From the IMG/VR virus record IMGVR_UViG_3300021964_000070, positions 1-59,538 of that record: 59,538 bases of DNA; one strand, 5' to 3'. The notes beneath the pieces were generated by a model. That model had not been told where the DNA came from, searched no databases, and saw only the letters and a program-made list of their open reading frames with translations. This document shows positions 1-59,538 of this stretch, piece by piece. Source of the DNA: a virus. Position 1 is the stretch's first letter; each line of letters starts with the position of its first letter. Both the position numbers and the translations under genes were made by a program.

Positions 1-242
1 CGAACAACCTGCGTCGTATCCCCCGCATCACTACTTGCTACGTCTAACTGAGCCGCAGGGCTAATCAACGGCAACGCATTTGTATTAGCAAGCTCCCACG
101 GCGTTCTATACGAAGTTCCTATGGATGAATTAAAACCAAAAATATTTCGTACAGAATGGTACGTTATTTGGCCTCTGGCAATTTGAAGCTCAAACGGCTC
201 CGAAGTCCCTACGCGAGTGATAGAGCTTACTTCTCGTGCCAT
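1..242 (-). CDS. Structural protein, N-terminal part (cut by window edge)
   Basis: The first 80 codons of a gene that runs off the left edge. The protein is almost the same as the N-terminus of the 245-aa protein at 58609-59346. Bases 1-127 are identical to 59105-59231, then differences appear, mostly synonymous near the start codon. It follows the 90-aa gene at 255-527 by 12 bases, exactly the order seen at 59346/59359. It is either a second copy of that gene or the same gene met again because the genome is circular. Function unknown; its position next to head genes suggests a virion protein. Confidence 0.7.
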   Translation of the reverse strand, partial: MAREVSSITRVGTSEPFELQIARGQITYHSVRNIFGFNSSIGTSYRTPWELANTNALPLISPAAQLDVASSDAGDTTQVV

Positions 243-254
243 TTGAGCCTCCGT

Positions 255-527
255 TTAGTTGTAGAAAACAGTCACTGCGGTGCAGGCAGTAAAGGTTGAC
301 ACATAAATGTCTGATACCCGTATGCCCTCCGCTGGAATGTTTACTGAGTGTGAGTCAGACGCAAGAAAGTCCAAATCAAGCACTGTTTCGCCACCATTAC
401 CATCGGTAATAGTTAAACGAGGAGTACCTGTTGTGGTCAAAACCTGTATCTGACGAATACGCGCAGGTCCGACACCGGCAGAGCCAGTGGCAGCTAAACG
501 CTTTGCTTTTACGTCAGAACCGGCCAT
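255..527 (-). CDS. Small virion-associated protein (90 aa)
   Basis: Not a family I recognise by name. The sequence alternates short beta-strand-like stretches and contains the segment DSHSVNIPAEGIRVSDIYV, which is mirrored by DTFSVNIPDDGIRFDTDLYI in the partial gene at 59359-59538, so the two are homologues at roughly half identity. A compact all-beta protein beside head genes could be a decoration or stabilising protein, which is inference. Start at 527 is preceded by an AGGAGGC-type ribosome site on the minus strand. Confidence 0.65.
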   Translation of the reverse strand: MAGSDVKAKRLAATGSAGVGPARIRQIQVLTTTGTPRLTITDGNGGETVLDLDFLASDSHSVNIPAEGIRVSDIYVSTFTACTAVTVFYN

Positions 528-539
528 AAGTGCCTCCTA

Positions 540-749
540 TTAGCTAAGAGCCGCACCCACAGCAGTTACCCAAGCGGACCCATCGCTAACAACAATGCAA
601 TATTCATCGTCAGCGGCACCGTTATCGCTAATAACGTATATAGTCCCGGCTGGAACGCCAGAGGCTGAAGGGAGGTCTGCGGTTAATACAACGGGCGCAA
701 TAAACCCCGCATCTGATTTTACCGGACCAGAAAAAGTAGAACGAGCCAT
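540..749 (-). CDS. Small head-region protein (69 aa)
   Basis: 69 aa beginning MARSTFSGPVKSDAGF, a start style common to short phage capsid-associated or fibre-base proteins. The remainder is a short beta-rich domain (GTIYVISDNGAADDEYCIVV). Lies between the major capsid terminator and the 90-aa gene, same strand, 12-base gap. Probable structural role by context only. Confidence 0.55.
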   Translation of the reverse strand: MARSTFSGPVKSDAGFIAPVVLTADLPSASGVPAGTIYVISDNGAADDEYCIVVSDGSAWVTAVGAALS

Positions 750-812
750 GTCAATCTCCTGTCGTGGCTAGTGTCAGCCGCCCCATGCGGCTGTCAGGGA
801 TAAGTAATTATA

Positions 813-844
813 CAATAAAAAAGGGCGGCATGGAAGCCGCCCTT
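813..844 (-). terminator. Rho-independent terminator after major capsid gene
   Basis: Perfect 9-bp stem AAGGGCGGC/GCCGCCCTT (821-829 with 836-844), 6-base loop, followed on the minus strand by TTTTTTATTG. It sits 22 bases past the capsid stop codon and would reduce read-through into 749-1, giving the capsid operon its own end. Confidence 0.85.
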
Positions 845-865
845 AGTAAAGAAGTTTTTAAAAGC

Positions 866-1774
866 TTATGCGCCCTCTGTACCGAACACACAACGCCAGT
901 CGGAAACACCGAAGCTGTAGCGCTCACGAGCCTTAAAGCGCATATTTCCGGTGTCAAAATCACCTTCCATAGCGGTCTTAATAGGCGCACGGTTGAAATA
1001 TTTGAAACCGTTTGGAGCGTCTGTCTTAATGAAGAACGCATCAGTATCTACCAAGAAGTGGTTTACAACCGCCCCTTCTGGAAGCATACCCATGTTCTTC
1101 ATAGCGTTTGCATCGTTGTCTGCTGTGCCCGGACGTAGGTTTGAGTTAAGCACCCGCTCCGCAATAAATTGCGACTCTTTCGGGATAATCAACTTTGTGC
1201 CACGAACAGCAATCTTCAGACCACGTTCATCTGTCAAGCCAGCAATGTCGATCAGCATCTGTTCGAGAGAAGTCTCGTTCAGGTCTGCGGCAACAGTCAG
1301 CTTGTTACGCTGGTTACCTGACAGTGATGGGTGAGCAGTTGAACAAAGTGCAGCGCCGTCACCAATTGCAGAAGCACCGGCTGTGAACGCATTGTTCAAA
1401 ATAGACGCAGCTTTAATCTGCTTTGTCTGAGCCATTGAACGAGCCAGAGCCTTGGTGTAACGAGATGCCAGACGGTCATACAGGTTATCTTCGATAGCTT
1501 CTTCAGTGATTGAGAAAGCCAGAGCGATTGTTTCATGTGTGTACCGTGCAGTGTATGTCTCTTGAGCATCGTCAAAGTTGATGGCAGTGCCTTCACCTTT
1601 AACAGGAGCTGTTGAGAAGCCACCAAGCATCACCTCTTCTTCAAAGGCTCTATCTGAGCTTTCTTCATCGAAGATTTCAGCGTGTTCATTTTCGTAGCGA
1701 TTGTACTCAAGACCGAACAAAGCATTTAGGCCGGGCTCTAGCTCTTTCGCTAATTGTGCGCGAGAAATAGCCAT
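866..1774 (-). CDS. Major capsid protein (Mu gpT-like, HK97 fold)
   Basis: 302 aa, the usual length for Mu gpT-like major head subunits. Visible family features: N-terminal MAISRAQLAKELEPGLNALFGLEY, an acidic helical stretch at residues 25-50, the central TKQIKAASILNNAF segment, ALCSTAHPSLSG, a LIIPKESQFIAERVL strand-helix pair near 200, and a C-terminal DWRCVFGTEGA. It forms the icosahedral shell. It lies directly after a probable decoration protein gene and the scaffold gene, in the normal head-gene order, and is followed by a strong terminator. No prohead-protease cleavage site can be identified from sequence alone. Confidence 0.85.
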   Translation of the reverse strand: MAISRAQLAKELEPGLNALFGLEYNRYENEHAEIFDEESSDRAFEEEVMLGGFSTAPVKGEGTAINFDDAQETYTARYTHETIALAFSITEEAIEDNLYDRLASRYTKALARSMAQTKQIKAASILNNAFTAGASAIGDGAALCSTAHPSLSGNQRNKLTVAADLNETSLEQMLIDIAGLTDERGLKIAVRGTKLIIPKESQFIAERVLNSNLRPGTADNDANAMKNMGMLPEGAVVNHFLVDTDAFFIKTDAPNGFKYFNRAPIKTAMEGDFDTGNMRFKARERYSFGVSDWRCVFGTEGA

Positions 1775-1788
1775 TGTCTATCCCCTCC

Positions 1789-2436
1789 TTATATGCCAGT
1801 GCTGGCTGCTGTAGTCTGAGAGTCAGAGCTAGAGCAGGGCGCATTGTGGTGGAAATTAAACCGAACTACGTAGTTCACGCCAGCAGCATCATAGTCCAAG
1901 TTTGCTTCGTCGCCAGTTAGGCCAACTACGCGCATGAACAATGTTGCGGTTGTCGCTACGGTTGAAATGTCAAGTTCGGCGGTTGAACGGCCATTAGCCG
2001 TTGAGCCAGAAGTTGCGGTTGCCAAAGATGCGTTAGCGAACAAGTTTGACAGTGCAGTTGCACGGTCGGTTGAACTATCATCAGCAGCTACCATGAACAA
2101 CTGGTTTGGATTGTCAGCTACAAACGCCTTTACAGGGTGGTTTGTATCAACACTTACACTGGCCGAACCGGGCCAGTAGTTTTTCCAAACAGTCTTTCCT
2201 GTAGAACTATCTACGTACTCAATGCCCATTAGGACCCCAAGAGCAGGAACTGTGCCACCATCTGCCGCACCAACAATGTCGATAGTACCAGCCGCCAGAG
2301 GAATTACTGGGGAATACTGGTAAATCGCGTTAGTGTTGTTTGATGCAATCTCATATTGAGTTACACCAGTGGTATTAGCACCCGCGCCATTAAGTCCGAT
2401 AGGGCGAAGACCAAAGGCAGTATCTTGATTTGCCAT
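1789..2436 (-). CDS. Probable capsid decoration or minor head protein (215 aa)
   Basis: Begins MANQDTAFGLRPIGLNGAG, a start seen in many marine phage head proteins encoded directly upstream of the major capsid gene. The body is beta-rich and Ala/Thr-rich with no catalytic motif, no membrane segment and a Ser/Thr-rich C-terminus. Sits 14 bases upstream of the capsid gene in the same operon. The structural role is well supported by context; the precise function (decoration versus minor head protein) is inferred. Confidence 0.6.
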   Translation of the reverse strand: MANQDTAFGLRPIGLNGAGANTTGVTQYEIASNNTNAIYQYSPVIPLAAGTIDIVGAADGGTVPALGVLMGIEYVDSSTGKTVWKNYWPGSASVSVDTNHPVKAFVADNPNQLFMVAADDSSTDRATALSNLFANASLATATSGSTANGRSTAELDISTVATTATLFMRVVGLTGDEANLDYDAAGVNYVVRFNFHHNAPCSSSDSQTTAASTGI

Positions 2437-2463
2437 TTTTCTTTCTCCTAATCAGGACGGTCC

Positions 2464-2931
2464 TTACTTTTGTGGACCGCCAAAAGTTACACGAGACTGA
2501 CGGTCAGGCTTGCTGATCGTCATAGTTGAATGAGCGTTCTCTCTCATCATATCGTGGTCCACAGCCTGCATTTGGTCAGAATTTCTCTGTGAGAAATACT
2601 CTGCCCGCTCTGCTACTGTTTCTAACGGTATCCGAGCTAGAATAAGTCCACCTACCCCAAACACACCTTCATATTTTCCTGAGTCAACTACCGGGGCCTC
2701 AAAATCAGGATACTCATCCTTACGGACCAGTTCCCAACCTTCGCGCATTTTTGCGCTGATGTTTTTAGTATCGTCAAAACCACGGGTTTCGGCCCGGATC
2801 CAACGATGCTTAAAACCATCCGGTGCAGGAGGTGCATCTAACATTGATGGGGGAGCCCACGGCTTACGTCTTGCCGTCTTTTCCCTTGTTTGTGTTGCGC
2901 GAGAAGCTCGATTAATGGTCTGCTCAGTCAT
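2464..2931 (-). CDS. Head-operon protein of unknown function (155 aa)
   Basis: Conserved-looking soluble protein with an Arg-rich N-terminal 25 residues, a Trp-rich segment (HRWIRAETRGF), a GVGGLILARIP strand, and a helical C-terminal third rich in Gln and Met. No signal peptide, no membrane segment. Between the scaffold (6-base gap) and the decoration protein, so it is probably needed for head assembly. I do not recognise a named family. Confidence 0.55.
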   Translation of the reverse strand: MTEQTINRASRATQTREKTARRKPWAPPSMLDAPPAPDGFKHRWIRAETRGFDDTKNISAKMREGWELVRKDEYPDFEAPVVDSGKYEGVFGVGGLILARIPLETVAERAEYFSQRNSDQMQAVDHDMMRENAHSTMTISKPDRQSRVTFGGPQK

Positions 2932-2937
2932 TTTTTC

Positions 2938-3810
2938 TTACTCCTTCACGTATTTCGCGTATTCTTCAAGCGGCACACCCAATTTCTTCGCTATCGCGAC
3001 TTGGCTAGGGGTGAGTCTAACCTTTTTCCCACTACTGCGCCCAGAGGTATTGCGGGATACTGAAGCAACCGTCTGAGCGGGTCGTCTGCTTCCACCGTTA
3101 TTTAACTTATGGGGGAACTCTTCTCCCATACGTCTATCCAGTTCAGTATAATACTCATCGCTCGTCGGGTCAAACCCTTCGTTCTCAATAAGTTTTTTAT
3201 GAATACCAAAAGCCGCATACGTCATGGCTTCATCATCGCCAAACCAAGCGTTTCTTTGCGCCCACTGTTCTGCTTTAGGGTCTGGCCTACGCGGCTGTTG
3301 TTGCGGCATAGGTTGTTGAACCTGCTGCTGTTTTTGAGCCTGCGCCTGTTGAGCATACCGCTCTTGCTGAATTTTAGCCTGCTTTGCGCGGTCGTTTTCA
3401 ATAGCTAAACCCGTGATTTTGCGCTGGGCTTCAATGACGCCATTGGTGTCGCCCATTTCAATAGCACGAGCCAGTTCTTGCTCCGCAGTGGTCATTTGCG
3501 TTTCGACACGGTTGCTATATTCATTAACATAGCTGGAGTCCAAAGCATCCATCCGGGCCTTTAGCTGTTGCGCTTCAGATTGAACACCTTGAGCATACCG
3601 CAACGCCTCTTCGCGCTGGCGCTCTGCTTCACGCATTTTCTTTGTTAAGCGGTCAATACGCTTCTGCGTGGCATTTTCCGCTTTATCAAAATTATCATCG
3701 TCAGCGGCGGCCTCTACAGCCTCTTCCGCTTCCGCTTGAGCCTCGACCTCAACTTCGGCCTCTTGCCCATCCTCCAAATCAAATTCGATTTGGTCCTTTT
3801 CTTCTGCCAT
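2938..3810 (-). CDS. Scaffolding-like capsid assembly protein
   Basis: 290 aa, strongly acidic N-terminus (residues 1-45 mostly D/E/A), then long coiled coil from about residue 47 to 165 with heptad-like KMREAERQREEALRYA, a Gln-rich linker (residues 155-175, several QQQ/QPMPQQQP), and a basic C-terminal segment with SSGKKVRLTPSQVAIAKKLGV. This acid coil plus basic C-terminal capsid-binding tail is the classic architecture of phage scaffolds. Position just upstream of head genes agrees. Homology to a named family was not checked. Confidence 0.75.
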   Translation of the reverse strand: MAEEKDQIEFDLEDGQEAEVEVEAQAEAEEAVEAAADDDNFDKAENATQKRIDRLTKKMREAERQREEALRYAQGVQSEAQQLKARMDALDSSYVNEYSNRVETQMTTAEQELARAIEMGDTNGVIEAQRKITGLAIENDRAKQAKIQQERYAQQAQAQKQQQVQQPMPQQQPRRPDPKAEQWAQRNAWFGDDEAMTYAAFGIHKKLIENEGFDPTSDEYYTELDRRMGEEFPHKLNNGGSRRPAQTVASVSRNTSGRSSGKKVRLTPSQVAIAKKLGVPLEEYAKYVKE

Positions 3811-3819
3811 TATTCTCTC

Positions 3820-4272
3820 CTAGAAATGCAAAATATCTTCAGGTTCCATAATCCGAGCCAAAATTTCGTCATCATTCAAAATTCTGACCTCACCCCCGTC
3901 AATTTTAAAACGAGAGCCAGCATAACGGGCAAACATCACCCAGTTACCCTGTTCACACCACGCCCCATTCGGGAACTTTTCAGTGTCTTTATAGGCAAGA
4001 GGCCCTACTTTAAGGACATAGCCAACCTGTGTGGAAACTGTCTGCTCTTCCACAACCTTATCCGGCAAATATATGCCGCCATCGGTTTTGCCCTTCCCAC
4101 GATAGGGAAGAATAAGCAGACGCCAGCCCGTCGGGTCTGGCATTCTTTCTAAGAGAGAACCCCCAATAGCTTCGGGGTCTAACACTTTATCGGTTACATC
4201 TTTGTATGCTGATGCTAGGTTTGCGACACCCTCAGATGCACCTTCAATATCAAGTTTCTGCGCTTCAGTCAT
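3820..4272 (-). CDS. Viral GroES-like co-chaperonin (Cpn10)
   Basis: 150 aa with a Cpn10 fold signature from about residue 47: GWRLLILPYRGKGKTDGGIYLPD, a mobile loop whose GGIYLP matches the GroEL-binding hydrophobic tripeptide (IVL in E. coli), then GYVLKVGPLAY, a NWVMFARYAGSRFKIDGGEVRILNDDEILARI core corresponding to the conserved strand and C-terminal half of GroES. An extra N-terminal helical segment of about 45 residues is longer than in bacterial GroES (about 97 aa). Encoded next to scaffold and capsid, so it probably partners host GroEL to fold capsid protein, like T4 gp31. Binding to GroEL is inferred. Confidence 0.88.
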   Translation of the reverse strand: MTEAQKLDIEGASEGVANLASAYKDVTDKVLDPEAIGGSLLERMPDPTGWRLLILPYRGKGKTDGGIYLPDKVVEEQTVSTQVGYVLKVGPLAYKDTEKFPNGAWCEQGNWVMFARYAGSRFKIDGGEVRILNDDEILARIMEPEDILHF

Positions 4273-4462
4273 TGCTTCGCTCCTGTTTATCTAGCAGGCT
4301 CTTGAGTTCCTGTTCCACGTGATCTAGGGCTTTTAAGTTCCCCATGAGCTCACGATACTGCTCCATGCTATTCACGTTGTCGTAAATCAACAGGTCGTAA
4401 ATAGCCTGACGCCGCTCTTTGATAATCCGAAAAACGGCCTCAGTAAAATAAATTTCATCCAC
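4265..4462 (-). CDS. Small helical protein, overlaps groES-like start
   Basis: 65 aa, charged, mostly helical (YDLLIYDNVNSMEQYRELMG, then a KALDHVEQELKSLL coil). Ends 8 bases inside the co-chaperonin gene, implying translational coupling. No known domain seen; possibly a head-assembly factor by position. Confidence 0.55.
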   Translation of the reverse strand: MDEIYFTEAVFRIIKERRQAIYDLLIYDNVNSMEQYRELMGNLKALDHVEQELKSLLDKQERSND

Positions 4463-4494
4463 TCACATACCTCCGCATTAAGTCTGATATATTT

Positions 4495-5007
4495 TTATAC
4501 CATGTCTAATGCAAAGTCACGAGTTTCTTTTGCTCTTTTTAACCAACCTCGCCCAAATGTGCTGAAAGTTTTTAAACTTCTATAAAATTCCAACCGGGAT
4601 TTAGTGACGGCTTCGATGGTATCTTTAGGACCCTTCAATTGAACCGCAGCTATGGTCTTCGGGCCTATAACCCCATCCGGTGTTGCACCTACCGCTTCTT
4701 GCAAAGCTTTGGCCGCACGGCCCGGCCCGCTGTTCACGGCCCAGTCAAACACACAAAAATCCACGCCACTAGGCAACTCATCACCCTTTACCTTGTCCCA
4801 ATAACGCTTCTTATAAATAAGCTCAACGTGCTCGTCTGGTATGTTTTGGAGTTCACTAACATCTTCAAGTGGTCTTTCCAAAAACTCTGAATAAGTTTTA
4901 TGGGTTATACCCTTGTTAGTAGCCCCGCCGGGGTCTTCAGGGTGGTCTACAAAACCCCCTTCGTGCTCTAAAACTTTATCTAAACTTTTAAAAAAGTTAA
5001 CGTCCAT
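4495..5007 (-). CDS. Endolysin, GH108-type muramidase
   Basis: 170 aa. The N-terminal domain has the glycosyl hydrolase 108 signature: catalytic Glu in LEHEGGFVDHPEDPGG followed by ATNKGIT, then YKKRYWDKVKGDELP and VFDWAVNSGPGRAAKALQ. The C-terminal third (GATPDGVIGPKTIAAV) is a peptidoglycan-binding helical module (PG_binding_3 type). It cuts the glycan backbone to release progeny. No signal peptide, so it needs a holin; the membrane protein gene upstream overlaps by one base. Confidence 0.9.
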   Translation of the reverse strand: MDVNFFKSLDKVLEHEGGFVDHPEDPGGATNKGITHKTYSEFLERPLEDVSELQNIPDEHVELIYKKRYWDKVKGDELPSGVDFCVFDWAVNSGPGRAAKALQEAVGATPDGVIGPKTIAAVQLKGPKDTIEAVTKSRLEFYRSLKTFSTFGRGWLKRAKETRDFALDMV

Positions 5008-5402
5008 TATTTTGTAATACCTTTATACTTTTCGAACGACCTCATGCCGCCCAAGCCTAACATACCCAATAATATAGTCATTAAGCTATCCATATCAAAA
5101 GCAGGGTATGAAACAGGGTCATACCCAAGATAGGCACAAATTACATCCGCTGACGGAAATAAAATAAAATGCGCGAATAACGCAACGCCACACGTCCAGC
5201 CAATAAATGGCCTCCAACCGGCCACAAAAATGTTTCGGTGCTTCGCTTCTTCTGCGTTAATAGCCATTTGGCCTTTTGCCATTTCCAAAGCGTGTTTTTC
5301 TGCCATAGTGGCGATTTCATGCGCCAACTTATTTTTTTGGTCTTTGTCCTCTACAAACTTACCAATAAGCTCGGTAGCTGGACCAATCAGTGCTTGTATC
5401 AT
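5007..5402 (-). CDS. Holin-like membrane protein (Holin_3TMs type)
   Basis: 131 aa. An amphipathic charged N-terminal half (LIGKFVEDKDQKNKLAHEI) is followed by hydrophobic segments at roughly residues 63-85 and 100-118 (FIGWTCGVALFAHFILFP and SLMTILLGMLGLGG). The WRPFIGW...G...L...GGMRSFEKYKG pattern is typical of the 3TM holin family in proteobacterial phages. Overlaps the endolysin start by one base, so the two are co-translated. Membrane-pore role is by family and position. Confidence 0.8.
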   Translation of the reverse strand: MIQALIGPATELIGKFVEDKDQKNKLAHEIATMAEKHALEMAKGQMAINAEEAKHRNIFVAGWRPFIGWTCGVALFAHFILFPSADVICAYLGYDPVSYPAFDMDSLMTILLGMLGLGGMRSFEKYKGITK

Positions 5403-5596
5403 TTTTCACTCGCATCATTGAGAAGTATTAATTCTAATCTTTGGATAGCCATCTTCATATCTTGAATGGCATCTTTATCAGCATGGCTAACTTGCATACC
5501 GTTGACTGCCAACGAAAGGTCATAGGTAGTCTTTAAGTTCCACCCAGCCAAAGCTATGATAAGAGCCATAAGGCCCGTAATAATTTGCTTTTCCAT
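5399..5596 (-). CDS. Small membrane-anchored coiled-coil, possible spanin or holin partner
   Basis: 65 aa with one N-terminal membrane helix (ITGLMALIIALAGWNL) then a short coiled coil (AIQDMKMAIQRLELILL). This is the shape of an inner-membrane spanin fragment or antiholin, but it lacks a lipobox partner I can identify. Overlaps the holin-like gene by 4 bases (ATGA). Confidence 0.6.
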   Translation of the reverse strand: MEKQIITGLMALIIALAGWNLKTTYDLSLAVNGMQVSHADKDAIQDMKMAIQRLELILLNDASEK

Positions 5597-5830
5597 TTAC
5601 TTTTCATGTCCTAACCAGACGGCAAATGCACCGGTCATTGCGCCTGTAACTGTGGCTGTAAGGGCGGTGGCCTGTGAAGTCATGGCCTCTGGGGGAAGTG
5701 AAATAAACCATTCAATGACCCGAATATACATGAAAGTCATGGTAAACATCATAAAACGGGGCAGTATTTTCCAAGCAAAAAATCTTTCGGGTGTTACCAT
5801 TAGCTTAACCCTTTTAAATAAACTATCCAT
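5597..5830 (-). CDS. Two-TM holin-like protein (77 aa)
   Basis: Two hydrophobic segments around residues 20-45 (LPRFMMFTMTFMYIRVIEWFI) and 54-72 (ATVTGAMTGAFAVWL), with a basic N-terminus. Size, topology and place in the lysis block fit a class II holin. No catalytic motif. Its start lies inside the upstream 147-aa gene (31-base overlap). Confidence 0.6.
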   Translation of the reverse strand: MDSLFKRVKLMVTPERFFAWKILPRFMMFTMTFMYIRVIEWFISLPPEAMTSQATALTATVTGAMTGAFAVWLGHEK

Positions 5831-6243
5831 CGAATTAACGCCGTTGCAGCCCCTGTTACCATAAGCACCCCAACGCCTATTGCTATATACTCAAACATCT
5901 GTTTACGGCGTTGCACCGCCTGTTCCCGCGCCCGCTGACGTGCTACTCGCGCTTCAGCTTGAAATTTCTGCCAGTCCATCCAAAGTCCCGGCCTACCCGC
6001 ATATATCATAAGCTGCTTCAGCTCTTCTTCTTGCTGCTTCAGCTTCTCCAGATGCATGAACTCCTCTAAGTCACCTGAATGAAACGGATTTTTCTTCTTC
6101 TGTTCGCCCTTCCGTCTAAGGTCTTCCGTTGCGTTAACGTAATCTCCGACTTTATGAGCTACGTCAGCAAGTTCCCTACCATTTTGAATAGCGGTTTTAA
6201 TAACCGCAAAAGCCGCATTTGCTGCGGCAATTTCTGCTAACAT
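5800..6243 (-). CDS. Coiled-coil protein with C-terminal membrane helix
   Basis: 147 aa: alanine-rich N-terminal segment (AEIAAANAAFAVIKTAI), a long charged coil (residues 45-110, KLKQQEEELKQLM... and ARVARQRAREQAVQRRKQ), then a membrane helix near 118-138 (YIAIGVGVLMVTGAATALI). Topology is similar to a reverse-oriented spanin. Marine podoviruses often carry a gene of this type beside the lysis genes; its exact role is unknown. Confidence 0.6.
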   Translation of the reverse strand: MLAEIAAANAAFAVIKTAIQNGRELADVAHKVGDYVNATEDLRRKGEQKKKNPFHSGDLEEFMHLEKLKQQEEELKQLMIYAGRPGLWMDWQKFQAEARVARQRAREQAVQRRKQMFEYIAIGVGVLMVTGAATALIRWIVYLKGLS

Positions 6244-6263
6244 TTAAGCCCCCAAGCTAAAAG

Positions 6264-6422
6264 CTATACGCCCCGTACTACGCCACCTTTCTTCATCTTT
6301 TTTGGTTTACCTGAATTAGACAAAGCAATGGCTATCGCTTGTTTTTGCGGATAGCCCTCACTTACTAATTTACTAATGTTGTCACTAACCGTTTTTTGGC
6401 TAGAGCCCTTTTTTAACGGCAT
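6264..6422 (-). CDS. 52-aa basic protein (too short for usual ORF cutoffs)
   Basis: Translated by hand: starts [15 protein letters not shown], contains [13 protein letters not shown] and ends [12 protein letters not shown]. The QKQAIAIAL motif is a short repeated family among marine phages. Start overlaps the stop of the upstream gene (TAATG). Lys-rich with a GGVV tail that recurs in other virion-associated proteins here. Function unknown. Confidence 0.6.
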
Positions 6423-6583
6423 TATTCACACCCCATGTAACTTCCGCCTTTTGTCGCGGCCCCCATGCCACGGGCAGTCATCTTTTTCATTTTGGTCGGG
6501 ACTTTCACGTCCTTAATTTTGCCATACTCTTCGGGCTTTGGGGCGGGGCCCGGAGTGTTTGTTACAATCTTTACTGAGCTCAT
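6422..6583 (-). CDS. Small basic protein downstream of portal (53 aa)
   Basis: I take the start at 6583 ([20 protein letters not shown]), preceded by GCGAGGAGAC; the longer in-frame reading would overlap the portal gene by 130 bases without reason. Pro-rich N-terminus and Lys/Gly-rich C-terminus ([21 protein letters not shown]). No known domain. Sits 1-2 bases from the portal stop, so it is co-expressed. Confidence 0.55.
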
Positions 6584-6584
6584 T

Positions 6585-9020
6585 TTAGTCTCCTCGCTGT
6601 TTAAGCATTTCACGTTCCATAGCAGACTGAATACGAGCCGCGGTCTGCCGCTCTTGGCTAGCCAGCCTCTGCTGGAACTGGTCCGCCCGCATCCGTTGGT
6701 TCTGAGCATCAAGGTTAAGCTTGGCCTGCTCCATCTGAGTATCGGCCTGTTCAGCCTGCGCCTTAATCTGTAGCTCCTGCTCTTTAAGCTGAACCAGTGG
6801 GTCAGGGCCTTGACCAGATACCTGCTGTGACATCTGCTTAACCATCTGCATACCTTCAGCGATATACTGCGCGGTTAAGCCCTCAAGCTGTAGCATCTCT
6901 TCCTCAGTAGCCGCCTCGCCGCCCGTGGCCTGACGGTTCTGAATAAACGCAACAGCCGCCTGTTCACGAGCCGCTATCTTAACGTGCTCCATAATGTGCT
7001 TTTGTAGCGCCATTGCTATAGCAGGCATACCGGCTACCATAGGGGTTGAACCAAACACCATGTGCGCCATAATATGCGCTTGGTGCTCCTGACCCTCAAA
7101 AGCTTTTAGCGGTATCATGTCCATAGCGTCGATGTTCTCTTGAGCCGGGTCTTTTGGCTCTGGCTCATCGTCAGGGATGCGCTTCATAATCCGATCCACG
7201 TCCCTTACGCCAAGCGCTTCGTACATATCCTGATACACTTCGTACATATTGTGTAGTTCAGGGGCCGCACCAGCTAGCTGTAATTTAGTCTGTGCCAAAG
7301 CAATGCGCTGGGCCTGACTAAATACATTCGGGTCAGAAATCGGAATCACGTCTACCCGGTCATCAAAGTCACTACGCATGACAGAAGCGTCTGCGCCTTC
7401 CACCGAATACGGATACTCCTGTGGCAGGCTCTCACTCATTACACGAGACAGGATTTTAAACTCCTGACGCATGGCATAGTGCAGGCGCTTATGAACCGCA
7501 CTCATTACACGAGAGCCCTGCTCCAACAACGCTATAGTTGTTCCAACCGCGGCCTGCTGGTTGCCGTCACCGACCTTCATGTCAGTAATCGTGGCAAACC
7601 TCTGGCCTGCATCGACCACGAAACCAAGCAGCGCAAATAGCGTCTGGTCGGGGCCTTTGAAGGGCAGCGGCATTAGGCTGTCACGGATAGCCCCTCCGGG
7701 TGCGTCCACGTCTCTGAACTCTCCGGGCTGAAGCGGGTCGTCATCATCACGGATACGCAATCCACGAGCTTTAAAGCCCGCAGGGAGGTTGGAAAGCGTA
7801 CCAGCATCAATTAACTGCCTCAGTGCCGCTGTGGCGGTCCGTGACAGTCCGCCAATGGTGTGGATTAGACCTAAACCGTAAAAACCAAATCCCGGAAGGA
7901 ACTTGAAATGTACAAAATACTGTATTTTACGCTTTAAATCATCCTCTTCACGATAGTTACGACGAATAGACAGAATTTGACCGTTATCTTGGCTAATTGT
8001 GACCACATAAGGCACCTTAATACCGGTAGGTTCGCCCTCGTCATCCGTATCTTCATAGCCTTCTAGGTCTAAATCAACGTGGCACTCAAGAATTGTGCAG
8101 TCATAATCAATTTGAGAGGGGGAAACACCGTCAATACGGTCAATTTCGCTCTCTACACTATCTAAATCTTCCTGTGCCGGTATAACATCTATGTCTAAAT
8201 AGAACCCTGCAACCTGCTTTTTCCGCAAATCGTTGAGAGACATACGGATAGATTGCGTAATATTAGGGCAAGTATCCAAATCAGACGTTTCATACGGCAC
8301 TACTAAGTTCTCAGCAGGGATGAACTTACTTACTGCACGGCCCATAGTCTCGTCATAGTAGACTTTCTTGAACGTACTACCCGCTAACGGCAAGTAAAAC
8401 AGCATTTGGTCCATATCTGGCGTGTAATCTTCCATCACCGTAGTGATGTAGTAGTTCATAAACTGCCTTACGCGCTGAGACTGAGCTTGTTTTTCAGTGG
8501 TTTCGCTTCCCATAACAGCAGTTCGCACTGGCCCGGTTGCTGGCAACAGCTCATTAAAAGCTTGGGCTTGGAACTGCGTAGCCGCTTCTGCAAGCAAGGG
8601 GTGGGTGACTCCTGACGCTCCGCGGAACGGTTGGGTTCTTTCTTCATAATTGAATCCCAGTAACTCCAAACCGTTAGCATAAGCATCTTCCCAATCCTGT
8701 CTACTTGCCTTATTTGCGTCATACTCCGCCAACAGCTCACCAGCAATGCGACTAAGTTCGCGGTCTGGCATCTCCTCTGCTAAGTTGGCATAAAAATCAT
8801 CGCCCTCACCGCGTTGGTCGGTTGGGTCAAAATCAATGGTTACCCCACCGTCTTCCTCCGGAGTAACCTCAATCTCCATGTTCTCTGCCGTGCCCTCAAA
8901 AGACACAACATTATCCATGCTGCCCGGAACTTCCAATTCTATTTCCGCAGCTAAATCTTCCATGTCGAGCTGAGAAGGGACGTTCTTGTCCACCATCCCA
9001 GCAATAGGTTCACGAGCCAT
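6585..9020 (-). CDS. Portal protein, P22-like
   Basis: 811 aa, much longer than T7-type portals but in range for P22-like ones. A disordered acidic N-terminal 75 residues precede the core. Core markers: ASRQDWEDAYANGLELLGF, RTQPFRGASGVTHPLLAEA, QMLFYLPLAGSTFKKVYYD, FVHFKFLPGFGFYGLGLIH and VGDGNQQAAVGTTIALLEQG, followed by a C-terminal Gln-rich coiled barrel (about 680-805). Twelve copies would form the DNA channel in the capsid vertex. Next to terminase as usual, separated by one unknown gene. Confidence 0.9.
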   Translation of the reverse strand: MAREPIAGMVDKNVPSQLDMEDLAAEIELEVPGSMDNVVSFEGTAENMEIEVTPEEDGGVTIDFDPTDQRGEGDDFYANLAEEMPDRELSRIAGELLAEYDANKASRQDWEDAYANGLELLGFNYEERTQPFRGASGVTHPLLAEAATQFQAQAFNELLPATGPVRTAVMGSETTEKQAQSQRVRQFMNYYITTVMEDYTPDMDQMLFYLPLAGSTFKKVYYDETMGRAVSKFIPAENLVVPYETSDLDTCPNITQSIRMSLNDLRKKQVAGFYLDIDVIPAQEDLDSVESEIDRIDGVSPSQIDYDCTILECHVDLDLEGYEDTDDEGEPTGIKVPYVVTISQDNGQILSIRRNYREEDDLKRKIQYFVHFKFLPGFGFYGLGLIHTIGGLSRTATAALRQLIDAGTLSNLPAGFKARGLRIRDDDDPLQPGEFRDVDAPGGAIRDSLMPLPFKGPDQTLFALLGFVVDAGQRFATITDMKVGDGNQQAAVGTTIALLEQGSRVMSAVHKRLHYAMRQEFKILSRVMSESLPQEYPYSVEGADASVMRSDFDDRVDVIPISDPNVFSQAQRIALAQTKLQLAGAAPELHNMYEVYQDMYEALGVRDVDRIMKRIPDDEPEPKDPAQENIDAMDMIPLKAFEGQEHQAHIMAHMVFGSTPMVAGMPAIAMALQKHIMEHVKIAAREQAAVAFIQNRQATGGEAATEEEMLQLEGLTAQYIAEGMQMVKQMSQQVSGQGPDPLVQLKEQELQIKAQAEQADTQMEQAKLNLDAQNQRMRADQFQQRLASQERQTAARIQSAMEREMLKQRGD

Positions 9021-9073
9021 GTATATTCTCCTCTGTACCCTAACTTATCATAGAGCGGTTCATATTCCTAGTT

Positions 9074-9085
9074 CCGTGGTCCGCG
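9074..9085 (+). repeat. CCGTGNNCCGCG motif, one of at least eight copies
   Basis: The 10 fixed bases of CCGTGNNCCGCG occur at 9074-9085 (this one, intergenic), 9849-9860 (minus), 19298-19309, 21744-21755, 25323-25334, 28140-28151, 40269-40280 (minus) and 42328-42339, with one-mismatch relatives at 9827, 17506 and 37652. By chance about 0.1 copy would be expected on both strands. In genes it is read in different frames, so it is a DNA-level signal, not a peptide motif. Role unknown. The 9021-9090 gap between portal and the next gene holds nothing else visible. Confidence 0.7.
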
Positions 9086-9090
9086 GGCCA

Positions 9091-10119
9091 TCAGTCATAC
9101 CTGTTGATGTCAAAATAACCGTACTTATCACGCGGAAAGAAAATATCTATGCCCGTGTCAGGAGACTTAAACCGCCGCTCACCGGGCTTGCGACCAAGAA
9201 CACGGTCCAACTGCTCAAAAATCGCGCTGTCAACCATCTGGGTAATCTGCTGTGGAGACGCATTGACACCAGCCTTCTTCAATAGCTGGGCCCCAAAAGC
9301 ATTATTCCGCTTGTCCATCACAACGTCCGCATCAGTGGCTGTACCCAAAATGGGCATCCGACGGTCAAAAAACTCAGCTAAACCACCAAACTGCTCCGCA
9401 GTCTCCGGGCCAACCTGCTTGGCAAGTAGTGCAGATTGCAGTACATGAGCACGAGCGTCCTCTAACTCCTGATAAGTAGGCAAGTCATGGCGAGGACGCC
9501 CCGCCCGCATCTGGGCCGTGGTGCTCGTGCCGTAATCTATCTCCCGCTCTACATCAGGGTAGCCATACTCCTCTATCAGAGTAGTCTCAAATGTCGGGGC
9601 CCCTTCAGGATAATACATAGAAGAACCCTCGCTGCCCTCACGGCCAGAATTACGGACGATGTTCTGCTGCCTAGCACTTGGAAGATCAATATTCGGGCTG
9701 AACAGGGCCCCCATAATACCCATCTCTTCAACCTCGCCGCCCTGCTCCATATAACGGTACTTAACATCAGAGCCGCTTAAACGACCCATCATGTTGCCCG
9801 GATTGAGCTCTGGACGAGAAGGAGATGCGTGAGCCGCGTATGGCGACCCGCGGTCCACGGATTGTTCGTAATAGTAACCCTCCATGCCCTCCATGATGGG
9901 CTCATCCATTAAAGTATACCGTGTTCCAGTATTGCCGCGCTCTGCCGGATAAGGGTCACCCTCTCCAGAAAAATAAAAGCCCATGCCCTCTTCATCATAG
10001 GAGGGCCGTGTTGCGCGATAGTAGGCCGCTGGGTCGGTTGCCCCAAACAGCGCCTCATCCATTGACATTCCAGAAAAGTCGTTACCGCCCGCCCCAAGAT
10101 TTACCGCGCTGTCCGCCAT
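9091..10119 (-). CDS. Hypothetical protein between portal and terL (342 aa)
   Basis: Tyr- and Gly-rich protein with a low-complexity N-terminal half and a KYRYMEQGGEVEEMG segment that resembles short GG.V motifs in other virion proteins. The C-terminal 120 residues look folded (YQELEDARAHVLQSALLAKQVG, then a FFPRDKYGYFDINRYD tail). I recognise no named domain. Location between terminase and portal suggests a packaging or head-vertex protein. Stop and start overlap the neighbouring genes (10119 shared with terL). Confidence 0.6.
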   Translation of the reverse strand: MADSAVNLGAGGNDFSGMSMDEALFGATDPAAYYRATRPSYDEEGMGFYFSGEGDPYPAERGNTGTRYTLMDEPIMEGMEGYYYEQSVDRGSPYAAHASPSRPELNPGNMMGRLSGSDVKYRYMEQGGEVEEMGIMGALFSPNIDLPSARQQNIVRNSGREGSEGSSMYYPEGAPTFETTLIEEYGYPDVEREIDYGTSTTAQMRAGRPRHDLPTYQELEDARAHVLQSALLAKQVGPETAEQFGGLAEFFDRRMPILGTATDADVVMDKRNNAFGAQLLKKAGVNASPQQITQMVDSAIFEQLDRVLGRKPGERRFKSPDTGIDIFFPRDKYGYFDINRYD

Positions 10120-11564
10120 TAGTAATATGCCCTTACTTTCACGTATGTTTCTTCATCGTCCCAGTCGTCAGACGGGAGCTGAACAAAGTTTCCTTGACGG
10201 TATCTCATTAAGGCTTGTGTCATGCTGTCCACCAAGTCATCGTATTCGCCGTTAGGAAATGCCGCCACCTCCTCTATCATCTCGTCTGCAAAGGTGGTGT
10301 CGGGGGCCCAAACCATCCCCGCCTCGAAAAGCGGAGATACAGAATGAACACGAGTTATCTTATCATTACCTTTGCTCGGCGTAAAGTTAACAACTGGTAT
10401 TCCCATGTTTCTTAATTCATGTGTGAGCGGTAACCCAGAGGCTTTCGCTTCCACAATCACGGTATCCGGTTCCCAATACTTATACTGGTCCAACGCAACC
10501 TGCTTCAACTCAGGAAAATCCCAGCGGTCTTTCTTACTATCCAAAAGAATTAAACCGGGCGGCCCACCTATCTCCTGTGGCCGGAAAACACCCCACGTGG
10601 TTATGGCTGAGAAGTCGGCTGTCTCGCGTTTAGAAAAAGCGGTATCATAGCTCTGTATAACATATTCGAGATTGGGTATTGCATCTTTCTCCCACCTTTT
10701 CCACCACTGACGAGGGATAATAGCGTTCTCTTCCCCCGTTGGGTTCTGTTGATACTGCGCGTTCCACTTACTGGGTGGAATAGACGCTTTCACTGCTGTT
10801 AAGTCCTCAATAGACCAAAACTCAGGCCAGCAGGGGGACCCGTCATTAAAAATAGCCGGTAGCTCCACAACCTCCCACTGGTCTGCCAAGGGGTCTTTAG
10901 CCATCGCCTTTAATAGCTGCCCCGTCATATCCTTTTCGGACCACCGGGTCTGAACCAAAACAATTGACCCACCCGGCTGGAGACGTTGCCGGGGGCCCCC
11001 AGTGTACCAATCCCACGCATCATCAAAACCACTATTAGACATGGCAGTCTGTTCAGAGTGCGGGTCATCAATAATCACCAAGTCACCACCACGACCGGCC
11101 AGATTGGAGCCAACCCCGACAGCATAATACATCCCGCCAGATGCGGTATCCCAGCGACCAGACGCCTTACTGTCCGCCGCCAGTTTAACACTTGGGAAAA
11201 CTTCCTTGAACTCTTCGCTGTCAATCAGGTTTTTTGTTTTACGGCCAAAGTTAACTGCAAGCTCGGTTGTGTGCGTAGCTTGAATAATCTTCATGCGCGG
11301 GTTCTTGCCCATCATCCAAGCAGGGAACAAGAAAGACGCAAACTCTGATTTCGTATGACGCGGGGCCATGTTGATAATCAGGCGCTTTAGTTCGCCGCTA
11401 GCTACCCGCTCTAACTTTTCAGCAATGATTTTATGATGACGACCAGCAATGAACTCAGGCCACATAGATTTTACAAATGTTAAAAAGTCCGTTTGACAAG
11501 CTTCATTCTTCTCTAATTGAGCTAGCCGCAAACGAAGCTTGGCTTCCTGTTCAGAAACATCCAT
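10119..11564 (-). CDS. terL: Terminase large subunit
   Basis: 481 aa. ATPase with Walker A-like INMAPRHTKSEFASF (HTKSE in place of GKT), Walker B GGDLVIIDDPHSE, and a C-motif; then the nuclease domain beginning YVIQSYDTAFSKRETADFSAI with the first catalytic Asp and later VDSMTQALMRYR. This pattern fits the terminase large subunits of the TIGR01630 type. It pumps DNA into the prohead and cuts concatemers. The small subunit is encoded 5 kb away, not beside it. Packaging strategy (headful or cos) cannot be read from this. Confidence 0.92.
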   Translation of the reverse strand: MDVSEQEAKLRLRLAQLEKNEACQTDFLTFVKSMWPEFIAGRHHKIIAEKLERVASGELKRLIINMAPRHTKSEFASFLFPAWMMGKNPRMKIIQATHTTELAVNFGRKTKNLIDSEEFKEVFPSVKLAADSKASGRWDTASGGMYYAVGVGSNLAGRGGDLVIIDDPHSEQTAMSNSGFDDAWDWYTGGPRQRLQPGGSIVLVQTRWSEKDMTGQLLKAMAKDPLADQWEVVELPAIFNDGSPCWPEFWSIEDLTAVKASIPPSKWNAQYQQNPTGEENAIIPRQWWKRWEKDAIPNLEYVIQSYDTAFSKRETADFSAITTWGVFRPQEIGGPPGLILLDSKKDRWDFPELKQVALDQYKYWEPDTVIVEAKASGLPLTHELRNMGIPVVNFTPSKGNDKITRVHSVSPLFEAGMVWAPDTTFADEMIEEVAAFPNGEYDDLVDSMTQALMRYRQGNFVQLPSDDWDDEETYVKVRAYY

Positions 11565-11573
11565 AGGGGGCCC

Positions 11574-11789
11574 CTAAGTTAAAATAACGTCCGCCTCTGT
11601 CTCAATCCAGACCTTTGCGCCACAGGACAGAGGTTTATCCGGACTGTAAACCACCGTGCAATCCCCTTTTATCTGGACCCGGTGAGCGTAAGTATTGCTC
11701 CGACCTTCCTTGACGGTGATGACCGGCTCACGTTCTCCGGTCTTGTGGTTGGACCTAATTTTATGTTGATTAATATGTATGCGTTTCAT
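11574..11789 (-). CDS. Small hypothetical protein upstream of terL (71 aa)
   Basis: Basic N-terminus (KRIHINQHKIRSNHKTGERE), a beta-strand-rich body (HRVQIKGDCTVVYSP) and an acidic end (WIETEADVILT). No domain known to me. It is the first gene of the terL operon, downstream of the noncoding control region, 9 bases before terL. Confidence 0.6.
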   Translation of the reverse strand: MKRIHINQHKIRSNHKTGEREPVITVKEGRSNTYAHRVQIKGDCTVVYSPDKPLSCGAKVWIETEADVILT

Positions 11790-11795
11790 GCCCTA

Positions 11796-11824
11796 AATAT
11801 GCACATTTTTTAATCAGTTAACAA
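11796..11824 (-). promoter_or_regulatory. Candidate promoter for the terL-portal block
   Basis: TTGTTA at 11824-11819, 17-base spacer, CATATT at 11801-11796, ending a few bases before the start codon at 11789. Both hexamers are imperfect (4 of 6 each). The same CATATT at N17 occurs in the promoter at 12864. It is the only promoter-like signal I see for the leftward late block. Confidence 0.35.
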
Positions 11825-11837
11825 CCCCCTCTATTTT

Positions 11838-11852
11838 GCCTAATAAATAGGC
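11838..11852. repeat. Inverted repeat beside parS
   Basis: GCCTA ATAAA TAGGC, a 5-bp perfect dyad with 5-base loop, ending two bases before the parS palindrome. Too short and without a T-run, so more likely a binding site or chance than a terminator. Confidence 0.4.
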
Positions 11853-11854
11853 AG

Positions 11855-11870
11855 TGTTTCACGTGAAACA
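11855..11870. promoter_or_regulatory. Perfect consensus parS (ParB binding) site
   Basis: The 16-base palindrome TGTTTCACGTGAAACA matches the bacterial chromosomal parS consensus at every base. A random match is about 1 in 4^16. ParB, a CTP-dependent clamp, loads at this site and slides over neighbouring DNA in most bacteria. No ParA or ParB is visible in the window, so the site would serve the host protein or a phage protein I failed to recognise. It lies in an intergenic control region between terL and the first early operons. Confidence 0.9.
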
Positions 11871-11879
11871 TCCATATCA

Positions 11880-11905
11880 TTTTTCACATGATTATTTGTG
11901 AAAAA
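11880..11905. repeat. 9-bp inverted repeat TTTTTCACA/TGTGAAAAA
   Basis: Perfect arms at 11880-11888 and 11897-11905 with 8-base spacer (TGATTATT), nine bases past parS. The arms share TTCAC/GTGAA with parS. Could be a weaker ParB or repressor site, or a hairpin. Not flanked by a T-run in the right place for a typical terminator in either direction, although the arms themselves end in T or A runs. Confidence 0.55.
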
Positions 11906-11909
11906 CATG

Positions 11910-12280
11910 GCCCTTGCCTGCGTATGCCAGCGCGTGGGCGGCGGTGCGCGGATTGCGGTTTTTGACGGTTTTTTCGCGGTTTTTTGACCCGATAGGGCGG
12001 GGCCCCTTGCCCGATTTTGCCAGCGGGGGCGGGGGATTGCGGCCAGCGGGGCGCGGTTGCCGGTGCTGGGTTGCGGCGGCGGTTGCCGGTGCTGGGCGGT
12101 AGGGCGGCGGCCAGCGGTGCGCGGTGCGCGGATCTCGGTCTGCCGGTCGCGGCTAACTTTCCAGAAAATTAGATTCACGGCCTGCGAATCTCCGGCCGGT
12201 AGGTTTGGGGCGCGGCCTGCGGGGCTAGGGGCGGCATGATTAACTGATTAAAACGCGACAGGCGGCCAGCTGGCGGGCAT
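11910..12280. other. G-rich noncoding tract
   Basis: About 370 bases with no convincing gene. The plus strand is very G-rich (GCGGGGGCGGGGGATTGCGG type runs) and contains an 18-bp direct repeat GCGGTTGCCGGTGCTGGG at 12053-12070 and 12079-12096 (26-bp period), plus repeated GCGGCCAGCGG. Runs of GGG at short spacing could fold as G-quadruplexes. Base composition is unlike neighbouring genes. Possible pac/ori or imported DNA; the minus-strand reading frame at 11840-12178 is rejected as a gene. Confidence 0.5.
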
Positions 12281-12281
12281 T

Positions 12282-12314
12282 AAAAAACCCCCGCGGGTAA
12301 ACTACCGGCGGGGG
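12282..12314 (-). terminator. Terminator after the 156-aa gene
   Basis: Stem CCCCCGC/GCGGGGG (12288-12294, 12308-12314) extended inside by GGTA/TACC around an AAC loop, then TTTTTT on the minus strand (12287-12282). 22 bases after the stop codon at 12336. It also insulates the early operons from the control region. Confidence 0.9.
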
Positions 12315-12335
12315 CTGGGTTGCGTTGTGTGGGCT

Positions 12336-12806
12336 TTAAATGTCGATTGTTAGGGTCGCACCGGCCAGAACTTCCTTAACAATGGACTCGACCGCTTCGC
12401 GCTGGGCGTCTTCCCTGTCTTCGTTATCCGGCAGGCGTTCGTCTATCATGTCTGAAATCTCATATTCGTAATCATGAATAGAGAAATCATTTTCCAGAAC
12501 ATCGCTGGCGGCTTTTTGCGCGGCGCTCTCGGCTATCGCTTCGACACTGTCCCTGATTACTGACATAATACCGGCGGCCAGTCGTTCGTTGTCTTCGCGG
12601 CGGCTGTCAATAATAGCCTGCTTATCCCGCCGCAATTCGTCCAGCTCTTTTTCCTGCTGTTCGATTTTATCGGCGGCCGCCTCAATATCATAAGCGGTGG
12701 AAGATAGCCCAGCCTCGCAGGTATCGGCGGCAAGGCGGCGCAAATATTGCGCGCCGGTTTCTGGGGTAAAGATTTGATTTTGTGTTTGTGTGTTTACGTT
12801 TTCCAT
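12336..12806 (-). CDS. Coiled-coil protein (156 aa)
   Basis: Start at 12806 (MENVNTQTQNQIFTPET), with ribosome site in AACTACGGAGAATTGAACC; an upstream in-frame reading would cross a terminator and promoter. Sequence: N-terminal short helix, an EKELDELRRDKQAIIDSRRED coil (residues 50-80), then acidic amphipathic helices to the end. No named domain. Monocistronic unit with its own promoter and terminator. Confidence 0.65.
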   Translation of the reverse strand: MENVNTQTQNQIFTPETGAQYLRRLAADTCEAGLSSTAYDIEAAADKIEQQEKELDELRRDKQAIIDSRREDNERLAAGIMSVIRDSVEAIAESAAQKAASDVLENDFSIHDYEYEISDMIDERLPDNEDREDAQREAVESIVKEVLAGATLTIDI

Positions 12807-12863
12807 TGGTTCAATTCTCCGTAGTTTAGAACCGGCGGCCAGCCTGTCCGGCCGCCTGATATA

Positions 12864-12892
12864 AATATGCGCTTTATCGCATATAGTGTCAA
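12864..12892 (-). promoter_or_regulatory. Promoter of the 156-aa gene, with dyad
   Basis: TTGACA at 12892-12887, N17, CATATT at 12869-12864. The spacer carries a perfect inverted repeat ATATGCG ctttat CGCATAT (12865-12884), a likely operator. The leader downstream has GGCGGCC/GGCCGCC arms and the AACTACGG box before the start codon. Confidence 0.65.
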
Positions 12893-12893
12893 A

Positions 12894-12924
12894 TAAAAAA
12901 ACCCCCGCCGGATTAGGGCGGGGG
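12894..12924 (-). terminator. Terminator after the 51-aa gene
   Basis: Perfect 8-bp stem CCCCCGCC/GGCGGGGG (12902-12909, 12917-12924), 7-base loop, followed by TTTTTTT on the minus strand. Immediately precedes the -35 of the next promoter. Confidence 0.9.
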
Positions 12925-12930
12925 CTGGGG

Positions 12931-13086
12931 CTATTGGTTGGCGTGTAGTTCTGCATCTTCGCGGCTGGTATATATAGACACTGTCGAACTGTCGATTTCT
13001 TCAGAATTAAACCGGCGGCGAAAGTCTTTAAAATTGGTTTCTTCTATCCGCTTGTCTTCTTCCCAAAATAAAAGATAAATTTTCAT
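12931..13086 (-). CDS. 51-aa hypothetical protein
   Basis: Hand-translated: MKIYLLFWEEDKRIEETNF, then RRRFNSEEIDSSTVSIYTSREDAE, ending LHANQ. Starts 3 bases after the stop of the 233-aa gene and ends 7 bases before the terminator, so it is the last gene of that operon. No domain recognised. Confidence 0.6.
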   Translation of the reverse strand: MKIYLLFWEEDKRIEETNFKDFRRRFNSEEIDSSTVSIYTSREDAELHANQ

Positions 13087-13088
13087 TT

Positions 13089-13790
13089 CTATTCCTTCCC
13101 TATGTCACCGGCTACATGATGCCGGAGAATTGAACCGGTCGGCAGGGTTTTGACAAAAGCCCGCAACCGTTCGCCGTCCGTCTGGGCTTGTTCCTGCTTG
13201 GCGGTGTGTTGCCAGTGAATATTTACATTGCCGCCGTCTGCATAACACCCGCCGCGCTGGCCGGTGTTTATTTTGTTCTTGCCCGCGCCATGTGCTGTAA
13301 AGGTGATAATATAGTCGCGGTCGGCTCTGGCGCATAATGGCAGGCCGTCCCCGCAATTATTGCACGTCACCGCGCTGTTATATTCGGCGGGGCATCTGAC
13401 AAACTTAACATCCTGAACGGCCGACCATTTGCCATTCGCGAAAAAGTCCTGCGGAACGGTTGTCACTGTCGGCACGTCATGCACCGCCTGATAAGCGATA
13501 AAGGGACTATCCGCGCTGTAGTTGATTACAGTTTTACCGGCGGCCAGTTTATGCATCCAATAAAACGGTTCAAAATGTGAATATGTAAACGACACGCCGC
13601 GACGCGGTACGGCGTCGGCCAGTATGTCCAGATATTCAAAGTCGATTTGGTCACCGGCGCAACCCCGCCCGCTGGCGTTCAAGTTACAATCGGCGGGGCA
13701 AGTCCCGAACTTGTCACCATTGCCCGCCCTATATGTGACGGCGCAACCGGCCGTCTTATTTGCTTGTGAAATTGCTGTAGTTTTCAACAT
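13089..13790 (-). CDS. Cysteine-rich phage protein (233 aa)
   Basis: Start at 13790 (MLKTTAISQANKTAGCAVTY) with TACGGGAAATAAAACT in front. Contains cysteine clusters CPADCNLNASGRGC near the N-terminus and CNNCGDGLPLC near residue 155, plus KFVRCPAEYN, suggesting bound metal. The pattern resembles an uncharacterised phage family often found beside DUF932 genes, as here. A nucleic-acid role is plausible, but it is unproven. Confidence 0.6.
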   Translation of the reverse strand: MLKTTAISQANKTAGCAVTYRAGNGDKFGTCPADCNLNASGRGCAGDQIDFEYLDILADAVPRRGVSFTYSHFEPFYWMHKLAAGKTVINYSADSPFIAYQAVHDVPTVTTVPQDFFANGKWSAVQDVKFVRCPAEYNSAVTCNNCGDGLPLCARADRDYIITFTAHGAGKNKINTGQRGGCYADGGNVNIHWQHTAKQEQAQTDGERLRAFVKTLPTGSILRHHVAGDIGKE

Positions 13791-13825
13791 AGTTTTATTT
13801 CCCGTAAAAGTTATGCGATTTGTCT

Positions 13826-13854
13826 TATATAGCAAAAACAAAAAGCCCCGTCAA
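13826..13854 (-). promoter_or_regulatory. Promoter nested in the upstream terminator
   Basis: TTGACG at 13854-13849, N17, TATATA at 13831-13826. The -35 lies inside the terminator stem of the DUF932 gene, so the two signals share DNA and the operons abut with no space. Confidence 0.7.
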
Positions 13855-13869
13855 CATGACAGGGCTTTT
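13841..13869. terminator. Terminator after DUF932 gene (bidirectional shape)
   Basis: AAAAGCCCCGTCA/TGACAGGGCTTTT with a small loop; A-runs and T-runs on both sides. 23 bases past the stop of the 408-aa gene. On the minus strand followed by TTTTTGTTTTT. Confidence 0.85.
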
Positions 13870-13891
13870 CTCGGTTTTATGTGCTGGCCGG

Positions 13892-15118
13892 TTATGCGGC
13901 TACCTTGTCCAGCAATGCGCCCGCTTTGCGCTCTAAGTCTATCCGGCTGTCTTGGTGCGGGATATCGCGGGCAAGGGCTGTAATTGCCTGCGCTGCATCC
14001 CATACCGACTGAACGGGCTTCTGTTCTTCCTGAATATGACGGGCGGCGGCGGCCTTTGCCATACGCTGGCTTAATCCTGCCCGCTTGGTTAAGAATTCCA
14101 GCCTGTCTTCATCACTGCGGGCAATGGTGGCATCCTGCGCGGCCTTTACGCCGTCCAGAAAATTAGCGGTTGCGCCATGTGCAAAAGACTGCAAGGCCGG
14201 TGCGGCTTCATAAGCGAACCGGTCGGGTGCGAATTTAGTGTGCCGGATTTTAATTTCCTGAAAGTTTTCTACGCCCCATAGATTGCGGTTCATACATACG
14301 CCGCGCAAATACATTGCGGCAATGCCCGCTGTTTTAGAACCAGTCTCGCTGTTCCATGCATAAAAGCCCCTGAAAACTAAATCTGGGTCACCGTTTGGTA
14401 ATTTGCCGATTTCCAGCGGGTGCGTATCATCAACCAAAAACAGGAAAATATCGCGGTCGCTGGCAAATAGGGTTGTCGTGTCTTTAGTCACCGGAACGAA
14501 CGGGTCATAAATAGCGCGGCCGTCCTGCTTGCCGGTCATCATGCCCGGTACTTTCCAGCGGGCGGGGTCTGCGAATTTCTGCACGGCCTCGATTATTTCA
14601 TAATCAAAAATGCGGCCATAATCTGCACCGGTTGCCGCCCGCAGATCACCGCCTTCGGTTGTATGGCCGTATGCTTTCACCAGTTCACGCGAACGGTTAT
14701 AGCGCAAGCCCCATTGCAGGGCGTCCGCCGCAATAGGGGCGGGCAAGTCTTTAAGGTAACCGGCAGGCGCACCGGCTAACTGAGATAGCTGGCCGAATGA
14801 CCAGTTTGTCGGGGCGTTAAAAGCCTCGTTCCCGTCTTCATCGGTGTATTCAATAAAGATGTCACCCCTGCTGGGGTTGTCTTCATCAAGCTGACCGACA
14901 ATGTTCATCTTATGTGTATTGACGATACGGCTATTCATAGAGCGGGCGTCCTGCTTTTTAAACGCCAGCATATCATCCAGCGACAAAAACTTCTGATCAT
15001 CCGGACGGCTGAACCATTGTGATGAAACCGCGCTGTTACCAATACCATGCTGAAAAGCATTTGTCTGATAAGCTGTGGAAACCGGTGCGGCGTTTGTGTT
15101 TTCGATAATGTTTTGCAT
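13892..15118 (-). CDS. DUF932 (TIGR03299-type) protein
   Basis: 408 aa from the start at 15118 (MQNIIENTNAAPVSTAYQ), ribosome site AACTACGGGAG. Family features: NWSFGQLSQLAGAPAGYLKDLPAPIAADALQWGL, ALTSDRYGRI-like ADYGRIFDYEIIEAVQKF, a central SDRDIFLFLVDDTHP and GFYAWNSETGSKTAGIAAMYLRGVCMNRNLWG. DUF932 proteins are common on plasmids and phages and are of unknown biochemical function. Sits alone between a terminator on each side, highly expressed style. Confidence 0.85.
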   Translation of the reverse strand: MQNIIENTNAAPVSTAYQTNAFQHGIGNSAVSSQWFSRPDDQKFLSLDDMLAFKKQDARSMNSRIVNTHKMNIVGQLDEDNPSRGDIFIEYTDEDGNEAFNAPTNWSFGQLSQLAGAPAGYLKDLPAPIAADALQWGLRYNRSRELVKAYGHTTEGGDLRAATGADYGRIFDYEIIEAVQKFADPARWKVPGMMTGKQDGRAIYDPFVPVTKDTTTLFASDRDIFLFLVDDTHPLEIGKLPNGDPDLVFRGFYAWNSETGSKTAGIAAMYLRGVCMNRNLWGVENFQEIKIRHTKFAPDRFAYEAAPALQSFAHGATANFLDGVKAAQDATIARSDEDRLEFLTKRAGLSQRMAKAAAARHIQEEQKPVQSVWDAAQAITALARDIPHQDSRIDLERKAGALLDKVAA

Positions 15119-15210
15119 TTTAAATGCTCCCGTAGTTAATCGGACAGGATTGTCCATAAAAGCGGTTGTCTCATAAAATCTGATATAATGCAAGTAATTT
15201 TTTTAAAAAG

Positions 15211-15242
15211 TTAAAAACCCCGCCAGCTGTGACTGACGGGGT
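15211..15242 (-). terminator. Terminator of the 15921-15248 operon
   Basis: 10-bp stem ACCCCGTCAG/CTGGCGGGGT with one G-U pair (15217-15226 with 15233-15242 on plus), then TTTTTAA on the minus strand. Confidence 0.85.
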
Positions 15243-15247
15243 TCTGT

Positions 15248-15337
15248 TTATCTTCGCCTGCGGCGGGTTGGTTTGTTTGCGTATTTTTCCCAGTCTTCAC
15301 CATATAGCAGGCGGGCAATAAGACTAAATAATATCAT
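15248..15337 (-). CDS. 29-aa micro-protein with poly-Arg tail
   Basis: Hand-translated: MILFSLIARLLYGEDWEKYA, NKPTRRRRR. Short hydrophobic start and a five-Arg end. ATGA overlap with the upstream gene's stop argues for translation by coupling. Terminator follows 6 bases later. Confidence 0.4.
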   Translation of the reverse strand: MILFSLIARLLYGEDWEKYANKPTRRRRR

Positions 15338-15510
15338 GCTGGTTCATTCTCCCTTGTTTCGAGATAATAGTTTAATTCCTGCAACACCCTGAAAACGTGA
15401 TTGGCGGGTTCGCCCTCTTCAAAATAGTGTTGCTGTTCACTGCCCCAGTTATAATCAATCAACTGGCGCAATCCCTTTAGCATCCGCTGTTCGGCTGTTT
15501 CACTCATCAT
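15334..15510 (-). CDS. Small acidic helical protein (58-61 aa)
   Basis: Start set at 15510 (MMSETAEQRMLKGLRQLIDY); GGTGGA right before it is the ribosome site, so the longer MGGMM start is less likely. Ends FRVLQELNYYLETRENEPA. No domain. Overlaps the upstream gene by 11 bases and the micro-protein by 4. Confidence 0.55.
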   Translation of the reverse strand: MMSETAEQRMLKGLRQLIDYNWGSEQQHYFEEGEPANHVFRVLQELNYYLETRENEPA

Positions 15511-15655
15511 TCCACCCATACGCTTTAATATCTTTGGCTAACTGCTTCTGGTCATATTCACCATTGGCTAACTCGGCCAAAATCTCATGGATTTCACTGG
15601 GCAAGGTGTCACTGCCCAGCCATGCTTCAACCTGTTCCGGTGTTATCTTTTTCAT
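15500..15655 (-). CDS. 51-aa hypothetical protein
   Basis: Hand-translated: MKKITPEQVEAWLGSDTLPS, EIHEILAELANGEYD, ending KAYGWNDE. A compact three-helix-like sequence. Its start overlaps the stop of the 89-aa gene (4 bases), its tail overlaps the next start; clearly operonic. Confidence 0.6.
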   Translation of the reverse strand: MKKITPEQVEAWLGSDTLPSEIHEILAELANGEYDQKQLAKDIKAYGWNDE

Positions 15656-15921
15656 GCCAACACCCATTTTCCGCGCTTTGCATAGACAACCTGTAACAGG
15701 TCACGCATCCGCTCAATTTTATCTGTGTCATATTCATCTAGATAAATTTTGGTTTCATCTGACGAATAATCCATTGGGCTGAGAATACCGACACCATTGA
15801 ACGCACCCTCGCCGGTTTCTTTCATGTCACAAATGCTAAAGATTTCTTGTAAATCTCGGACGGCTTCCATGACATGACAGAGCCTCATCTGGTCAGAGGC
15901 GACTAAGACTTTGTGCTTCAT
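15652..15921 (-). CDS. Hypothetical protein (89 aa)
   Basis: MKHKVLVASDQMRLCHVMEA start, alternating helices and strands (FSICDMKETGEGAFNGVGI, TDKIERMRDLLQVVYAKRGKW). No named domain. Flanked by 4-base overlaps on both sides. Small alpha/beta host-directed or regulatory protein at best guess. Confidence 0.6.
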   Translation of the reverse strand: MKHKVLVASDQMRLCHVMEAVRDLQEIFSICDMKETGEGAFNGVGILSPMDYSSDETKIYLDEYDTDKIERMRDLLQVVYAKRGKWVLA

Positions 15922-16115
15922 GACTTCACCTCTTCAACATCCTGCGTCCAGAACTCACGGTGAACATGATTCGGGGCATACTGTCTTGGATAATCCGTCC
16001 CGCCCATTTCATCGGCAAGGGCATAAGCCGCCGCCTCTGCCTCTTCGGCGTTAACCGCGTTGACCTCAACAATCACGCCCTCATCTAGGCATATTGCTAC
16101 TCTATATTTTGGCAT
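15918..16115 (-). CDS. Hypothetical protein (65 aa), first gene of operon
   Basis: MPKYRVAICLDEGVIVEVNAVNAEEAEAAAYAL: an amphipathic beta-hairpin then an Ala/Glu-rich helix, ending HREFWTQDVEEVKS, similar in outline to small DpnD/PcfM-like domains, not assigned. AACTACGGGAG ribosome box at 16125-16134 upstream; promoter at 16151. Confidence 0.6.
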   Translation of the reverse strand: MPKYRVAICLDEGVIVEVNAVNAEEAEAAAYALADEMGGTDYPRQYAPNHVHREFWTQDVEEVKS

Positions 16116-16150
16116 CGTTTTAACTCCCGTAGTTTGTTAACGATGACCCA

Positions 16151-16179
16151 TATATATGGGATTATGTCGGACAGGTCAA
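16151..16179 (-). promoter_or_regulatory. Promoter with palindromic -10
   Basis: TTGACC at 16179-16174, N17, TATATA at 16156-16151. The -10 is embedded in the 14-base palindrome CCCATATATATGGG (16147-16160), a likely operator. The -35 lies in the end of the nuclease gene. Confidence 0.75.
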
Positions 16180-16626
16180 GTCAAAAATGGTTTCCCATGC
16201 AAAAGGCTGGATGCATCTAAACAGGGGTTCTACTTCGGCCATGCCCTGCATCTTTAGTTCTATCGCCGCGCTGGCAGGATAAAGCAAACATTCTGCCGGT
16301 TCTGTCGGCTTGGTCTGTTTCTTTATTAAAATCCAACATGACCCATGTTGATGCCTAGTTAACCATGACACCTGAGACGGCAATAAATTTACTCGATTGC
16401 TGGTGGTAAATTTCAATTCAATAAAATGAAAGTCCCCGCGCTCGTCACAAATAAGTAAGTCCGGTATTCCTGCGCCAGCTAAGTTTTCAATCCTCGTCAA
16501 AGTCAGCTTCTTGCGCTTCCTCTGCACCGCTTCCTTTATCTGCTTGTAAAAGCCTGCCTCGCGCTTTGTCGCGATTACCGGCGTTGTCTTTTTCTTCTGG
16601 GGTGATGTCAATGGTGATTGGGGCAT
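16162..16626 (-). CDS. VRR-NUC-like PD-(D/E)XK nuclease
   Basis: 154 aa. The nuclease core reads AGAGIPDLLICDERGDFHFIELKFTT (Asp, then Glu-x-Lys), followed by LLPSQVSWLTRHQHGSCWIL, the Q-x-x-W pattern of VRR-NUC and related junction-resolving or repair nucleases. The N-terminal helix FYKQIKEAVQRKRKKLTLTRIENL is needed for the fold, yet that DNA (16490-16580) is also the end of terS in another frame. Start codon not settled; 16626 is the only ATG. Likely acts on branched DNA or concatemers before packaging. Confidence 0.75.
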   Translation of the reverse strand: MPQSPLTSPQKKKTTPVIATKREAGFYKQIKEAVQRKRKKLTLTRIENLAGAGIPDLLICDERGDFHFIELKFTTSNRVNLLPSQVSWLTRHQHGSCWILIKKQTKPTEPAECLLYPASAAIELKMQGMAEVEPLFRCIQPFAWETIFDLTCPT

Positions 16627-17119
16627 AGCTTTGTTTGATTTCCTCTAAAGCTTTCAAGACTTCTTCCTTACTCATGCTGTCAATAGACCCGTGACGGATT
16701 TCGGATTTATTAACATAAATGTCACCTTGCGCTTGGCCGCGCCGGTATTCCGCTTGAACAGCGGCAGAGTAAGCTCCGTTTTGCAGAGCTACGTCTCGAA
16801 TATTCTGTAGATCTCGAATATGCCTCTGGTAAGTAATTCCGTATTTTTGGTCAAGCTCTTTACGATAAGAGTTGATAGCGGCAACAACATGAGGCGACAC
16901 ATGAGGGTTGGTTAGTTCATAAGCCCGTGTGTGGGCAGAACTGGCAGAATAACCCGCATTAATCGCCGCGTCTCTCAAAGTTATCTGCCCGTCCTTGCTG
17001 ACCAGTTCCTTAACAAACAATTCCTGCTTGCGTGTCAGGGGCTGTTCAACACTGGCAGGCGGCCTGCCGCGCCCGTCTCTTGGTTTGCCGGTTACTTTTC
17101 CGGCCGCTTTTCTAGCCAT
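16487..17119 (-). CDS. terS: Terminase small subunit (Terminase_2 type)
   Basis: 210 aa: basic Gly-rich N-terminus (KPRDGRGRPPASVEQP), then the DNA-binding helix-turn-helix LTRKQELFVKELVSKDGQITLRDAAINAGYSASSAHTRAYEL, and an oligomerisation helix region. A disordered acidic C-terminus ends EEAQEADFDED and overlaps the nuclease gene by 140 bases. It recognises the packaging site and hands DNA to TerL. Placement in the early region, far from terL, is uncommon. Confidence 0.88.
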   Translation of the reverse strand: MARKAAGKVTGKPRDGRGRPPASVEQPLTRKQELFVKELVSKDGQITLRDAAINAGYSASSAHTRAYELTNPHVSPHVVAAINSYRKELDQKYGITYQRHIRDLQNIRDVALQNGAYSAAVQAEYRRGQAQGDIYVNKSEIRHGSIDSMSKEEVLKALEEIKQSYAPITIDITPEEKDNAGNRDKARGRLLQADKGSGAEEAQEADFDED

Positions 17120-17250
17120 GTTTATACCTCAGTTAAAAAGGTCAAGTCTCATAGGCTATTTTATACACAGAACAGTATATAGGTTCAAAATTATTTTTTT
17201 TATTTTTTTCATCTCAGGCGCATTAAGGCGATTTTTGATTTTTGCATAAA

Positions 17251-17351
17251 GGTTACACCTTGTATTTAGGTAGTGTAACCTTTTATGTAACCTGTTTTTT
17301 GAAGCATATAAAGGGATACAGAGGAAAGTTACACGGTTACACTGGTTACAC
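17251..17351. repeat. GGTTACAC iteron cluster, candidate replication origin
   Basis: Copies of GGTTACAC at 17251-17258, 17335-17342 and 17344-17351; inverted GTGTAACC at 17273-17280; one-base variants at 17285-17292 (inverted) and 17327-17334. An AT-rich block with a near-palindrome (TATTTTTCGAAAAAATA) follows at 17355-17375. Iterons next to an AT-rich unwinding block are the usual design of an origin or a repressor-binding array. 17120-17250 upstream of terS is otherwise AT-rich and empty. Confidence 0.6.
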
Positions 17352-17401
17352 CTATATTTTTCGAAAAAATATTTTTTATTTTTCTGGCGTATATAAGTAG
17401 A

Positions 17402-17425
17402 CGGGGCAATCCGAAGACTGCCCCG
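17402..17425. terminator. Strong hairpin with UUCG-type loop
   Basis: 10-bp stem CGGGGCAATC/GACTGCCCCG with loop CGAA on plus, that is UUCG in the minus-strand RNA. Only seven bases after the stop of the 126-aa gene. T-rich tail is better on the plus side (CCAGTTTTATTTTTG), so it may stop traffic from both directions. Confidence 0.65.
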
Positions 17426-17431
17426 CCAGTT

Positions 17432-17809
17432 TTATTTTTGGGCTTCCTGCCACCGTTGGTGGGACTTTTGGAACTGCGCCATAGAGTCTTTCATAAACTC
17501 TTGATGCGTGAGCCGCGAGTCTTTAGACGGGGACATTGATTTACTGGTCATTTTAAAGAACCCGATAGGTGCTATCTTATCAGCCGTTTCCGGCATCCAA
17601 GACAGGCCGCCCATTTCCGACACATTTGTTGTATCGTCTGGCGCATACCAGACTTGGACAAATTGTGGGTAACTACCGCTTGCCTGCTTGCAGGCGTTTC
17701 GAGCGGCGGTCACTGGGTCGGTGGCCTTTGCCCACCCGCCGTACCAACCGGCGGTAGAGGCAATGAAAGTAAATCCGTTGGGCAGAACCCAATCTTTAGA
17801 ATTAGCCAT
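17432..17809 (-). CDS. Hypothetical protein (125 aa)
   Basis: Start at 17809 (MANSKDWVLPNGFTFIAST), with AACTACGGGAG box at 17819-17828. Contains GWYGGWAKATDPVTAARNACK, a Trp/Gly-rich stretch like small secreted-style domains, but there is no signal peptide. Ends in an amphipathic helix QFQKSHQRWQEAQK. Function unknown. Monocistronic, own promoter and hairpin. Confidence 0.6.
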   Translation of the reverse strand: MANSKDWVLPNGFTFIASTAGWYGGWAKATDPVTAARNACKQASGSYPQFVQVWYAPDDTTNVSEMGGLSWMPETADKIAPIGFFKMTSKSMSPSKDSRLTHQEFMKDSMAQFQKSHQRWQEAQK

Positions 17810-17892
17810 AGCTAAATCTCCCGTAGTTAACAGTTTCAAACAACGCTACCCAAAATGGGTATTAGGTCACCCTTAACAGATGCCTCTCTTAT

Positions 17893-17921
17893 TATATAAC
17901 ATATTATCGCATACGTGTCAA
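17893..17921 (-). promoter_or_regulatory. Promoter of the 125-aa gene
   Basis: TTGACA at 17921-17916, N17, TATATA at 17898-17893. The spacer contains TATGCGATAA, the same half-site found in the dyad of the 12864 promoter. The leader (17830-17890) has ACCCA/TGGGT arms. Confidence 0.8.
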
Positions 17922-17944
17922 GTTAATTTTTTAGAAAAGTTAAC

Positions 17945-18034
17945 TCAAAACTCCAAATGTATAAGCACAATGGTGTAGATCACCAGACCGACAAGGACTG
18001 TCTTTGCTCCCATTTGACCCATGATTTTTTCCAT
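17945..18034 (-). CDS. 29-aa predicted single-TM peptide
   Basis: Hand-translated: MEKIMGQMGAKTVLVGLVIY, TIVLIHLEF. One membrane helix. Reads out of frame over the end of the 93-aa gene (55-base overlap) with AGAGG 11 bases upstream. Small membrane peptides are common in such regions, but without homologues this stays tentative. Confidence 0.35.
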   Translation of the reverse strand: MEKIMGQMGAKTVLVGLVIYTIVLIHLEF

Positions 18035-18261
18035 AACTCTGCATCCTCTTTTAGCTTGCGTTCAATGGCGGGATGGGACACCCAGCTTTTGAGCCCCAGT
18101 TCGACACTTTTGCGGTAATCGTTTTCCTGTTGCCGCCAGTAGGTGCTGTCTTCATCATTCCATTCTGCCTCTTCTGCATAATATCTGCAAATCACCATGC
18201 AGGCGTGGCCGGTTAATGACCCGTCCGGCCAGCGGACAACTTTAGGGGGTTGCATCTTCAT
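17980..18261 (-). CDS. Hypothetical protein (93 aa)
   Basis: Starts MKMQPPKVVRWPDGSLTGHAC; the first five residues and ribosome-site context repeat those of the next gene upstream (MKMQP at 19271), suggesting a small duplication of the gene start. Trp-rich helical body (DSTYWRQQENDY, ELWKKSWVKWEQRQ). Starts on the last base of the endonuclease gene. Confidence 0.6.
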   Translation of the reverse strand: MKMQPPKVVRWPDGSLTGHACMVICRYYAEEAEWNDEDSTYWRQQENDYRKSVELGLKSWVSHPAIERKLKEDAELWKKSWVKWEQRQSLSVW

Positions 18262-19271
18262 TAGTTACTCCTCAGTGCGTGGTTATTGCCGTTCACGCAT
18301 TTAATGGTGAGAGCCTCTTCGGCAGACCACTTTAATTTTTTAATACGGCGGTGGGCGGTTTTGTAATCTACTGCGCCAAAATAATTGCAAGCATCTTTTA
18401 GTGTGGGGAAGACCATGCCCCTAACTTTTATGTTAGTCATTTTACGGACAGTGTATTTGGTTAGGCCGTATTCTTTTTTTAGAAGATAGACGGTGTATTT
18501 ACCCATCCCGTATTTTTCTGTTATTTGATTATCTGTTGCTCCCGCCTTGATGTCTTCTACGGCGTTTTTGCGAACGGTGTCATCGTATCGAATAATCATT
18601 TTTGCGCGGGGTTTAGTCGCGCCTGCCCGTTGTAAAATACGGTTTATAGTACCGCGCCCGACACCATATTTTTCGGCCAGCTTTTCGGTGGTAATCCGAT
18701 GGCTAGTATAATCGTCAATAACTGCCTGCGTTTGTGCATTAGAAAGTTTAACGCCGTATCCGCCCATAGGTGCGCCAACAAGGCTGTTTAATTGAACAGC
18801 ATCGGGGAAGGCGGCCTGCACTTTGGCAATGAGACGTGGTTCGTGGTGCGCGATTTCTGTTGCCTTGTATTTTTTACGGAAGATTTTAATTTTACAGCAT
18901 TTTTCATCTTTTAGTAGGGCACGATAGATAAAGCGATCTTTTTTATTGACGCCTTTTTTACCGTCGCGCTTTGCTTTTTGGATGTGTTGCTTGAACCGCA
19001 ATTCGGGGTCTGCGCTTGAACCGATATAGATGCCTTTCCCATCGACAATTAAGGCATAAAGTTGGCAAGGCCTGTCGGCATGACCTGACAGTTCAGCGGG
19101 GGCAAGGGGCATAAGCCCCAGTTTTTTGCCCCAGTTACGGATGATGGCGTAATCGTTATTGGAAAGGCCTTTGTTTCGGCAGGCCTGTAACACGGAGATT
19201 TTTTCCTGCGCCGCGTGTTCATACATATCGCGGATTTGTTTGTCGGAAAACTTACGCGGTTGCATCTTCAT
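18261..19271 (-). CDS. GIY-YIG endonuclease with HTH repeats (homing-type)
   Basis: 336 aa. Residues 1-55: a helical HTH-like part. Residues about 70-155: GIY-YIG domain, LYALIVDGKGIYIGSSADPELRFKQHI with the paired Y and YIG, the catalytic Arg after it, and HHEPRLI carrying the metal-binding Glu. C-terminal half: two or three helix-turn-helix units (TTEKLAEKYGVGRGTINRIL; ATDNQITEKYGMGKYTVYLL) and a NUMOD-like end (KDACNYFGAVDYKTAHRRI). Family members are free-standing homing endonucleases such as Seg enzymes. No intron flanks it. Confidence 0.85.
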   Translation of the reverse strand: MKMQPRKFSDKQIRDMYEHAAQEKISVLQACRNKGLSNNDYAIIRNWGKKLGLMPLAPAELSGHADRPCQLYALIVDGKGIYIGSSADPELRFKQHIQKAKRDGKKGVNKKDRFIYRALLKDEKCCKIKIFRKKYKATEIAHHEPRLIAKVQAAFPDAVQLNSLVGAPMGGYGVKLSNAQTQAVIDDYTSHRITTEKLAEKYGVGRGTINRILQRAGATKPRAKMIIRYDDTVRKNAVEDIKAGATDNQITEKYGMGKYTVYLLKKEYGLTKYTVRKMTNIKVRGMVFPTLKDACNYFGAVDYKTAHRRIKKLKWSAEEALTIKCVNGNNHALRSN

Positions 19272-19438
19272 TTTGTGCGTCTCCTCTGCATCGAGATCCG
19301 TGTGCCGCGTTTCGCGACTTTAGGCTTACGCCATCTGCTATTTACATCATGGCGGTCATTTGCATTAAAGAGTTTTTCGCGCTGTTGTTTTAGGTGCGCG
19401 GCAAATTCTTCAACGGACATATCGACTGCGTTTTTCAT
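19268..19438 (-). CDS. 56-aa basic protein
   Basis: Hand-translated: MKNAVDMSVEEFAAHLKQQR, EKLFNANDRHDVNSRWR, ending RISMQRRRTK. ATGA overlaps on both ends with the genes before and after make a real gene likely. The basic C-terminus may bind nucleic acid. It contains one of the CCGTGNNCCGCG motifs. Confidence 0.6.
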   Translation of the reverse strand: MKNAVDMSVEEFAAHLKQQREKLFNANDRHDVNSRWRKPKVAKRGTRISMQRRRTK

Positions 19439-19833
19439 ATTAACTGCTCCCGTCCAAGTGACATATCGGTGACCCAGTTCTGCATATCTTCGGTGGGTTT
19501 ACATTCATAGACCATGCACACCGGTTCTTTATTTTCATGATATATAGCGAGGTCGAACATACGTTCGCCGATTTGGACGCCAATCCAGAAGGTTTCTTCA
19601 TCGGTGGGGTCGGTGAAGCCTTCCTCGATCATTTTTGGTTTAGCGTGATTATCATAGAAAGCCATCAGGTAGCCGCGCTCATAATCGGAAAGCTCAAGGT
19701 CATCATTGTCTTCATCTACATAAAAGCAGATAACAACCACGCCTTCATCGCGCTGGACTTCATGGTAAGCACCAATCCCGAATGTTTGTTCGAGCGTATC
19801 TAATATTTCGCTAGATGATTTAAACTTTGTCAT
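19435..19833 (-). CDS. Acidic hypothetical protein (132 aa)
   Basis: MTKFKSSSEILDTLEQTFGIG start; acidic (VICFYVDEDNDDLELSDYERG), mixed alpha/beta, ends WVTDMSLGREQLI. Net negative charge and small size recall DNA-mimic or host-takeover proteins, but there is no direct evidence. First gene of a four-to-five-gene operon ending with the endonuclease; AACTACGGGAG box at 19841-19850. Confidence 0.6.
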   Translation of the reverse strand: MTKFKSSSEILDTLEQTFGIGAYHEVQRDEGVVVICFYVDEDNDDLELSDYERGYLMAFYDNHAKPKMIEEGFTDPTDEETFWIGVQIGERMFDLAIYHENKEPVCMVYECKPTEDMQNWVTDMSLGREQLI

Positions 19834-19868
19834 ATCATTCTCCCGTAGTTGATATAAGATTTATCCTA

Positions 19869-19897
19869 TACATATAACACAAGTAAGAACGTGTCAA
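19869..19897 (-). promoter_or_regulatory. Promoter of the GIY-YIG operon
   Basis: TTGACA at 19897-19892, N17, TATGTA at 19874-19869, followed by TAGGATAA. The same TATGTA plus GGATAA layout is at 20677. It begins two bases after the terminator of the operon before it. Confidence 0.75.
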
Positions 19898-19898
19898 G

Positions 19899-19928
19899 CA
19901 AAAAGGGCGACATCTCTGCCGCCCCTTT
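19899..19928 (-). terminator. Terminator of the 20646-19944 operon
   Basis: Stem AAAGGGGCG/CGCCCTTTT (19920-19928 with 19901-19909, one G-U pair), 10-base loop, and a short T-run on the minus strand. Confidence 0.8.
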
Positions 19929-19943
19929 CTGGAATATATCTTT

Positions 19944-20105
19944 TTAGACTTTATGACCCGAAGCTTGAACCGCGGGTCGCGGATTTTGATTGGGTTTCTT
20001 TTCTTCATTTTCCGTAACGACAGGGCATTTATATTTCTTATTGCGCCGCCGTCTTTGGCGTGACCAATCGAAATATCTAATGCCAAGTGCCTTCCTCTGC
20101 TTCAT
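19944..20105 (-). CDS. 53-aa Arg/Lys-rich protein
   Basis: Hand-translated in the frame that stops just before the terminator: MKQRKALGIRYFDWSRQRRR, then RNKKYKCPVVTENEEKKPNQ. Strongly basic N-terminus, Pro/Gln tail. I prefer it over an 83-codon TTG-start frame that reads through the terminator and next promoter. Start overlaps the upstream gene (29 bases). Confidence 0.5.
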   Translation of the reverse strand: MKQRKALGIRYFDWSRQRRRRNKKYKCPVVTENEEKKPNQNPRPAVQASGHKV

Positions 20106-20343
20106 ACTCAGCGGCAATCCGCGCTCCTGTTGCCATGCAGGATGATATCATACCAGTTGCGGTAGCGGCATCCGGAGAGGACACAATTAAACGGAAGATA
20201 AGCGCGGTTAGCATACCGCCCAACACGGCTCCCGCATTTAGGTCTTCATCCATCATTTCATCCAACAGATCGTTTATTTCATCGCGGGCTCTGTTGAAAT
20301 CTTCTTCCCCGTCAATAATCATCCGCGTTTTATCCTTTCCCAT
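20077..20343 (-). CDS. Small acidic protein with hydrophobic middle (88 aa)
   Basis: MGKDKTRMIIDGEEDFNRAR, acidic helix (DEINDLLDEMMDEDLNAG), then a hydrophobic stretch AVLGGMLTALIFRLIVS that could be a membrane helix, then an Ala-rich helix ending EEGTWH. No family known to me. Overlaps neighbours at both ends. Confidence 0.55.
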   Translation of the reverse strand: MGKDKTRMIIDGEEDFNRARDEINDLLDEMMDEDLNAGAVLGGMLTALIFRLIVSSPDAATATGMISSCMATGARIAAEYEAEEGTWH

Positions 20344-20507
20344 GAGGCTAATATTTTTTTAGCCCGCTCAACAGCTTCAGGGCTGTGTTGCCCTTCGGCG
20401 GCTATACGGGATGCATATAACTGTACAGACATATTAACATCCCCCAGAGCTTCAGTCCAATCTATCTTCCTAGACAGGCTGTAGATTTCATCTTTATTGG
20501 ATCTCAT
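20319..20507 (-). CDS. Small helical protein (62-63 aa)
   Basis: Start at 20507 or 20510 (MRSNKDEIYSLSRKIDWTEA), TACGGGGGTG upstream. Helical, ends ASWERIKRG. Contains no known domain. Overlaps the preceding 50-aa gene (14 bases) and the following one (25 bases), a tightly coupled set. Confidence 0.55.
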   Translation of the reverse strand: MRSNKDEIYSLSRKIDWTEALGDVNMSVQLYASRIAAEGQHSPEAVERAKKILASWERIKRG

Positions 20508-20646
20508 CATCACCCCCGTATTCTGGATCATCCGTCCCGAAGGCCAGAAGTATAACCCCTTCTGCGCCGCTTTCAACTTCATCAAAAGGCAAGCCGACTT
20601 GTGCCAGCTTTTCTTTCAATTCTTCAACTGTGAATATGTTTTTCAT
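20494..20646 (-). CDS. 50-aa acidic protein, first gene of operon
   Basis: Hand-translated: MKNIFTVEELKEKLAQVGLP, FDEVESGAEGVILLAFGTDD, PEYGGDDEIQ. Ribosome box AATTACGGGAG at 20654-20664. Small acidic folded-looking protein, function unknown. Confidence 0.6.
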   Translation of the reverse strand: MKNIFTVEELKEKLAQVGLPFDEVESGAEGVILLAFGTDDPEYGGDDEIQ

Positions 20647-20676
20647 ATTCGTCTCCCGTAATTAGAACTATTATCC

Positions 20677-20705
20677 TACATACTCCCATACATTGGGTAT
20701 GTCAA
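20677..20705 (-). promoter_or_regulatory. Promoter of the 20646-19944 operon
   Basis: TTGACA at 20705-20700, N17, TATGTA at 20682-20677, then GGATAA. Lies just after the terminator of the predicted small RNA, so its -35 abuts the T-run. Confidence 0.8.
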
Positions 20706-20739
20706 CAAAAAAAGAAACCCCCAGAAAAACTTCTGAGGG
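20706..20739 (-). terminator. Terminator of the predicted small RNA
   Basis: 9-bp stem CCCTCAGAA/TTCTGGGGG with one G-U pair, GTTT loop, followed on the minus strand by TTTCTTTTTTT. No protein gene lies upstream on this strand within 450 bases, so it terminates a noncoding transcript. Confidence 0.9.
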
Positions 20740-20782
20740 CTTCTCAACTACGGGAAATGTAAAGCTTGGGGGCTCTACGGCT
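20706..20782 (-). ncRNA. Predicted small RNA carrying an anti-ribosome-site sequence
   Basis: A transcript of about 75 nt bounded by its own promoter (20786-20814) and an intrinsic terminator (20706-20739). It has no ORF. Bases 20755 to 20744 read UCCCGUAGUUGA, a perfect 12-nt complement of UCAACUACGGGA at 19852-19841, the ribosome-binding box of the 132-aa gene, and 10 of these match the boxes before 15118, 16115 and 17809. The unpaired location just 5' of the terminator hairpin suits a seed. Base pairing would cover ribosome sites of several early operons. Confidence 0.55.
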
Positions 20783-20785
20783 CTC

Positions 20786-20814
20786 ATTATATAAGATAGT
20801 GTGGGAATATACAA
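20786..20814 (-). promoter_or_regulatory. Promoter of the predicted small RNA
   Basis: TTGTAT at 20814-20809, N17, perfect TATAAT at 20791-20786 on the minus strand. Start of transcription expected near 20782-20779. Confidence 0.75.
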
Positions 20815-20881
20815 GTCTTTTTTACAAAAAAGTTTGACATAACATTTTGTAAAAGTTAGCTTTATTGCAGGGGGATATGAT

Positions 20882-21313
20882 TTGTTACCAGCCTTTGAAG
20901 CGGGTAAATTAGGTGAGCACATCTGCATGGTTCGGCTGTTGAAGCTGGGCGTTTCTTGTGAGCTCGTAAACTTAGACACTATCGACATCGTTGCGTCTGT
21001 CGATACTAAAATCATTCGCATCCAAGTCAAGTCCAGCATATTAAAAGGCCACAGACAAAAGCGCAGTCTAGGGTATCAATTTAATACCAGCTATTCCGGC
21101 AAGAAACTTCCACTCAACAAAGAGCATTGCGACATTGTTGCGCTTGTCGCTACAAATTGTGAACGGGTTATCTTCATGCCCGTAGAACATTTAAAGGGGC
21201 AGACGACTAAACGTCTTCCGCCCCAAAAGTTTGATGATGGTGATTTTTTTGAAAAGGGATCTTTAGAAGCCCGCTCATGGGATAAGTGCTTAACTTTCTT
21301 GTTTAGCACATGA
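20882..21313 (+). CDS. PD-(D/E)XK nuclease, plus strand
   Basis: 143 aa, with a TTG start preceded by CAGGGGGA seven bases away; no in-frame ATG fits. Motif: LGEHICMVRLLKLG helix, DTIDIVASVDTKIIRIQVKSS (Asp...Gln-x-Lys), as in the group I intron-associated PD-(D/E)XK endonucleases (I-Ssp6803I type). TTGACA at 20834 lies upstream with a weak -10. It is one of only two plus-strand genes, alone between minus operons, which suggests lateral gain. No intron or resistant target copy visible. Confidence 0.65.
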   Translation: MLPAFEAGKLGEHICMVRLLKLGVSCELVNLDTIDIVASVDTKIIRIQVKSSILKGHRQKRSLGYQFNTSYSGKKLPLNKEHCDIVALVATNCERVIFMPVEHLKGQTTKRLPPQKFDDGDFFEKGSLEARSWDKCLTFLFST

Positions 21314-21475
21314 GGCGGTTTCGCCTTGACAGCATTCAGATATGTAAAGCTTACAGACAGAGCATTGATAATGACCGTGAACTTCGACAGGCGGAAGGTT
21401 ACATAAACATCGCGGACATTGATTATTGTCCAGAGCCTTTTGTATTTTTCCCGCATCGCCGAAAAATTCATTCAT
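21290..21475 (-). CDS. Zinc-ribbon protein (61 aa)
   Basis: MNEFFGDAGKIQKALDNNQC start; CPRCLCNLPPVEVHGHYQCSVC gives two Cys pairs (C-x2-C, C-x2-C) typical of a zinc ribbon, followed by CCQGETASCAKQES. End overlaps the plus-strand nuclease gene by 24 bases, tail to tail. Confidence 0.7.
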   Translation of the reverse strand: MNEFFGDAGKIQKALDNNQCPRCLCNLPPVEVHGHYQCSVCKLYISECCQGETASCAKQES

Positions 21476-21623
21476 CTTCTATTTCCCCTGTGCCGTCACA
21501 CTTTTCACACGTCATCACGCGGCCTACTAATTCGCCCCCGCGCCAAGCCATCGGGTCTGGAACGGCGACTTCATACTCACATTCTCCCTCACCGCCACAT
21601 TCTGGACAAGTTTTATTTAACAA
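21468..21623 (-). CDS. DnaJ-type zinc finger micro-protein (51 aa)
   Basis: Hand-translated from a TTG at 21623 within the end of the upstream gene: TCPECGGEGECEYEVAVPDP then GRVMTCEKCDGTGEIEDE. Two CxxCxGxG-like zinc modules (CPECGGEG, CEKCDGTG), as in DnaJ and in many phage small proteins. Overlaps its downstream neighbour by 8 bases. Start codon uncertain, but the motif makes the frame secure. Confidence 0.65.
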   Translation of the reverse strand: MLNKTCPECGGEGECEYEVAVPDPMAWRGGELVGRVMTCEKCDGTGEIEDE

Positions 21624-22005
21624 GGGTCAACTGCGCCTTCTGCTTATAATAATGCTTTTTATAATAAGAGCGGGTCTTGTCCCGATTATTTTTTGTCCAG
21701 TTGCGCTTAGAACATAACTTAGAACAGAACATTCGCTTCTGACCCGTGAGCCGCGTTCCGCATTCCTTGCAGTTTTTGCGGCCATTCTTGCGCTTAATTT
21801 CGGGGGTAAACTTTACATTTACACCTTCATCAGGCTCGAACTTTATTTCAGGCTCTGGCTGGGCTTCTTCACGAATGTCCTTTAAGTCCTGCTCAACCAG
21901 AATAGCAAAAGCAACCACCCGCCGGAGGCTAGGGGGTGCGCTTGCCGGATCAAAATCATCGGATAAAACCGCGATTGAAGTCAAAAGTTTATCTAGATAA
22001 TTCAT
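21613..22005 (-). CDS. Protein with C-terminal zinc finger (130 aa)
   Basis: N-terminal 45 residues are helical (LDKLLTSIAVLSDDFDPAS), an acidic linker follows, and the C-terminus has CKECGTRLTGQKRMFCSKLCSKRNW, a treble-clef-like zinc site, then a basic tail. Probably binds nucleic acid or a host protein. Starts with ACACGGGAG ribosome site; promoter at 22040. Confidence 0.65.
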   Translation of the reverse strand: MNYLDKLLTSIAVLSDDFDPASAPPSLRRVVAFAILVEQDLKDIREEAQPEPEIKFEPDEGVNVKFTPEIKRKNGRKNCKECGTRLTGQKRMFCSKLCSKRNWTKNNRDKTRSYYKKHYYKQKAQLTLVK

Positions 22006-22039
22006 TTTTTACTCCCGTGTAAGATTATCTTAGAGTTAT

Positions 22040-22068
22040 CCCATACCATATATAAAAAAATATATCAA
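22040..22068 (-). promoter_or_regulatory. Promoter of the zinc-finger operon
   Basis: TTGATA at 22068-22063, N17, TATGGG at 22045-22040 continuing into ATAACTC. Fits the local TATGxxGGATAA-like group. Confidence 0.6.
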
Positions 22069-22088
22069 CCTTTTTTATAGGCTGGGTT

Positions 22089-22104
22089 TTATGCGAACGC
22101 ATAA
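22089..22104. promoter_or_regulatory. Palindrome TTATGCGAACGCATAA, operator candidate
   Basis: 7-bp perfect arms around AA, directly after the Arc-like repressor gene and about 20 bases upstream of the zinc-finger promoter. The half-site TATGCG also occurs as a dyad in the 12864 promoter and in the 17893 promoter. Confidence 0.55.
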
Positions 22105-22105
22105 A

Positions 22106-22243
22106 TTAACCATGCTTGCGATAGACATCCCACATAATACGGAGTTGACCGCTTATGGTTCTACCTTCAAGTTTGGCTATTCTTTTTATCTCTTCATACA
22201 CCTCAATTGGTACAAGAACAGATTTCCATTTTGTGATATCCAT
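22106..22243 (-). CDS. Arc-like ribbon-helix-helix repressor (45 aa)
   Basis: Hand-translated: MDITKWKSVLVPIEVYEEIK, RIAKLEGRTISGQLRIMWDV. One beta strand (KSVLVP) plus two helices with the TISGQLR turn is the ribbon-helix-helix fold; it should bind DNA as a dimer, often to palindromes. Strong ribosome site AAGGAGAG. Own promoter at 22265, palindrome just downstream. Confidence 0.75.
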   Translation of the reverse strand: MDITKWKSVLVPIEVYEEIKRIAKLEGRTISGQLRIMWDVYRKHG

Positions 22244-22264
22244 ATATCTCTCCTTATGTAAAGG

Positions 22265-22293
22265 AATATATAGGACTATACATTAAAATGCAA
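22265..22293 (-). promoter_or_regulatory. Promoter of the Arc-like gene
   Basis: TTGCAT at 22293-22288, N17, TATATT at 22270-22265 on the minus strand, 22 bases from the start codon, immediately after the polymerase terminator. Confidence 0.7.
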
Positions 22294-22326
22294 TAAAAAA
22301 AAGGGCCCCGTGCTTAGACGAGGCCC
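22294..22326 (-). terminator. Terminator after DNA polymerase gene
   Basis: GGGCC...GGCCC stem with inner CG pairs (22303-22310 and 22319-22326), followed by TTTTTTTTATT on the minus strand. 55 bases past the polymerase stop. Confidence 0.9.
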
Positions 22327-22380
22327 CAGTTCTGGAGGAACGTAATATTTAGCTTAATACATTATTTAAAACTATACAAG

Positions 22381-24273
22381 TCATTCTGCTTCGCCCCAGT
22401 TAGGGCCGATTTCAATGTCACATTTACTGGGGATTTCCAGCGGCACGGCTGTCTCCATAATTTGTGAAATGTTCACAGCATCTTCACGGTCTTTCACAGA
22501 CATAGCTATCTCATCATGTATTTGCACAAGAGGGATGCGGCCTTGTTCGTATATGTTCACCATTGCCTGCTTTGTCATATCTGCGGCGGATGCTTGGATG
22601 AGCCGGTTCAGGGCTTTGTAAGTATATGCCCGCTTTAGTCTGGTGGTTTCGCCGTATTCTTTTACGGCATCTTGGTAAGGCAGAGCCTTGTTCATGGCAA
22701 ATGTATCGGGCTCCCAGAGGTCAAACCTACATTTGCGTCCTAAGATAGAGCGGACTGAGCCGCTTGCGCCGCGATCATTGAGCCGGTTTTGAACACCCGT
22801 CATCAAGCCTTTAACAAACGGGACTCGATCATGATACTGATTAACTAGCGATTTGGCTTCATCAACGGCAATGTCTAACTGGTCGGATAATTTGTTCACG
22901 CCCATGCCATACATCATACCTAGATTGATGGTCTTGGCCTGCTTGCGCGGGATGTTAGCCATCTCTGCCACCATTGTATGGAAGTCCATATTTGGGTCAT
23001 TGCGGTAGGCATCCACAAATTCTTCTACACCCGCCATCTGTATGCCTTTAGCCTTACCATATACATACGCATAGTGAACCAAGATGCGTGGTTCCTGTTG
23101 TGAGAAGTCAATTGCGGCCCACTGCTCCCCTTCTTCCGGAAGGAACAGGCTACGGATCATTGGCCCTAATACAGGGTCGCGGGCCGGGATCTGTTGGAGG
23201 TTAGGGTTGTTCATGGATATTCGCCCAGAAACCGTGCCGCCATCATCAGACCTGATTTGGTTGATGTGCGAGTGGATACGGCCGTCACTGTGGCAGTGCT
23301 TCATTATGGTGTTAATAAATGTCCCGCTGGTCTTGTTGAGGTTACGGGCCTTAACAATTAACTGCGCCAATTCATGTGGGTGGTCGATTAAAAAAGATTT
23401 CGTGAAGGACGGCGCATTTTTTTCTGTGCGGGGATAATCAATACTGAGCTTATCAAAAGCTTGAGCTATGGACTTTGCCGCCCAGAGCTCGACATCCATA
23501 CCGGCAACACGTTTAATTTGCTTCTTTATTTCTTTCTCTTCTTTTAGAAGATGATCTCTAGTGCGCTCAACACGGTCTTGATCCACACGGACGCCGCGCC
23601 AAGTCATGTCGATTAGACAGGGCAACAGCTTGAGCTCAAGCTCTGCTATGGGCCAGAGGTCTTCTTTTGTTAGCTGGGTAGATAAGTAACCCCATAGCTG
23701 GAGTGTAATCTCTGCGTCATTCTGGGCATACGGTCCAACAAACATGGCGGGCATCTGCCACATATCCGCTTTTGGGTCGAGGCCAAAGGCGCGGGCAGCT
23801 TCCTGTAATGTTTTCTCTGTTTTGATTTTACCTAAATGGTCGTAACACAGAGTGTTAAGGCTGTAGCTGAAACGGTTTTCGTCAAGCAGAGCGGCGATTA
23901 ACATAGTGTCAATAATGCGGCCGTTGATGGTGAAGCCCATCCGGCGTATCCAGCCCGCGTCATATTGAGCATTATGCATAATTTTATCAGCAGGGCACTC
24001 AAACACTTTCTTGAGCCACTTATTTACAATGCGCTCGTCTAGATTACCGCCGCCCTTATGCCGAACAGGTATATATCCAGCCCAGTCTTCTACGGCAATG
24101 GCGTAGCCTACCACTTCGCCATCACCAGTGGTCCAACCCGGCCCCAATGTTTTGATATTGGGGTCGCGGGTTTCAACATCTATAGCTATTCTTTTTGCAT
24201 CAAAGATGTCGGGCAGTTCAGCCGGTGGAACCCATTCGCTCTTCGGGGCAAACATCGTCATTTGCAGTGACAT
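22381..24273 (-). CDS. polA: Family A DNA polymerase with 3'-5' exonuclease
   Basis: 630 aa. Exonuclease: RIAIDVETRDP (Asp, Glu pair near 32-34) and MHNAQYDAGWI. Polymerase: motif A AAIDFSQQEPRILVHYA, motif B RKQAKTINLGMMYGMG, motif C VQIHDEIAMSV. In motif B the residue matching E. coli Phe762 is Leu (codon 22923-22921), a known variant of virioplankton polymerases. No 5'-3' nuclease domain. It is the replicative enzyme. Start at 24273 has GGAGAAT in front and overlaps the upstream gene by 56 bases. Confidence 0.95.
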   Translation of the reverse strand: MSLQMTMFAPKSEWVPPAELPDIFDAKRIAIDVETRDPNIKTLGPGWTTGDGEVVGYAIAVEDWAGYIPVRHKGGGNLDERIVNKWLKKVFECPADKIMHNAQYDAGWIRRMGFTINGRIIDTMLIAALLDENRFSYSLNTLCYDHLGKIKTEKTLQEAARAFGLDPKADMWQMPAMFVGPYAQNDAEITLQLWGYLSTQLTKEDLWPIAELELKLLPCLIDMTWRGVRVDQDRVERTRDHLLKEEKEIKKQIKRVAGMDVELWAAKSIAQAFDKLSIDYPRTEKNAPSFTKSFLIDHPHELAQLIVKARNLNKTSGTFINTIMKHCHSDGRIHSHINQIRSDDGGTVSGRISMNNPNLQQIPARDPVLGPMIRSLFLPEEGEQWAAIDFSQQEPRILVHYAYVYGKAKGIQMAGVEEFVDAYRNDPNMDFHTMVAEMANIPRKQAKTINLGMMYGMGVNKLSDQLDIAVDEAKSLVNQYHDRVPFVKGLMTGVQNRLNDRGASGSVRSILGRKCRFDLWEPDTFAMNKALPYQDAVKEYGETTRLKRAYTYKALNRLIQASAADMTKQAMVNIYEQGRIPLVQIHDEIAMSVKDREDAVNISQIMETAVPLEIPSKCDIEIGPNWGEAE

Positions 24274-24406
24274 TCATATTCTCCATTACAACAGCATATT
24301 TTGCGTGATGACTATTCCCGAAGTCGCTAATTACTTCCCAGCCCATAGACTCATAATCTTCAATTTTGTCATGAGGCACATATCTGATAATTCTAATCTT
24401 CTCCAC
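24218..24406 (-). CDS. Hypothetical protein (62 aa)
   Basis: MEKIRIIRYVPHDKIEDYES start with a small alpha/beta pattern (GWEVISDFGNSHHAKYAVVM). Conserved-looking small gene ahead of the polymerase. Overlaps both neighbours. Confidence 0.5.
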   Translation of the reverse strand: MEKIRIIRYVPHDKIEDYESMGWEVISDFGNSHHAKYAVVMENMNVTANDDVCPEERMGSTG

Positions 24407-24647
24407 CTAAAGCTCCATATCCACAAATGTCAATCCAGCTATCTTCATGTTCTGGTGTAACGATAAGTCTAGCTAACTTTACGGCGATCATGCATTGGTA
24501 TACTTGCGATACGCTAACATCCTTATTTAAGATTACAGACCACATCTCAGCTATACGCTCATGGTTTTCTTGAGCTTCTCCATAAGCTTGGGCCCGTGGG
24601 CCGTTAACTAAGGACTCAGCTTTGGATAATATTTCTGCACGTTTCAT
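24393..24647 (-). CDS. DUF6378-like protein (84 aa)
   Basis: AQAYGEAQENHERIAEMWSVIL and VYQCMIAVKLARL...DSWIDICGYGALGGE match the DUF6378 small phage family, which sits in replication blocks and is of unknown function. Helical bundle likely. Confidence 0.65.
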   Translation of the reverse strand: MKRAEILSKAESLVNGPRAQAYGEAQENHERIAEMWSVILNKDVSVSQVYQCMIAVKLARLIVTPEHEDSWIDICGYGALGGED

Positions 24648-24807
24648 TTTCTGCCTCTAAGGTTACCGTTTGTTTTGTTTTCTGTGCCTCATGCCATGCA
24701 ATTGTCATGGCTATCAGCGCAAAGGAAATATAAGCCCCCACCACTATTTGTAGCGGCAACTTAAAAAACCGAAAAACTAAACCAATTAGCCCCCACAACG
24801 CTTTCAT
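24616..24807 (-). CDS. Single-TM membrane protein (63 aa)
   Basis: Hydrophobic from residue 6 to 40 (LIGLVFRFFKLPLQIVVGAYISFALIAM in segments) then a charged tail. One or two membrane helices. ATGA overlap with the helicase gene. Role unknown; possibly membrane tether of replication proteins. Confidence 0.5.
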   Translation of the reverse strand: MKALWGLIGLVFRFFKLPLQIVVGAYISFALIAMTIAWHEAQKTKQTVTLEAENETCRNIIQS

Positions 24808-26327
24808 ATCACATAGCTCCTGTCGTAATTTTCTGGATTAACAATGAATAAGTTGTTCTTTGTCCTAGTTACACCAACGTAGAACACTCTATGTAAGTCG
24901 TCAGGGTTTTGGTCAGCCGTTTTGGACGCGGCTGGTGACAGGTCCGTATATAATACCACATTTTCTGCCTCGCCACCCTTAGATCCGTGTATCGTGGACA
25001 AATTTATTCGGGGCACGGCGTTAAACTTTTCGCCCCTGCGTAGAAGAGCCGTGATGTACGCACGGTCACCGCTGGGCAATCTATCCATAGCCTCATGCCA
25101 AATCATTTCATCAGTAGCTAACAAGCCAAAGTTATCTTGCAATGCTTTCAAGTTAACCATTTCATCATCATCCAACATGGTCAGACGTTTAAACCCACGT
25201 TTTATCCGGTCACCCACTGACATAAAGCTATAAATGGATTTAGCTACTGCGCCAGTTACTTCCCGTCCTTTACGCAGTTGCTCCCAGCCATTTACCGCTT
25301 CGCTCTGCTTTTCTGAGATGGACCGTGAGCCGCGATAGCTGTAGAGATATCCGCGCCCTTTTAAATCATCAATGGCGTTGCGTAGTAGGTAGCCCGCTTG
25401 AGCTAGTATCAGCCAGCTACCTTCAGAGAAATCAATTTGTGTAGTATTATACACACGCTCCACGCGGCCATTATCTTTGCGGGGCAGATAGGATTTAGGC
25501 ACCCGCATTTTAATTTGTTTAGCTATTTTCTGGGCTATAGGGTGCACGTTAGCCGGTACGCGAAAGGATTGCTCTAGCACCTCATATCCGCCGTTCAGCC
25601 CAATAAAGTGTTCTACATCTGCGCCAGCCCAACGGTAGATAGCTTGGTCGTCATCGCCCGCGCAGTAAATACGGTCGGAGTGCTTTTCAATTACGTGAGC
25701 CACGTCCCATTGTAACGGTGACAAGTCTTGCGCTTCATCTATAAAGCTAACCGCGAGGCGCGGACAGAAGGCCGCACCCTCCCTGACGAACACATCTAAC
25801 ATATCTGTAAAGTCAAATAGCTGGTTCCGCTGTTTATACTTTTCTAGCGTCCTTGCCACATAAGACAGCGTGGTCCAATCCACATCAGTGTCTGTCTCGT
25901 TATACTGGTCTTTAAGTGACACCTTTCTGAGACGGGCAAGGTTGATAATGCCGACAATGGGGTTGTCCTGTTTATTAAAATCAAACACGTCGGCGTCTTC
26001 GCTTTGGTTAGATACCTTGAGGTCGATGCCTATATGGTGGCTGATTTCTTTATAATGTTCGGACTGCATAACCTGTTCTTGACGGATACCAGACAGCTTC
26101 AGCGCAAAGCTATGTAGAGTTCTAAACCACGGCAGTTGAGCGGGCTCAAGATTAAACCGCTGACACGCACGTTCCACAGCTTCTTTTGAGGCTTGACGTG
26201 TGAAGGCAAAGTAGCCGATTAGAGACGGGTCTACCCCTGCCGCTAACGCCTCGTCCACTTTGTTCAGAAGCGCGGTGGTTTTCCCTGTTCCCGGAGGGCC
26301 ATATATGCGGAAGATTTTAGTTTCCAT
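24804..26327 (-). CDS. UvrD/PcrA-like SF1 helicase
   Basis: 507 aa from the internal Met at 26327 (METKIFRIYGPPGTGKTT), which avoids a 53-base overlap. Motifs: I GPPGTGKTTALL; II SFIDEAQDLSPLQ; III GDDDQAIYRWAGAD; V LSTIHGSKGGEAENVVLYTD; VI RVFYVGVTRTKNNL. Length and compact 2B region are Dda-like. It unwinds DNA at forks or displaces proteins; no DnaB-type helicase was found, so this may be the replicative helicase. Confidence 0.92.
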   Translation of the reverse strand: METKIFRIYGPPGTGKTTALLNKVDEALAAGVDPSLIGYFAFTRQASKEAVERACQRFNLEPAQLPWFRTLHSFALKLSGIRQEQVMQSEHYKEISHHIGIDLKVSNQSEDADVFDFNKQDNPIVGIINLARLRKVSLKDQYNETDTDVDWTTLSYVARTLEKYKQRNQLFDFTDMLDVFVREGAAFCPRLAVSFIDEAQDLSPLQWDVAHVIEKHSDRIYCAGDDDQAIYRWAGADVEHFIGLNGGYEVLEQSFRVPANVHPIAQKIAKQIKMRVPKSYLPRKDNGRVERVYNTTQIDFSEGSWLILAQAGYLLRNAIDDLKGRGYLYSYRGSRSISEKQSEAVNGWEQLRKGREVTGAVAKSIYSFMSVGDRIKRGFKRLTMLDDDEMVNLKALQDNFGLLATDEMIWHEAMDRLPSGDRAYITALLRRGEKFNAVPRINLSTIHGSKGGEAENVVLYTDLSPAASKTADQNPDDLHRVFYVGVTRTKNNLFIVNPENYDRSYVI

Positions 26328-26505
26328 TTTCTGGCCTGTATGGTTTTTCCCAGTCTTTTGTGTGGTCAACTATAGCCTGTTGTTCATTTACAATTTGATA
26401 AACACGCTGACGGCTTAAGTTATATTTTTTAGCGATAGCCTGTAAGGTTCTGTTTTCAATAACATGGTCAACGTAGATAGCGCGGTTCCGATCATAGTTC
26501 TTCAT
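26317..26505 (-). CDS. Small HTH protein (sigma-70 region 4-like), 62 aa
   Basis: Start at 26505 or 26508 (AGGAG 4-7 bases upstream). RTLQAIAKKYNLSRQRVYQIVNEQQ is a helix-turn-helix similar to sigma region 4 and other recognition helices. Could regulate promoters or guide helicase loading. Overlaps the helicase start by 11 bases. Confidence 0.7.
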   Translation of the reverse strand: MKNYDRNRAIYVDHVIENRTLQAIAKKYNLSRQRVYQIVNEQQAIVDHTKDWEKPYRPENGN

Positions 26506-26737
26506 CATACAGCTCCTGTATGGTTGACATGAACCGAACAAAGATGGGGGTTTCATCCCCTACCCACGAGCCGACTACATTGAAGTACATGAAGTCGATG
26601 GCGTCATCTAAATTCATGCCATCTCTCTCACACAGTATCGCCACGCATTTATCGAAATCATAGACCGCTATTACAGGCTGACCGGCACGTTCTCCTGTCC
26701 CCACAAAAGCGTCATTAAAACCGTCTGCTATCATCAT
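26492..26737 (-). CDS. Hypothetical protein (81 aa)
   Basis: MMIADGFNDAFVGTGERAGQ, then VIAVYDFDKCVAILCERDGM and an amphipathic helix. This small phage family turns up beside primase genes; function unknown. ATGs overlap the primase stop codon. Confidence 0.6.
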   Translation of the reverse strand: MMIADGFNDAFVGTGERAGQPVIAVYDFDKCVAILCERDGMNLDDAIDFMYFNVVGSWVGDETPIFVRFMSTIQELYDEEL

Positions 26738-28272
26738 CAGAAAGGCACCTCATGTTGGTTGAAGTTAGGTTCGTCTATCTCGACGTTGACGATATCATAG
26801 GAAGGTATTTGCCAGACCCGAACTGGTCGGTTCTTTATTTTTATCACCTTACTATCCCCGCCAATATCCCGTAGCCTTTGTGCAATTTTGTGAGACTTAT
26901 ACTCAAAGAAGCGGTTGCGCTTTAAGAAGGACTCAAAGTCTTTGAGCCTGAACAACGTCACGCCGCTATCTTCATCCGTCCACGGTCGCTTCAGCAGTAT
27001 CTCTTCTTTATCTTGTGCCTGCTGTAGGTGGACACAGAACTCCTGTAAATAATCATAGAACTGGCCGCTGATGCTGGCGTCTTCTGCCACGCTGATAATC
27101 GCGCTCTCATTGTCGCGCATTTCTGTCATCAGGGCTGATATACGGTTTTCCCAAATCTGCTTGCTAACAGAGCGCGGCATGAAGCTTAACTGCTCCATAC
27201 ACATCTTCTGGAATTGTGTCTGGTTTTGTAGGGCTTCTGTATCTAGCTCTAACGGCTCCCCGTTCACGTCAATAAACCAGACTGGTGGGATAGAGTCATA
27301 CTTACGCAAATTGGCTATGGCCGCTCCCTGAACGGCTGCCCCGACACCATGCTTCCGGTTCATGCACAGTTCTTTATTGCAGTATGCGTTGATGGGCGCA
27401 TCGTTACATTTGTAGGCGTAATCCTTTTTCTCAAGCTGTTTGGCTACAATGGTCACCTCGCTCAATGGCAGAGGGGGCTCTAAATATTTTAAATTGTAAG
27501 TCAGTATCTCAGACTCCCAGCTATCTGGGTAAGCCTTGCGTAAATACACACCAATATTAAACAGGGCATTATTTCTTCCGCCCTCAGATATCTTGTCCTT
27601 GCCCAGTATTTGCAGGCACGGTGGCCCGTCTTTGAAGCCACCATCAGAAGCTTCTTCTGTTACCTGTAAAGCCTGCACCTGTTCAGGCGTCTGCTTGTAT
27701 TTTTCATACAGGCCAAAAAACTCTTCTATTGTCGCGCTTGTGCCGTCATCTTTAATGGCATAGCGCAGACCGTCTTCTGCGTCATAATATGGCAGGTTTA
27801 GGAAGTTGCCGACATCGTTTCGGTCAAGGTGCAGTTTGACCTGCTTCGGGAAGATCTCACTACCGCCATACCCCAGAGCCGCAGACACTTCCTGTAGTAC
27901 AGTCTGCATCTCTTTCGCTTCAATCCAATCAGTGGTAAATAAGAAGCAGTGCGCTCCGCCAGATTTGGAGCGGCAAACAACTAGAGGCAGTTTTAAATTG
28001 CGGATTTTTTCTATTAATACTTTGTGGTCGAGCGGATACTGGTCAACGTCAATGCACCCCCAGACGCATTTATTATCCTCATTGATCGGGATGATACCAA
28101 TAGCTTGACCCTTACCAGACAGGTGACCTTCCCACAGTTCCGTGGTCCGCGGTTCGCGCACGATGGCGGCCCGTCCGGTGTTCTTACCATTCTGGTTTTG
28201 TTTTTCTATTTTATATGTGCCATACGCCAGCTGTAAGCCGTTAAATATGGTCGAAAATTGTTCAATAGACAT
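26737..28272 (-). CDS. Archaeo-eukaryotic-type primase or primase-polymerase
   Basis: 511 aa from the Met at 28272 (MSIEQFSTIFNGLQLAYGTY). AEP catalytic motifs: DxD in CIDVDQYPLD, SxH in SKSGGAHCFLF, and HLDRNDVGNFLNLPYYD. A C-terminal PriCT-like helical domain (GGRNNALFNIGVYLRKA) is followed by a Cys/His zinc site (CNDAPINAYCNKELCMNRKH) and a long C-terminal region with a predicted winged helix. It resembles TOTE-type and plasmid AEP primases. It would make primers for the family A polymerase. Confidence 0.85.
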   Translation of the reverse strand: MSIEQFSTIFNGLQLAYGTYKIEKQNQNGKNTGRAAIVREPRTTELWEGHLSGKGQAIGIIPINEDNKCVWGCIDVDQYPLDHKVLIEKIRNLKLPLVVCRSKSGGAHCFLFTTDWIEAKEMQTVLQEVSAALGYGGSEIFPKQVKLHLDRNDVGNFLNLPYYDAEDGLRYAIKDDGTSATIEEFFGLYEKYKQTPEQVQALQVTEEASDGGFKDGPPCLQILGKDKISEGGRNNALFNIGVYLRKAYPDSWESEILTYNLKYLEPPLPLSEVTIVAKQLEKKDYAYKCNDAPINAYCNKELCMNRKHGVGAAVQGAAIANLRKYDSIPPVWFIDVNGEPLELDTEALQNQTQFQKMCMEQLSFMPRSVSKQIWENRISALMTEMRDNESAIISVAEDASISGQFYDYLQEFCVHLQQAQDKEEILLKRPWTDEDSGVTLFRLKDFESFLKRNRFFEYKSHKIAQRLRDIGGDSKVIKIKNRPVRVWQIPSYDIVNVEIDEPNFNQHEVPF

Positions 28273-28333
28273 GATGCCCCCAAAAGCAAGGAAGGAGCGG
28301 TGAAGTAGCATACTACCCCACCGCCCCAACTAT

Positions 28334-29128
28334 TTAGAATGGAATGTCGTCATTCGGCACATTGCCGCCGCCACTCTCATCCTGATGCTTCACAACCACA
28401 TCACCTGACGTGATGCTTTCAGCGAACTCTTTCGCCCGCTGGTAGGTTGCCATGTCTTCTACAGGGCCTACACGGCTCATTTCCCAACCATGCCAGCTAC
28501 CCTTACTATTTTCCTCAAGCACAGTCTTGAGTAAGTAAACGTGGCTAAAACGTGGCGGGGTGAACGGCCCGTTCTTACCCTGCATAGTTAAAGATGAAAT
28601 CATGCTGTTCCACTTACGTGACTTTTTAAGTTGAGTTGATTTCATAGCCAGAAGAGCAGTCTCAGCGGCCCCATCATCGTGAAGCACGATAACAAAGTGC
28701 TGATGCGTCTCTTCAATGTAATGACCAGAACCGTCCTGAACATATTCTTTCTGATCTTCAGAAGAGCGTTCAGTTTTTGGCATGGCCTCACCCGGAGCGT
28801 AAATAGCCACAGGAGCACCCGTGCCTTCGCCCAGAGGAGCCCATTGTATGAACCTGCGCTGGTAGGCTACCGGAATAACTTTTACGCCATCCTTGCCCTT
28901 TATAACCTGCCCAGTGACAGTGTTATAAATGTCGCCCTTACGCGCATCCTCAAGGGTGTCGAGTTCCTTACTCATGCCGCCCAAAATCTTGAGGAACGGC
29001 AGGGCAAGGTCATCTTGACCCATATTGTTAACACCAGATCCCGCATCTGCTTCAAACATAGAAGGGTCGAACGGGATTACTTCAGCAGATTTTTTGGTTT
29101 CTGCAACCTCAGTTTTCTTTTCAGCCAT
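28334..29128 (-). CDS. Single-stranded DNA-binding-like protein
   Basis: 264 aa from the Met at 29128 (MAEKKTEVAETKKSAEVIPF), preceded by GAGGAG; an 80-residue upstream extension is in another gene and basic, so it is rejected. The core is beta-rich; the end is acidic and finishes NDDIPF, the SSB-type tip that recruits partner proteins. Family not certain; could be a T7 gp2.5-like analogue. It lies next to the primase. Confidence 0.7.
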   Translation of the reverse strand: MAEKKTEVAETKKSAEVIPFDPSMFEADAGSGVNNMGQDDLALPFLKILGGMSKELDTLEDARKGDIYNTVTGQVIKGKDGVKVIPVAYQRRFIQWAPLGEGTGAPVAIYAPGEAMPKTERSSEDQKEYVQDGSGHYIEETHQHFVIVLHDDGAAETALLAMKSTQLKKSRKWNSMISSLTMQGKNGPFTPPRFSHVYLLKTVLEENSKGSWHGWEMSRVGPVEDMATYQRAKEFAESITSGDVVVKHQDESGGGNVPNDDIPF

Positions 29129-29129
29129 T

Positions 29130-29708
29130 TTATTTACTCCTCTTAACAACGGCTCGTTGACCAACATAGGCTCCGAATAACTCCATTGGGAAGTCGTCAC
29201 CATTTTCAACACGTTCCTTGACAAAGGCACGAAGCGTCTGCGGATGGATTTCCTCCTTCTGCTCTGCAAGGTAGCCTTCTTTTTCGGCAAAGGCTTTGAA
29301 GGCCGACGCTTTGTCGTCTTCGCCCCTGCCAAATTGACACGCAACGGTATTTTTAATGATGTCATCGTATCCCTGCTCTCTTAGCCATTCGTAGGCCGCT
29401 GGCCGATTATCGACGAGGATGGATGCCCCGTAGGTTGGTTTGACGGTGACCTCAGAGCCATCGTCAAGTTTCATGCTAGACAGACCAATCTCTGCAAGCA
29501 TGGTTGGCAGTTCCTCATCCGTGAGTTTGAGCAAAGATTTCTTTTCGTCCTTAAGCTTCTGCTCAAGGGCGGCTACTTCTTTCTCTTTGTCACGGATTGC
29601 TCTTGCCACTCCGGCAACTGTGGTTAAGTCGCCTTGGTTCAGTTTTTCAACTGAAGAAGCTAAATTCTGTTCGAAGTCAGCTTCCATTTGGTCAAATATA
29701 TCGCTCAT
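29130..29708 (-). CDS. Coiled-coil replication-block protein (192 aa)
   Basis: Residues 1-75 are a charged coil (AIRDKEKEVAALEQKLKDEK), then a domain with a VKPTYGASILVDNRPAAYEWL and a C-terminal KERVENGDDFPMELFGAYVG. This gene usually precedes the SSB-like gene in related phages. No enzyme motif. First gene after the divergent promoter. Confidence 0.6.
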   Translation of the reverse strand: MSDIFDQMEADFEQNLASSVEKLNQGDLTTVAGVARAIRDKEKEVAALEQKLKDEKKSLLKLTDEELPTMLAEIGLSSMKLDDGSEVTVKPTYGASILVDNRPAAYEWLREQGYDDIIKNTVACQFGRGEDDKASAFKAFAEKEGYLAEQKEEIHPQTLRAFVKERVENGDDFPMELFGAYVGQRAVVKRSK

Positions 29709-29743
29709 GGCGTTTCTCCTGTTTTAAAGACTCCGTTAGGGCC

Positions 29744-29773
29744 TTGACATAACCCTATATATGCTTATATACT
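29744..29773 (+). promoter_or_regulatory. Promoter for the plus-strand helicase
   Basis: TTGACA at 29744-29749, N18, TATACT at 29768-29773. Transcription would begin near 29780, directly at the AAGGAGAA ribosome site, so the leader is minimal. Confidence 0.8.
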
Positions 29774-29784
29774 CTCAATGTCAA
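29756..29784 (-). promoter_or_regulatory. Promoter for the leftward replication operon
   Basis: TTGACA at 29784-29779, N17, TATATA at 29761-29756. It lies on top of the plus-strand promoter; the two TTGACA boxes form an inverted repeat TTGACAT/ATGTCAA. Confidence 0.8.
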
Positions 29785-29795
29785 GGAGAAATGTT

Positions 29796-31244
29796 ATGCG
29801 GGATTATATTTTTAAAACAAAGCCTTTTAAACACCAGCAGAAAGCTTGGGAAGACTCGTGGGCCGCGGACTATTATGCGCTGTTCATGGAGATGGGTACG
29901 GGCAAATCTAAGGTGGCTATTGATACAATTGGCGCATTATATAAAGCCAAGAAAGTAACAGCGGCATTAATCCTAGCCCCTAAAGGTGTGTATGACAACT
30001 GGGTAAAGGGAGAAATTCCAACTCACTTACCAGATGATATTGAACGGACTGTTGTGCGCTGGTCACCCTCTAACGCTAAAAAGTTTCAGGAAGAAATGAA
30101 AGAGCTGGTATATGACAAGTTCGAGGGCTTGAAGGTGTTTGTCATGAACATTGAAGCGCTGTCCACGCCACGCGGCACAAAAGCCGCTTATATGTTTCTT
30201 ACTAAAAACCCTGCTAATATTATGGTGGTTGATGAAAGCACCACTATTAAGAATAGGAAAGCTACGCGCACTAAGAACGTGATGATCTTAGCTAAAGACG
30301 CTAAATATAAACGCATACTTACCGGCTCCCCCGTAACTAAAAGCCCAATGGATTTATACAGCCAGTGCTTTTTTCTGGACGAGAGAGCTCTGGGTTTTAA
30401 TAGTTACTATGCCTTTCAAAATAGGTACGCCCTTGTTCAAAAACGGAAGATGGGGACTAGAGCGTTTCAGGAAATTGTCGGCTACAGACGGCTAGATGAA
30501 TTAAATGTCAAGCTTGACAAGTTCAGTAATCGTATTCTGAAAGAAGAATGTTTGGACCTGCCGGATAAAATGTATATACGGCGGGACGTTGCGCTCACGG
30601 ACGAGCAGAAAAAAATGTATATACAAATGAAAAAGCTGGCGCTTGCCCAATTAGAAAACGGGGAATTAGCTACCACTGCCAGCGTATTGACGCAAATAAT
30701 GCGTCTTCAGCAAATTTGTTGCGGCTTTCTTCAACCAGATGACGGGGAAATCCAGACTTTGGATAATAACCGGATGAAGGAACTACTGGAGATAACCGAC
30801 GAGCTTCAGGGAAAGGCTATCATTTGGGCGTCATATACTCATGACATCCAACAGATATCTGATGCCCTGCGCGACCGCTTTGGGCCCGATGCGGTCGCAA
30901 CTTATTATGGGGCTACGCCTCAAGATGAACGGCAGGAAATAGTAAACCGCTTTCAAGATAAAGAAAGCCCGTTACGGTTTTTTGTCGGTCAGCCACGGAC
31001 AGGGGGCTACGGGATCACCCTGACCGCGGCTAACACGGTGATATATTACTCTAATAGTTATGATTTGGAAATACGTTTGCAGTCAGAAGATAGAGCGCAT
31101 CGTATCGGGCAGGCTAACAAGGTGACATATATTGACCTAGTATCCCCCGACACGATTGATGAGAAAATACTCAAAGCCTTACGCGGTAAGATTGACCTTG
31201 CCGGTAAGGTGTTAGGGGAAGAGGTTAAGGACTGGTTAGTTTAG
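29796..31244 (+). CDS. SNF2-type SF2 helicase, plus strand
   Basis: 482 aa from ATG 29796; AAGGAGAA at 29783-29790 is the ribosome site, so the ATG at 29778 is not used. Motifs: I MEMGTGKSKVAID; II VVDESTTIKN (DEST, not DEAH); III LTGSPVTKSP; V-VI RTGGYGITLTAANTVIYYSNSYD and DRAHRIGQ, the SNF2 signature. Not a chromatin remodeller in phage: it likely translocates on dsDNA, clearing host proteins or aiding forks. Convergent with the fibre/tail operon, overlapping it by four bases. Confidence 0.92.
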   Translation: MRDYIFKTKPFKHQQKAWEDSWAADYYALFMEMGTGKSKVAIDTIGALYKAKKVTAALILAPKGVYDNWVKGEIPTHLPDDIERTVVRWSPSNAKKFQEEMKELVYDKFEGLKVFVMNIEALSTPRGTKAAYMFLTKNPANIMVVDESTTIKNRKATRTKNVMILAKDAKYKRILTGSPVTKSPMDLYSQCFFLDERALGFNSYYAFQNRYALVQKRKMGTRAFQEIVGYRRLDELNVKLDKFSNRILKEECLDLPDKMYIRRDVALTDEQKKMYIQMKKLALAQLENGELATTASVLTQIMRLQQICCGFLQPDDGEIQTLDNNRMKELLEITDELQGKAIIWASYTHDIQQISDALRDRFGPDAVATYYGATPQDERQEIVNRFQDKESPLRFFVGQPRTGGYGITLTAANTVIYYSNSYDLEIRLQSEDRAHRIGQANKVTYIDLVSPDTIDEKILKALRGKIDLAGKVLGEEVKDWLV

Positions 31245-32248
31245 TCGTATAAACTAGCTATACCCATCATGTCCGCAAATGATTTACCGGTTTTTGCTAT
31301 CTGGTCATAGATAGAAGGCTGTTGTCTGGTGCTAGTTATGCCACCTCTTGATGCCGATGTATAAGTATTACCCTTCTTAGCTAGGTTCCCTTGATACGTG
31401 GTTTCGCCGGGTAAGTTTCCAAAAACATTAGTAAACGTATCTAGAAACGCGGTTGAAGTTGGGTTATTTAAACCTGTTTGAGTAGGCTGGTAGTTATTCA
31501 TGCCTTGTGTCAAAGCAGACATGATACCGCTGCTGGTTATAGGTGAGCTGTTGAACGATACCCGGCCATTTCCGCTAAATAAGTCAGTAGGCGCTGTATA
31601 TTCAAACCCAATACTACCGCTTCCAACATTTGGGGTAAGTGTCCCGCCCTGCCCAAACGGGTTTTCGAGGCCAAAATTAACGCCGCTCCCCTGATTAACA
31701 TTAGGGGTAGAATAACCGCCACCTTTTGTGGGCTCGTTTAAACCTAATGTTGGGATGTCGTAAGCTGGGATGTCGTAAGACGGCTTGTTTACATCGCCAA
31801 ATGCTTCGCCCAATCGCCCTGAAATATCTGTTGTGGGGCGGTCCATAAAACCAGCAGAAGAAGATAGGTCCCCCAAGCTAGGGCCGTCAGCCGCGCCCTG
31901 TCTACCCTGAAACCCAGAGTCCAATATAGCTTGCGACACTCTCCCTTGGATGCTGTCCGCCAGCGCATCTTTACGGGCTTGGTCTGCGTTAAAAGAGCCG
32001 CCCATCCTGCCTCTAGGGTCCATAACGTCCGCACGGCCCATTCCGCTACCGCCGCCCGGTGAGCGGTCATTCCTGTCGTCATAGCTGGGTTTGCTGGTAC
32101 CGCCGCCACCGCCACCGCCGCCGCCACCGCCGCCGCCACCGCCGCCGCCGTCGCCGCCGTCGCCGCCGAAGCAGTAGAACTTGCTTTCAAAACTCCCGTC
32201 ATCGAAGCTTTGGTCTAAGCCATCTGACCATCTCTTTTTATACAGCAC
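31241..32248 (-). CDS. Polyglycine-containing virion-type protein (335 aa)
   Basis: Low-complexity protein. Residues about 28-50 are almost all Gly (GGDGGDGGGGGGGG...). The rest is Gly/Ser/Asn-rich and disordered with only a short hydrophobic end (IAKTGKSFADMMGIASLYD). Last gene of the late block, right after the HlyC-like acyltransferase gene, so it could be its target. Function unknown. Confidence 0.6.
   Translation of the reverse strand: MLYKKRWSDGLDQSFDDGSFESKFYCFGGDGGDGGGGGGGGGGGGGGGGGTSKPSYDDRNDRSPGGGSGMGRADVMDPRGRMGGSFNADQARKDALADSIQGRVSQAILDSGFQGRQGAADGPSLGDLSSSAGFMDRPTTDISGRLGEAFGDVNKPSYDIPAYDIPTLGLNEPTKGGGYSTPNVNQGSGVNFGLENPFGQGGTLTPNVGSGSIGFEYTAPTDLFSGNGRVSFNSSPITSSGIMSALTQGMNNYQPTQTGLNNPTSTAFLDTFTNVFGNLPGETTYQGNLAKKGNTYTSASRGGITSTRQQPSIYDQIAKTGKSFADMMGIASLYD
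32098..32166. repeat. CCG/CCA triplet microsatellite
   Basis: About 22 tandem GCC/ACC-type triplets encoding the polyglycine tract on the minus strand. Expected to be prone to slippage, changing tract length without frameshift. Confidence 0.85.
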
Positions 32249-32687
32249 AGCAATATCTCCTTACTTCTAATTCTGACTGTACGCCAGTAGCATAGCCAAG
32301 CCTCTTACCTTGAGCTTGACGAATAAAGTTAGCACCATCAAATTGATAGGTTTCAATGTAGCGCTTCGTCAGAACCTTTTGTGCAAATCTACTTAGTTTG
32401 AGTGCGTTCTTGTACGGCGCTATGAAATCTATCACATACAGCATACCATCATCTGGCCCGTTGCTCCAGATGTCCGCTGGTAATTTTTTCGAACCGTCCT
32501 TATACCCCTCTTCTACCTCTTTAGGCAAAAAAGCGTAGGAGAAAAGGCCCGCGGGCCGCGTTTCGTCATACATGACCAGCATCTTTTTGTTTTCCAAAGC
32601 TGGAATAACTAGACGCTTCATATCTTCGATGTACCATTTGCGGTGCATCTCCGATTCCATCATCAATTTCAAAACGTCGTGTATCAT
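32238..32687 (-). CDS. HlyC/RtxC-like toxin-activating lysine acyltransferase
   Basis: 149 aa. Matches the HlyC family: SEMHRKWYIEDM with the catalytic His (residue 15), MLVMYDETRPAGLFSYAFL, and WSNGPDDGMLYVIDFIAPY with the conserved Asp (residue 87) and IAPY/APFG element. Bacterial enzymes move fatty acyl groups from acyl-ACP to lysines of RTX toxins. The phage has no RTX toxin, but the tail-associated neighbours are candidates. Marine phages are known to carry such genes, with targets unknown. Confidence 0.75.
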   Translation of the reverse strand: MIHDVLKLMMESEMHRKWYIEDMKRLVIPALENKKMLVMYDETRPAGLFSYAFLPKEVEEGYKDGSKKLPADIWSNGPDDGMLYVIDFIAPYKNALKLSRFAQKVLTKRYIETYQFDGANFIRQAQGKRLGYATGVQSELEVRRYCCAV

Positions 32688-32690
32688 AAA

Positions 32691-35600
32691 TCAACCCATA
32701 AGGCTTCCAATGCCCTGTTGACGGATCATGCTAGAAGCTATGTCGTTAGGGAACATAGCGGCGTAACCCGCCCGGTTCACCGGACCAGTTTGAGGCGCGG
32801 GAGGCGCGGGCCGCGGTGCGGGAGGAGGGGATACCGACGCAAGAGCGGTTGTGGGAGGAGGTGCCGCTGGTTGCGCCGGAATTAGTTGTGACGTTTGCTG
32901 TGGCTGTTCTGGCGGTAGCTCTGTTTCGAGTATCTCGTCCCCAGTTTCGCGGAGCATGAATGGAACGGCGCGTCTAACTGGACGGAAGCCTAAGTCAATT
33001 AAAGTGTCACCAATTACTTTGCCGATCTGTAGCCTTTCGCGCTCAGACCGCGGCTTACGCATCATCTTAGCCAAAAGCTCTGGGTTTTTCATTAGCTCAG
33101 ACATAACATCCATCTTCATGGATTCTGGTACATCTTCGAAGATTTGACGCATCATACGCGAACCTGCGGAACGAGCAATTAGAGACTGTGTGTCCCCCGT
33201 TACGCCAGCTATCTTGCCACCAAGCGCAGAACCGGTGATACGTAAGTAAAAGTCAAGCATAGGCCCAGCATCTTTTGCAATCTCAGCAAGGCTACCGTCT
33301 ACATCTGCCACCTCAATCCGGACCATCTCGGTTAAGACTTTTTTGATCTGGTTGATTTCAGTTTCCGTTGCTAGGTTTTTACCCAGCATATAATCTGCCA
33401 GCGACATACGTGTATTTACGTTTTTCATCTGGCTAAACAGTTCATCATACATAGCACGGGGGCTAAAGCTACGGCCAGTTCCGCCAGCCGCGGTCATAGC
33501 AGACTCAAGTAGCGTAGCCTTGAACCCGTCTCTAGCACTTTGACGCATACCCTCTGGGGCGTTTTCTGTAAGCTTTAAAATATTGTTTAGAGATTTCAAC
33601 GGAACCTTGCCGTTAATAGCCTGCCTCACAACCAAAGTGGGGTTATCGACATTGTTTGGCAGCAAATTCTGGAAGTTAACTTCATCCTTCAACTGAGTTG
33701 CGCGGCGTTTATTATCTAACCGGGTATCACTCAGTAAAACTTGGGCAGTAGAGGCGTTCTCAAGGTCAGCTTTAAGCGCAGGAAAACCATCCGGCCCAAG
33801 AAGAGCTTCATTATCTTGAATCCATTTATTCAAAGCGCGGAAATCTATCTCACGGGTGATTTCACCTGTCTCTGGGTTGCGGACTTCTTTAAAAGAGGCG
33901 GCTCTGGCATTGCGTAACAAGCTTTCAATCGTGCCATTGATTGTTTTAGCGGTTTGTTCTGCGCCTTCTAGACCTTGCGTTTGAGCGAAGTCAATTACGC
34001 CCTGAAGTTGCTGTATTCTGAGCGCGGTTGGCTCACTGCCGCCTTGAAATAATCGTTGCGCTAACAATTCTGGCGCTAACCTTTCCGCTCCAGTCTTCGT
34101 GGTAGACAGAATATCCCCAGCAAAAGCACGGGTAAAGGTGTCATTAAGTGACCGGGAGTATGCACGAGCTATGTCGTAAGCTACGTCATCCCCTTGCCGG
34201 ATGCTTTCTAGATCGTTAAGCAGGGAGTCCGCAAAAGAGAACGCGATACGGGCGGCATTCGTATTGCCTTGCGCCTGCATTTGGCGGCCAAGATTTAAAG
34301 CCACAGAACGCATATCCTGTATCTCTGACATCATAATTCCACCGGTTGCGGGGGTTTCGGCCGTCGCCGCGGCGGGCTTTTGAATTGGGTTTTCTAAATC
34401 GTCCGCTCTGGCTCTAAGTAAAGCAGCCTCCTGCCGCACCTGCTCCGCCATATCCGCAAACTGCTGGCCGCTGGCCGGGTCTTGGCGATAAATTGCTTCG
34501 TTTTGAACAGCAACCTGATCATTAGTATCTGCCATTTTACGCAAGGCGTCTGGGTCCATCATGTCCTGTTCTGGAAGAACTTGACGGCCCTCAGTAGAAC
34601 GTGTCTTGGCGTCTCTAGCTAACCGTTGATTAAAGGAATCTAAAGCGCTCTGATTTATATTTGGAATAAGCTCATCTACCCGGCTAACCGCTTCGGGAGC
34701 AGCTTTCGGGCCAACTGGTATAATTTCTGCTTGCGCGTCTAGTAGGTTTGCATAGTCCTTACTGCGCTTACTAGAAAACTTACCCCGGTTTCTGGACGCT
34801 TCTTCCCTCAACCGCTTTATCTGCTGATCAGCGGGCAAATCTGACATTTGAGACATTAAGTTACTAAACTTGTCCTCAAAAGCTGTCCCGGTGATTTTAG
34901 AAAAAGCCGTATCTACTTTCCGCCTAGCTGGAGAAGTGGTAGCTGTGGAGGGGGCGGCAGTAGCCGTCATCCCTAATTCAGTCAGCTTGCGGTCAACGAA
35001 AGAAGCTAGGGGCCGCAAATCGTTGTTTATGATTGCCGCTGCTTCTGGCGTTTTTGGCATAATAGATTGCCAAGTTGTTATAAAGTTAGGAGCGTCCAGA
35101 GCGTTTCCTTCTGCATCTACAAACTCTGTTATCTCCCTGTCCGGAATATCCTTCCAGAGCTTGCGTTCTTGTCTACGGGCAAGCTCAAGTTGGTTTTGAA
35201 CTGTATCGTATAACCTTTGAGACAACAATGCGTTCTTCTCCGGGGCTTCGCCTTGCACCCGGCTAAACGCAGAAAGCACGTTGTCGGTGGCCTGCTGTAA
35301 TCTAGCTGTTTGACCAGCAACAAAAGCGTCTTGGGCCAGCCCTGCCGCCAGTTTAATAGCTTCTGGATTGCCGGAACCTTCCGGGCCGCGAGATGTCATT
35401 ATGATACTTGAGATTACGTTACGCAGAGCGTCGGCCGCTCTTTTGTTCTGTAGCTTTCGCTCACGGCCTAATCCGGGGCTACTTGTAGAAAGCGCCATTT
35501 CAATAGCCATCAACGCGGGGCTTTCTGATTTCATACCCGCAGTTAGCTTAATGGGCTGACCAGCTTCATCAAAAAGCTCTTTAGTTAAATCTTCTGAAGC

Positions 35601-36851
35601 CAAGCGCTCTATAATTGTATCAACATCTTCCCCTTGCGATTCGAGAATATCCATAATCCGCTGTACGCCTGCGGCCTGTCGAGATGTTTTTAATACGCTT
35701 AAACCTTCTTTTAGGCCGCCGCTTTTAAACTTAGACAGGGCCTCTCCCAAAACGCTTTTAATAACAGGCGCTTTTTCTATTAGCGTAGAGCCTACTATGC
35801 CGGGAGCAAAACCAAAACCAACTTCCATTGCAAGACGTGTTCCGCCCTGACCCGGATAAGCGGTTTCAGCCGTATAAGCCCCAGCCGCGGACCCCGCCCC
35901 TGCAAGAAGTTCTGTAGCACCAGTAGGAATTGGGTACTTACGAGCGGTTTCGCCAGTACGGCCCAAAAGGCGCTCTATGGCAGAAATAAACCGCGTAGAA
36001 CCCGGAGTGGTGCCTTTCTGTGCGCCAGCCGGGGCTTTTAGGTATGGGACAAAAACGCCGTCCTGCATACGCACCCCGTATTTAGATGGTCCCAAACCAC
36101 CTATAGCCTGTTTTACACCGGGAGTTGCCAGCGCTTCCGCTGTAAGCGGACCCGGCTGTTTAGCTAGGTTCATTACATTGTCTAGGTATTGTGTGGCCCC
36201 AAAAGAAACAGTTTTTGGGATTACATACGGTAACGGCAACCAGCCCACCGCGCCACCGGCGGTTTTACCGGCTTCATAAGCGGCTCTTGTTCCCGGAGTT
36301 ACCGCCTTTTCTTTTCCTAAGAATAAGTCAGTCGCCGCTTCCCCTGCCTCATAACCAGTAAGCGCCCCGATTACACCGGTTACCAGAGGCGTCCCAAATT
36401 TCAGCGCTATCGTAGGAGGGGTTACGGGGGGAACACCTGACACGGCAGCGGCACCAAGTTTTGCACCGGCATAAAAACCGGCCAAGCTAGAAGCAGAAGG
36501 ACCAACTTCACGCTTCAGTCCACCAAAAAACGTGCCCTCTTCAAAAGGCAGACCTTCCTCGTCCCGCGCAAAGATGTTAATTAGCTCAACATCCGACATA
36601 GGCTGTTCGTATTTAAGGCCCTGACCAGCCAACGCCTTATAGAGCGGGTGCTCCATGAAGGTGTCCGGGTTTTTTAGCGCACTATAACCCCCGGATAAAA
36701 TATTAGGCTCCGCAGTAGCGAACTCATCAACAAGCGTTTTTGCCAGAAAAGCGTCAGGCCCTTCTGGAGCATCATTAAAAGCCTCGTAAAAGTCATCTAT
36801 CTGACTTTTGGTCAACCTAACCGGCTCAGATTTAATAATTGGCTCTGCCAT
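32691..36851 (-). CDS. Giant virion protein, probable internal ejection protein (1386 aa)
   Basis: The largest gene. N-terminal helical domain, hydrophobic segments around residues 130-180 (SSLAGFYAGAKLGAAAVSG, TGVIGALTGYEAGEAAT), about 300-350, and many alpha-helical coils beyond 470. A C-terminal Pro/Ala-rich linker (PPAPRPAPPAPQ) precedes a short folded tail. This helical mixture is like T7 gp15/16-type or P22 ejection proteins, which form the conduit for DNA. No lysozyme motif found. Overlap-free, 4 bases from the next gene. Confidence 0.6.
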   Translation of the reverse strand: MAEPIIKSEPVRLTKSQIDDFYEAFNDAPEGPDAFLAKTLVDEFATAEPNILSGGYSALKNPDTFMEHPLYKALAGQGLKYEQPMSDVELINIFARDEEGLPFEEGTFFGGLKREVGPSASSLAGFYAGAKLGAAAVSGVPPVTPPTIALKFGTPLVTGVIGALTGYEAGEAATDLFLGKEKAVTPGTRAAYEAGKTAGGAVGWLPLPYVIPKTVSFGATQYLDNVMNLAKQPGPLTAEALATPGVKQAIGGLGPSKYGVRMQDGVFVPYLKAPAGAQKGTTPGSTRFISAIERLLGRTGETARKYPIPTGATELLAGAGSAAGAYTAETAYPGQGGTRLAMEVGFGFAPGIVGSTLIEKAPVIKSVLGEALSKFKSGGLKEGLSVLKTSRQAAGVQRIMDILESQGEDVDTIIERLASEDLTKELFDEAGQPIKLTAGMKSESPALMAIEMALSTSSPGLGRERKLQNKRAADALRNVISSIIMTSRGPEGSGNPEAIKLAAGLAQDAFVAGQTARLQQATDNVLSAFSRVQGEAPEKNALLSQRLYDTVQNQLELARRQERKLWKDIPDREITEFVDAEGNALDAPNFITTWQSIMPKTPEAAAIINNDLRPLASFVDRKLTELGMTATAAPSTATTSPARRKVDTAFSKITGTAFEDKFSNLMSQMSDLPADQQIKRLREEASRNRGKFSSKRSKDYANLLDAQAEIIPVGPKAAPEAVSRVDELIPNINQSALDSFNQRLARDAKTRSTEGRQVLPEQDMMDPDALRKMADTNDQVAVQNEAIYRQDPASGQQFADMAEQVRQEAALLRARADDLENPIQKPAAATAETPATGGIMMSEIQDMRSVALNLGRQMQAQGNTNAARIAFSFADSLLNDLESIRQGDDVAYDIARAYSRSLNDTFTRAFAGDILSTTKTGAERLAPELLAQRLFQGGSEPTALRIQQLQGVIDFAQTQGLEGAEQTAKTINGTIESLLRNARAASFKEVRNPETGEITREIDFRALNKWIQDNEALLGPDGFPALKADLENASTAQVLLSDTRLDNKRRATQLKDEVNFQNLLPNNVDNPTLVVRQAINGKVPLKSLNNILKLTENAPEGMRQSARDGFKATLLESAMTAAGGTGRSFSPRAMYDELFSQMKNVNTRMSLADYMLGKNLATETEINQIKKVLTEMVRIEVADVDGSLAEIAKDAGPMLDFYLRITGSALGGKIAGVTGDTQSLIARSAGSRMMRQIFEDVPESMKMDVMSELMKNPELLAKMMRKPRSERERLQIGKVIGDTLIDLGFRPVRRAVPFMLRETGDEILETELPPEQPQQTSQLIPAQPAAPPPTTALASVSPPPAPRPAPPAPQTGPVNRAGYAAMFPNDIASSMIRQQGIGSLMG

Positions 36852-36854
36852 GCG

Positions 36855-39203
36855 TTATTTCCCAAATATCATCTTACGAGCCGCGGAGGTATTGTCGCTA
36901 TCAAACCCCTGCTGTTTTGCATTGTAAGCGTTTAAGAAAACGCCATAACCGTCTTTTAGCTGGTTCATCTGCATGATATACGTTTTGGCGTCTTTATACT
37001 CTTTACTATCTAAGGGAAGCGAATCCAGCTTATTCTGCAATACGGCGGTCGCATTATCAATCATGCCAACAATTTTATTGATTTTATCCGCGGAAGCTTC
37101 TGGCCCTGTGAAAAGCGCTGTCGGCGACGGGGTAAGCTCTTGAAGAAGTTTAGCTTGGAAAACGCTCTCCCGAAGTTCTGCTGACTTTTGAAAAACCTGC
37201 AAGAAGTTCTGGTTTAAAGTTTTTGCCGCATTGATCGCTGACTTTTCCGGTTTATACGGTGCAGAAGCCGTCACAAATTCAAACAAATTATTTATTAGGT
37301 TTTTACCGGCAGCTATTGAACCAAAAGCCGTCATAGGTTCAGTAAGCCCTTTAGTTACCTGATTTTCAAAGCTTGCTTGTGCAGGAGACTGAGCTACAGT
37401 CTCGTCCGATTTCCTACCTTCAAACTTGATGTTAGGGATGGTAAGACCATTATCTTGACGCATCTGAATAGAGCTTAGTAGTTCGTTAGATAGCGGGTTG
37501 CCCGGTACAATAACAAAATCTTTCTTCTCTTCGCTCCACGCAGTCTTAGGCGCGTTGTAGTAAGCAATGGCTTGGTTCATTTCTAGAGTTTCATCCTTGT
37601 CCAAGGTGCCCGCAGCATACTTAGCTAGCCGCTCTGTATCAGAAAGGAGGGTCGTGATCCGCGCATTGGTGTTCGAGCCCAGCCGTGTAAGTCTCGCCGC
37701 CGCCTCTTCAAGAGCCAGTTTGCTGTTCTTGTAGCCTTTTTCAAACTCATTCATGTCGGCTTCCATAGCCAGAGCCTGTTCTTGCAGATCAATCTTGCGC
37801 TGACCTTGTGCTCGATCAACCTCGGCCTTAATTGTATCGAGTTTGAGGCGGCGCTCATCTAGCTCTCTATCCAGACCGGACAGCTTTTCTTTCAGAGCGT
37901 TGTTTGTGTTGTTAAGCTCTGTTGCCTGCTCATGGGCCTTGTCCATCTTGGCAAGGTCATACTCGTTAGCTACGCCCATCTTACCCAAGTCAATGTTCGC
38001 TTGGATTTCCATGTTTTCTTTCTTGAGCTTGTCGGCCAAGACAATATCCGCGGTGCTACCAGACTGCTCAAGCTTCTCAATAGCTACCCGATTTTCTTGC
38101 TGGACACCTTCCAAAGCTACCCGACCGGCCTGCTTCTGAGTTTCCAGATCAGAGGCCCCTTGTTGTTTTAAGGTTTCTATAGCCCTCTGACGCGCAGTGT
38201 CTAGTTTAGACCCTAGTTCAAGTTTAGCTAAATCTTGAGCCCCAATTAGCTCTTGTTTTTTCAATTCTGATGCGGCTTTCGCTTCCGCCGCCAAACCAGT
38301 TTCTGCGGCACCAAGAGCAGACAGCTTGAGCTGCTGCCGCTGTGCTTTAGCCGCGGCCTCTTTATCTAGCTGTGCTTGTGCACGAGCACCAATAGTCTGG
38401 GGAAGTTGCGTGGTCCGTGCGGCGTAGGCCAAGCGCTCTGCTGGGCTCATGCCACGGCGCTCTCCTTCCATTGGCGCAGCAAACGTCAACGCGGTGTTGG
38501 CGATATCAAACAGCATTTGCGCTTGAGTTAGGTTTTTCTGCTTTTCAAGATCAGCGGTAGGGTCGCCAAGGATGCTGGTATAAAGACCCTCTCTCTGCTT
38601 ATATAGCTCACCTAGACGGCCAGCTTGAGCAAACGGGTCCCCACCTTCCTGCATCATTTTGACTGGCTGGTTGTCTCCGCGGCGGACCAGCCCGCCCTTG
38701 TTAAAATTTACAGGGGGCGGCCCCTCCATAGGCATGGGCGCAGGTTCTGGTTGTGGTATGGTAGACATAATGCCCCCGGCCATATCCCCTTCAACGGGCT
38801 CGGCCATTTCGGCTTGAGCCAGCTCACCAATACCTTGATCAACGGCGTTCAGCATCATAACAGGCTGAATTAAGGCCAGAACGGACTCAGGTGTTTGGGC
38901 CGCGTCCTCTGGGCCAACTACCGCGGCTAACTCATCATAACGGGCTTCTATAGAGGCTTCATCTCCACGAATGGAGTTCATCATACCCTCAAAGTCTTCC
39001 GCAGAGTCGATGGTCTGTAATCCTTCACTCGCGGTGGCTAGCATCTGCTGAACCACATCAGGGTTAGCCACTTGACCAGCTTGTTCCAAAGCAGAATCCA
39101 CCATAGGGGCTTGCGCCGCACCAGCGGCGGCTATTGCCGGAGCGGCTTGGGCAACTCCACCATTGGCAAACATCTGCCGTTGTAAGACGTTTCTATTCAT
39201 CAT
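36855..39203 (-). CDS. Long coiled-coil virion protein (782 aa)
   Basis: N-terminal disordered part with FANGGVAQAAPA and NFNKGGLVRRGDNQPV motifs, then a coil from about 190 to 480 (KAQRQQLKLSALGAAETGL... QKQAGRVALEGVQQENRVAI), and a helical C-terminus. Ejection or tail-core protein by size, coil and position. Overlaps the next gene's start by 4 bases. Confidence 0.6.
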   Translation of the reverse strand: MMNRNVLQRQMFANGGVAQAAPAIAAAGAAQAPMVDSALEQAGQVANPDVVQQMLATASEGLQTIDSAEDFEGMMNSIRGDEASIEARYDELAAVVGPEDAAQTPESVLALIQPVMMLNAVDQGIGELAQAEMAEPVEGDMAGGIMSTIPQPEPAPMPMEGPPPVNFNKGGLVRRGDNQPVKMMQEGGDPFAQAGRLGELYKQREGLYTSILGDPTADLEKQKNLTQAQMLFDIANTALTFAAPMEGERRGMSPAERLAYAARTTQLPQTIGARAQAQLDKEAAAKAQRQQLKLSALGAAETGLAAEAKAASELKKQELIGAQDLAKLELGSKLDTARQRAIETLKQQGASDLETQKQAGRVALEGVQQENRVAIEKLEQSGSTADIVLADKLKKENMEIQANIDLGKMGVANEYDLAKMDKAHEQATELNNTNNALKEKLSGLDRELDERRLKLDTIKAEVDRAQGQRKIDLQEQALAMEADMNEFEKGYKNSKLALEEAAARLTRLGSNTNARITTLLSDTERLAKYAAGTLDKDETLEMNQAIAYYNAPKTAWSEEKKDFVIVPGNPLSNELLSSIQMRQDNGLTIPNIKFEGRKSDETVAQSPAQASFENQVTKGLTEPMTAFGSIAAGKNLINNLFEFVTASAPYKPEKSAINAAKTLNQNFLQVFQKSAELRESVFQAKLLQELTPSPTALFTGPEASADKINKIVGMIDNATAVLQNKLDSLPLDSKEYKDAKTYIMQMNQLKDGYGVFLNAYNAKQQGFDSDNTSAARKMIFGK

Positions 39204-39982
39204 CCGAATAACCCCGCTTTCTGTGCGCCTGCCGCCGCGGACAAGCCTGATATACCTAAACCTAGAAATTGTTGAGCTGGCGAAACATTAGGAGAAGTCG
39301 AGGAAGCAATTGTTTGCTGTGAAGACGGTATCCCCTTATAAATGTCTGACAAGAAGCTGTAGCGCTGATAGGGCTCATACAATTGAGCCAAGTCGCTCTG
39401 GCGTTTTGCCTCAAGCTCGGCCTGCTGTTGTGACTGCTGGCGCTGTCCCATGTCAAATATATAGGACGCTTCTTTTTGTCCCAGACCTTGCCCCAATTCT
39501 GCCATAGTACCATACGAGGCGGCAGCTTTGCGTTGAGCGTCTTGAGCCTGTAAATATGCCTGCGCTTCCGCCTGTGCCAATGCCTGCGCCCTGTTTCTAC
39601 CGATTTCTGCGCGTTGTATTGCGTCCCGGCCACCGCCAAAAGCGCCCGCGCCAACCGCGCTAGCGCCTGCACCGGGGGTCTGCATATCAAAAGAACGGTT
39701 TATTTCATCACGAACAGCTTGCTGATAAGGGTTCATGTATTGACCAATGTTAGATGGGTCTAAAGCGGCACCGGCCTTCTGCAAGTAGGGCAAATATGAC
39801 CCCAACCCCTGCCCAGCATAATCCAAAGCGGCCTTCTGTAGCCCAGACATTTCCGCTATCTGCTGAATTGGCAGAGTTATATCTTGGGCAATTAAGTCTT
39901 TAGCGTCGGCTAATAGTCCTAGTCGATAGGCTTCTACCGCGGGATCTTCGCGGATAATTTGAATTTCGGTATTGGTAGCCAT
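39200..39982 (-). CDS. Helical virion protein (260 aa)
   Basis: A Gln/Ala-rich protein: AEMSGLQKAALDYAGQGLGSYL, NPYQQAVRDEINRSFD, GAGASAVGAGAFGGGRDAIQRAE and a C-terminal short hydrophobic FLGLGISGLSAAAGAQKAG. The pattern DAxQRAE... RAQALAQAEAQAYLQAQ is seen in ejection-type internal proteins of marine phages. Sits with the two large ejection-type genes. Confidence 0.55.
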   Translation of the reverse strand: MATNTEIQIIREDPAVEAYRLGLLADAKDLIAQDITLPIQQIAEMSGLQKAALDYAGQGLGSYLPYLQKAGAALDPSNIGQYMNPYQQAVRDEINRSFDMQTPGAGASAVGAGAFGGGRDAIQRAEIGRNRAQALAQAEAQAYLQAQDAQRKAAASYGTMAELGQGLGQKEASYIFDMGQRQQSQQQAELEAKRQSDLAQLYEPYQRYSFLSDIYKGIPSSQQTIASSTSPNVSPAQQFLGLGISGLSAAAGAQKAGLFG

Positions 39983-41616
39983 TATGCCATCGCCTTTCCA
40001 CGAGCTTCAAGACCGCGCATCATGTCGTACATACGATTTATGCCGACTTGATTATTACCGTTGCCTAAACCCCGTACAGCATCCGTGGTCATCACAAACT
40101 CACCCGGCATTAACATGGCGCGAACGCTGTCTTTTCCCGGAAGGCCCTCATTAGGCATGATGCCACCTACCCGACGTGGGAAGACGCTACCACCATCAGC
40201 GTATAACGGAATAGGAATAACTCTGTTATACCCATATTGGGTGTCTACCACGTAGTCGCCTTGCGAACCGCGGATCACGGGGCCGCTAGTGCTCCCGCTT
40301 GGACGATAGAACTCCTCATTCTCACGGAACACGTCCATGCCGCTTGGCCCAGCTATTTCATCAATGTCTGGCTGGTCGTCGGGTTCAGGCTTGTCAAAGA
40401 AGCCGCCTGCTAGAGCCGCCCCGCCTGCTAACGCGGCGCCCGGAGCAAAGGTACGCATAAAGCCGGGGGCAGAGCTTTCTGCAAGAGCAGTAGCATCAGC
40501 TACCGACATTCCGGGGTTAGCCTCGAAAATTTCAGAAGCACTTTGCCCACTAGGGAAGAACATATCTTTAGTGCTCTCAAGGAAGCCCTTTCCTCCGGGG
40601 GTTACTGCATCTTTTGCGCTCTCAAAGAAGCCGGGGGCTTCTCTAAACACCGGTCTGCGTGAGCCTCCTGCGCTATCCCCTAAGAAGCGCCCTGCCTCTG
40701 ACCCTGTTTCTACCGGGGCACCTGTTTGCAAAGTGGTGCTGGCGTCGGTCATAGTCCCCTGATCCAGACCCGCATACTTGCCGGTTGGGTCTAAGGTATC
40801 TACAGGGGCAACATCTGCGGTAGTTACCGTATCCGGCTGGAACCCACCAGTGATGGTATCAAAGCCCTTGCCGCTAATTACGTCAGAAATGCCGCTACCA
40901 GTTTGAGATAACCTAGCCATTGGGTTAGCCAGCTCAGACTGGATGTTTTTCATAAAGCCGCCCTTGCCTAATCCGGAAAAGCCTTTAAACAGAGCACCTG
41001 TACCACCAGCTATCAAAGCGCTCTTAAAGGCGTCCTTCAAGCTACCGCCCTGAATAAGAGTACCAATACCTGAACCTAAAGCGGCACCATAAATTGCGCC
41101 TAGTGGGGTGAAGGCAAGAGCTATAGGAAGAATAGTCGGAGCTACCTTCTTCAGCACTTTACCCACGCTACTAACAGCTTTTTTAACGCCTTTAGCTACG
41201 CCAGATACCGCCCGTTTAATGCCCCTAAAAATCTTCTTCAAAAAGAACTCAGGCATCCCTGTTTCAGGGTTGATTGAGTTTGCCCCCGAACCAACCACAT
41301 ACCGCTCTGGGTCGTCTATGCCCAAATCACGTAGGTGATTAAAGATGGACTCTTTTAATCTAGGGTTTTGGTCTATGAGTGCTTTAGGTACAATAAGCTC
41401 ACCTGTTTCCACGTGAGCTACCGTGTCATCACCATAGCGTCCGTAAGAGGCCATGCGGCGCGCAACTGGCTCAAAGTTAGCAATACCAGAAGAACCAAAT
41501 TCCTGTTCCGCCTCTTCTCTTTCAAGGGCTTCAATCTCGTGGTCTTCCATGTAAAAGTCAGCAATTCCTCCGGAGGGGATGCTGAACTCTTCCTTTTTTG
41601 CGGCGGCTGTAGACAT
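39982..41616 (-). CDS. Tail/ejection protein with membrane segments (544 aa)
   Basis: N-terminal DDTVAHVETGELIVPKALID and DPERYVVGSGANSINPETG are common marine phage tail motifs. A basic amphipathic run (KRAVSGVAKGVKKAVSSV) leads to hydrophobic PIALAFTPLGAIYGAALGSGIG and to AFKSALIAGGTGALF, likely membrane-interacting. C-terminus LYADGGSVFPRRVGGIMPNE and DSVRAMLMPGEFVM resemble tape-measure tails. Could help DNA cross the inner membrane. Confidence 0.6.
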   Translation of the reverse strand: MSTAAAKKEEFSIPSGGIADFYMEDHEIEALEREEAEQEFGSSGIANFEPVARRMASYGRYGDDTVAHVETGELIVPKALIDQNPRLKESIFNHLRDLGIDDPERYVVGSGANSINPETGMPEFFLKKIFRGIKRAVSGVAKGVKKAVSSVGKVLKKVAPTILPIALAFTPLGAIYGAALGSGIGTLIQGGSLKDAFKSALIAGGTGALFKGFSGLGKGGFMKNIQSELANPMARLSQTGSGISDVISGKGFDTITGGFQPDTVTTADVAPVDTLDPTGKYAGLDQGTMTDASTTLQTGAPVETGSEAGRFLGDSAGGSRRPVFREAPGFFESAKDAVTPGGKGFLESTKDMFFPSGQSASEIFEANPGMSVADATALAESSAPGFMRTFAPGAALAGGAALAGGFFDKPEPDDQPDIDEIAGPSGMDVFRENEEFYRPSGSTSGPVIRGSQGDYVVDTQYGYNRVIPIPLYADGGSVFPRRVGGIMPNEGLPGKDSVRAMLMPGEFVMTTDAVRGLGNGNNQVGINRMYDMMRGLEARGKAMA

Positions 41617-41676
41617 TTTAAATACCCATCTTTTCCTTTACACTCGTAATATACAATGTTTTTTACCGTTCGTCCA

Positions 41677-41907
41677 TTAAGTCACTATCTTTACGGTGCC
41701 ATTATCATTATATAAAGAGCCCGTTTCTAAATTTGTTGGAGAGGTGGGCAAATCAGTAAGAGTTATTTTTGTACCACGCATCTCTCCGGGGTTGCGCTCC
41801 TGTTCAATGAAGACCTGTAAAGACCTAACTAAATCAGTCATATAAGACTGAGAATATTCCTGAGTGGGCTCCGGAAGTCTTGGTGGGGCTACCTGATTAC
41901 TAGACAT
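41677..41907 (-). CDS. Small tail-operon protein (76 aa)
   Basis: MSSNQVAPPRLPEPTQEYSQ then SLQVFIEQERNPGEMRG and a beta-rich end. No domain recognised. Starts on the last base of the large beta-repeat gene. 41617-41676 is a short gap with no feature. Confidence 0.5.
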   Translation of the reverse strand: MSSNQVAPPRLPEPTQEYSQSYMTDLVRSLQVFIEQERNPGEMRGTKITLTDLPTSPTNLETGSLYNDNGTVKIVT

Positions 41908-44900
41908 TATCGCCTACCATCTTCTCTTGCATCTACTCTAGGGCTACCCAATTTCCACTTAGATCCTAATGCATCCGATTCTACACGAATTGCAAAAGAA
42001 CGTCCACGAACTCTTAAATCTAATTCATTCGTATATTTTTCTACAGGAGTAGATTGTGTCCTAGCTACTGCCCCGCTGTCGGTGTTATCAAAACTAGCGC
42101 CCGGATAGTTTCTAGCCTTTAAGGTAAAGGTGGCCTGCGGAGAACTGGTACTGCCAGACCCCTCAAACGTAATATCCGGGATTAAGCGCTTGATATATGT
42201 GAACTTATCCCCATCCCCAATATCAATGGGTGAGGACTCAATAAACGAGTCCATAGTTGCCCCGTCATCATCATACCCAAACTCGTGATTATAAATATAC
42301 CCAGAGCTAGCCGCCACCGGGAAGGTCCGTGTGCCGCGGTCCAACCACGCTGTTCTTTCAATCGTGCCAAAATACCATACTTTTTCGAGGTAATTATATG
42401 TTACATACCGGTCGTTTTCCGTCGCATTAGCCGACGGATAGAACCATATCACTTCGCTAAACTCAGAATTTACCCCGCAAACTACTTTATCGCGTTGCTC
42501 TAAGTTAAAATCTAAAAACACTTTATCCTTAACGGTGCAGGGTAGGGTCTGTGTACGCCCGTCATATATGTAGAACGTATCTATACCCATCCAGAAAACA
42601 AAGTCCTCTGTGGATAACGCCGCATTAGGGCTCATAATAGTTATGTTAGATGAGAGCTGCTGAAGACCAAACGTAAAGGGCGGCCCGATAAAACGCATCG
42701 AAGTCAGCGCTGTGTCAGTCCAAATTAGGATTTCACGCTTTGTCTCTACCGCTTGAACAAACGTGGACCCCGCCCCTAAACGCAAAGTCCCGGCGGTATT
42801 TGTGGCAGTTGGGAACCACTGTAGAGCGTCTTCCTGATTAGAAAACCGGATTAATAGGGGGTCCTGCAAGCCGTTGCCGTCCACCGCAGTGGCGCTAGTG
42901 TTAACGTCATCTGCACCAAATGCGATTACGTGCCTGTCTCTATCAGAAACTAAAACCTGCTTACAGCTTGTAGGGACACTGGTTTTTGTCCCAGAGCGGG
43001 TGTTTAGGTTAACCGCTCTCGCATTTAAGGTGGTGGTCTTATCCCAGTAATAGATGCCCGCGTCCCGCGGATTGATAAGCAGGTCTTCCCCAAAATTGTC
43101 GTGCGACCAGAGCCTAATCTGGCTGGTTACAGATACCCCGCCTGCCGCCGCATCGCCCCATCCAGTAAAGTCTGATGCTGGGTCAGAGTTACCTACGGCA
43201 AGATACACGGTTGTGCCATCTGTATGCGAAGCCGCGGTTGTGCCTGAATGCCCTCTTGTGCACCCTGTCAAAGTGTTTGTGGACACGGCCCCGACAAGGA
43301 TAAGCTCACTATCTATTAGGATAACGTCGCTAGCTGAAATACCACTGGCGCTAGTGACGGTGATATCTGTGTCAATAGGGGTTAAGGTGCCCCCTTCGTT
43401 TAGGGTGGTCTGCAAAGCGGTCGTAGTTGTGCCGCCCCATAAACCAGAGCCCCAACCTGTTCCGCCAACGCCGCTATCCAAACCCACATTTAGCTGATAG
43501 TTTGCTATTGTAGGGTGGCTAAGTGTTGCTACAGTCAGGGTTAAGTCATTGGCTGGAGTTGTTCCACCTAAATTGTCACCGTCAATGGTTATAGTATCGC
43601 TGATCGCGTATCCCGAACCAATAGCTCCAACACTTGACACAGTGTAGTTCCCTGAACCGTCTCTTACTACAGTAAAGGTAGCCCCTGTACCGGAGCCGCT
43701 GGTGCTATCTTGCGGCACGTTAGTATATGCAACGGAAACCAGAGCGGTGATTGTCAAAACTAAATCGTTTGCCGGGGTGCTACCGCCTACGCTTGTCCCC
43801 GCTATGGTAATAGTGTCACTGACCGTGTAGCCCGACCCGATAGCCGTCGCTACGGCGGTGTAACCCCCAAGACCGTCTGTAACTACGGTAAACTCGGCAC
43901 CGGTTCCGGAACCGCTTGTACTCGTCTGAGTTACGCCAGTGTAAGTAGCTTGCCCGATAGATGAGCCAGAAAGCTGAGTTACGGTTAGAACTAAATCGTT
44001 TGCGGGGGTTGCGCCACCTATGCTTGTCCCCGCTATGGTAATAGTGTCACTTACAGCATAACCCGAACCCACCGTAGTGATAACCGCGCTGTATCCCCCA
44101 TCGCCGTCAGTAGTGATACTAAACTGAGCGCCGGTACCAGAACCGCTTGTGCTGGTTTGGGTAACGCCGGTATGGGTCGTAGAACCAACAGAAGAACCCG
44201 CTAAAGCCGTTATGGTCAGGGTCAAGTCGTTGGTGCCTTGTGCGCCACCAATATTCTGACCTTCTATTAGAATAGTGTCGCCAACAGCGTAGCCAGAACC
44301 AACAGTAGTTACGCTAACGGAATACCCCCCAGCCCCGTCTGTGACTACGGTAAACTCTGCGCTTGTGCCAGAACCACTTGTACTCGTCTGCACTATGCCT
44401 GTGTGCGTAGCGGTTCCGGCGCTAACCCCGGAAAGAGTAAAGTTTCCTACCCCAGTGCTGCTGGGAACCGTAAAAAATAAAAGCCCTACCCCCGTGCCAC
44501 TTGTTCCAACGGTTACCGTATCAACGCCTGAAGCACCCACCGCTGTTCCAGAAACCGTTACGGTGCCTACGCCATTACCGCCATTACCGGTATCACTCGC
44601 AGTAGATGTAACACTAACTGTGATTTCGTAAGTGTCCGCATCTACAATTCTAGTAATCTGGTGTTCAGCGTTTAATATCGCCGCTGTTACCGCACCACCC
44701 AAACTTTCTGCCCCAGAGAAGGTAACAAAGTCATTCTGTTGAGCGCCGTGGTCGGGGTCTGTAACTGTCACAATGTTGCTGAATGGGGAAGAAGTAACCG
44801 CCGCAAAAGTAACTTCCCCTAAAGCGGTTGTGTTGCGGACAGGCGTAATGTCGCTGACCGCTGTGCCCTCTTCTATGTAGTATTTTAAATGAGTGCCTAT

Positions 44901-45116
44901 CCCTAAATAATCAGAGCCGTCCAGAGCGATCCAATTGTGCAGAGCACGGGCCGATCCTAAATATGCCGCTCCCGTATATTTTTGCCAACCGCCCATCTTT
45001 TCGGGGAATCCGAAACGAAAACGTACCTTATCACAATCGCGCCAGCCACCCTCGTTAGAGTAAGAGGTTATTTCTCTATTAATGCCCGGTTTGAACTGGA
45101 GTTTTGTCAACGGCAT
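41907..45116 (-). CDS. Tail-tube-B/gp10-like protein with tandem beta repeats (1069 aa)
   Basis: N-terminal FKPGINREITSYSNEGGW and KVRFRFGFPEKMGGWQ match tail stabilising proteins of podoviruses (P22 gp10/T7 gp12 type). An inserted region of about residues 185-530 holds at least four repeats of 70-77 aa (TSTSGSGTGAEFTVVTDGxGGY...GSGYAVSDTITIAG...NDLVLTI). After it come ITVTSASGISASD...LTGCTRGHSGTT and a beta-propeller-like C-terminus (WTDTALTSMRFIG, VWYFGTIERTAW). Repeats suggest surface exposure and diversification. Confidence 0.75.
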   Translation of the reverse strand: MPLTKLQFKPGINREITSYSNEGGWRDCDKVRFRFGFPEKMGGWQKYTGAAYLGSARALHNWIALDGSDYLGIGTHLKYYIEEGTAVSDITPVRNTTALGEVTFAAVTSSPFSNIVTVTDPDHGAQQNDFVTFSGAESLGGAVTAAILNAEHQITRIVDADTYEITVSVTSTASDTGNGGNGVGTVTVSGTAVGASGVDTVTVGTSGTGVGLLFFTVPSSTGVGNFTLSGVSAGTATHTGIVQTSTSGSGTSAEFTVVTDGAGGYSVSVTTVGSGYAVGDTILIEGQNIGGAQGTNDLTLTITALAGSSVGSTTHTGVTQTSTSGSGTGAQFSITTDGDGGYSAVITTVGSGYAVSDTITIAGTSIGGATPANDLVLTVTQLSGSSIGQATYTGVTQTSTSGSGTGAEFTVVTDGLGGYTAVATAIGSGYTVSDTITIAGTSVGGSTPANDLVLTITALVSVAYTNVPQDSTSGSGTGATFTVVRDGSGNYTVSSVGAIGSGYAISDTITIDGDNLGGTTPANDLTLTVATLSHPTIANYQLNVGLDSGVGGTGWGSGLWGGTTTTALQTTLNEGGTLTPIDTDITVTSASGISASDVILIDSELILVGAVSTNTLTGCTRGHSGTTAASHTDGTTVYLAVGNSDPASDFTGWGDAAAGGVSVTSQIRLWSHDNFGEDLLINPRDAGIYYWDKTTTLNARAVNLNTRSGTKTSVPTSCKQVLVSDRDRHVIAFGADDVNTSATAVDGNGLQDPLLIRFSNQEDALQWFPTATNTAGTLRLGAGSTFVQAVETKREILIWTDTALTSMRFIGPPFTFGLQQLSSNITIMSPNAALSTEDFVFWMGIDTFYIYDGRTQTLPCTVKDKVFLDFNLEQRDKVVCGVNSEFSEVIWFYPSANATENDRYVTYNYLEKVWYFGTIERTAWLDRGTRTFPVAASSGYIYNHEFGYDDDGATMDSFIESSPIDIGDGDKFTYIKRLIPDITFEGSGSTSSPQATFTLKARNYPGASFDNTDSGAVARTQSTPVEKYTNELDLRVRGRSFAIRVESDALGSKWKLGSPRVDAREDGRR

Positions 45117-45128
45117 GACGGCTCACCC

Positions 45129-46805
45129 TTAAATTCCAGCAGCATCAAGTCTAGCTTTTAGCGCCTCGTTTTCAGCTTTTAATTCTAATATGGCGTTATG
45201 CAAAACAGGTATAAGCTTGTCACTTGTCATTTTTAAATGCTCTGAGTCAGACGCATCAACAATAACTGATTCACTGCCTTCAGCCGCCAAAATGTCTTGT
45301 GCGCTGTATCCATAAATAACTTTCCCCACAGCCTCATCAGAATCTCTTGATTCTTTAAACTGATAAGATATGGGGTTTACTTGAGACAAAAACTCTAAAC
45401 CAAGCGGAACTTCACCAACATTTGTTTTGTCTCTAATGTCTGAAGCAACAGTCCATGACACTTGAATATGGGCATCTGTTATACTGCTATTACCTATACA
45501 AACAGTATTATTGTCTGTTGTCAGTGAGCCTGATGGTGAAGAGCTTGTGCCAGCTTGGTAGCCGATACAAACATTGTTGTCACCAGTAGTTACATCCTCT
45601 AAAGCTTCTGCTCCAACCGCTGTGTTGTTACTGGAAAAGTTTTCTATAGAATAGCCCGATCTAGGACCAACAAAGACATTATTGCTGCCATTTAACCCTT
45701 GCGTCCCACCAAGACCAGCTTGGTAGCCAATGGCGATATTGTCGTCACCCTGAAATATTTTACCGAAAGCTTGGTAGCCAATGGCGATATTCCCAGACTG
45801 GCTTACTACAGAACCTAGGGTGGTGGATACGCCACCAAAACTTTGAACACCAATTCCAATATTGTGCTGATAGCTAGAAGCGCTACCTCCGTAGCAGAAG
45901 TTAGCTTTATAACCTATCCCAATATTATTATCGGCTTCGTTTTTCTTTAGAGCTTGTTCACCTACGGCAACGCAATAATCAACGGCGTTCGTTGTGTCAG
46001 ACAAAGCGTTTTTACCCAAAGAAATATTGCTTGTTGAGTTCGTTGTTATATTTTGAGCGCTGTTTTGCCCCATGATTATGTTGTCGGTACCAGTTGTTAG
46101 GTTCTGACCAGAGTTGTAGCCAAGAGCTATGTTGTAATCGCCATCAGTCAGGTCAGTTAACGCACCAGAGCCTAAAGCTATATTATATTCTGCTCCAGAG
46201 ATTATGGCGTCTAAAGCGGTTGCACCCCAAGCGATATTAGAGGTTCCTGTTGGGTGATATCCATCTATGGTGATGTCGCCAGATACAGTAAGAGCACCTG
46301 ATATGGTGGTTGCGCCTGATAAAGTGTTTGCACCCGCCAAAGTAGCCGCACCGGATACATTTAAGCTGGTGAGAATGCCAAAACTTATTTGAGACACTTG
46401 AGCGCCAGTTCCTGCGCCATCGCTATATATTATAGCGGAACTACCGTCTGCCACACTACTCGTACCGCCTGTACCGTCCCCCTGTTGGAAGGTCACTGTT
46501 TGACCGCAACTGTTTGCCACAAAAAATATTTTCTGCTGGCCGTCTGGGTCTATGTCTATTGTTACCGCGCCTGAAGGGGAACCTTCTAAAGACAACAAGG
46601 CATACTGACCCTCTGAAAGAGCGCCATCCGTTGTGGTTAAGGTATAGGTAGAGCCCCCATAGCTAGATAAGTCTAAGCTTAGTTGCTGATTGATGTTACG
46701 ATCAATAATTTTGAGGTTATTGTTAGTTGTATCCCCCCAAGTTCCAGATTTCTCGCCTTGGGTTATCAGCTCAATACCAGAGTTAGCTGTATATGTACTA
46801 GCCAT
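45129..46805 (-). CDS. Tail fibre with self-cleaving S74 chaperone domain
   Basis: 558 aa. Middle: beta-solenoid repeats NIALGYNSGQNLTTG / NIAIGYQAGLG (N-I-A-x-G-x-x-A), typical of trimeric fibres. C-terminus: peptidase S74 intramolecular chaperone beginning at SDIRDKTNVGEVPLG (cleavage Ser-Asp), LEFLSQVNPISYQFKE, GYSAQDIL, and a final coil ILELKAENEALKARLDAA. It helps the trimer fold, then cuts itself off. Receptor-binding by family; substrate unknown. Confidence 0.88.
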   Translation of the reverse strand: MASTYTANSGIELITQGEKSGTWGDTTNNNLKIIDRNINQQLSLDLSSYGGSTYTLTTTDGALSEGQYALLSLEGSPSGAVTIDIDPDGQQKIFFVANSCGQTVTFQQGDGTGGTSSVADGSSAIIYSDGAGTGAQVSQISFGILTSLNVSGAATLAGANTLSGATTISGALTVSGDITIDGYHPTGTSNIAWGATALDAIISGAEYNIALGSGALTDLTDGDYNIALGYNSGQNLTTGTDNIIMGQNSAQNITTNSTSNISLGKNALSDTTNAVDYCVAVGEQALKKNEADNNIGIGYKANFCYGGSASSYQHNIGIGVQSFGGVSTTLGSVVSQSGNIAIGYQAFGKIFQGDDNIAIGYQAGLGGTQGLNGSNNVFVGPRSGYSIENFSSNNTAVGAEALEDVTTGDNNVCIGYQAGTSSSPSGSLTTDNNTVCIGNSSITDAHIQVSWTVASDIRDKTNVGEVPLGLEFLSQVNPISYQFKESRDSDEAVGKVIYGYSAQDILAAEGSESVIVDASDSEHLKMTSDKLIPVLHNAILELKAENEALKARLDAAGI

Positions 46806-47588
46806 TTAAACCACCTTATTTGTCCACGTGTTTACTATACCACCTGCGTTGATTTCTGTCCACGAATCCCCGCTATGCGTAATTTCTGTCCACGAATCCC
46901 CGCTATGCGTCATGACGGCCCATGTATCGCCGGTATGAGTAATCGGCGTCCAAGACTCAATTGTGCCTGAGTTCGGGTCAATTTTTACCCATAATAACTC
47001 ACCAAACGTGCTTTGTACAAATAAAGATACAATCTCTGTTTGCCCAGAAATAAGTACGGCGCTTGAGGTTATGTCAGCTATAAAGGAGAAATTTAACTCA
47101 CTAGCACCGTCAATCAATATCGAGCCTAGAGCCGATTGTATAAACTCAAAGCTTTGTTCAGATACGCCTGCACGAATAGCGTTAGCTAAAGCGGATTGGA
47201 TTGTGTCAAAATCCATCTGCGAAACACCGCTTATTAGTATGGCAGCGGCTGTAGATTGCGTGAAATTAAAGTCCTGCTCTGACACACCAGAGAAAACATT
47301 GTTTGCAGTTGTGCTTTGTGTGGTGCTTATTACTTGAGCTGATATGCCTGTTGCGAACCGTGTTAGCTCAGAACTTAGAGTAAAGTTTGCAGAAGCCTCG
47401 ATTAGGCCAACCAAAACATTAACGCCAACATTCAGCTTAATCGCAATAGCGGACATTTCTGCGGCGGTTATGCCTATAAATGTACCCGCCTGCGAAGCGG
47501 TAAAGCTACTAATAAGCGAAGATGACGGAAGTAAAAGAACCCCGTCATCCGCTAAAGCTTTTTCCGATATGGCGTTCTGGCCTAACAT
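46806..47588 (-). CDS. Repeat-rich tail fibre-associated protein (260 aa)
   Basis: Tandem units of about 29 aa (VSEQDFNFTQSTAAAILISG, VSQMDFDTIQSALANAIRAG, VSEQSFEFIQSALGSILIDG) then a C-terminal ladder THTGDTWAVM / THSGDSWTEI. Fibre or fibre-shaft protein. The repeat DNA at 46852 encodes part of the ladder. Confidence 0.6.
   Translation of the reverse strand: MLGQNAISEKALADDGVLLLPSSSLISSFTASQAGTFIGITAAEMSAIAIKLNVGVNVLVGLIEASANFTLSSELTRFATGISAQVISTTQSTTANNVFSGVSEQDFNFTQSTAAAILISGVSQMDFDTIQSALANAIRAGVSEQSFEFIQSALGSILIDGASELNFSFIADITSSAVLISGQTEIVSLFVQSTFGELLWVKIDPNSGTIESWTPITHTGDTWAVMTHSGDSWTEITHSGDSWTEINAGGIVNTWTNKVV
46852..46911. repeat. 30-bp tandem repeat in fibre gene
   Basis: Two near-perfect copies of a 30-base unit (ATTTCTGTCCACGAATCCCC then GCTATGCGTA) at 46852-46881 and 46882-46911, encoding one extra HSGDSWTEIT rung. 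Sign of recent duplication. Confidence 0.85.
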
Positions 47589-48076
47589 CAGCCTGCAATT
47601 TCCATAACAGTAATTCTGCTATAAAAAAAGCCACCTTGATTTGTGCGAAAATCGCCAGAGTGTTCAATACCTTGCGTTTTGTAAGTGATTGCAGATGTAG
47701 TGCTTGGACTATCCAAATATTGCATATTATGAAACAGACGATTACTCGCTTCATTCCCAAAACATTGATAGACTTGGCTATCTTGAAAAACAGCGGTTGA
47801 ATCTCTCATAATTCTCAAAGCTCCACCACCAGACCCAGTTCTGTAGCAACTTTGATTAATCAGAATTAATATATCGCTCGATGTCGATATAGGCGTGATG
47901 CTCACAGAAAGGTTCGTATCAGCCCATGTTCCCGTAGTGTGTAGAACCTCAGTGTTATCTTCGCCTTGTTTGACCTGAAGAATAGTTCCAGTAGGCAAAC
48001 TTGCCGACACAACTTTACCAGATGGAATTGTGGTGCTTGTGCCTAACAGATTAGCAAGATTACGGGCGTTACTCAT
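47588..48076 (-). CDS. Short tail fibre protein (162 aa)
   Basis: MSNARNLANLLGTSTTIPSG is the common N-terminal anchor of short phage fibre proteins. The C-terminal sandwich (SSDILILINQSCYRTGSGGG, TSAITYKTQGIE, ITVMEIAG) is shared with the 51094-51645 protein (SSKILINYQVFMGTSG, TSQITYKIQVAA, VVTLMEIGA). Confidence 0.65.
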   Translation of the reverse strand: MSNARNLANLLGTSTTIPSGKVVSASLPTGTILQVKQGEDNTEVLHTTGTWADTNLSVSITPISTSSDILILINQSCYRTGSGGGALRIMRDSTAVFQDSQVYQCFGNEASNRLFHNMQYLDSPSTTSAITYKTQGIEHSGDFRTNQGGFFYSRITVMEIAG

Positions 48077-48079
48077 AGA

Positions 48080-48364
48080 CTACTCCTGCGGTTTTGTAGG
48101 CCACACCACATCATCAAGAGAGGTGTATGTGTTGGTAATGTCACGCAATGCCTGACGATATGACGCCATAGCGTCTGTCATAGTATTGTCAGACAATGCT
48201 AAATAGTCTGTTTCAGCAAGTAGCTGGTCACGCTCTGCACGAAGCATAGCAAGGTCATTGCTAGGCTTTTCCGCAAGCCATGTGGCTTTTCTCTGGTCAA
48301 GAAGAGCCTGCTCTTGTTCTGTAAGCGCTCTTTTTACACCATTTACAACTTTATAGTTAGGCAT
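48080..48364 (-). CDS. Tail fibre assembly chaperone-like (94 aa)
   Basis: Start MPNYKVVNGVKRALTEQEQA at 48364. The C-terminus has the Phage_tail_APC-like pattern ERDQLLAETDYLALSDNTMT and YRQALRDITN. A close paralogue is the end of 48971-49366 (YRQALRDITDSYTSLDDVVW). Such proteins fold fibre tips. Confidence 0.75.
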   Translation of the reverse strand: MPNYKVVNGVKRALTEQEQALLDQRKATWLAEKPSNDLAMLRAERDQLLAETDYLALSDNTMTDAMASYRQALRDITNTYTSLDDVVWPTKPQE

Positions 48365-48366
48365 CT

Positions 48367-48966
48367 TTATGTCCACGCTGAATTAGAGTATGCGTAAAGC
48401 GCAACTTGCGCGTTGCCAAAGTTTCCGTTGTCCCAATATAAACTTATTCCTTCAGGTTGAGTTTTATCAAAAGCTGGATGTTTGTGCGAAAAAGTATCGC
48501 TGTCAGAGGCTGAACCAGCAACATTAACATAGCCAAAGGCTGAATGAACGCTAGGGGCTATGTCTGTGTTAGAGTCGCTTGTTTTGGTGCTTATATAACA
48601 GGTGCAGTACAATCCTATTTCATCTGTTCCCACCGCACCAACACTGGCATTTGTTATTCTGCCATAAGAGTATAGTGAGCTACCATACTGGTAGTAATTA
48701 GTTCCTGTAATTGCTGACCCAGCATCATCCAAGAAATAATAATACAAAAACCCCGAATCTACGGCAGGCAAACCTCTAAACTTTAGCAAATAGTTAGTGT
48801 AAAGTGTTGAGTCCATATTTGTAAAATCAATGGACGATGCCGCATCTGAGGAGGTCACAGTAGTTGTGCCGAGATGTATAAGACTGCCTGCGCCAGTTAT
48901 ATCCCCTGTGAAGGCATAATTGTCTGCAAGATTCATGCTTTCGGATTGTATTTTTGACACTGCCAT
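48367..48966 (-). CDS. Tail fibre protein (199 aa)
   Basis: Start at 48966 (MAVSKIQSESMNLADNYAFT). Beta-rich phage fibre head with GDITGAGSLIHLGTTTVTSS and a C-terminal PEGISLYWDNGNFGNAQVAL. Likely receptor-binding by position among fibre genes. Confidence 0.65.
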   Translation of the reverse strand: MAVSKIQSESMNLADNYAFTGDITGAGSLIHLGTTTVTSSDAASSIDFTNMDSTLYTNYLLKFRGLPAVDSGFLYYYFLDDAGSAITGTNYYQYGSSLYSYGRITNASVGAVGTDEIGLYCTCYISTKTSDSNTDIAPSVHSAFGYVNVAGSASDSDTFSHKHPAFDKTQPEGISLYWDNGNFGNAQVALYAYSNSAWT

Positions 48967-48970
48967 AATC

Positions 48971-49366
48971 TTACTCCGAAGGTTTTGTAGGCCAGACAAC
49001 ATCATCAAGGGACGTATAGCTGTCTGTAATATCCCGCAGCGCCTGACGATAAGCAGTTTGCTCTGCGGTCATAGTTAAATCTGCCGAAGCCCACCAATCT
49101 GTTTCAGCAATGCGGCGATTACGCTCTTCGCGCAGTAGCTTTAACGGCTCTGCCGCTCTAATCTCCGCTAATTTTTCTTCAACCGCGTTCCATGTAATCC
49201 CTTGCCAATCGCTAACCTCTCTGGACTCAACGGCAGAGCCATGCTCATCTGCACCAACAATAGCAGAAAACATATTGTTGAACTCAACGGCATTGGTTGG
49301 CTCCCCGCGAAGAACCCAACTAAGGCTTGGATTTAATGCTGTAATTGCGTCTGATACTGATGCCAT
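48971..49366 (-). CDS. Fibre assembly chaperone-like protein (131 aa)
   Basis: N-terminal region SLSWVLRGEPTNAVEFNNMF, then the same C-terminal chaperone module as 48080-48364 (LREERNRRIAETDWWASADL, YRQALRDITD, VVWPTKPSE). Probably a partner of the fibre protein 3' of it. Paralogue by local duplication. Confidence 0.75.
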   Translation of the reverse strand: MASVSDAITALNPSLSWVLRGEPTNAVEFNNMFSAIVGADEHGSAVESREVSDWQGITWNAVEEKLAEIRAAEPLKLLREERNRRIAETDWWASADLTMTAEQTAYRQALRDITDSYTSLDDVVWPTKPSE

Positions 49367-49370
49367 TTTC

Positions 49371-49850
49371 TTAACCTATTAAAGCGTAACTTCCCCAAGA
49401 ATACCTAGAGTCTCCAGTGCCCTGATAGTAAGCTAATGCGCTATAGCTCACCCAATATAATTCGTCTCCCGCAGAGCAGGGAACTACATCTGTGTTTGCA
49501 TTACCCCTACCTGATTGGAAACCTAGATTAATCCGAGTGCTATTTTTATACAAAGAAATCGCATAATCTGTTGCGCTTGCAACAATAACTTGATAGGTAG
49601 CTAAATAAATACCGTCCACAGGACAGGTAAACTTATATGTTGTGGTATTGTATAAAGTTGCATCTCCGCTGTATACTGCGCTAAACTTTATAGCATCGCC
49701 AGCAGCATGAGATAGATACCCAAGCGTTCCGTCCATTTGAACAGAAACAAAAGGCTTTTGGGGGTTGTACACCACTCCATCGCTATCAATCTTTAGCGCG
49801 GTTGTCCCTGCGGCGTTGTTAATCTGGTCTACATTTAATATCGAAGCCAT
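49371..49850 (-). CDS. C1q/TNF-like fibre protein (159 aa)
   Basis: MASILNVDQINNAAGTTALK head, KPFVSVQMDGTLGY, TTYKFTCPVDGIYLATYQVI: a C1q-like jelly roll found in phage fibres. Paralogue of 50591-51097. Confidence 0.7.
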   Translation of the reverse strand: MASILNVDQINNAAGTTALKIDSDGVVYNPQKPFVSVQMDGTLGYLSHAAGDAIKFSAVYSGDATLYNTTTYKFTCPVDGIYLATYQVIVASATDYAISLYKNSTRINLGFQSGRGNANTDVVPCSAGDELYWVSYSALAYYQGTGDSRYSWGSYALIG

Positions 49851-49857
49851 GCCTGCC

Positions 49858-50586
49858 TCACAATATAGTCAAATTACCGTCAACGGTAATGGTGGTAGTC
49901 GTGTCAATAGTCAACGGGCCAATAGCCAGCGCATTTTTAGTTGAGGCAATAGTCGTGTCCTCATCTACTGTCTGCCCATTTGTGCGAAACACCGCTGTAT
50001 CAACGGTAGTGTTGGTGGTCTGAAACTGCGGCGCAGTAATCTCGGCAGCAAACGCTCCGCCAGAGGCTTTGCTCACTGTATCAGTTACACTAAAAGCGCG
50101 AAAGGCTCTGATGACTAATTCATCATTTAAAGCCGCGCCTGTCGCTAAAGTAATTGTGTCGCCGTTAGTCGGAGTATAGTCTGTTCTATCAAGATGCACT
50201 CCGTTTAAATAGATATCTATATCATTACCAGAAAACGCCAAGATAGCGCCGTTATTGTCTGCGCCAGTAAACACGGTCTGGCTGGCAGTCGCTACATACT
50301 TAAATAACTGCATTCCATAAGACAGAGGCTGGTCAATAGCGCGACCAAAATAGCGAACAGTTATTATGTCACCACTAGCAGGGGCGGTTCCAAATTGTAG
50401 TGTAGTGGCGTATGCAACGTAAGAGGCAGAGGCACCCGGCTCCTGAACCACGTTACCAATAGTGACAAGAATGGCCTCTCCACCAGCAACAGATTGAGCT
50501 AGTGTAAAATCTGTAGTGCTTCCATCTCCGGTAAAGGTCTGGAAGGTTATGTCGCCTACATTTGGGTCAATTCCTATATATGCCAT
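49858..50586 (-). CDS. Fibre protein with phage-virion anchor domain (242 aa)
   Basis: MAYIGIDPNVGDITFQTFTG head, GDGSTTDFTLAQSV, VQEPGASASYVAY; this shares the N-terminal domain with 51650-52504. C-terminus carries Thr/Ile-rich beta repeats (TTTITVDGNLTIL). Confidence 0.65.
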   Translation of the reverse strand: MAYIGIDPNVGDITFQTFTGDGSTTDFTLAQSVAGGEAILVTIGNVVQEPGASASYVAYATTLQFGTAPASGDIITVRYFGRAIDQPLSYGMQLFKYVATASQTVFTGADNNGAILAFSGNDIDIYLNGVHLDRTDYTPTNGDTITLATGAALNDELVIRAFRAFSVTDTVSKASGGAFAAEITAPQFQTTNTTVDTAVFRTNGQTVDEDTTIASTKNALAIGPLTIDTTTTITVDGNLTIL

Positions 50587-50590
50587 TTTC

Positions 50591-51097
50591 TTAACCTACT
50601 AAATGAATATCCATCCAAGTCTGTCCTCCGCCAATAGCAACTGCGGCTAATAAAGAGTCCTGACATAAAATGCTGTAATCTGTACCCGCAGTTAAGGGGA
50701 GTAAACAACTCCCTATTGGGGTAGTAAGCCCTGCACTAGCTTCACCAGTAGCAAGAATTAGTTTAGCATCTTGAACATAAGTAGTAGTAGCATCTTCTAC
50801 TACACCCCAATATGCAAAAAGCCGGTCTGCATTAAACCTAACTGCCCCAGAAAAATTGTAAAGACCAGTTATAGGAACGGTAAATGTATAATTAGTTGTG
50901 TTCCAAACTATGCCGTTAGAACCTAGCACGGTATCAAAAGGCACAGTTGCAGGCGGAGTAACTGTTGTCGCTGTATTCACATTAACCCGTGCGTATGGGA
51001 TGTTAGGCAAAGCAACTTGTCCACTGCTGTCAATAGACAAAGCGGTATTCGAGTTTGTCGGGTCTTGGATTGCGGAGACTTTTAATATACTGGTCAT
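50591..51097 (-). CDS. C1q-like fibre protein (168 aa)
   Basis: MTSILKVSAIQDPTNSNTAL, RVNVNTATTVTPPATVPFDT, NYTFTVPITGLYNFSGAVRF; a jelly-roll receptor tip. Paralogue of 49371-49850 and the end of 51650-52504. Confidence 0.7.
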   Translation of the reverse strand: MTSILKVSAIQDPTNSNTALSIDSSGQVALPNIPYARVNVNTATTVTPPATVPFDTVLGSNGIVWNTTNYTFTVPITGLYNFSGAVRFNADRLFAYWGVVEDATTTYVQDAKLILATGEASAGLTTPIGSCLLPLTAGTDYSILCQDSLLAAVAIGGGQTWMDIHLVG

Positions 51098-51645
51098 GCA
51101 CCTATCTCCATTAATGTAACAACAGACAAGGGAATTGAGTCATAACCTTGCGTTCCACCGTCTTGAAAAGTCGGGCTTCTATTTAAATACCAAGTTATAC
51201 CGTTATATGCGGCAACTTGTATTTTGTAAGTAATCTGACTTGTAGTAGCAGGCTCGTCTAAAAAAGATATTCCCTGCTGCGACATGTGATAAGTCCCAAA
51301 GGTTGAATCATAGGTGTTTACTGTAGCTGAAGCAACGCCTCTAGTGCCTTCTTGAGTTCCCAATCCTACGGGAGTGGAGTCTCTCACAATTCTTGATTTT
51401 GCATTATAAGCCGAACCACTAGTACCCATGAAAACCTGATAGTTTATCAAAATTTTTGAAGAGGTGCTTGAGGGCGTAATGTTTGCCTGTAGCCCGCTGT
51501 CAGCAAAAATATTAGTTCCAAGACCCGTAGCGCCTGAAGTAGTTGAGCCAACAGTGCCTTGAACCACCTGTAATACATGGTCTGGAATATACACCCCGTT
51601 ATTTACGGTCTTCTCATTTATTGTATCTACATATAATGTTGACAT
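51094..51645 (-). CDS. Fibre protein (183 aa)
   Basis: MSTLYVDTINEKTVNNGVYI head; beta sandwich with SSKILINYQVFMG, TSQITYKIQVAAYNG, TLMEIGA. Paralogue of 47588-48076. Confidence 0.65.
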   Translation of the reverse strand: MSTLYVDTINEKTVNNGVYIPDHVLQVVQGTVGSTTSGATGLGTNIFADSGLQANITPSSTSSKILINYQVFMGTSGSAYNAKSRIVRDSTPVGLGTQEGTRGVASATVNTYDSTFGTYHMSQQGISFLDEPATTSQITYKIQVAAYNGITWYLNRSPTFQDGGTQGYDSIPLSVVTLMEIGA

Positions 51646-51649
51646 TTTA

Positions 51650-52504
51650 TTAACCTACTAAAAAGCCGCTAAATCTTGGATTGTATCCTGAAGCAGCTGT
51701 GCCTGCATAAACATAACTGATTTCTACAAACAGTCGTACATAGTCACCAGAATTTAATGTAACACTACAAGCAGAAGAAACATTTGGGTAATGGACAGAA
51801 CTTGCTACATACCCGTAACCATGTGAAATTTCAGACCAGCTACTACCACTGTCTGTAGATTTTTCTATATTAACCTTACCAGACACATTGGCCGCTATCC
51901 CGCCTCCCGTTGAATTACACCCAAGTCCAGAAAACGCAAAATGATAGAAACCGTTTACAGGAGCTTCAAATCTATTATTTGAAGTGCTCCAATATGAGCC
52001 AACATTAGTGTCAACAGTATTAAAAGTATGTTGACCAGTTTGAGCCGCAATAACACTCGCTTCAACTTGTGCAACAGAAAATGCTGGTCTAGCTGGTGTA
52101 AAAATACGACCAGTGCTATCAATAGTCATCGCATTATTCGTGCCGCTACTGTCCTTAATTGTCGCTGTATTTAAAGAAGAAGTAATATTAGCCGTGCTTG
52201 CAGTAAAAGAAGAAGTATTATCCAGTTCAATTCTAACCGTGCGCTCGGCATACCCACGATAAATTACATACACGTTACCTGTTCCAGAGGAAGGCGCAGA
52301 AGAAAACGTCAGAGTTGTACCGCTGGCGGTATAAGCCTTTCCAGAGCCGGGCTCCTGCTGGACGTTGTTTACGAACACCTCTAGCTCTTCACTAACATCT
52401 ACAGACTTATTTAAGGTAAATACAGTTGTAGAGCCGTCACCATTGAAGCTCTGGCTGGTGGGTACTGCTGGTGATGTGGCAGGAGAAGAGCCTATGTATG
52501 ACAT
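51650..52504 (-). CDS. Fibre protein: anchor domain plus C1q-like tip (284 aa)
   Basis: Residues 1-95: the anchor (MSYIGSSPATSPAVPTSQSF, GDGSTTVFTLNKSV, VQQEPGSGKAYTASG). Rest: KDSSGTNNAMTIDSTG, QHTFNTVDTNVGSYW, NGFYHFAFSGLG. A fusion of modules that exist as single genes next to it. Confidence 0.7.
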   Translation of the reverse strand: MSYIGSSPATSPAVPTSQSFNGDGSTTVFTLNKSVDVSEELEVFVNNVQQEPGSGKAYTASGTTLTFSSAPSSGTGNVYVIYRGYAERTVRIELDNTSSFTASTANITSSLNTATIKDSSGTNNAMTIDSTGRIFTPARPAFSVAQVEASVIAAQTGQHTFNTVDTNVGSYWSTSNNRFEAPVNGFYHFAFSGLGCNSTGGGIAANVSGKVNIEKSTDSGSSWSEISHGYGYVASSVHYPNVSSACSVTLNSGDYVRLFVEISYVYAGTAASGYNPRFSGFLVG

Positions 52505-52515
52505 CCTAAAACCCC

Positions 52516-53070
52516 TTATGCATCATCTGTTTGGTAAGTTATGTGTAAAATGGTCGTTGCGGTGCCATTTGTTACGACCGCATTAGTAGTAGCGACATTA
52601 AAAGTTCCAGCAACTGGAAAACCCATATTAATTATTTTTGTGTTATAAGCAGCATATCCCATAGGAGTGTAACCAGCAGCCCAAGCAGAATAGTTAGTAA
52701 AATAACTAACCGTAGCAGATGCATTGTAATCTGTAAGATTTTTTACTGTAAACGGTAATCCAACTATGGTCAGGTTTTGTCCTGATGCTCCGCCATTTGT
52801 ATAACTTGCAGTGCCAGTAGGTGAAGTTATTGTAATATCAGCGTGTACTAAATTACCTATTCTAACATATTCACCTATTTGATTTACATAAGTCCCACTT
52901 AAAATTCCTACGGTAGGGTCGGTTGCCGTAGTTGAGGAATATTCAGGAGTGAATGTACCTGTTCTTACTATACCTGTCAAAGCAGAGCCATCAATAGCTG
53001 GCAATGCACCAGTTAATTTAGATGCGGCAACACTACTAATCTGGTTGTTGCCTACTTCACTCTCAGCCAT
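52516..53070 (-). CDS. Fibre protein (184 aa)
   Basis: MAESEVGNNQISSVAASKLT head, then a Thr/Asn-rich beta domain with YVNQIGEYVRIGNLVHADIT and ATTILHITYQTDDA, the shape of a fibre tip. Overlaps the neighbour by one base. Confidence 0.6.
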   Translation of the reverse strand: MAESEVGNNQISSVAASKLTGALPAIDGSALTGIVRTGTFTPEYSSTTATDPTVGILSGTYVNQIGEYVRIGNLVHADITITSPTGTASYTNGGASGQNLTIVGLPFTVKNLTDYNASATVSYFTNYSAWAAGYTPMGYAAYNTKIINMGFPVAGTFNVATTNAVVTNGTATTILHITYQTDDA

Positions 53071-53408
53071 CAGGTAATCTCCAGTACAGATAAGACCGCA
53101 TCACAGGAATTGTCCTGAGAAGCATATACTTTCAGGATGTCTGTCGCGTTCATAACAATCTTTTGGTCGCCACCAGCAACCACGAGAGAAGAGCCAACGG
53201 GCACAATAGCATCCTTAACAAGGTGCGTTATAGTGGTCCCTCCGTCTACAAATTCGACAGTGACAGTAATTGAGCTCGTTAGAATGTTGGCAATGTTCAA
53301 ACCAATAATGGTTGTTTCTGTCGATGCTGGGCAAGTGTATATAGTTGTTTTGCCTGTACTCGATGTATCTATGTTTTGAGCGGTAAATGTTTTAAATGCG
53401 TTTGCCAT
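53070..53408 (-). CDS. Small beta-rich virion protein (112 aa)
   Basis: MANAFKTFTAQNIDTSSTGK, CPASTETTIIGLNIAN, VPVGSSLVVAGGDQKIVMNA, KVYASQDNSCDAVLSVLE. Occurs as a linker/fibre-connecting protein in related clusters. No enzyme motif. Confidence 0.6.
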   Translation of the reverse strand: MANAFKTFTAQNIDTSSTGKTTIYTCPASTETTIIGLNIANILTSSITVTVEFVDGGTTITHLVKDAIVPVGSSLVVAGGDQKIVMNATDILKVYASQDNSCDAVLSVLEIT

Positions 53409-53412
53409 ATCT

Positions 53413-53988
53413 TCATCCTAACGCTATAGCGAAAGCCAAACTGTTATCTGTAAAGTTTACAGGTGTGCCTGACGCATCGTTATAAATCATCTTTTCTCCG
53501 GGCATTGTACAAAATATTGTACGAGTACCCGCAGGCCAATCAATCTTGCTGTCACCAAAAGTAAGCGCTGTGTCATCTGCTAATGTCACGGCCTCACTTA
53601 ACACAATGTTATTCTGGTCTGTAACAGTGGCAATAGTAACAACCCCTGATATACCCGTTCCACGCACCCTTTGACCCGCTACAAGCGTACCCACATTACC
53701 ATCTACGGCTACGCTGGTAGATCCTGACACCGCGCCGTTTACGTCCGCCGTAGCGGTATCGCTAGTGCTCTCAAATATGGTGTCTCTGGACAGGGTTGTA
53801 CCAGACGCAGTGTATGTTCCTATGCCAACCTCAAAGTCCGTGCCGTCAGTGCAGGAATAATATGTTGTATTCCCATCACCTATTTCCGTAAAAGCATCAA
53901 AACCACCAACGGCACCAGCAAGAGTTAACGTGCCAGTGCCTGTCGTGGATGTTGTTTCTTTAACACGGTCTTTGATGACTAAAGCCAT
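53413..53988 (-). CDS. Virion protein with inserted 60-aa module (191 aa)
   Basis: Typical short phage protein FLKDRVKETT...GAFTEIGDGNTTYYSCTDGT...LSRDTIFES / KIDWPAGTRTIFCTMPGEK, but between FESTSD and SKIDW a module begins TADVNGAVSGSTSVAVDG and ends TLADDTALTFGD. The same module occurs twice in the next gene. Confidence 0.65.
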   Translation of the reverse strand: MALVIKDRVKETTSTTGTGTLTLAGAVGGFDAFTEIGDGNTTYYSCTDGTDFEVGIGTYTASGTTLSRDTIFESTSDTATADVNGAVSGSTSVAVDGNVGTLVAGQRVRGTGISGVVTIATVTDQNNIVLSEAVTLADDTALTFGDSKIDWPAGTRTIFCTMPGEKMIYNDASGTPVNFTDNSLAFAIALG

Positions 53989-55037
53989 TACTTCAACTCA
54001 ATACTCAGGTTAGTTGCGTTGATACGGAAAATATCGCCAGAAGCGATTGTCTTGCTTGCATCAAGCTCACCAATAAACATTGTATTACCGCCGTCAAACC
54101 AGAGCTTTGTATCATCCGCTATGGTGACAGTAGTATCCAATGTTATAGATGCCTGTGATGTCACACCAGCTACCCTAACAACAGTAGAGGCACCAGTGTT
54201 ATAAACAATGTCACCAACAGAGATTGTCGCGCCAGTATTACCGTCCAAAGCTACGCTGGTAGAGCCAGACACAGCTCCATTCACCACTGCTACCCCAATA
54301 GCCGCATCTGAAACAAAGGCGTGGGTTACAGTATAGCTTGCAATGCCGCTAGAAGCTGACCACTCAACATTTCCATCATTGATGACTTGCTGTTGGTCAG
54401 AAATAACTGTGTCCCCAGCCGTATGCGCCGCAGCAGTTGTGCTAGATGTGCCACGAGTACACCCTGTTAAAATGCTGGTGCCATCAAAGGTAAGGGCAAC
54501 GTCATCTGACAAGGTTACAGCGGTGTCTACGGTAACAGTAGGGGAGCTAAAAGCAGTTACACGAACTGTGCCAGAAATACCTGTTCCTGTTACCACCATG
54601 CCCACAGCAATTGTGCCAGAAACACCGTCTACAGCAATGGATGTAGAGCTTGAAACCGCGCCATTTACGTTAGCCGTTGCCGTTGTGTCTTTGCCGGTAT
54701 AGGTGATGATTTCATCATTTATAGAAACAGTCCCGGATGTTGGGAAAGCTTCGGCATCTGTTAGAGCTAAAGAAGTCTGAGAAGCGTCAGCGTTTTGACC
54801 CAATGTAGTCACAGATTGCTTCCAGTTAGCCGCAGTTATCTGCTGACGAACATAGTTTGCATCTTCTGATGCTACACTTACCTCGGTTAAATTACCCTTT
54901 TCAGCATTTGATACTGCGGTAGCCAAACCAACATATATACTGTCGCCGGGCGAAGCGAAGGAAAGAGAGTCATTCTTGAACAGATAGTCCAAGATGCGTC
55001 TTTCCAGATACGTGGTTGCCGCGTTACTTGTTGCCAT
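53988..55037 (-). CDS. Virion protein with two inserted modules (349 aa)
   Basis: N-terminus NAATTYLERRILDYLFKND, LTEVSVASEDANYVRQQITA as in phage fibre-base proteins. Module 1 splits ...IITYTGKDTT and SILTGCTRGT; module 2 splits VSDAAIG and GNTMFIGELD. Both are NGAVSxSTS.A.DG...D...T.ADD...LWFDG. C-terminus IASGDIFRINATNLSIEL. Confidence 0.65.
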   Translation of the reverse strand: MATSNAATTYLERRILDYLFKNDSLSFASPGDSIYVGLATAVSNAEKGNLTEVSVASEDANYVRQQITAANWKQSVTTLGQNADASQTSLALTDAEAFPTSGTVSINDEIITYTGKDTTATANVNGAVSSSTSIAVDGVSGTIAVGMVVTGTGISGTVRVTAFSSPTVTVDTAVTLSDDVALTFDGTSILTGCTRGTSSTTAAAHTAGDTVISDQQQVINDGNVEWSASSGIASYTVTHAFVSDAAIGVAVVNGAVSGSTSVALDGNTGATISVGDIVYNTGASTVVRVAGVTSQASITLDTTVTIADDTKLWFDGGNTMFIGELDASKTIASGDIFRINATNLSIELK

Positions 55038-55048
55038 TTCACAAACTC

Positions 55049-55696
55049 CTACGTTCTTGGCCTATCTGGTAAGCCCCGTCTATATGCATCACTGTTTTCT
55101 CTGGCCTCTGCCAAATCTTTCAGTCGTTGAATTTCCTGCGCGAACCGCTGTTCGTACAGTTGCATCATATCAGCTTCACCCTTCATGTAAGTATATGCTT
55201 CCACGAGTGAACCGTAAAGAAGAGCGTTTGGGGCGTTTTCGCTCAACCATGATGTGCCGCCATCCGCGCCAGCAGTCAAGCTGGCTGGACGATAATAATA
55301 ATGAAGTTCTACTGTATACGCAGAATCCGGAGTGGGTCCTAATAAGAAATTATCCACATCAAAAATGGCATAATATTTTGGAAGCCCTGTTGAGCCTTTA
55401 TCATTTGTAAACTGCTGTACGTAGTTTACGTCTTTAATTAATAAAAACTCTTTGTTGCCTGCTGTTGTTATCTGTAAAGAAAAAGGAGACAAATAATCGC
55501 TAGGCACACTTAAATAAGGGTCACTCGCCGTTAGGGTCGAAGTAGCGTTTTTACGGAAAAGCTCTAGATCAACCAGAGTAAAAACACGGTCTTCCGCGCC
55601 ACGAATGAATACAGGCAGGTTGGTTACAAAAGATGTCTCAGTATTTTCTGTAAAATCCTGTATAGCAGTTTTTAATTGGCCGTATGTAAAAGACAT
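55049..55696 (-). CDS. Head-tail adaptor/tail-tube-A-like protein (215 aa)
   Basis: FTYGQLKTAIQDFTENTETSF, RGAEDRVFTLVDLELFRKNA, YLSVPSDYLSPFSLQITT, ELHYYYRPASL...LLYGSLVEAYTYMKGE are the marks of the adaptor family found in marine podoviruses (tail tubular A-like). Joins portal to tail. Confidence 0.7.
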   Translation of the reverse strand: MSFTYGQLKTAIQDFTENTETSFVTNLPVFIRGAEDRVFTLVDLELFRKNATSTLTASDPYLSVPSDYLSPFSLQITTAGNKEFLLIKDVNYVQQFTNDKGSTGLPKYYAIFDVDNFLLGPTPDSAYTVELHYYYRPASLTAGADGGTSWLSENAPNALLYGSLVEAYTYMKGEADMMQLYEQRFAQEIQRLKDLAEARENSDAYRRGLPDRPRT

Positions 55697-55706
55697 CCGT
55701 TATCTC

Positions 55707-56210
55707 CTATGCAGAAAGCGTAACGGGGCCAGCGGTCGCATTTTCACCGCCGCCTCGTGTATTACCTGTTGTTGCGGTTCCGCTGGAGGCTGTGAACGTA
55801 TATGTGTCAGAAGTGACCACAGTGATTGTATAACCCGACGCATTTTCTATTACCGCCTTTGTAAAACCATCAAAACCCTCTACTGTCCGAAACCGCACCA
55901 CATCAGACGTGCTTCGTCCGTGGGCGGCCTCTATAACAGTTATAACGCTGGAACCGGAAGAACCAGACTGAAAGGAGTTTACTCCCAGCAAACGAGCCAC
56001 TTCCGGCTCTGTTCTGTCTGGTCTAGCGTCCTTTAAAGCCTGCGGCTCCATAGGCGGCTTTCTAGGCTCAAGCTGCGGGTGTTTTGGTTCATATTCGTCT
56101 TTTCCTACAATCAGCCCGTTCCACTCTTTACGCATATCTTCATACCGATAGCGCATCCCCGAACGGTCTGACGTAAAAAAAGCGTTTTTACCAACAGCGA
56201 ACTTAGACAT
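55707..56210 (-). CDS. Virion protein with repeat-like domain (167 aa)
   Basis: Basic-acidic N-terminus (SKFAVGKNAFFTSDRSGMRY) and a C-terminal domain SSVITVIEAAHGRSTSDVVR ... YTITVVTSDTYTFTASSGTAT, similar to a segment of the 1069-aa tail protein (NIVTVTDPDHGAQQNDFVTF ... DADTYEITVS). Second Met (56210) taken as start. Confidence 0.55.
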   Translation of the reverse strand: MSKFAVGKNAFFTSDRSGMRYRYEDMRKEWNGLIVGKDEYEPKHPQLEPRKPPMEPQALKDARPDRTEPEVARLLGVNSFQSGSSGSSVITVIEAAHGRSTSDVVRFRTVEGFDGFTKAVIENASGYTITVVTSDTYTFTASSGTATTGNTRGGGENATAGPVTLSA

Positions 56211-56878
56211 CAACCGACCCTAAAATAATCAAATTGAGGAACAACATTGAAAGACGCACGATCCCGGTCTTCCGCCATTGCTCTTTCAAACTCCTCTTCA
56301 TACATAGCTTTTAAAAGTTGTACCCTGTTAGGCGCTCTTTTAATAGAAATATAATAAGCAAGGCCAGCAGCTAAACACGGATAAAGCCTAAACGGCACTT
56401 CCATAGTATTTAGGGCGCTATCCGCGTCATCCATTCTAACCAGCGCGTCGTAGTAAACTACGTCTGTGCTATTGTCCGGAACAGGCCACAGTTTTAAAGA
56501 AGGTGTTATTTGACGGTCTAAAAAGAACTGGCTGGGGCGACCAGAAGTTGTTTTATTAGGGATAGACAAATGCGTGTCCCTACTAATCCTGTCTAAGCTA
56601 TAATCCGTGCCGCTTCTTTGAATTACTACCGATAAAATATCAATAACATCGTCACTCACAGAATAAGCCGACGTGCCGGAAACCATGGTTTCCGACCGTC
56701 TTTTTATTGTCCACTGGTTAAGCCCGCGGTTAGCCCACTCTGCCAACATAAGGTTTAAAGAGCGCTTTGCGGTTTTGAGGTCATACCCTGTACGAACCTC
56801 TAGCCCACAGCGTTCAAAAGCCTCTTCTATATAATCAGAGACATCCAGTTCAAAATTTTTGCTACCGGAAGTAGTCAT
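56210..56878 (-). CDS. P22 gp4-like tail adaptor/head completion protein (222 aa)
   Basis: DVSDYIEEAFERCGLEVRTG, LKTAKRSLNLMLAEWANRGL, WTIKRRSETMVSGTSAYSV, and FFLDRQITPSLKLWPVPDN. This matches gp4-like tail-accessory proteins that attach to the portal in P22-type podoviruses. Helical N-terminal and beta C-terminal halves. Confidence 0.75.
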   Translation of the reverse strand: MTTSGSKNFELDVSDYIEEAFERCGLEVRTGYDLKTAKRSLNLMLAEWANRGLNQWTIKRRSETMVSGTSAYSVSDDVIDILSVVIQRSGTDYSLDRISRDTHLSIPNKTTSGRPSQFFLDRQITPSLKLWPVPDNSTDVVYYDALVRMDDADSALNTMEVPFRLYPCLAAGLAYYISIKRAPNRVQLLKAMYEEEFERAMAEDRDRASFNVVPQFDYFRVG

Positions 56879-56879
56879 C

Positions 56880-57017
56880 TTACTTCTTCTTTACCATTCC
56901 GCCGCCGCGCATCTTCTTTACCATTCCGCCGCCGCGCATCTTCTTTACCATGCCACCACCGCGCATCTTCTTTACGGCACCGCCCTTTTTCATCATTTTA
57001 CGTGGTTTCATCGCCAT
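56880..57017 (-). CDS. 45-aa Lys/Met-rich repeat protein
   Basis: Hand-translated: MAMKPRKMMKKGGAVKKMRG, with MVKKMRGGG repeated three times, ending MVKKK. The DNA repeat of 27 bases shows the duplication directly. Very basic; probable DNA or capsid binding. Overlaps the next gene by 20 bases. Confidence 0.65.
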   Translation of the reverse strand: MAMKPRKMMKKGGAVKKMRGGGMVKKMRGGGMVKKMRGGGMVKKK

Positions 57018-57585
57018 TTTTTAATCTCCTGTAAAGCTCGGCACGTTTTTCAAAAAGTTCTTCCGCGTCATATTCCGCTAGATAGTTGTCATAATATCCT
57101 TTTTTAGCCAATTTGTCTGCTGATTCTTGTACTTTACTTAAGCGCTGAACAAAAATTAGAGCATACTCGTCTTCTACCAATTGCATAAAGCTGCTATCAT
57201 CAATAAAATCATTTTGCTCATCGTGGGGATGAAAGCCCATTAGCCAAATGTCTTTATCAATAAAAACTCCCCCAGATATAGCCTCATTCATCTGGTCTAA
57301 GTAGTCGTGGAAATCATCGGGATTTTCTTTAAAAGCTTTGTCCACGATGATAACTAAATCAAATTGGTCCTCCCACTGCGAAATTGTGCTGTATAAAACC
57401 TGAAAATTTTTGTCATACTTAAATAGAATTATAACCTTGTCGTCTTCCCACGCTTTTTGAGCAAACGGGCATGGGGGCAATCCGTTATAATACGGATTGG
57501 GCTTTTGTAATGTATAAGCTGACCAAGCTATTATTTCCTTACAGATCTCTTGCTCATTATCTACGTAAAACCGCATATTATTCAT
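56998..57585 (-). CDS. Hypothetical protein (192-195 aa)
   Basis: Cys/Trp-containing N-terminus (IAWSAYTLQKPNPYYNGLPP, CPFAQKAWEDDKVIILFKYD), acidic body (LVIIVDKAFKENPDDFHDYL) and a Lys-rich coil at the end. The NGLPPCPFAQKAWEDD motif is seen in an unknown marine phage family. Start at 57585 or 57576. Confidence 0.55.
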   Translation of the reverse strand: MNNMRFYVDNEQEICKEIIAWSAYTLQKPNPYYNGLPPCPFAQKAWEDDKVIILFKYDKNFQVLYSTISQWEDQFDLVIIVDKAFKENPDDFHDYLDQMNEAISGGVFIDKDIWLMGFHPHDEQNDFIDDSSFMQLVEDEYALIFVQRLSKVQESADKLAKKGYYDNYLAEYDAEELFEKRAELYRRLKNGDETT

Positions 57586-57968
57586 GCTTGCGACACCGAT
57601 CCTTTAGTTCTTTTACGGCGATTTTCCATAACTCTTCCGCATCCCCGCGCAACTGCTGTCCCCCTTACTTTTGGCCCCGTAAATGGTCTTTTAGCCGACG
57701 TATTATACCCGGCAACTCCTCCGTTAGCCATTTTAGTAACTTTTGCAGCCTTAGTGTTTGCCACAACTTGCTTTCCTTTAGCTCCCTCACGCTTCTTTTT
57801 ACGCGCTGTTGCAGCGCGTTCCGCCTTACTAAGGCGTTGAGCCTTACGTCTAGGCAGGCAACGGTCAGGGTTACGCTTATTTTTTGACGTGCCACACGGG
57901 CCCGCGATATTGCCGCTGCTATCAATTCTGACCCACTCTTCATCTACCCACTCCTGTAACTTACCCAT
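57582..57968 (-). CDS. Basic protein of DUF5872-like type (128 aa)
   Basis: EEWVRIDSSGNIAGPCGTSK and RNPDRCLPRRKAQRLSKAER resemble the DUF5872 G-P-C-G...C-L-P motif of viral small proteins. Highly basic, with KMANGGVAGYN. Probably virion DNA-binding or packaging accessory. Confidence 0.6.
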   Translation of the reverse strand: MGKLQEWVDEEWVRIDSSGNIAGPCGTSKNKRNPDRCLPRRKAQRLSKAERAATARKKKREGAKGKQVVANTKAAKVTKMANGGVAGYNTSAKRPFTGPKVRGTAVARGCGRVMENRRKRTKGSVSQA

Positions 57969-58162
57969 TATTTGCCCTTTCTTTCGCCGCCTTTGGCTTT
58001 TTTAGCATAATTAGGGTCTTTACAATATTTTGAAGCCGCCAAGTTTGCATAAGCTGACGGGTATGTATCAAAGGTGCGCTGTGCCCAAGCCTTACCTTCC
58101 GGGCAAATTTTGCTACCTTTTGATTTCGAGGAAGCGCTTTTTGACTTTCTGGAATAGGCCAT
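57968..58162 (-). CDS. Small basic protein (64 aa)
   Basis: Ser/Lys-rich start (RKSKSASSKSKGSKICPEGK), then AWAQRTFDTYPSAYANLAA and CKDPNYAKKAKGGERKGK. Similar short proteins occur next to DUF5872/6321 genes in cyanophages. Possibly binds DNA. Confidence 0.6.
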   Translation of the reverse strand: MAYSRKSKSASSKSKGSKICPEGKAWAQRTFDTYPSAYANLAASKYCKDPNYAKKAKGGERKGK

Positions 58163-58320
58163 TATATAAACCTTTCAGCAACCGCCGCTGCAATTATTAA
58201 AGCAGCAATACCCCAAAGCCGTAAATCCAGCTTGTCTAATTGATTTTGAATATGCGCGTAACGGCGGTTACACTCTTCTTCATGCTTTTCTAAAAGTTTT
58301 AGCACATCATCAGCTTGCAT
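58162..58320 (-). CDS. 52-aa coiled-coil/TM protein
   Basis: Hand-translated: MQADDVLKLLEKHEEECNRR, YAHIQNQLDKLDLRLWGIAA, LIIAAAVAERFI. N-terminal coil, C-terminal membrane helix: the topology of XhlA-like hemolysin/holin partners. Overlaps its neighbour by one base. Confidence 0.5.
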   Translation of the reverse strand: MQADDVLKLLEKHEEECNRRYAHIQNQLDKLDLRLWGIAALIIAAAVAERFI

Positions 58321-58321
58321 T

Positions 58322-58609
58322 TTAACATTTCCATCTTCTACGAGCTTGTCTTAAACGGCTATTGGGATTTTTTGCCGCTTTGGGGAACTTTTTCATTTGA
58401 CCCGCGCTACGAGCGCAGAACGACTTACGACGCTTTGCGTCCTTACTACCTTTTTTGACCTTACCAGTTACAGCGGTCTTTAACTTTGAGCCGGGATTTG
58501 CGCGTCTATACGCAGCCACTCCGGCCTTAGTCATTCCCGCGCCACTAGCTGTGGACCGGAAATTCTTTTTGTTCCGAGCAGGCATTTTGGCTTTTCTGCG
58601 TTCAGCCAT
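58322..58609 (-). CDS. DUF6321-like basic protein (95 aa)
   Basis: TKAGVAAYRRANPGSKLKTA, KGSKDAKRRKSFCARSAGQM, NSRLRQARRRWKC match the DUF6321 family known from cyanophages. Very basic; role unknown, probably in the virion. Confidence 0.7.
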   Translation of the reverse strand: MAERRKAKMPARNKKNFRSTASGAGMTKAGVAAYRRANPGSKLKTAVTGKVKKGSKDAKRRKSFCARSAGQMKKFPKAAKNPNSRLRQARRRWKC

Positions 58610-59346
58610 TATGGGATCTCCTGAACTAAATAACCCTCGCCAAAAATACCTACTTCCGCTGTAGTGCTATTAACTTTGGCTTGAAATTCCAAAGTTGTTT
58701 TTTCCGAAACTTTAAACGGGAGAACTCTTTGTATGTCCATTCGTTGAGCAAACGTAGTTTCTGCCACATTAAAAATGCGCCCATCACTGAAGGTGTTTTT
58801 ATTTAGGAAAGTTATATACTTACTTGCGCCGGTGGCTGTCGCAGAAAAAGCGTCAATACGCGCTAAGTAAAAAGAGTAACCCGCGGGTACGGTAAATATA
58901 GCCGCTTGATTTCTGCCTGTTCCAGCGTTTATTTGTGCATACACTACTGTGGAAATTTTAGCGGTCACATTACCCGCACAATTACCTGATAGTGTAATAA
59001 AATCGTTAATAGCCTTAAAACTGTTTGTGGTTGTAACTGTGGTTGTACCATTTAAGCTGATATTTTCAGCTATGATGTTATAATCTGCATCAAGCCCAAT
59101 TAAACGAACAACCTGCGTCGTATCCCCCGCATCACTACTTGCTACGTCTAACTGAGCCGCAGGGCTAATCAACGGCAACGCATTTGTATTAGCAAGCTCC
59201 CACGGCGTTCTATACGAAGTTCCTATGGATGCATTAAAACCAAAAATATTTCGTACAGAATGGTACGTTATTTGGCCTCGGGCAATTTGAAGCTCAAACG
59301 GCTCCGAAGTCCCTACTCTTGATATGGAACTAACTTCACGAGCCAT
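58609..59346 (-). CDS. Virion protein (245 aa), full copy of the gene at 1-242
   Basis: SSISRVGTSEPFELQIARGQ, TSYRTPWELANTNALPLI, DADYNIIAENISLNGTTTVT and a beta-rich C-terminal domain. No named family. Head or tail accessory by position between DUF6321 and the small beta protein. Its N-terminal half is nearly identical to the partial gene at 1-242. Confidence 0.7.
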   Translation of the reverse strand: MAREVSSISRVGTSEPFELQIARGQITYHSVRNIFGFNASIGTSYRTPWELANTNALPLISPAAQLDVASSDAGDTTQVVRLIGLDADYNIIAENISLNGTTTVTTTNSFKAINDFITLSGNCAGNVTAKISTVVYAQINAGTGRNQAAIFTVPAGYSFYLARIDAFSATATGASKYITFLNKNTFSDGRIFNVAETTFAQRMDIQRVLPFKVSEKTTLEFQAKVNSTTAEVGIFGEGYLVQEIP

Positions 59347-59358
59347 TCGAGCCTCCTG

Positions 59359-59538
59359 TTATGACAAGAAGACAGTCACGCTATCCAAAGCGGTTTCGTC
59401 TATATACAGGTCTGTATCGAAACGAATGCCGTCATCTGGAATGTTGACTGAAAAAGTGTCACTTGTTTGAAGGTCAAGTTGTAGCCTGACCGTGCCACTG
59501 GCTCCGCCATCCTTTAAAACGATGGCAGGCGTACCCGC
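59359..59538 (-). CDS. Small virion-type protein, C-terminal part (cut by window edge)
   Basis: 59 codons plus stop, open to the right. Reads GTPAIVLKDGGASGTVRLQL, DLQTSDTFSVNIPDDGIRFD then TDLYIDETALDSVTVFLS. It corresponds to residues 33-90 of the 90-aa protein at 255-527 with about half the residues conserved. Confidence 0.7.
   Translation of the reverse strand, partial: AGTPAIVLKDGGASGTVRLQLDLQTSDTFSVNIPDDGIRFDTDLYIDETALDSVTVFLS

Follow-up and report, generated by a model that had tools for sequence, protein, structure and literature searches.

What is a complete chromosomal parS site doing in the control region of a phage, and which protein reads it? The palindrome TGTTTCACGTGAAACA lies in a 59,538-base stretch of a virus record (the window), and it equals the complete 16-bp chromosomal parS consensus, a widely shared consensus that may not be the ParB preference of the actual host. 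The protein known to recognise this sequence is chromosomal ParB. The exact 16-mer is the single match in the window even when three mismatches are allowed; about 1.7e-5 exact matches per window are expected from base composition, and shuffled sequences contained a mean of 0.27 matches at ≤3 mismatches. The site is intergenic, flanked by a 71-aa ORF plus terL and, on the opposite side, by a GC-rich non-coding stretch. The perfect intergenic parS reported in the initial annotation was hereby confirmed.

The head of the terL operon

Read toward terL, the operon head comprises the GC-rich non-coding stretch, AGGGCCATG, an AT-rich block, parS, a short palindrome, a promoter-like element, the 71-aa ORF and terL itself (Table 1). 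No Rfam family of known RNA elements matched the region. An inverted repeat, TTTTTCACA/TGTGAAAAA, had been described beside parS. It is real in the window, but as a repeat it is not conserved, its arms having decayed in relatives (e.g. TTTCTGACA and GTTTCGCAC). A function as terminator was rejected, since both arms pass from T-rich to A-rich, a 3' U-tract is lacking in both directions and the repeat is not conserved. The arms were also rejected as DnaA boxes, because relatives do not keep them.

Table 1 Features of the terL operon head and its surroundings in the window.
Feature	Coordinates	Strand	Remarks
terL, terminase large subunit, 481 aa	10119..11564	-	phrog_38, E 4e-108
71-aa ORF	11574..11789	-	phrog_8676 (unknown function); between promoter-like element and terL
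Putative promoter TTGTTA-17-CATATT	11795..11824	-	head of terL operon; from sequence reading; conserved in relatives with and without parS
Short palindrome-like CTGCCTATTTATTAGGCA	11837..11854	-	between parS and promoter; absent along with parS in parS-less relatives
parS 16-mer TGTTTCACGTGAAACA	11855..11870	.	palindrome; conserved in relatives
Block TTTTTCACAAATAATCATGTGAAAAA	11880..11905	-	AT-rich; holds the inverted repeat (11880-11905); in conserved operon-head block
GC-rich, repeat-bearing non-coding stretch	11906..12330	.	upstream of operon head
Terminase small subunit candidate, 210 aa	16487..17119	-	phrog_51, E 7e-12

Other elements were observed in the same neighbourhood. A perfect 14-base inverted repeat, TTTTAATCAGTTAA/TTAACTGATTAAAA, occupies positions 11808-11821 and 12240-12253, 418 bases apart; one arm falls within the terL promoter-like element, the pair brackets the GC-rich non-coding stretch, and a similar pair is visible in relatives. 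Three short direct repeats of the AAAAACCG type are found at 11955-11987 in a conserved non-coding stretch and are possibly a packaging or replication signal. A 336-aa protein encoded at 18261-19271 of the window includes a GIY-YIG nuclease domain and several helix-turn-helix matches.

Conservation of parS among close relatives

Eighty relatives (TerL identity ~88-96%), unselected for parS, were collected by a TerL search of IMG/VR, and 75 of them had enough upstream sequence for parS to be scored. The exact 16-mer was found in 61/75 and a version with a one-base difference in 3/75, while 11/75 had no parS in the upstream sequence covered. In 32 non-redundant contexts, the column identity of the parS flanks averages 70% and 66%. 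As these contexts were chosen by an exact parS match, their parS columns are 100% by construction, and the proper measure of conservation is therefore 61/75. Among relatives that were not selected for it, parS is more conserved than its flanks. The initial annotation had proposed a search for the 16-mer at the same place in relatives; most keep it at the operon head, and the absence that was to count against the site was not seen.

Relative to terL, the site is mostly located at -107 to -111, with other relatives at -84, -151/-152, -306, -327 and ~-1056/-1058. The relatives with longer distances carry extra genes between the operon head and terL, which indicates that parS stays with the operon head. 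Most genomes of the window lineage include a single parS at this one fixed place.

The 11 relatives that lack the site demonstrate that parS is not essential. Eight parS-less relatives have a fully readable operon head. In seven of these the block and promoter remain, without parS or its neighbouring palindrome; L160, the eighth, resembles them but has diverged further. One relative without parS at the operon head (L186/G007) encodes an exact copy ~6.6 kb upstream, within unrelated flanks. Since the promoter is kept where parS is missing, and since parS is found elsewhere in L186/G007, parS is a separable module and the promoter is independent of it.

parS sites, mostly without ParB_N, in other phages

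Scanning IMG/VR with TGTTTCACGTGAAACA identified at least 120 contigs. Two scrambled control palindromes with matching base composition, one with its CACGTG core left intact, were found in 11 and 5. The B. subtilis-type variant, TGTTCCACGTGAAACA, was likewise found in at least 120 viral contigs. Approximately 34 among the 120 parS contigs listed encode a TerL related to that of the window (26-92% identity). The same 16 bases are present in phages whose GC content ranges from 27 to 72% and whose TerL proteins differ, and the flanks of distant sites are mutually unrelated. Selection of the same 16 bases across such varied base composition, flanks and neighbours points to a reader that is common to many hosts.

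A TerL search with L044, whose TerL is ~28% identical to that of the window, revealed a second lineage. Many of its members include 2-5 exact parS copies, most of which precede terL by no more than ~2 kb (range 0.05-4.8 kb). L017, L044 and L301-L379 represent a freshwater-type phage lineage with parS clusters (2-5 exact sites) upstream of terL. In 50 further parS contigs, nine terminases were detected over the PF03237 cut-off, and parS lies upstream within 6.2 kb in seven of the nine. All seven sites are on the same side of the terminase (one-sided probability 0.008, modest for so small a set); short contigs force the closeness of parS to the terminase, not its side. On a TerL tree parS clusters by lineage, requiring 16 changes versus 27 in shuffles, with some rows chosen because they hold parS. 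One contig of 116,662 bases (L087, IMGVR_UViG_3300037518_000322) includes 11 copies of TGTTCCACGTGAAACA and one TGTTTCACGTGAAACA in the part covered, with no PF02195 match in the contig.

The absence of ParA and ParB from the window, as stated in the initial annotation, holds at the level of six-frame searches for PF02195 and PF13614. ParB_N (PF02195) had no match in the window and 15 relatives, nor in any of 32 additional, often long, records from the lineages under study, the second lineage included; control genomes were positive. The same domain was missing from 96/100 parS-bearing contigs, many of which are fragments. ParB absence is defined here by PF02195, and a reader protein of different fold would escape this definition. 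The ParA-type family AAA_31 (PF13614) was found in 0/20 records, window included, and was detected in the control genomes. As neither domain was found in these records, a phage-encoded ParABS cassette was rejected. Tyrosine integrase (PF00589), also detected in control genomes, had no match in the phage, which encodes its own DNA polymerase, primase and helicase genes; both observations fit the lytic lifestyle that had been thought probable. parS without a ParB_N domain is common among uncultivated phages.

Isolated phages were examined as well. A conserved parS was found in none of DSL-LC04, HTVC023P, 023Pt_psg01, MinM2, CRP-901/902, Pkon1, ct7L0027, ZS04, POR1, API480, Baldr and 1.262.O, and SV21 and IME234 had no parS within the stretch read. 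The Pelagibacter phage HTVC027P includes a one-mismatch site, CGTTTCACGTGAAACA, which we rejected as parS since it is coding (peptide FHVKH, in an unannotated frame) and shows synonymous codon variation among relatives. It shows how a chance or coding match looks, and as the window site behaves differently, HTVC027P serves as a negative control. When the operon head was compared with named phages by BLAST, all matches were at chance level. TerL relatives were located in two Verrucomicrobia MAGs and one Maricaulis MAG. Outside the phage contig, the Verrucomicrobia MAGs had no parS at 1-2 mismatches, for which incompleteness or wrong binning is possible, and with no such chromosomal site in these MAGs no host assignment is claimed.

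Host ParB as the probable reader and the competing explanations

Judged from its sequence and distribution, the site is a true, selected parS and not a chance match. This conclusion follows from its exact sequence, a conservation far above that of its surroundings, its recurrence with unrelated flanks, the lack of any ParB_N or ParA gene found and the excess over scrambled palindromes. The phage parS very probably loads host chromosomal ParB; its occurrence at other positions with unrelated flanks, in distant relatives and in L186/G007, fits an autonomous host-read site over a phage operator. As to its main use, we lean toward ParB loading followed by tethering or partition of the phage DNA through the host ParABS system. 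Host ParB-CTP clamps (the clamp cycle is summarised in PMC12704722) would load at parS and spread over adjacent kilobases. The ParB-coated genome could then engage host ParA, possibly also SMC, and an infecting or slowly replicating genome would stay attached to the nucleoid or be inherited by daughter cells during delayed lysis. This use is favoured because the site is found at varied positions, because promoters outlast its loss, and because SGI1 and phi29 offer precedents. Against it, a fast-lysing phage has little obvious need of partition, the relatives without any site show that it is dispensable, and the isolated relatives checked include no conserved parS.

Local control of the late operon is the chief alternative, and we regard it as distinctly less probable. 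Here ParB from the host would spread from parS over the promoter and repress the terL operon early, until replication dilutes ParB and frees late transcription, so that the site acts as a copy-number timer and not as a centromere. P. aeruginosa ParB represses the promoters adjoining parS3 and parS4 (PMC5521831), and in the window lineage parS lies just upstream of the promoter-like element, remaining at the operon head despite inserted genes; the upstream location in other lineages (7/9 of the PF03237 matches over cut-off) agrees with such a switch. The promoter block, however, is retained by relatives that lost parS, the L186/G007 copy is 6.6 kb away, second-lineage sites number up to five and lie 0.05-4.8 kb upstream, and those of phi29 are scattered. 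Tethering or partition and local control may act together: as parS abuts the terL promoter in the window lineage, spreading ParB may in addition reduce transcription of the packaging operon at early stages, until replicated parS exceeds the host ParB supply.

For multi-site phages a decoy is possible, in which surplus parS on multiplying genomes titrates host ParB and disturbs segregation and division of the host to the phage's advantage. Second-lineage genomes with several sites each and a contig with 11 sites are in line with this, as is the dose-dependent destabilisation of a competing plasmid by parS copies of SGI1 (PMC10954446). Decoys are expected to multiply and scatter, whereas window-lineage genomes mostly have one fixed site, and as an overall explanation titration is improbable. 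Slightly less probable still is a phage element, such as the operator of a regulator or a packaging signal, that coincides with parS and to which host ParB is irrelevant. A palindrome between terS and terL, beside repeats, and likewise upstream of terL in other phages, would suit such an element; yet identical bases recur across phages of widely different GC content, TerL and flanks, the B. subtilis-type variant is likewise in excess in phages, and scrambled palindromes are rare. Chance, or a neutral remnant of recently captured host DNA, deserves practically no credence. An isolated 16-base site in a single genome might be such a remnant, but this reading is refuted by the minute number of exact matches expected per window, by the conservation among relatives, and by the recurrence of the site, the second-lineage clusters and the scrambled controls.

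Precedents and significance

In phi29 (EU771092, L397) we found four identical TGTTTCACGTGGAACA sites, at 10445, 15903, 17243 and 18760, where 0.1 would be expected at ≤3 mismatches. One of these comes immediately after the stop codon of gene 16, which encodes the packaging ATPase. Spo0J-dependent spore entrapment of phi29 has been reported (Meijer 2005, as cited in PMC9437464). Phi29 is virulent, as the window phage probably is, and like it has a host-type parS and no annotated ParB, and the combination of host-type parS with a phage lacking ParB and integrase is found in the window phage. The two differ in that the sites of phi29 lie scattered, belong to the asymmetric B. subtilis type and are linked to sporulation, whereas the window lineage, of marine phages, carries a single site, at the head of the terL operon. 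Plasmid prophages (e.g. P1 and some mycobacteriophages) also bear parS on a phage genome; they encode their own ParA and ParB, unlike the window phage, in which neither was found. parS mimics of SGI1 bind IncC ParB and stabilise SGI1 (PMC10954446), so that here too a mobile element with parS-like sites exploits the ParB/ParA of another replicon for its own stability, although SGI1 is an integrative element with plasmid-type parS and the window is phage DNA with the chromosomal type. Alphaproteobacterial phages with CtrA-binding sites, associated with 'lytic deferment' (PMC9437464), likewise carry cis-sites for a host cell-cycle protein; both the protein and the site differ from those considered here.

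The initial view that a free-standing parS is unusual was only partly right, given the phi29 precedent and the frequency of parS without ParB_N in uncultivated phages. A virulent phage bearing parS but no parB is already known in phi29, so the principle is not new. The literature searched, which covered few subscription papers, contained no description of an orphan chromosomal parS in a marine phage. Within that searchable literature, what appears to be new is the breadth of the phenomenon in uncultivated aquatic phages, the single, strongly conserved site at the terL operon head in the window lineage, the multi-copy form in another lineage and the recurrent place upstream of terL.

We tentatively suggest, as a possibility short of an even chance, that parasitism of host parS function is general and has evolved repeatedly in aquatic phages without lysogeny genes: parS upstream of terL would load host ParB, so that genomes are tethered and timed by the host segregation machinery and delayed or carried infection is allowed. 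parS without parB provides a computational marker for finding such phages. If host ParB is indeed recruited, large groups of uncultivated aquatic phages would engage the chromosome segregation machinery through one cis-site, and the phi29 case would be widened from one spore-former system to many unrelated phages. Delayed or carrier-state infection would thereby gain a concrete, testable basis in phages that have no lysogeny genes.
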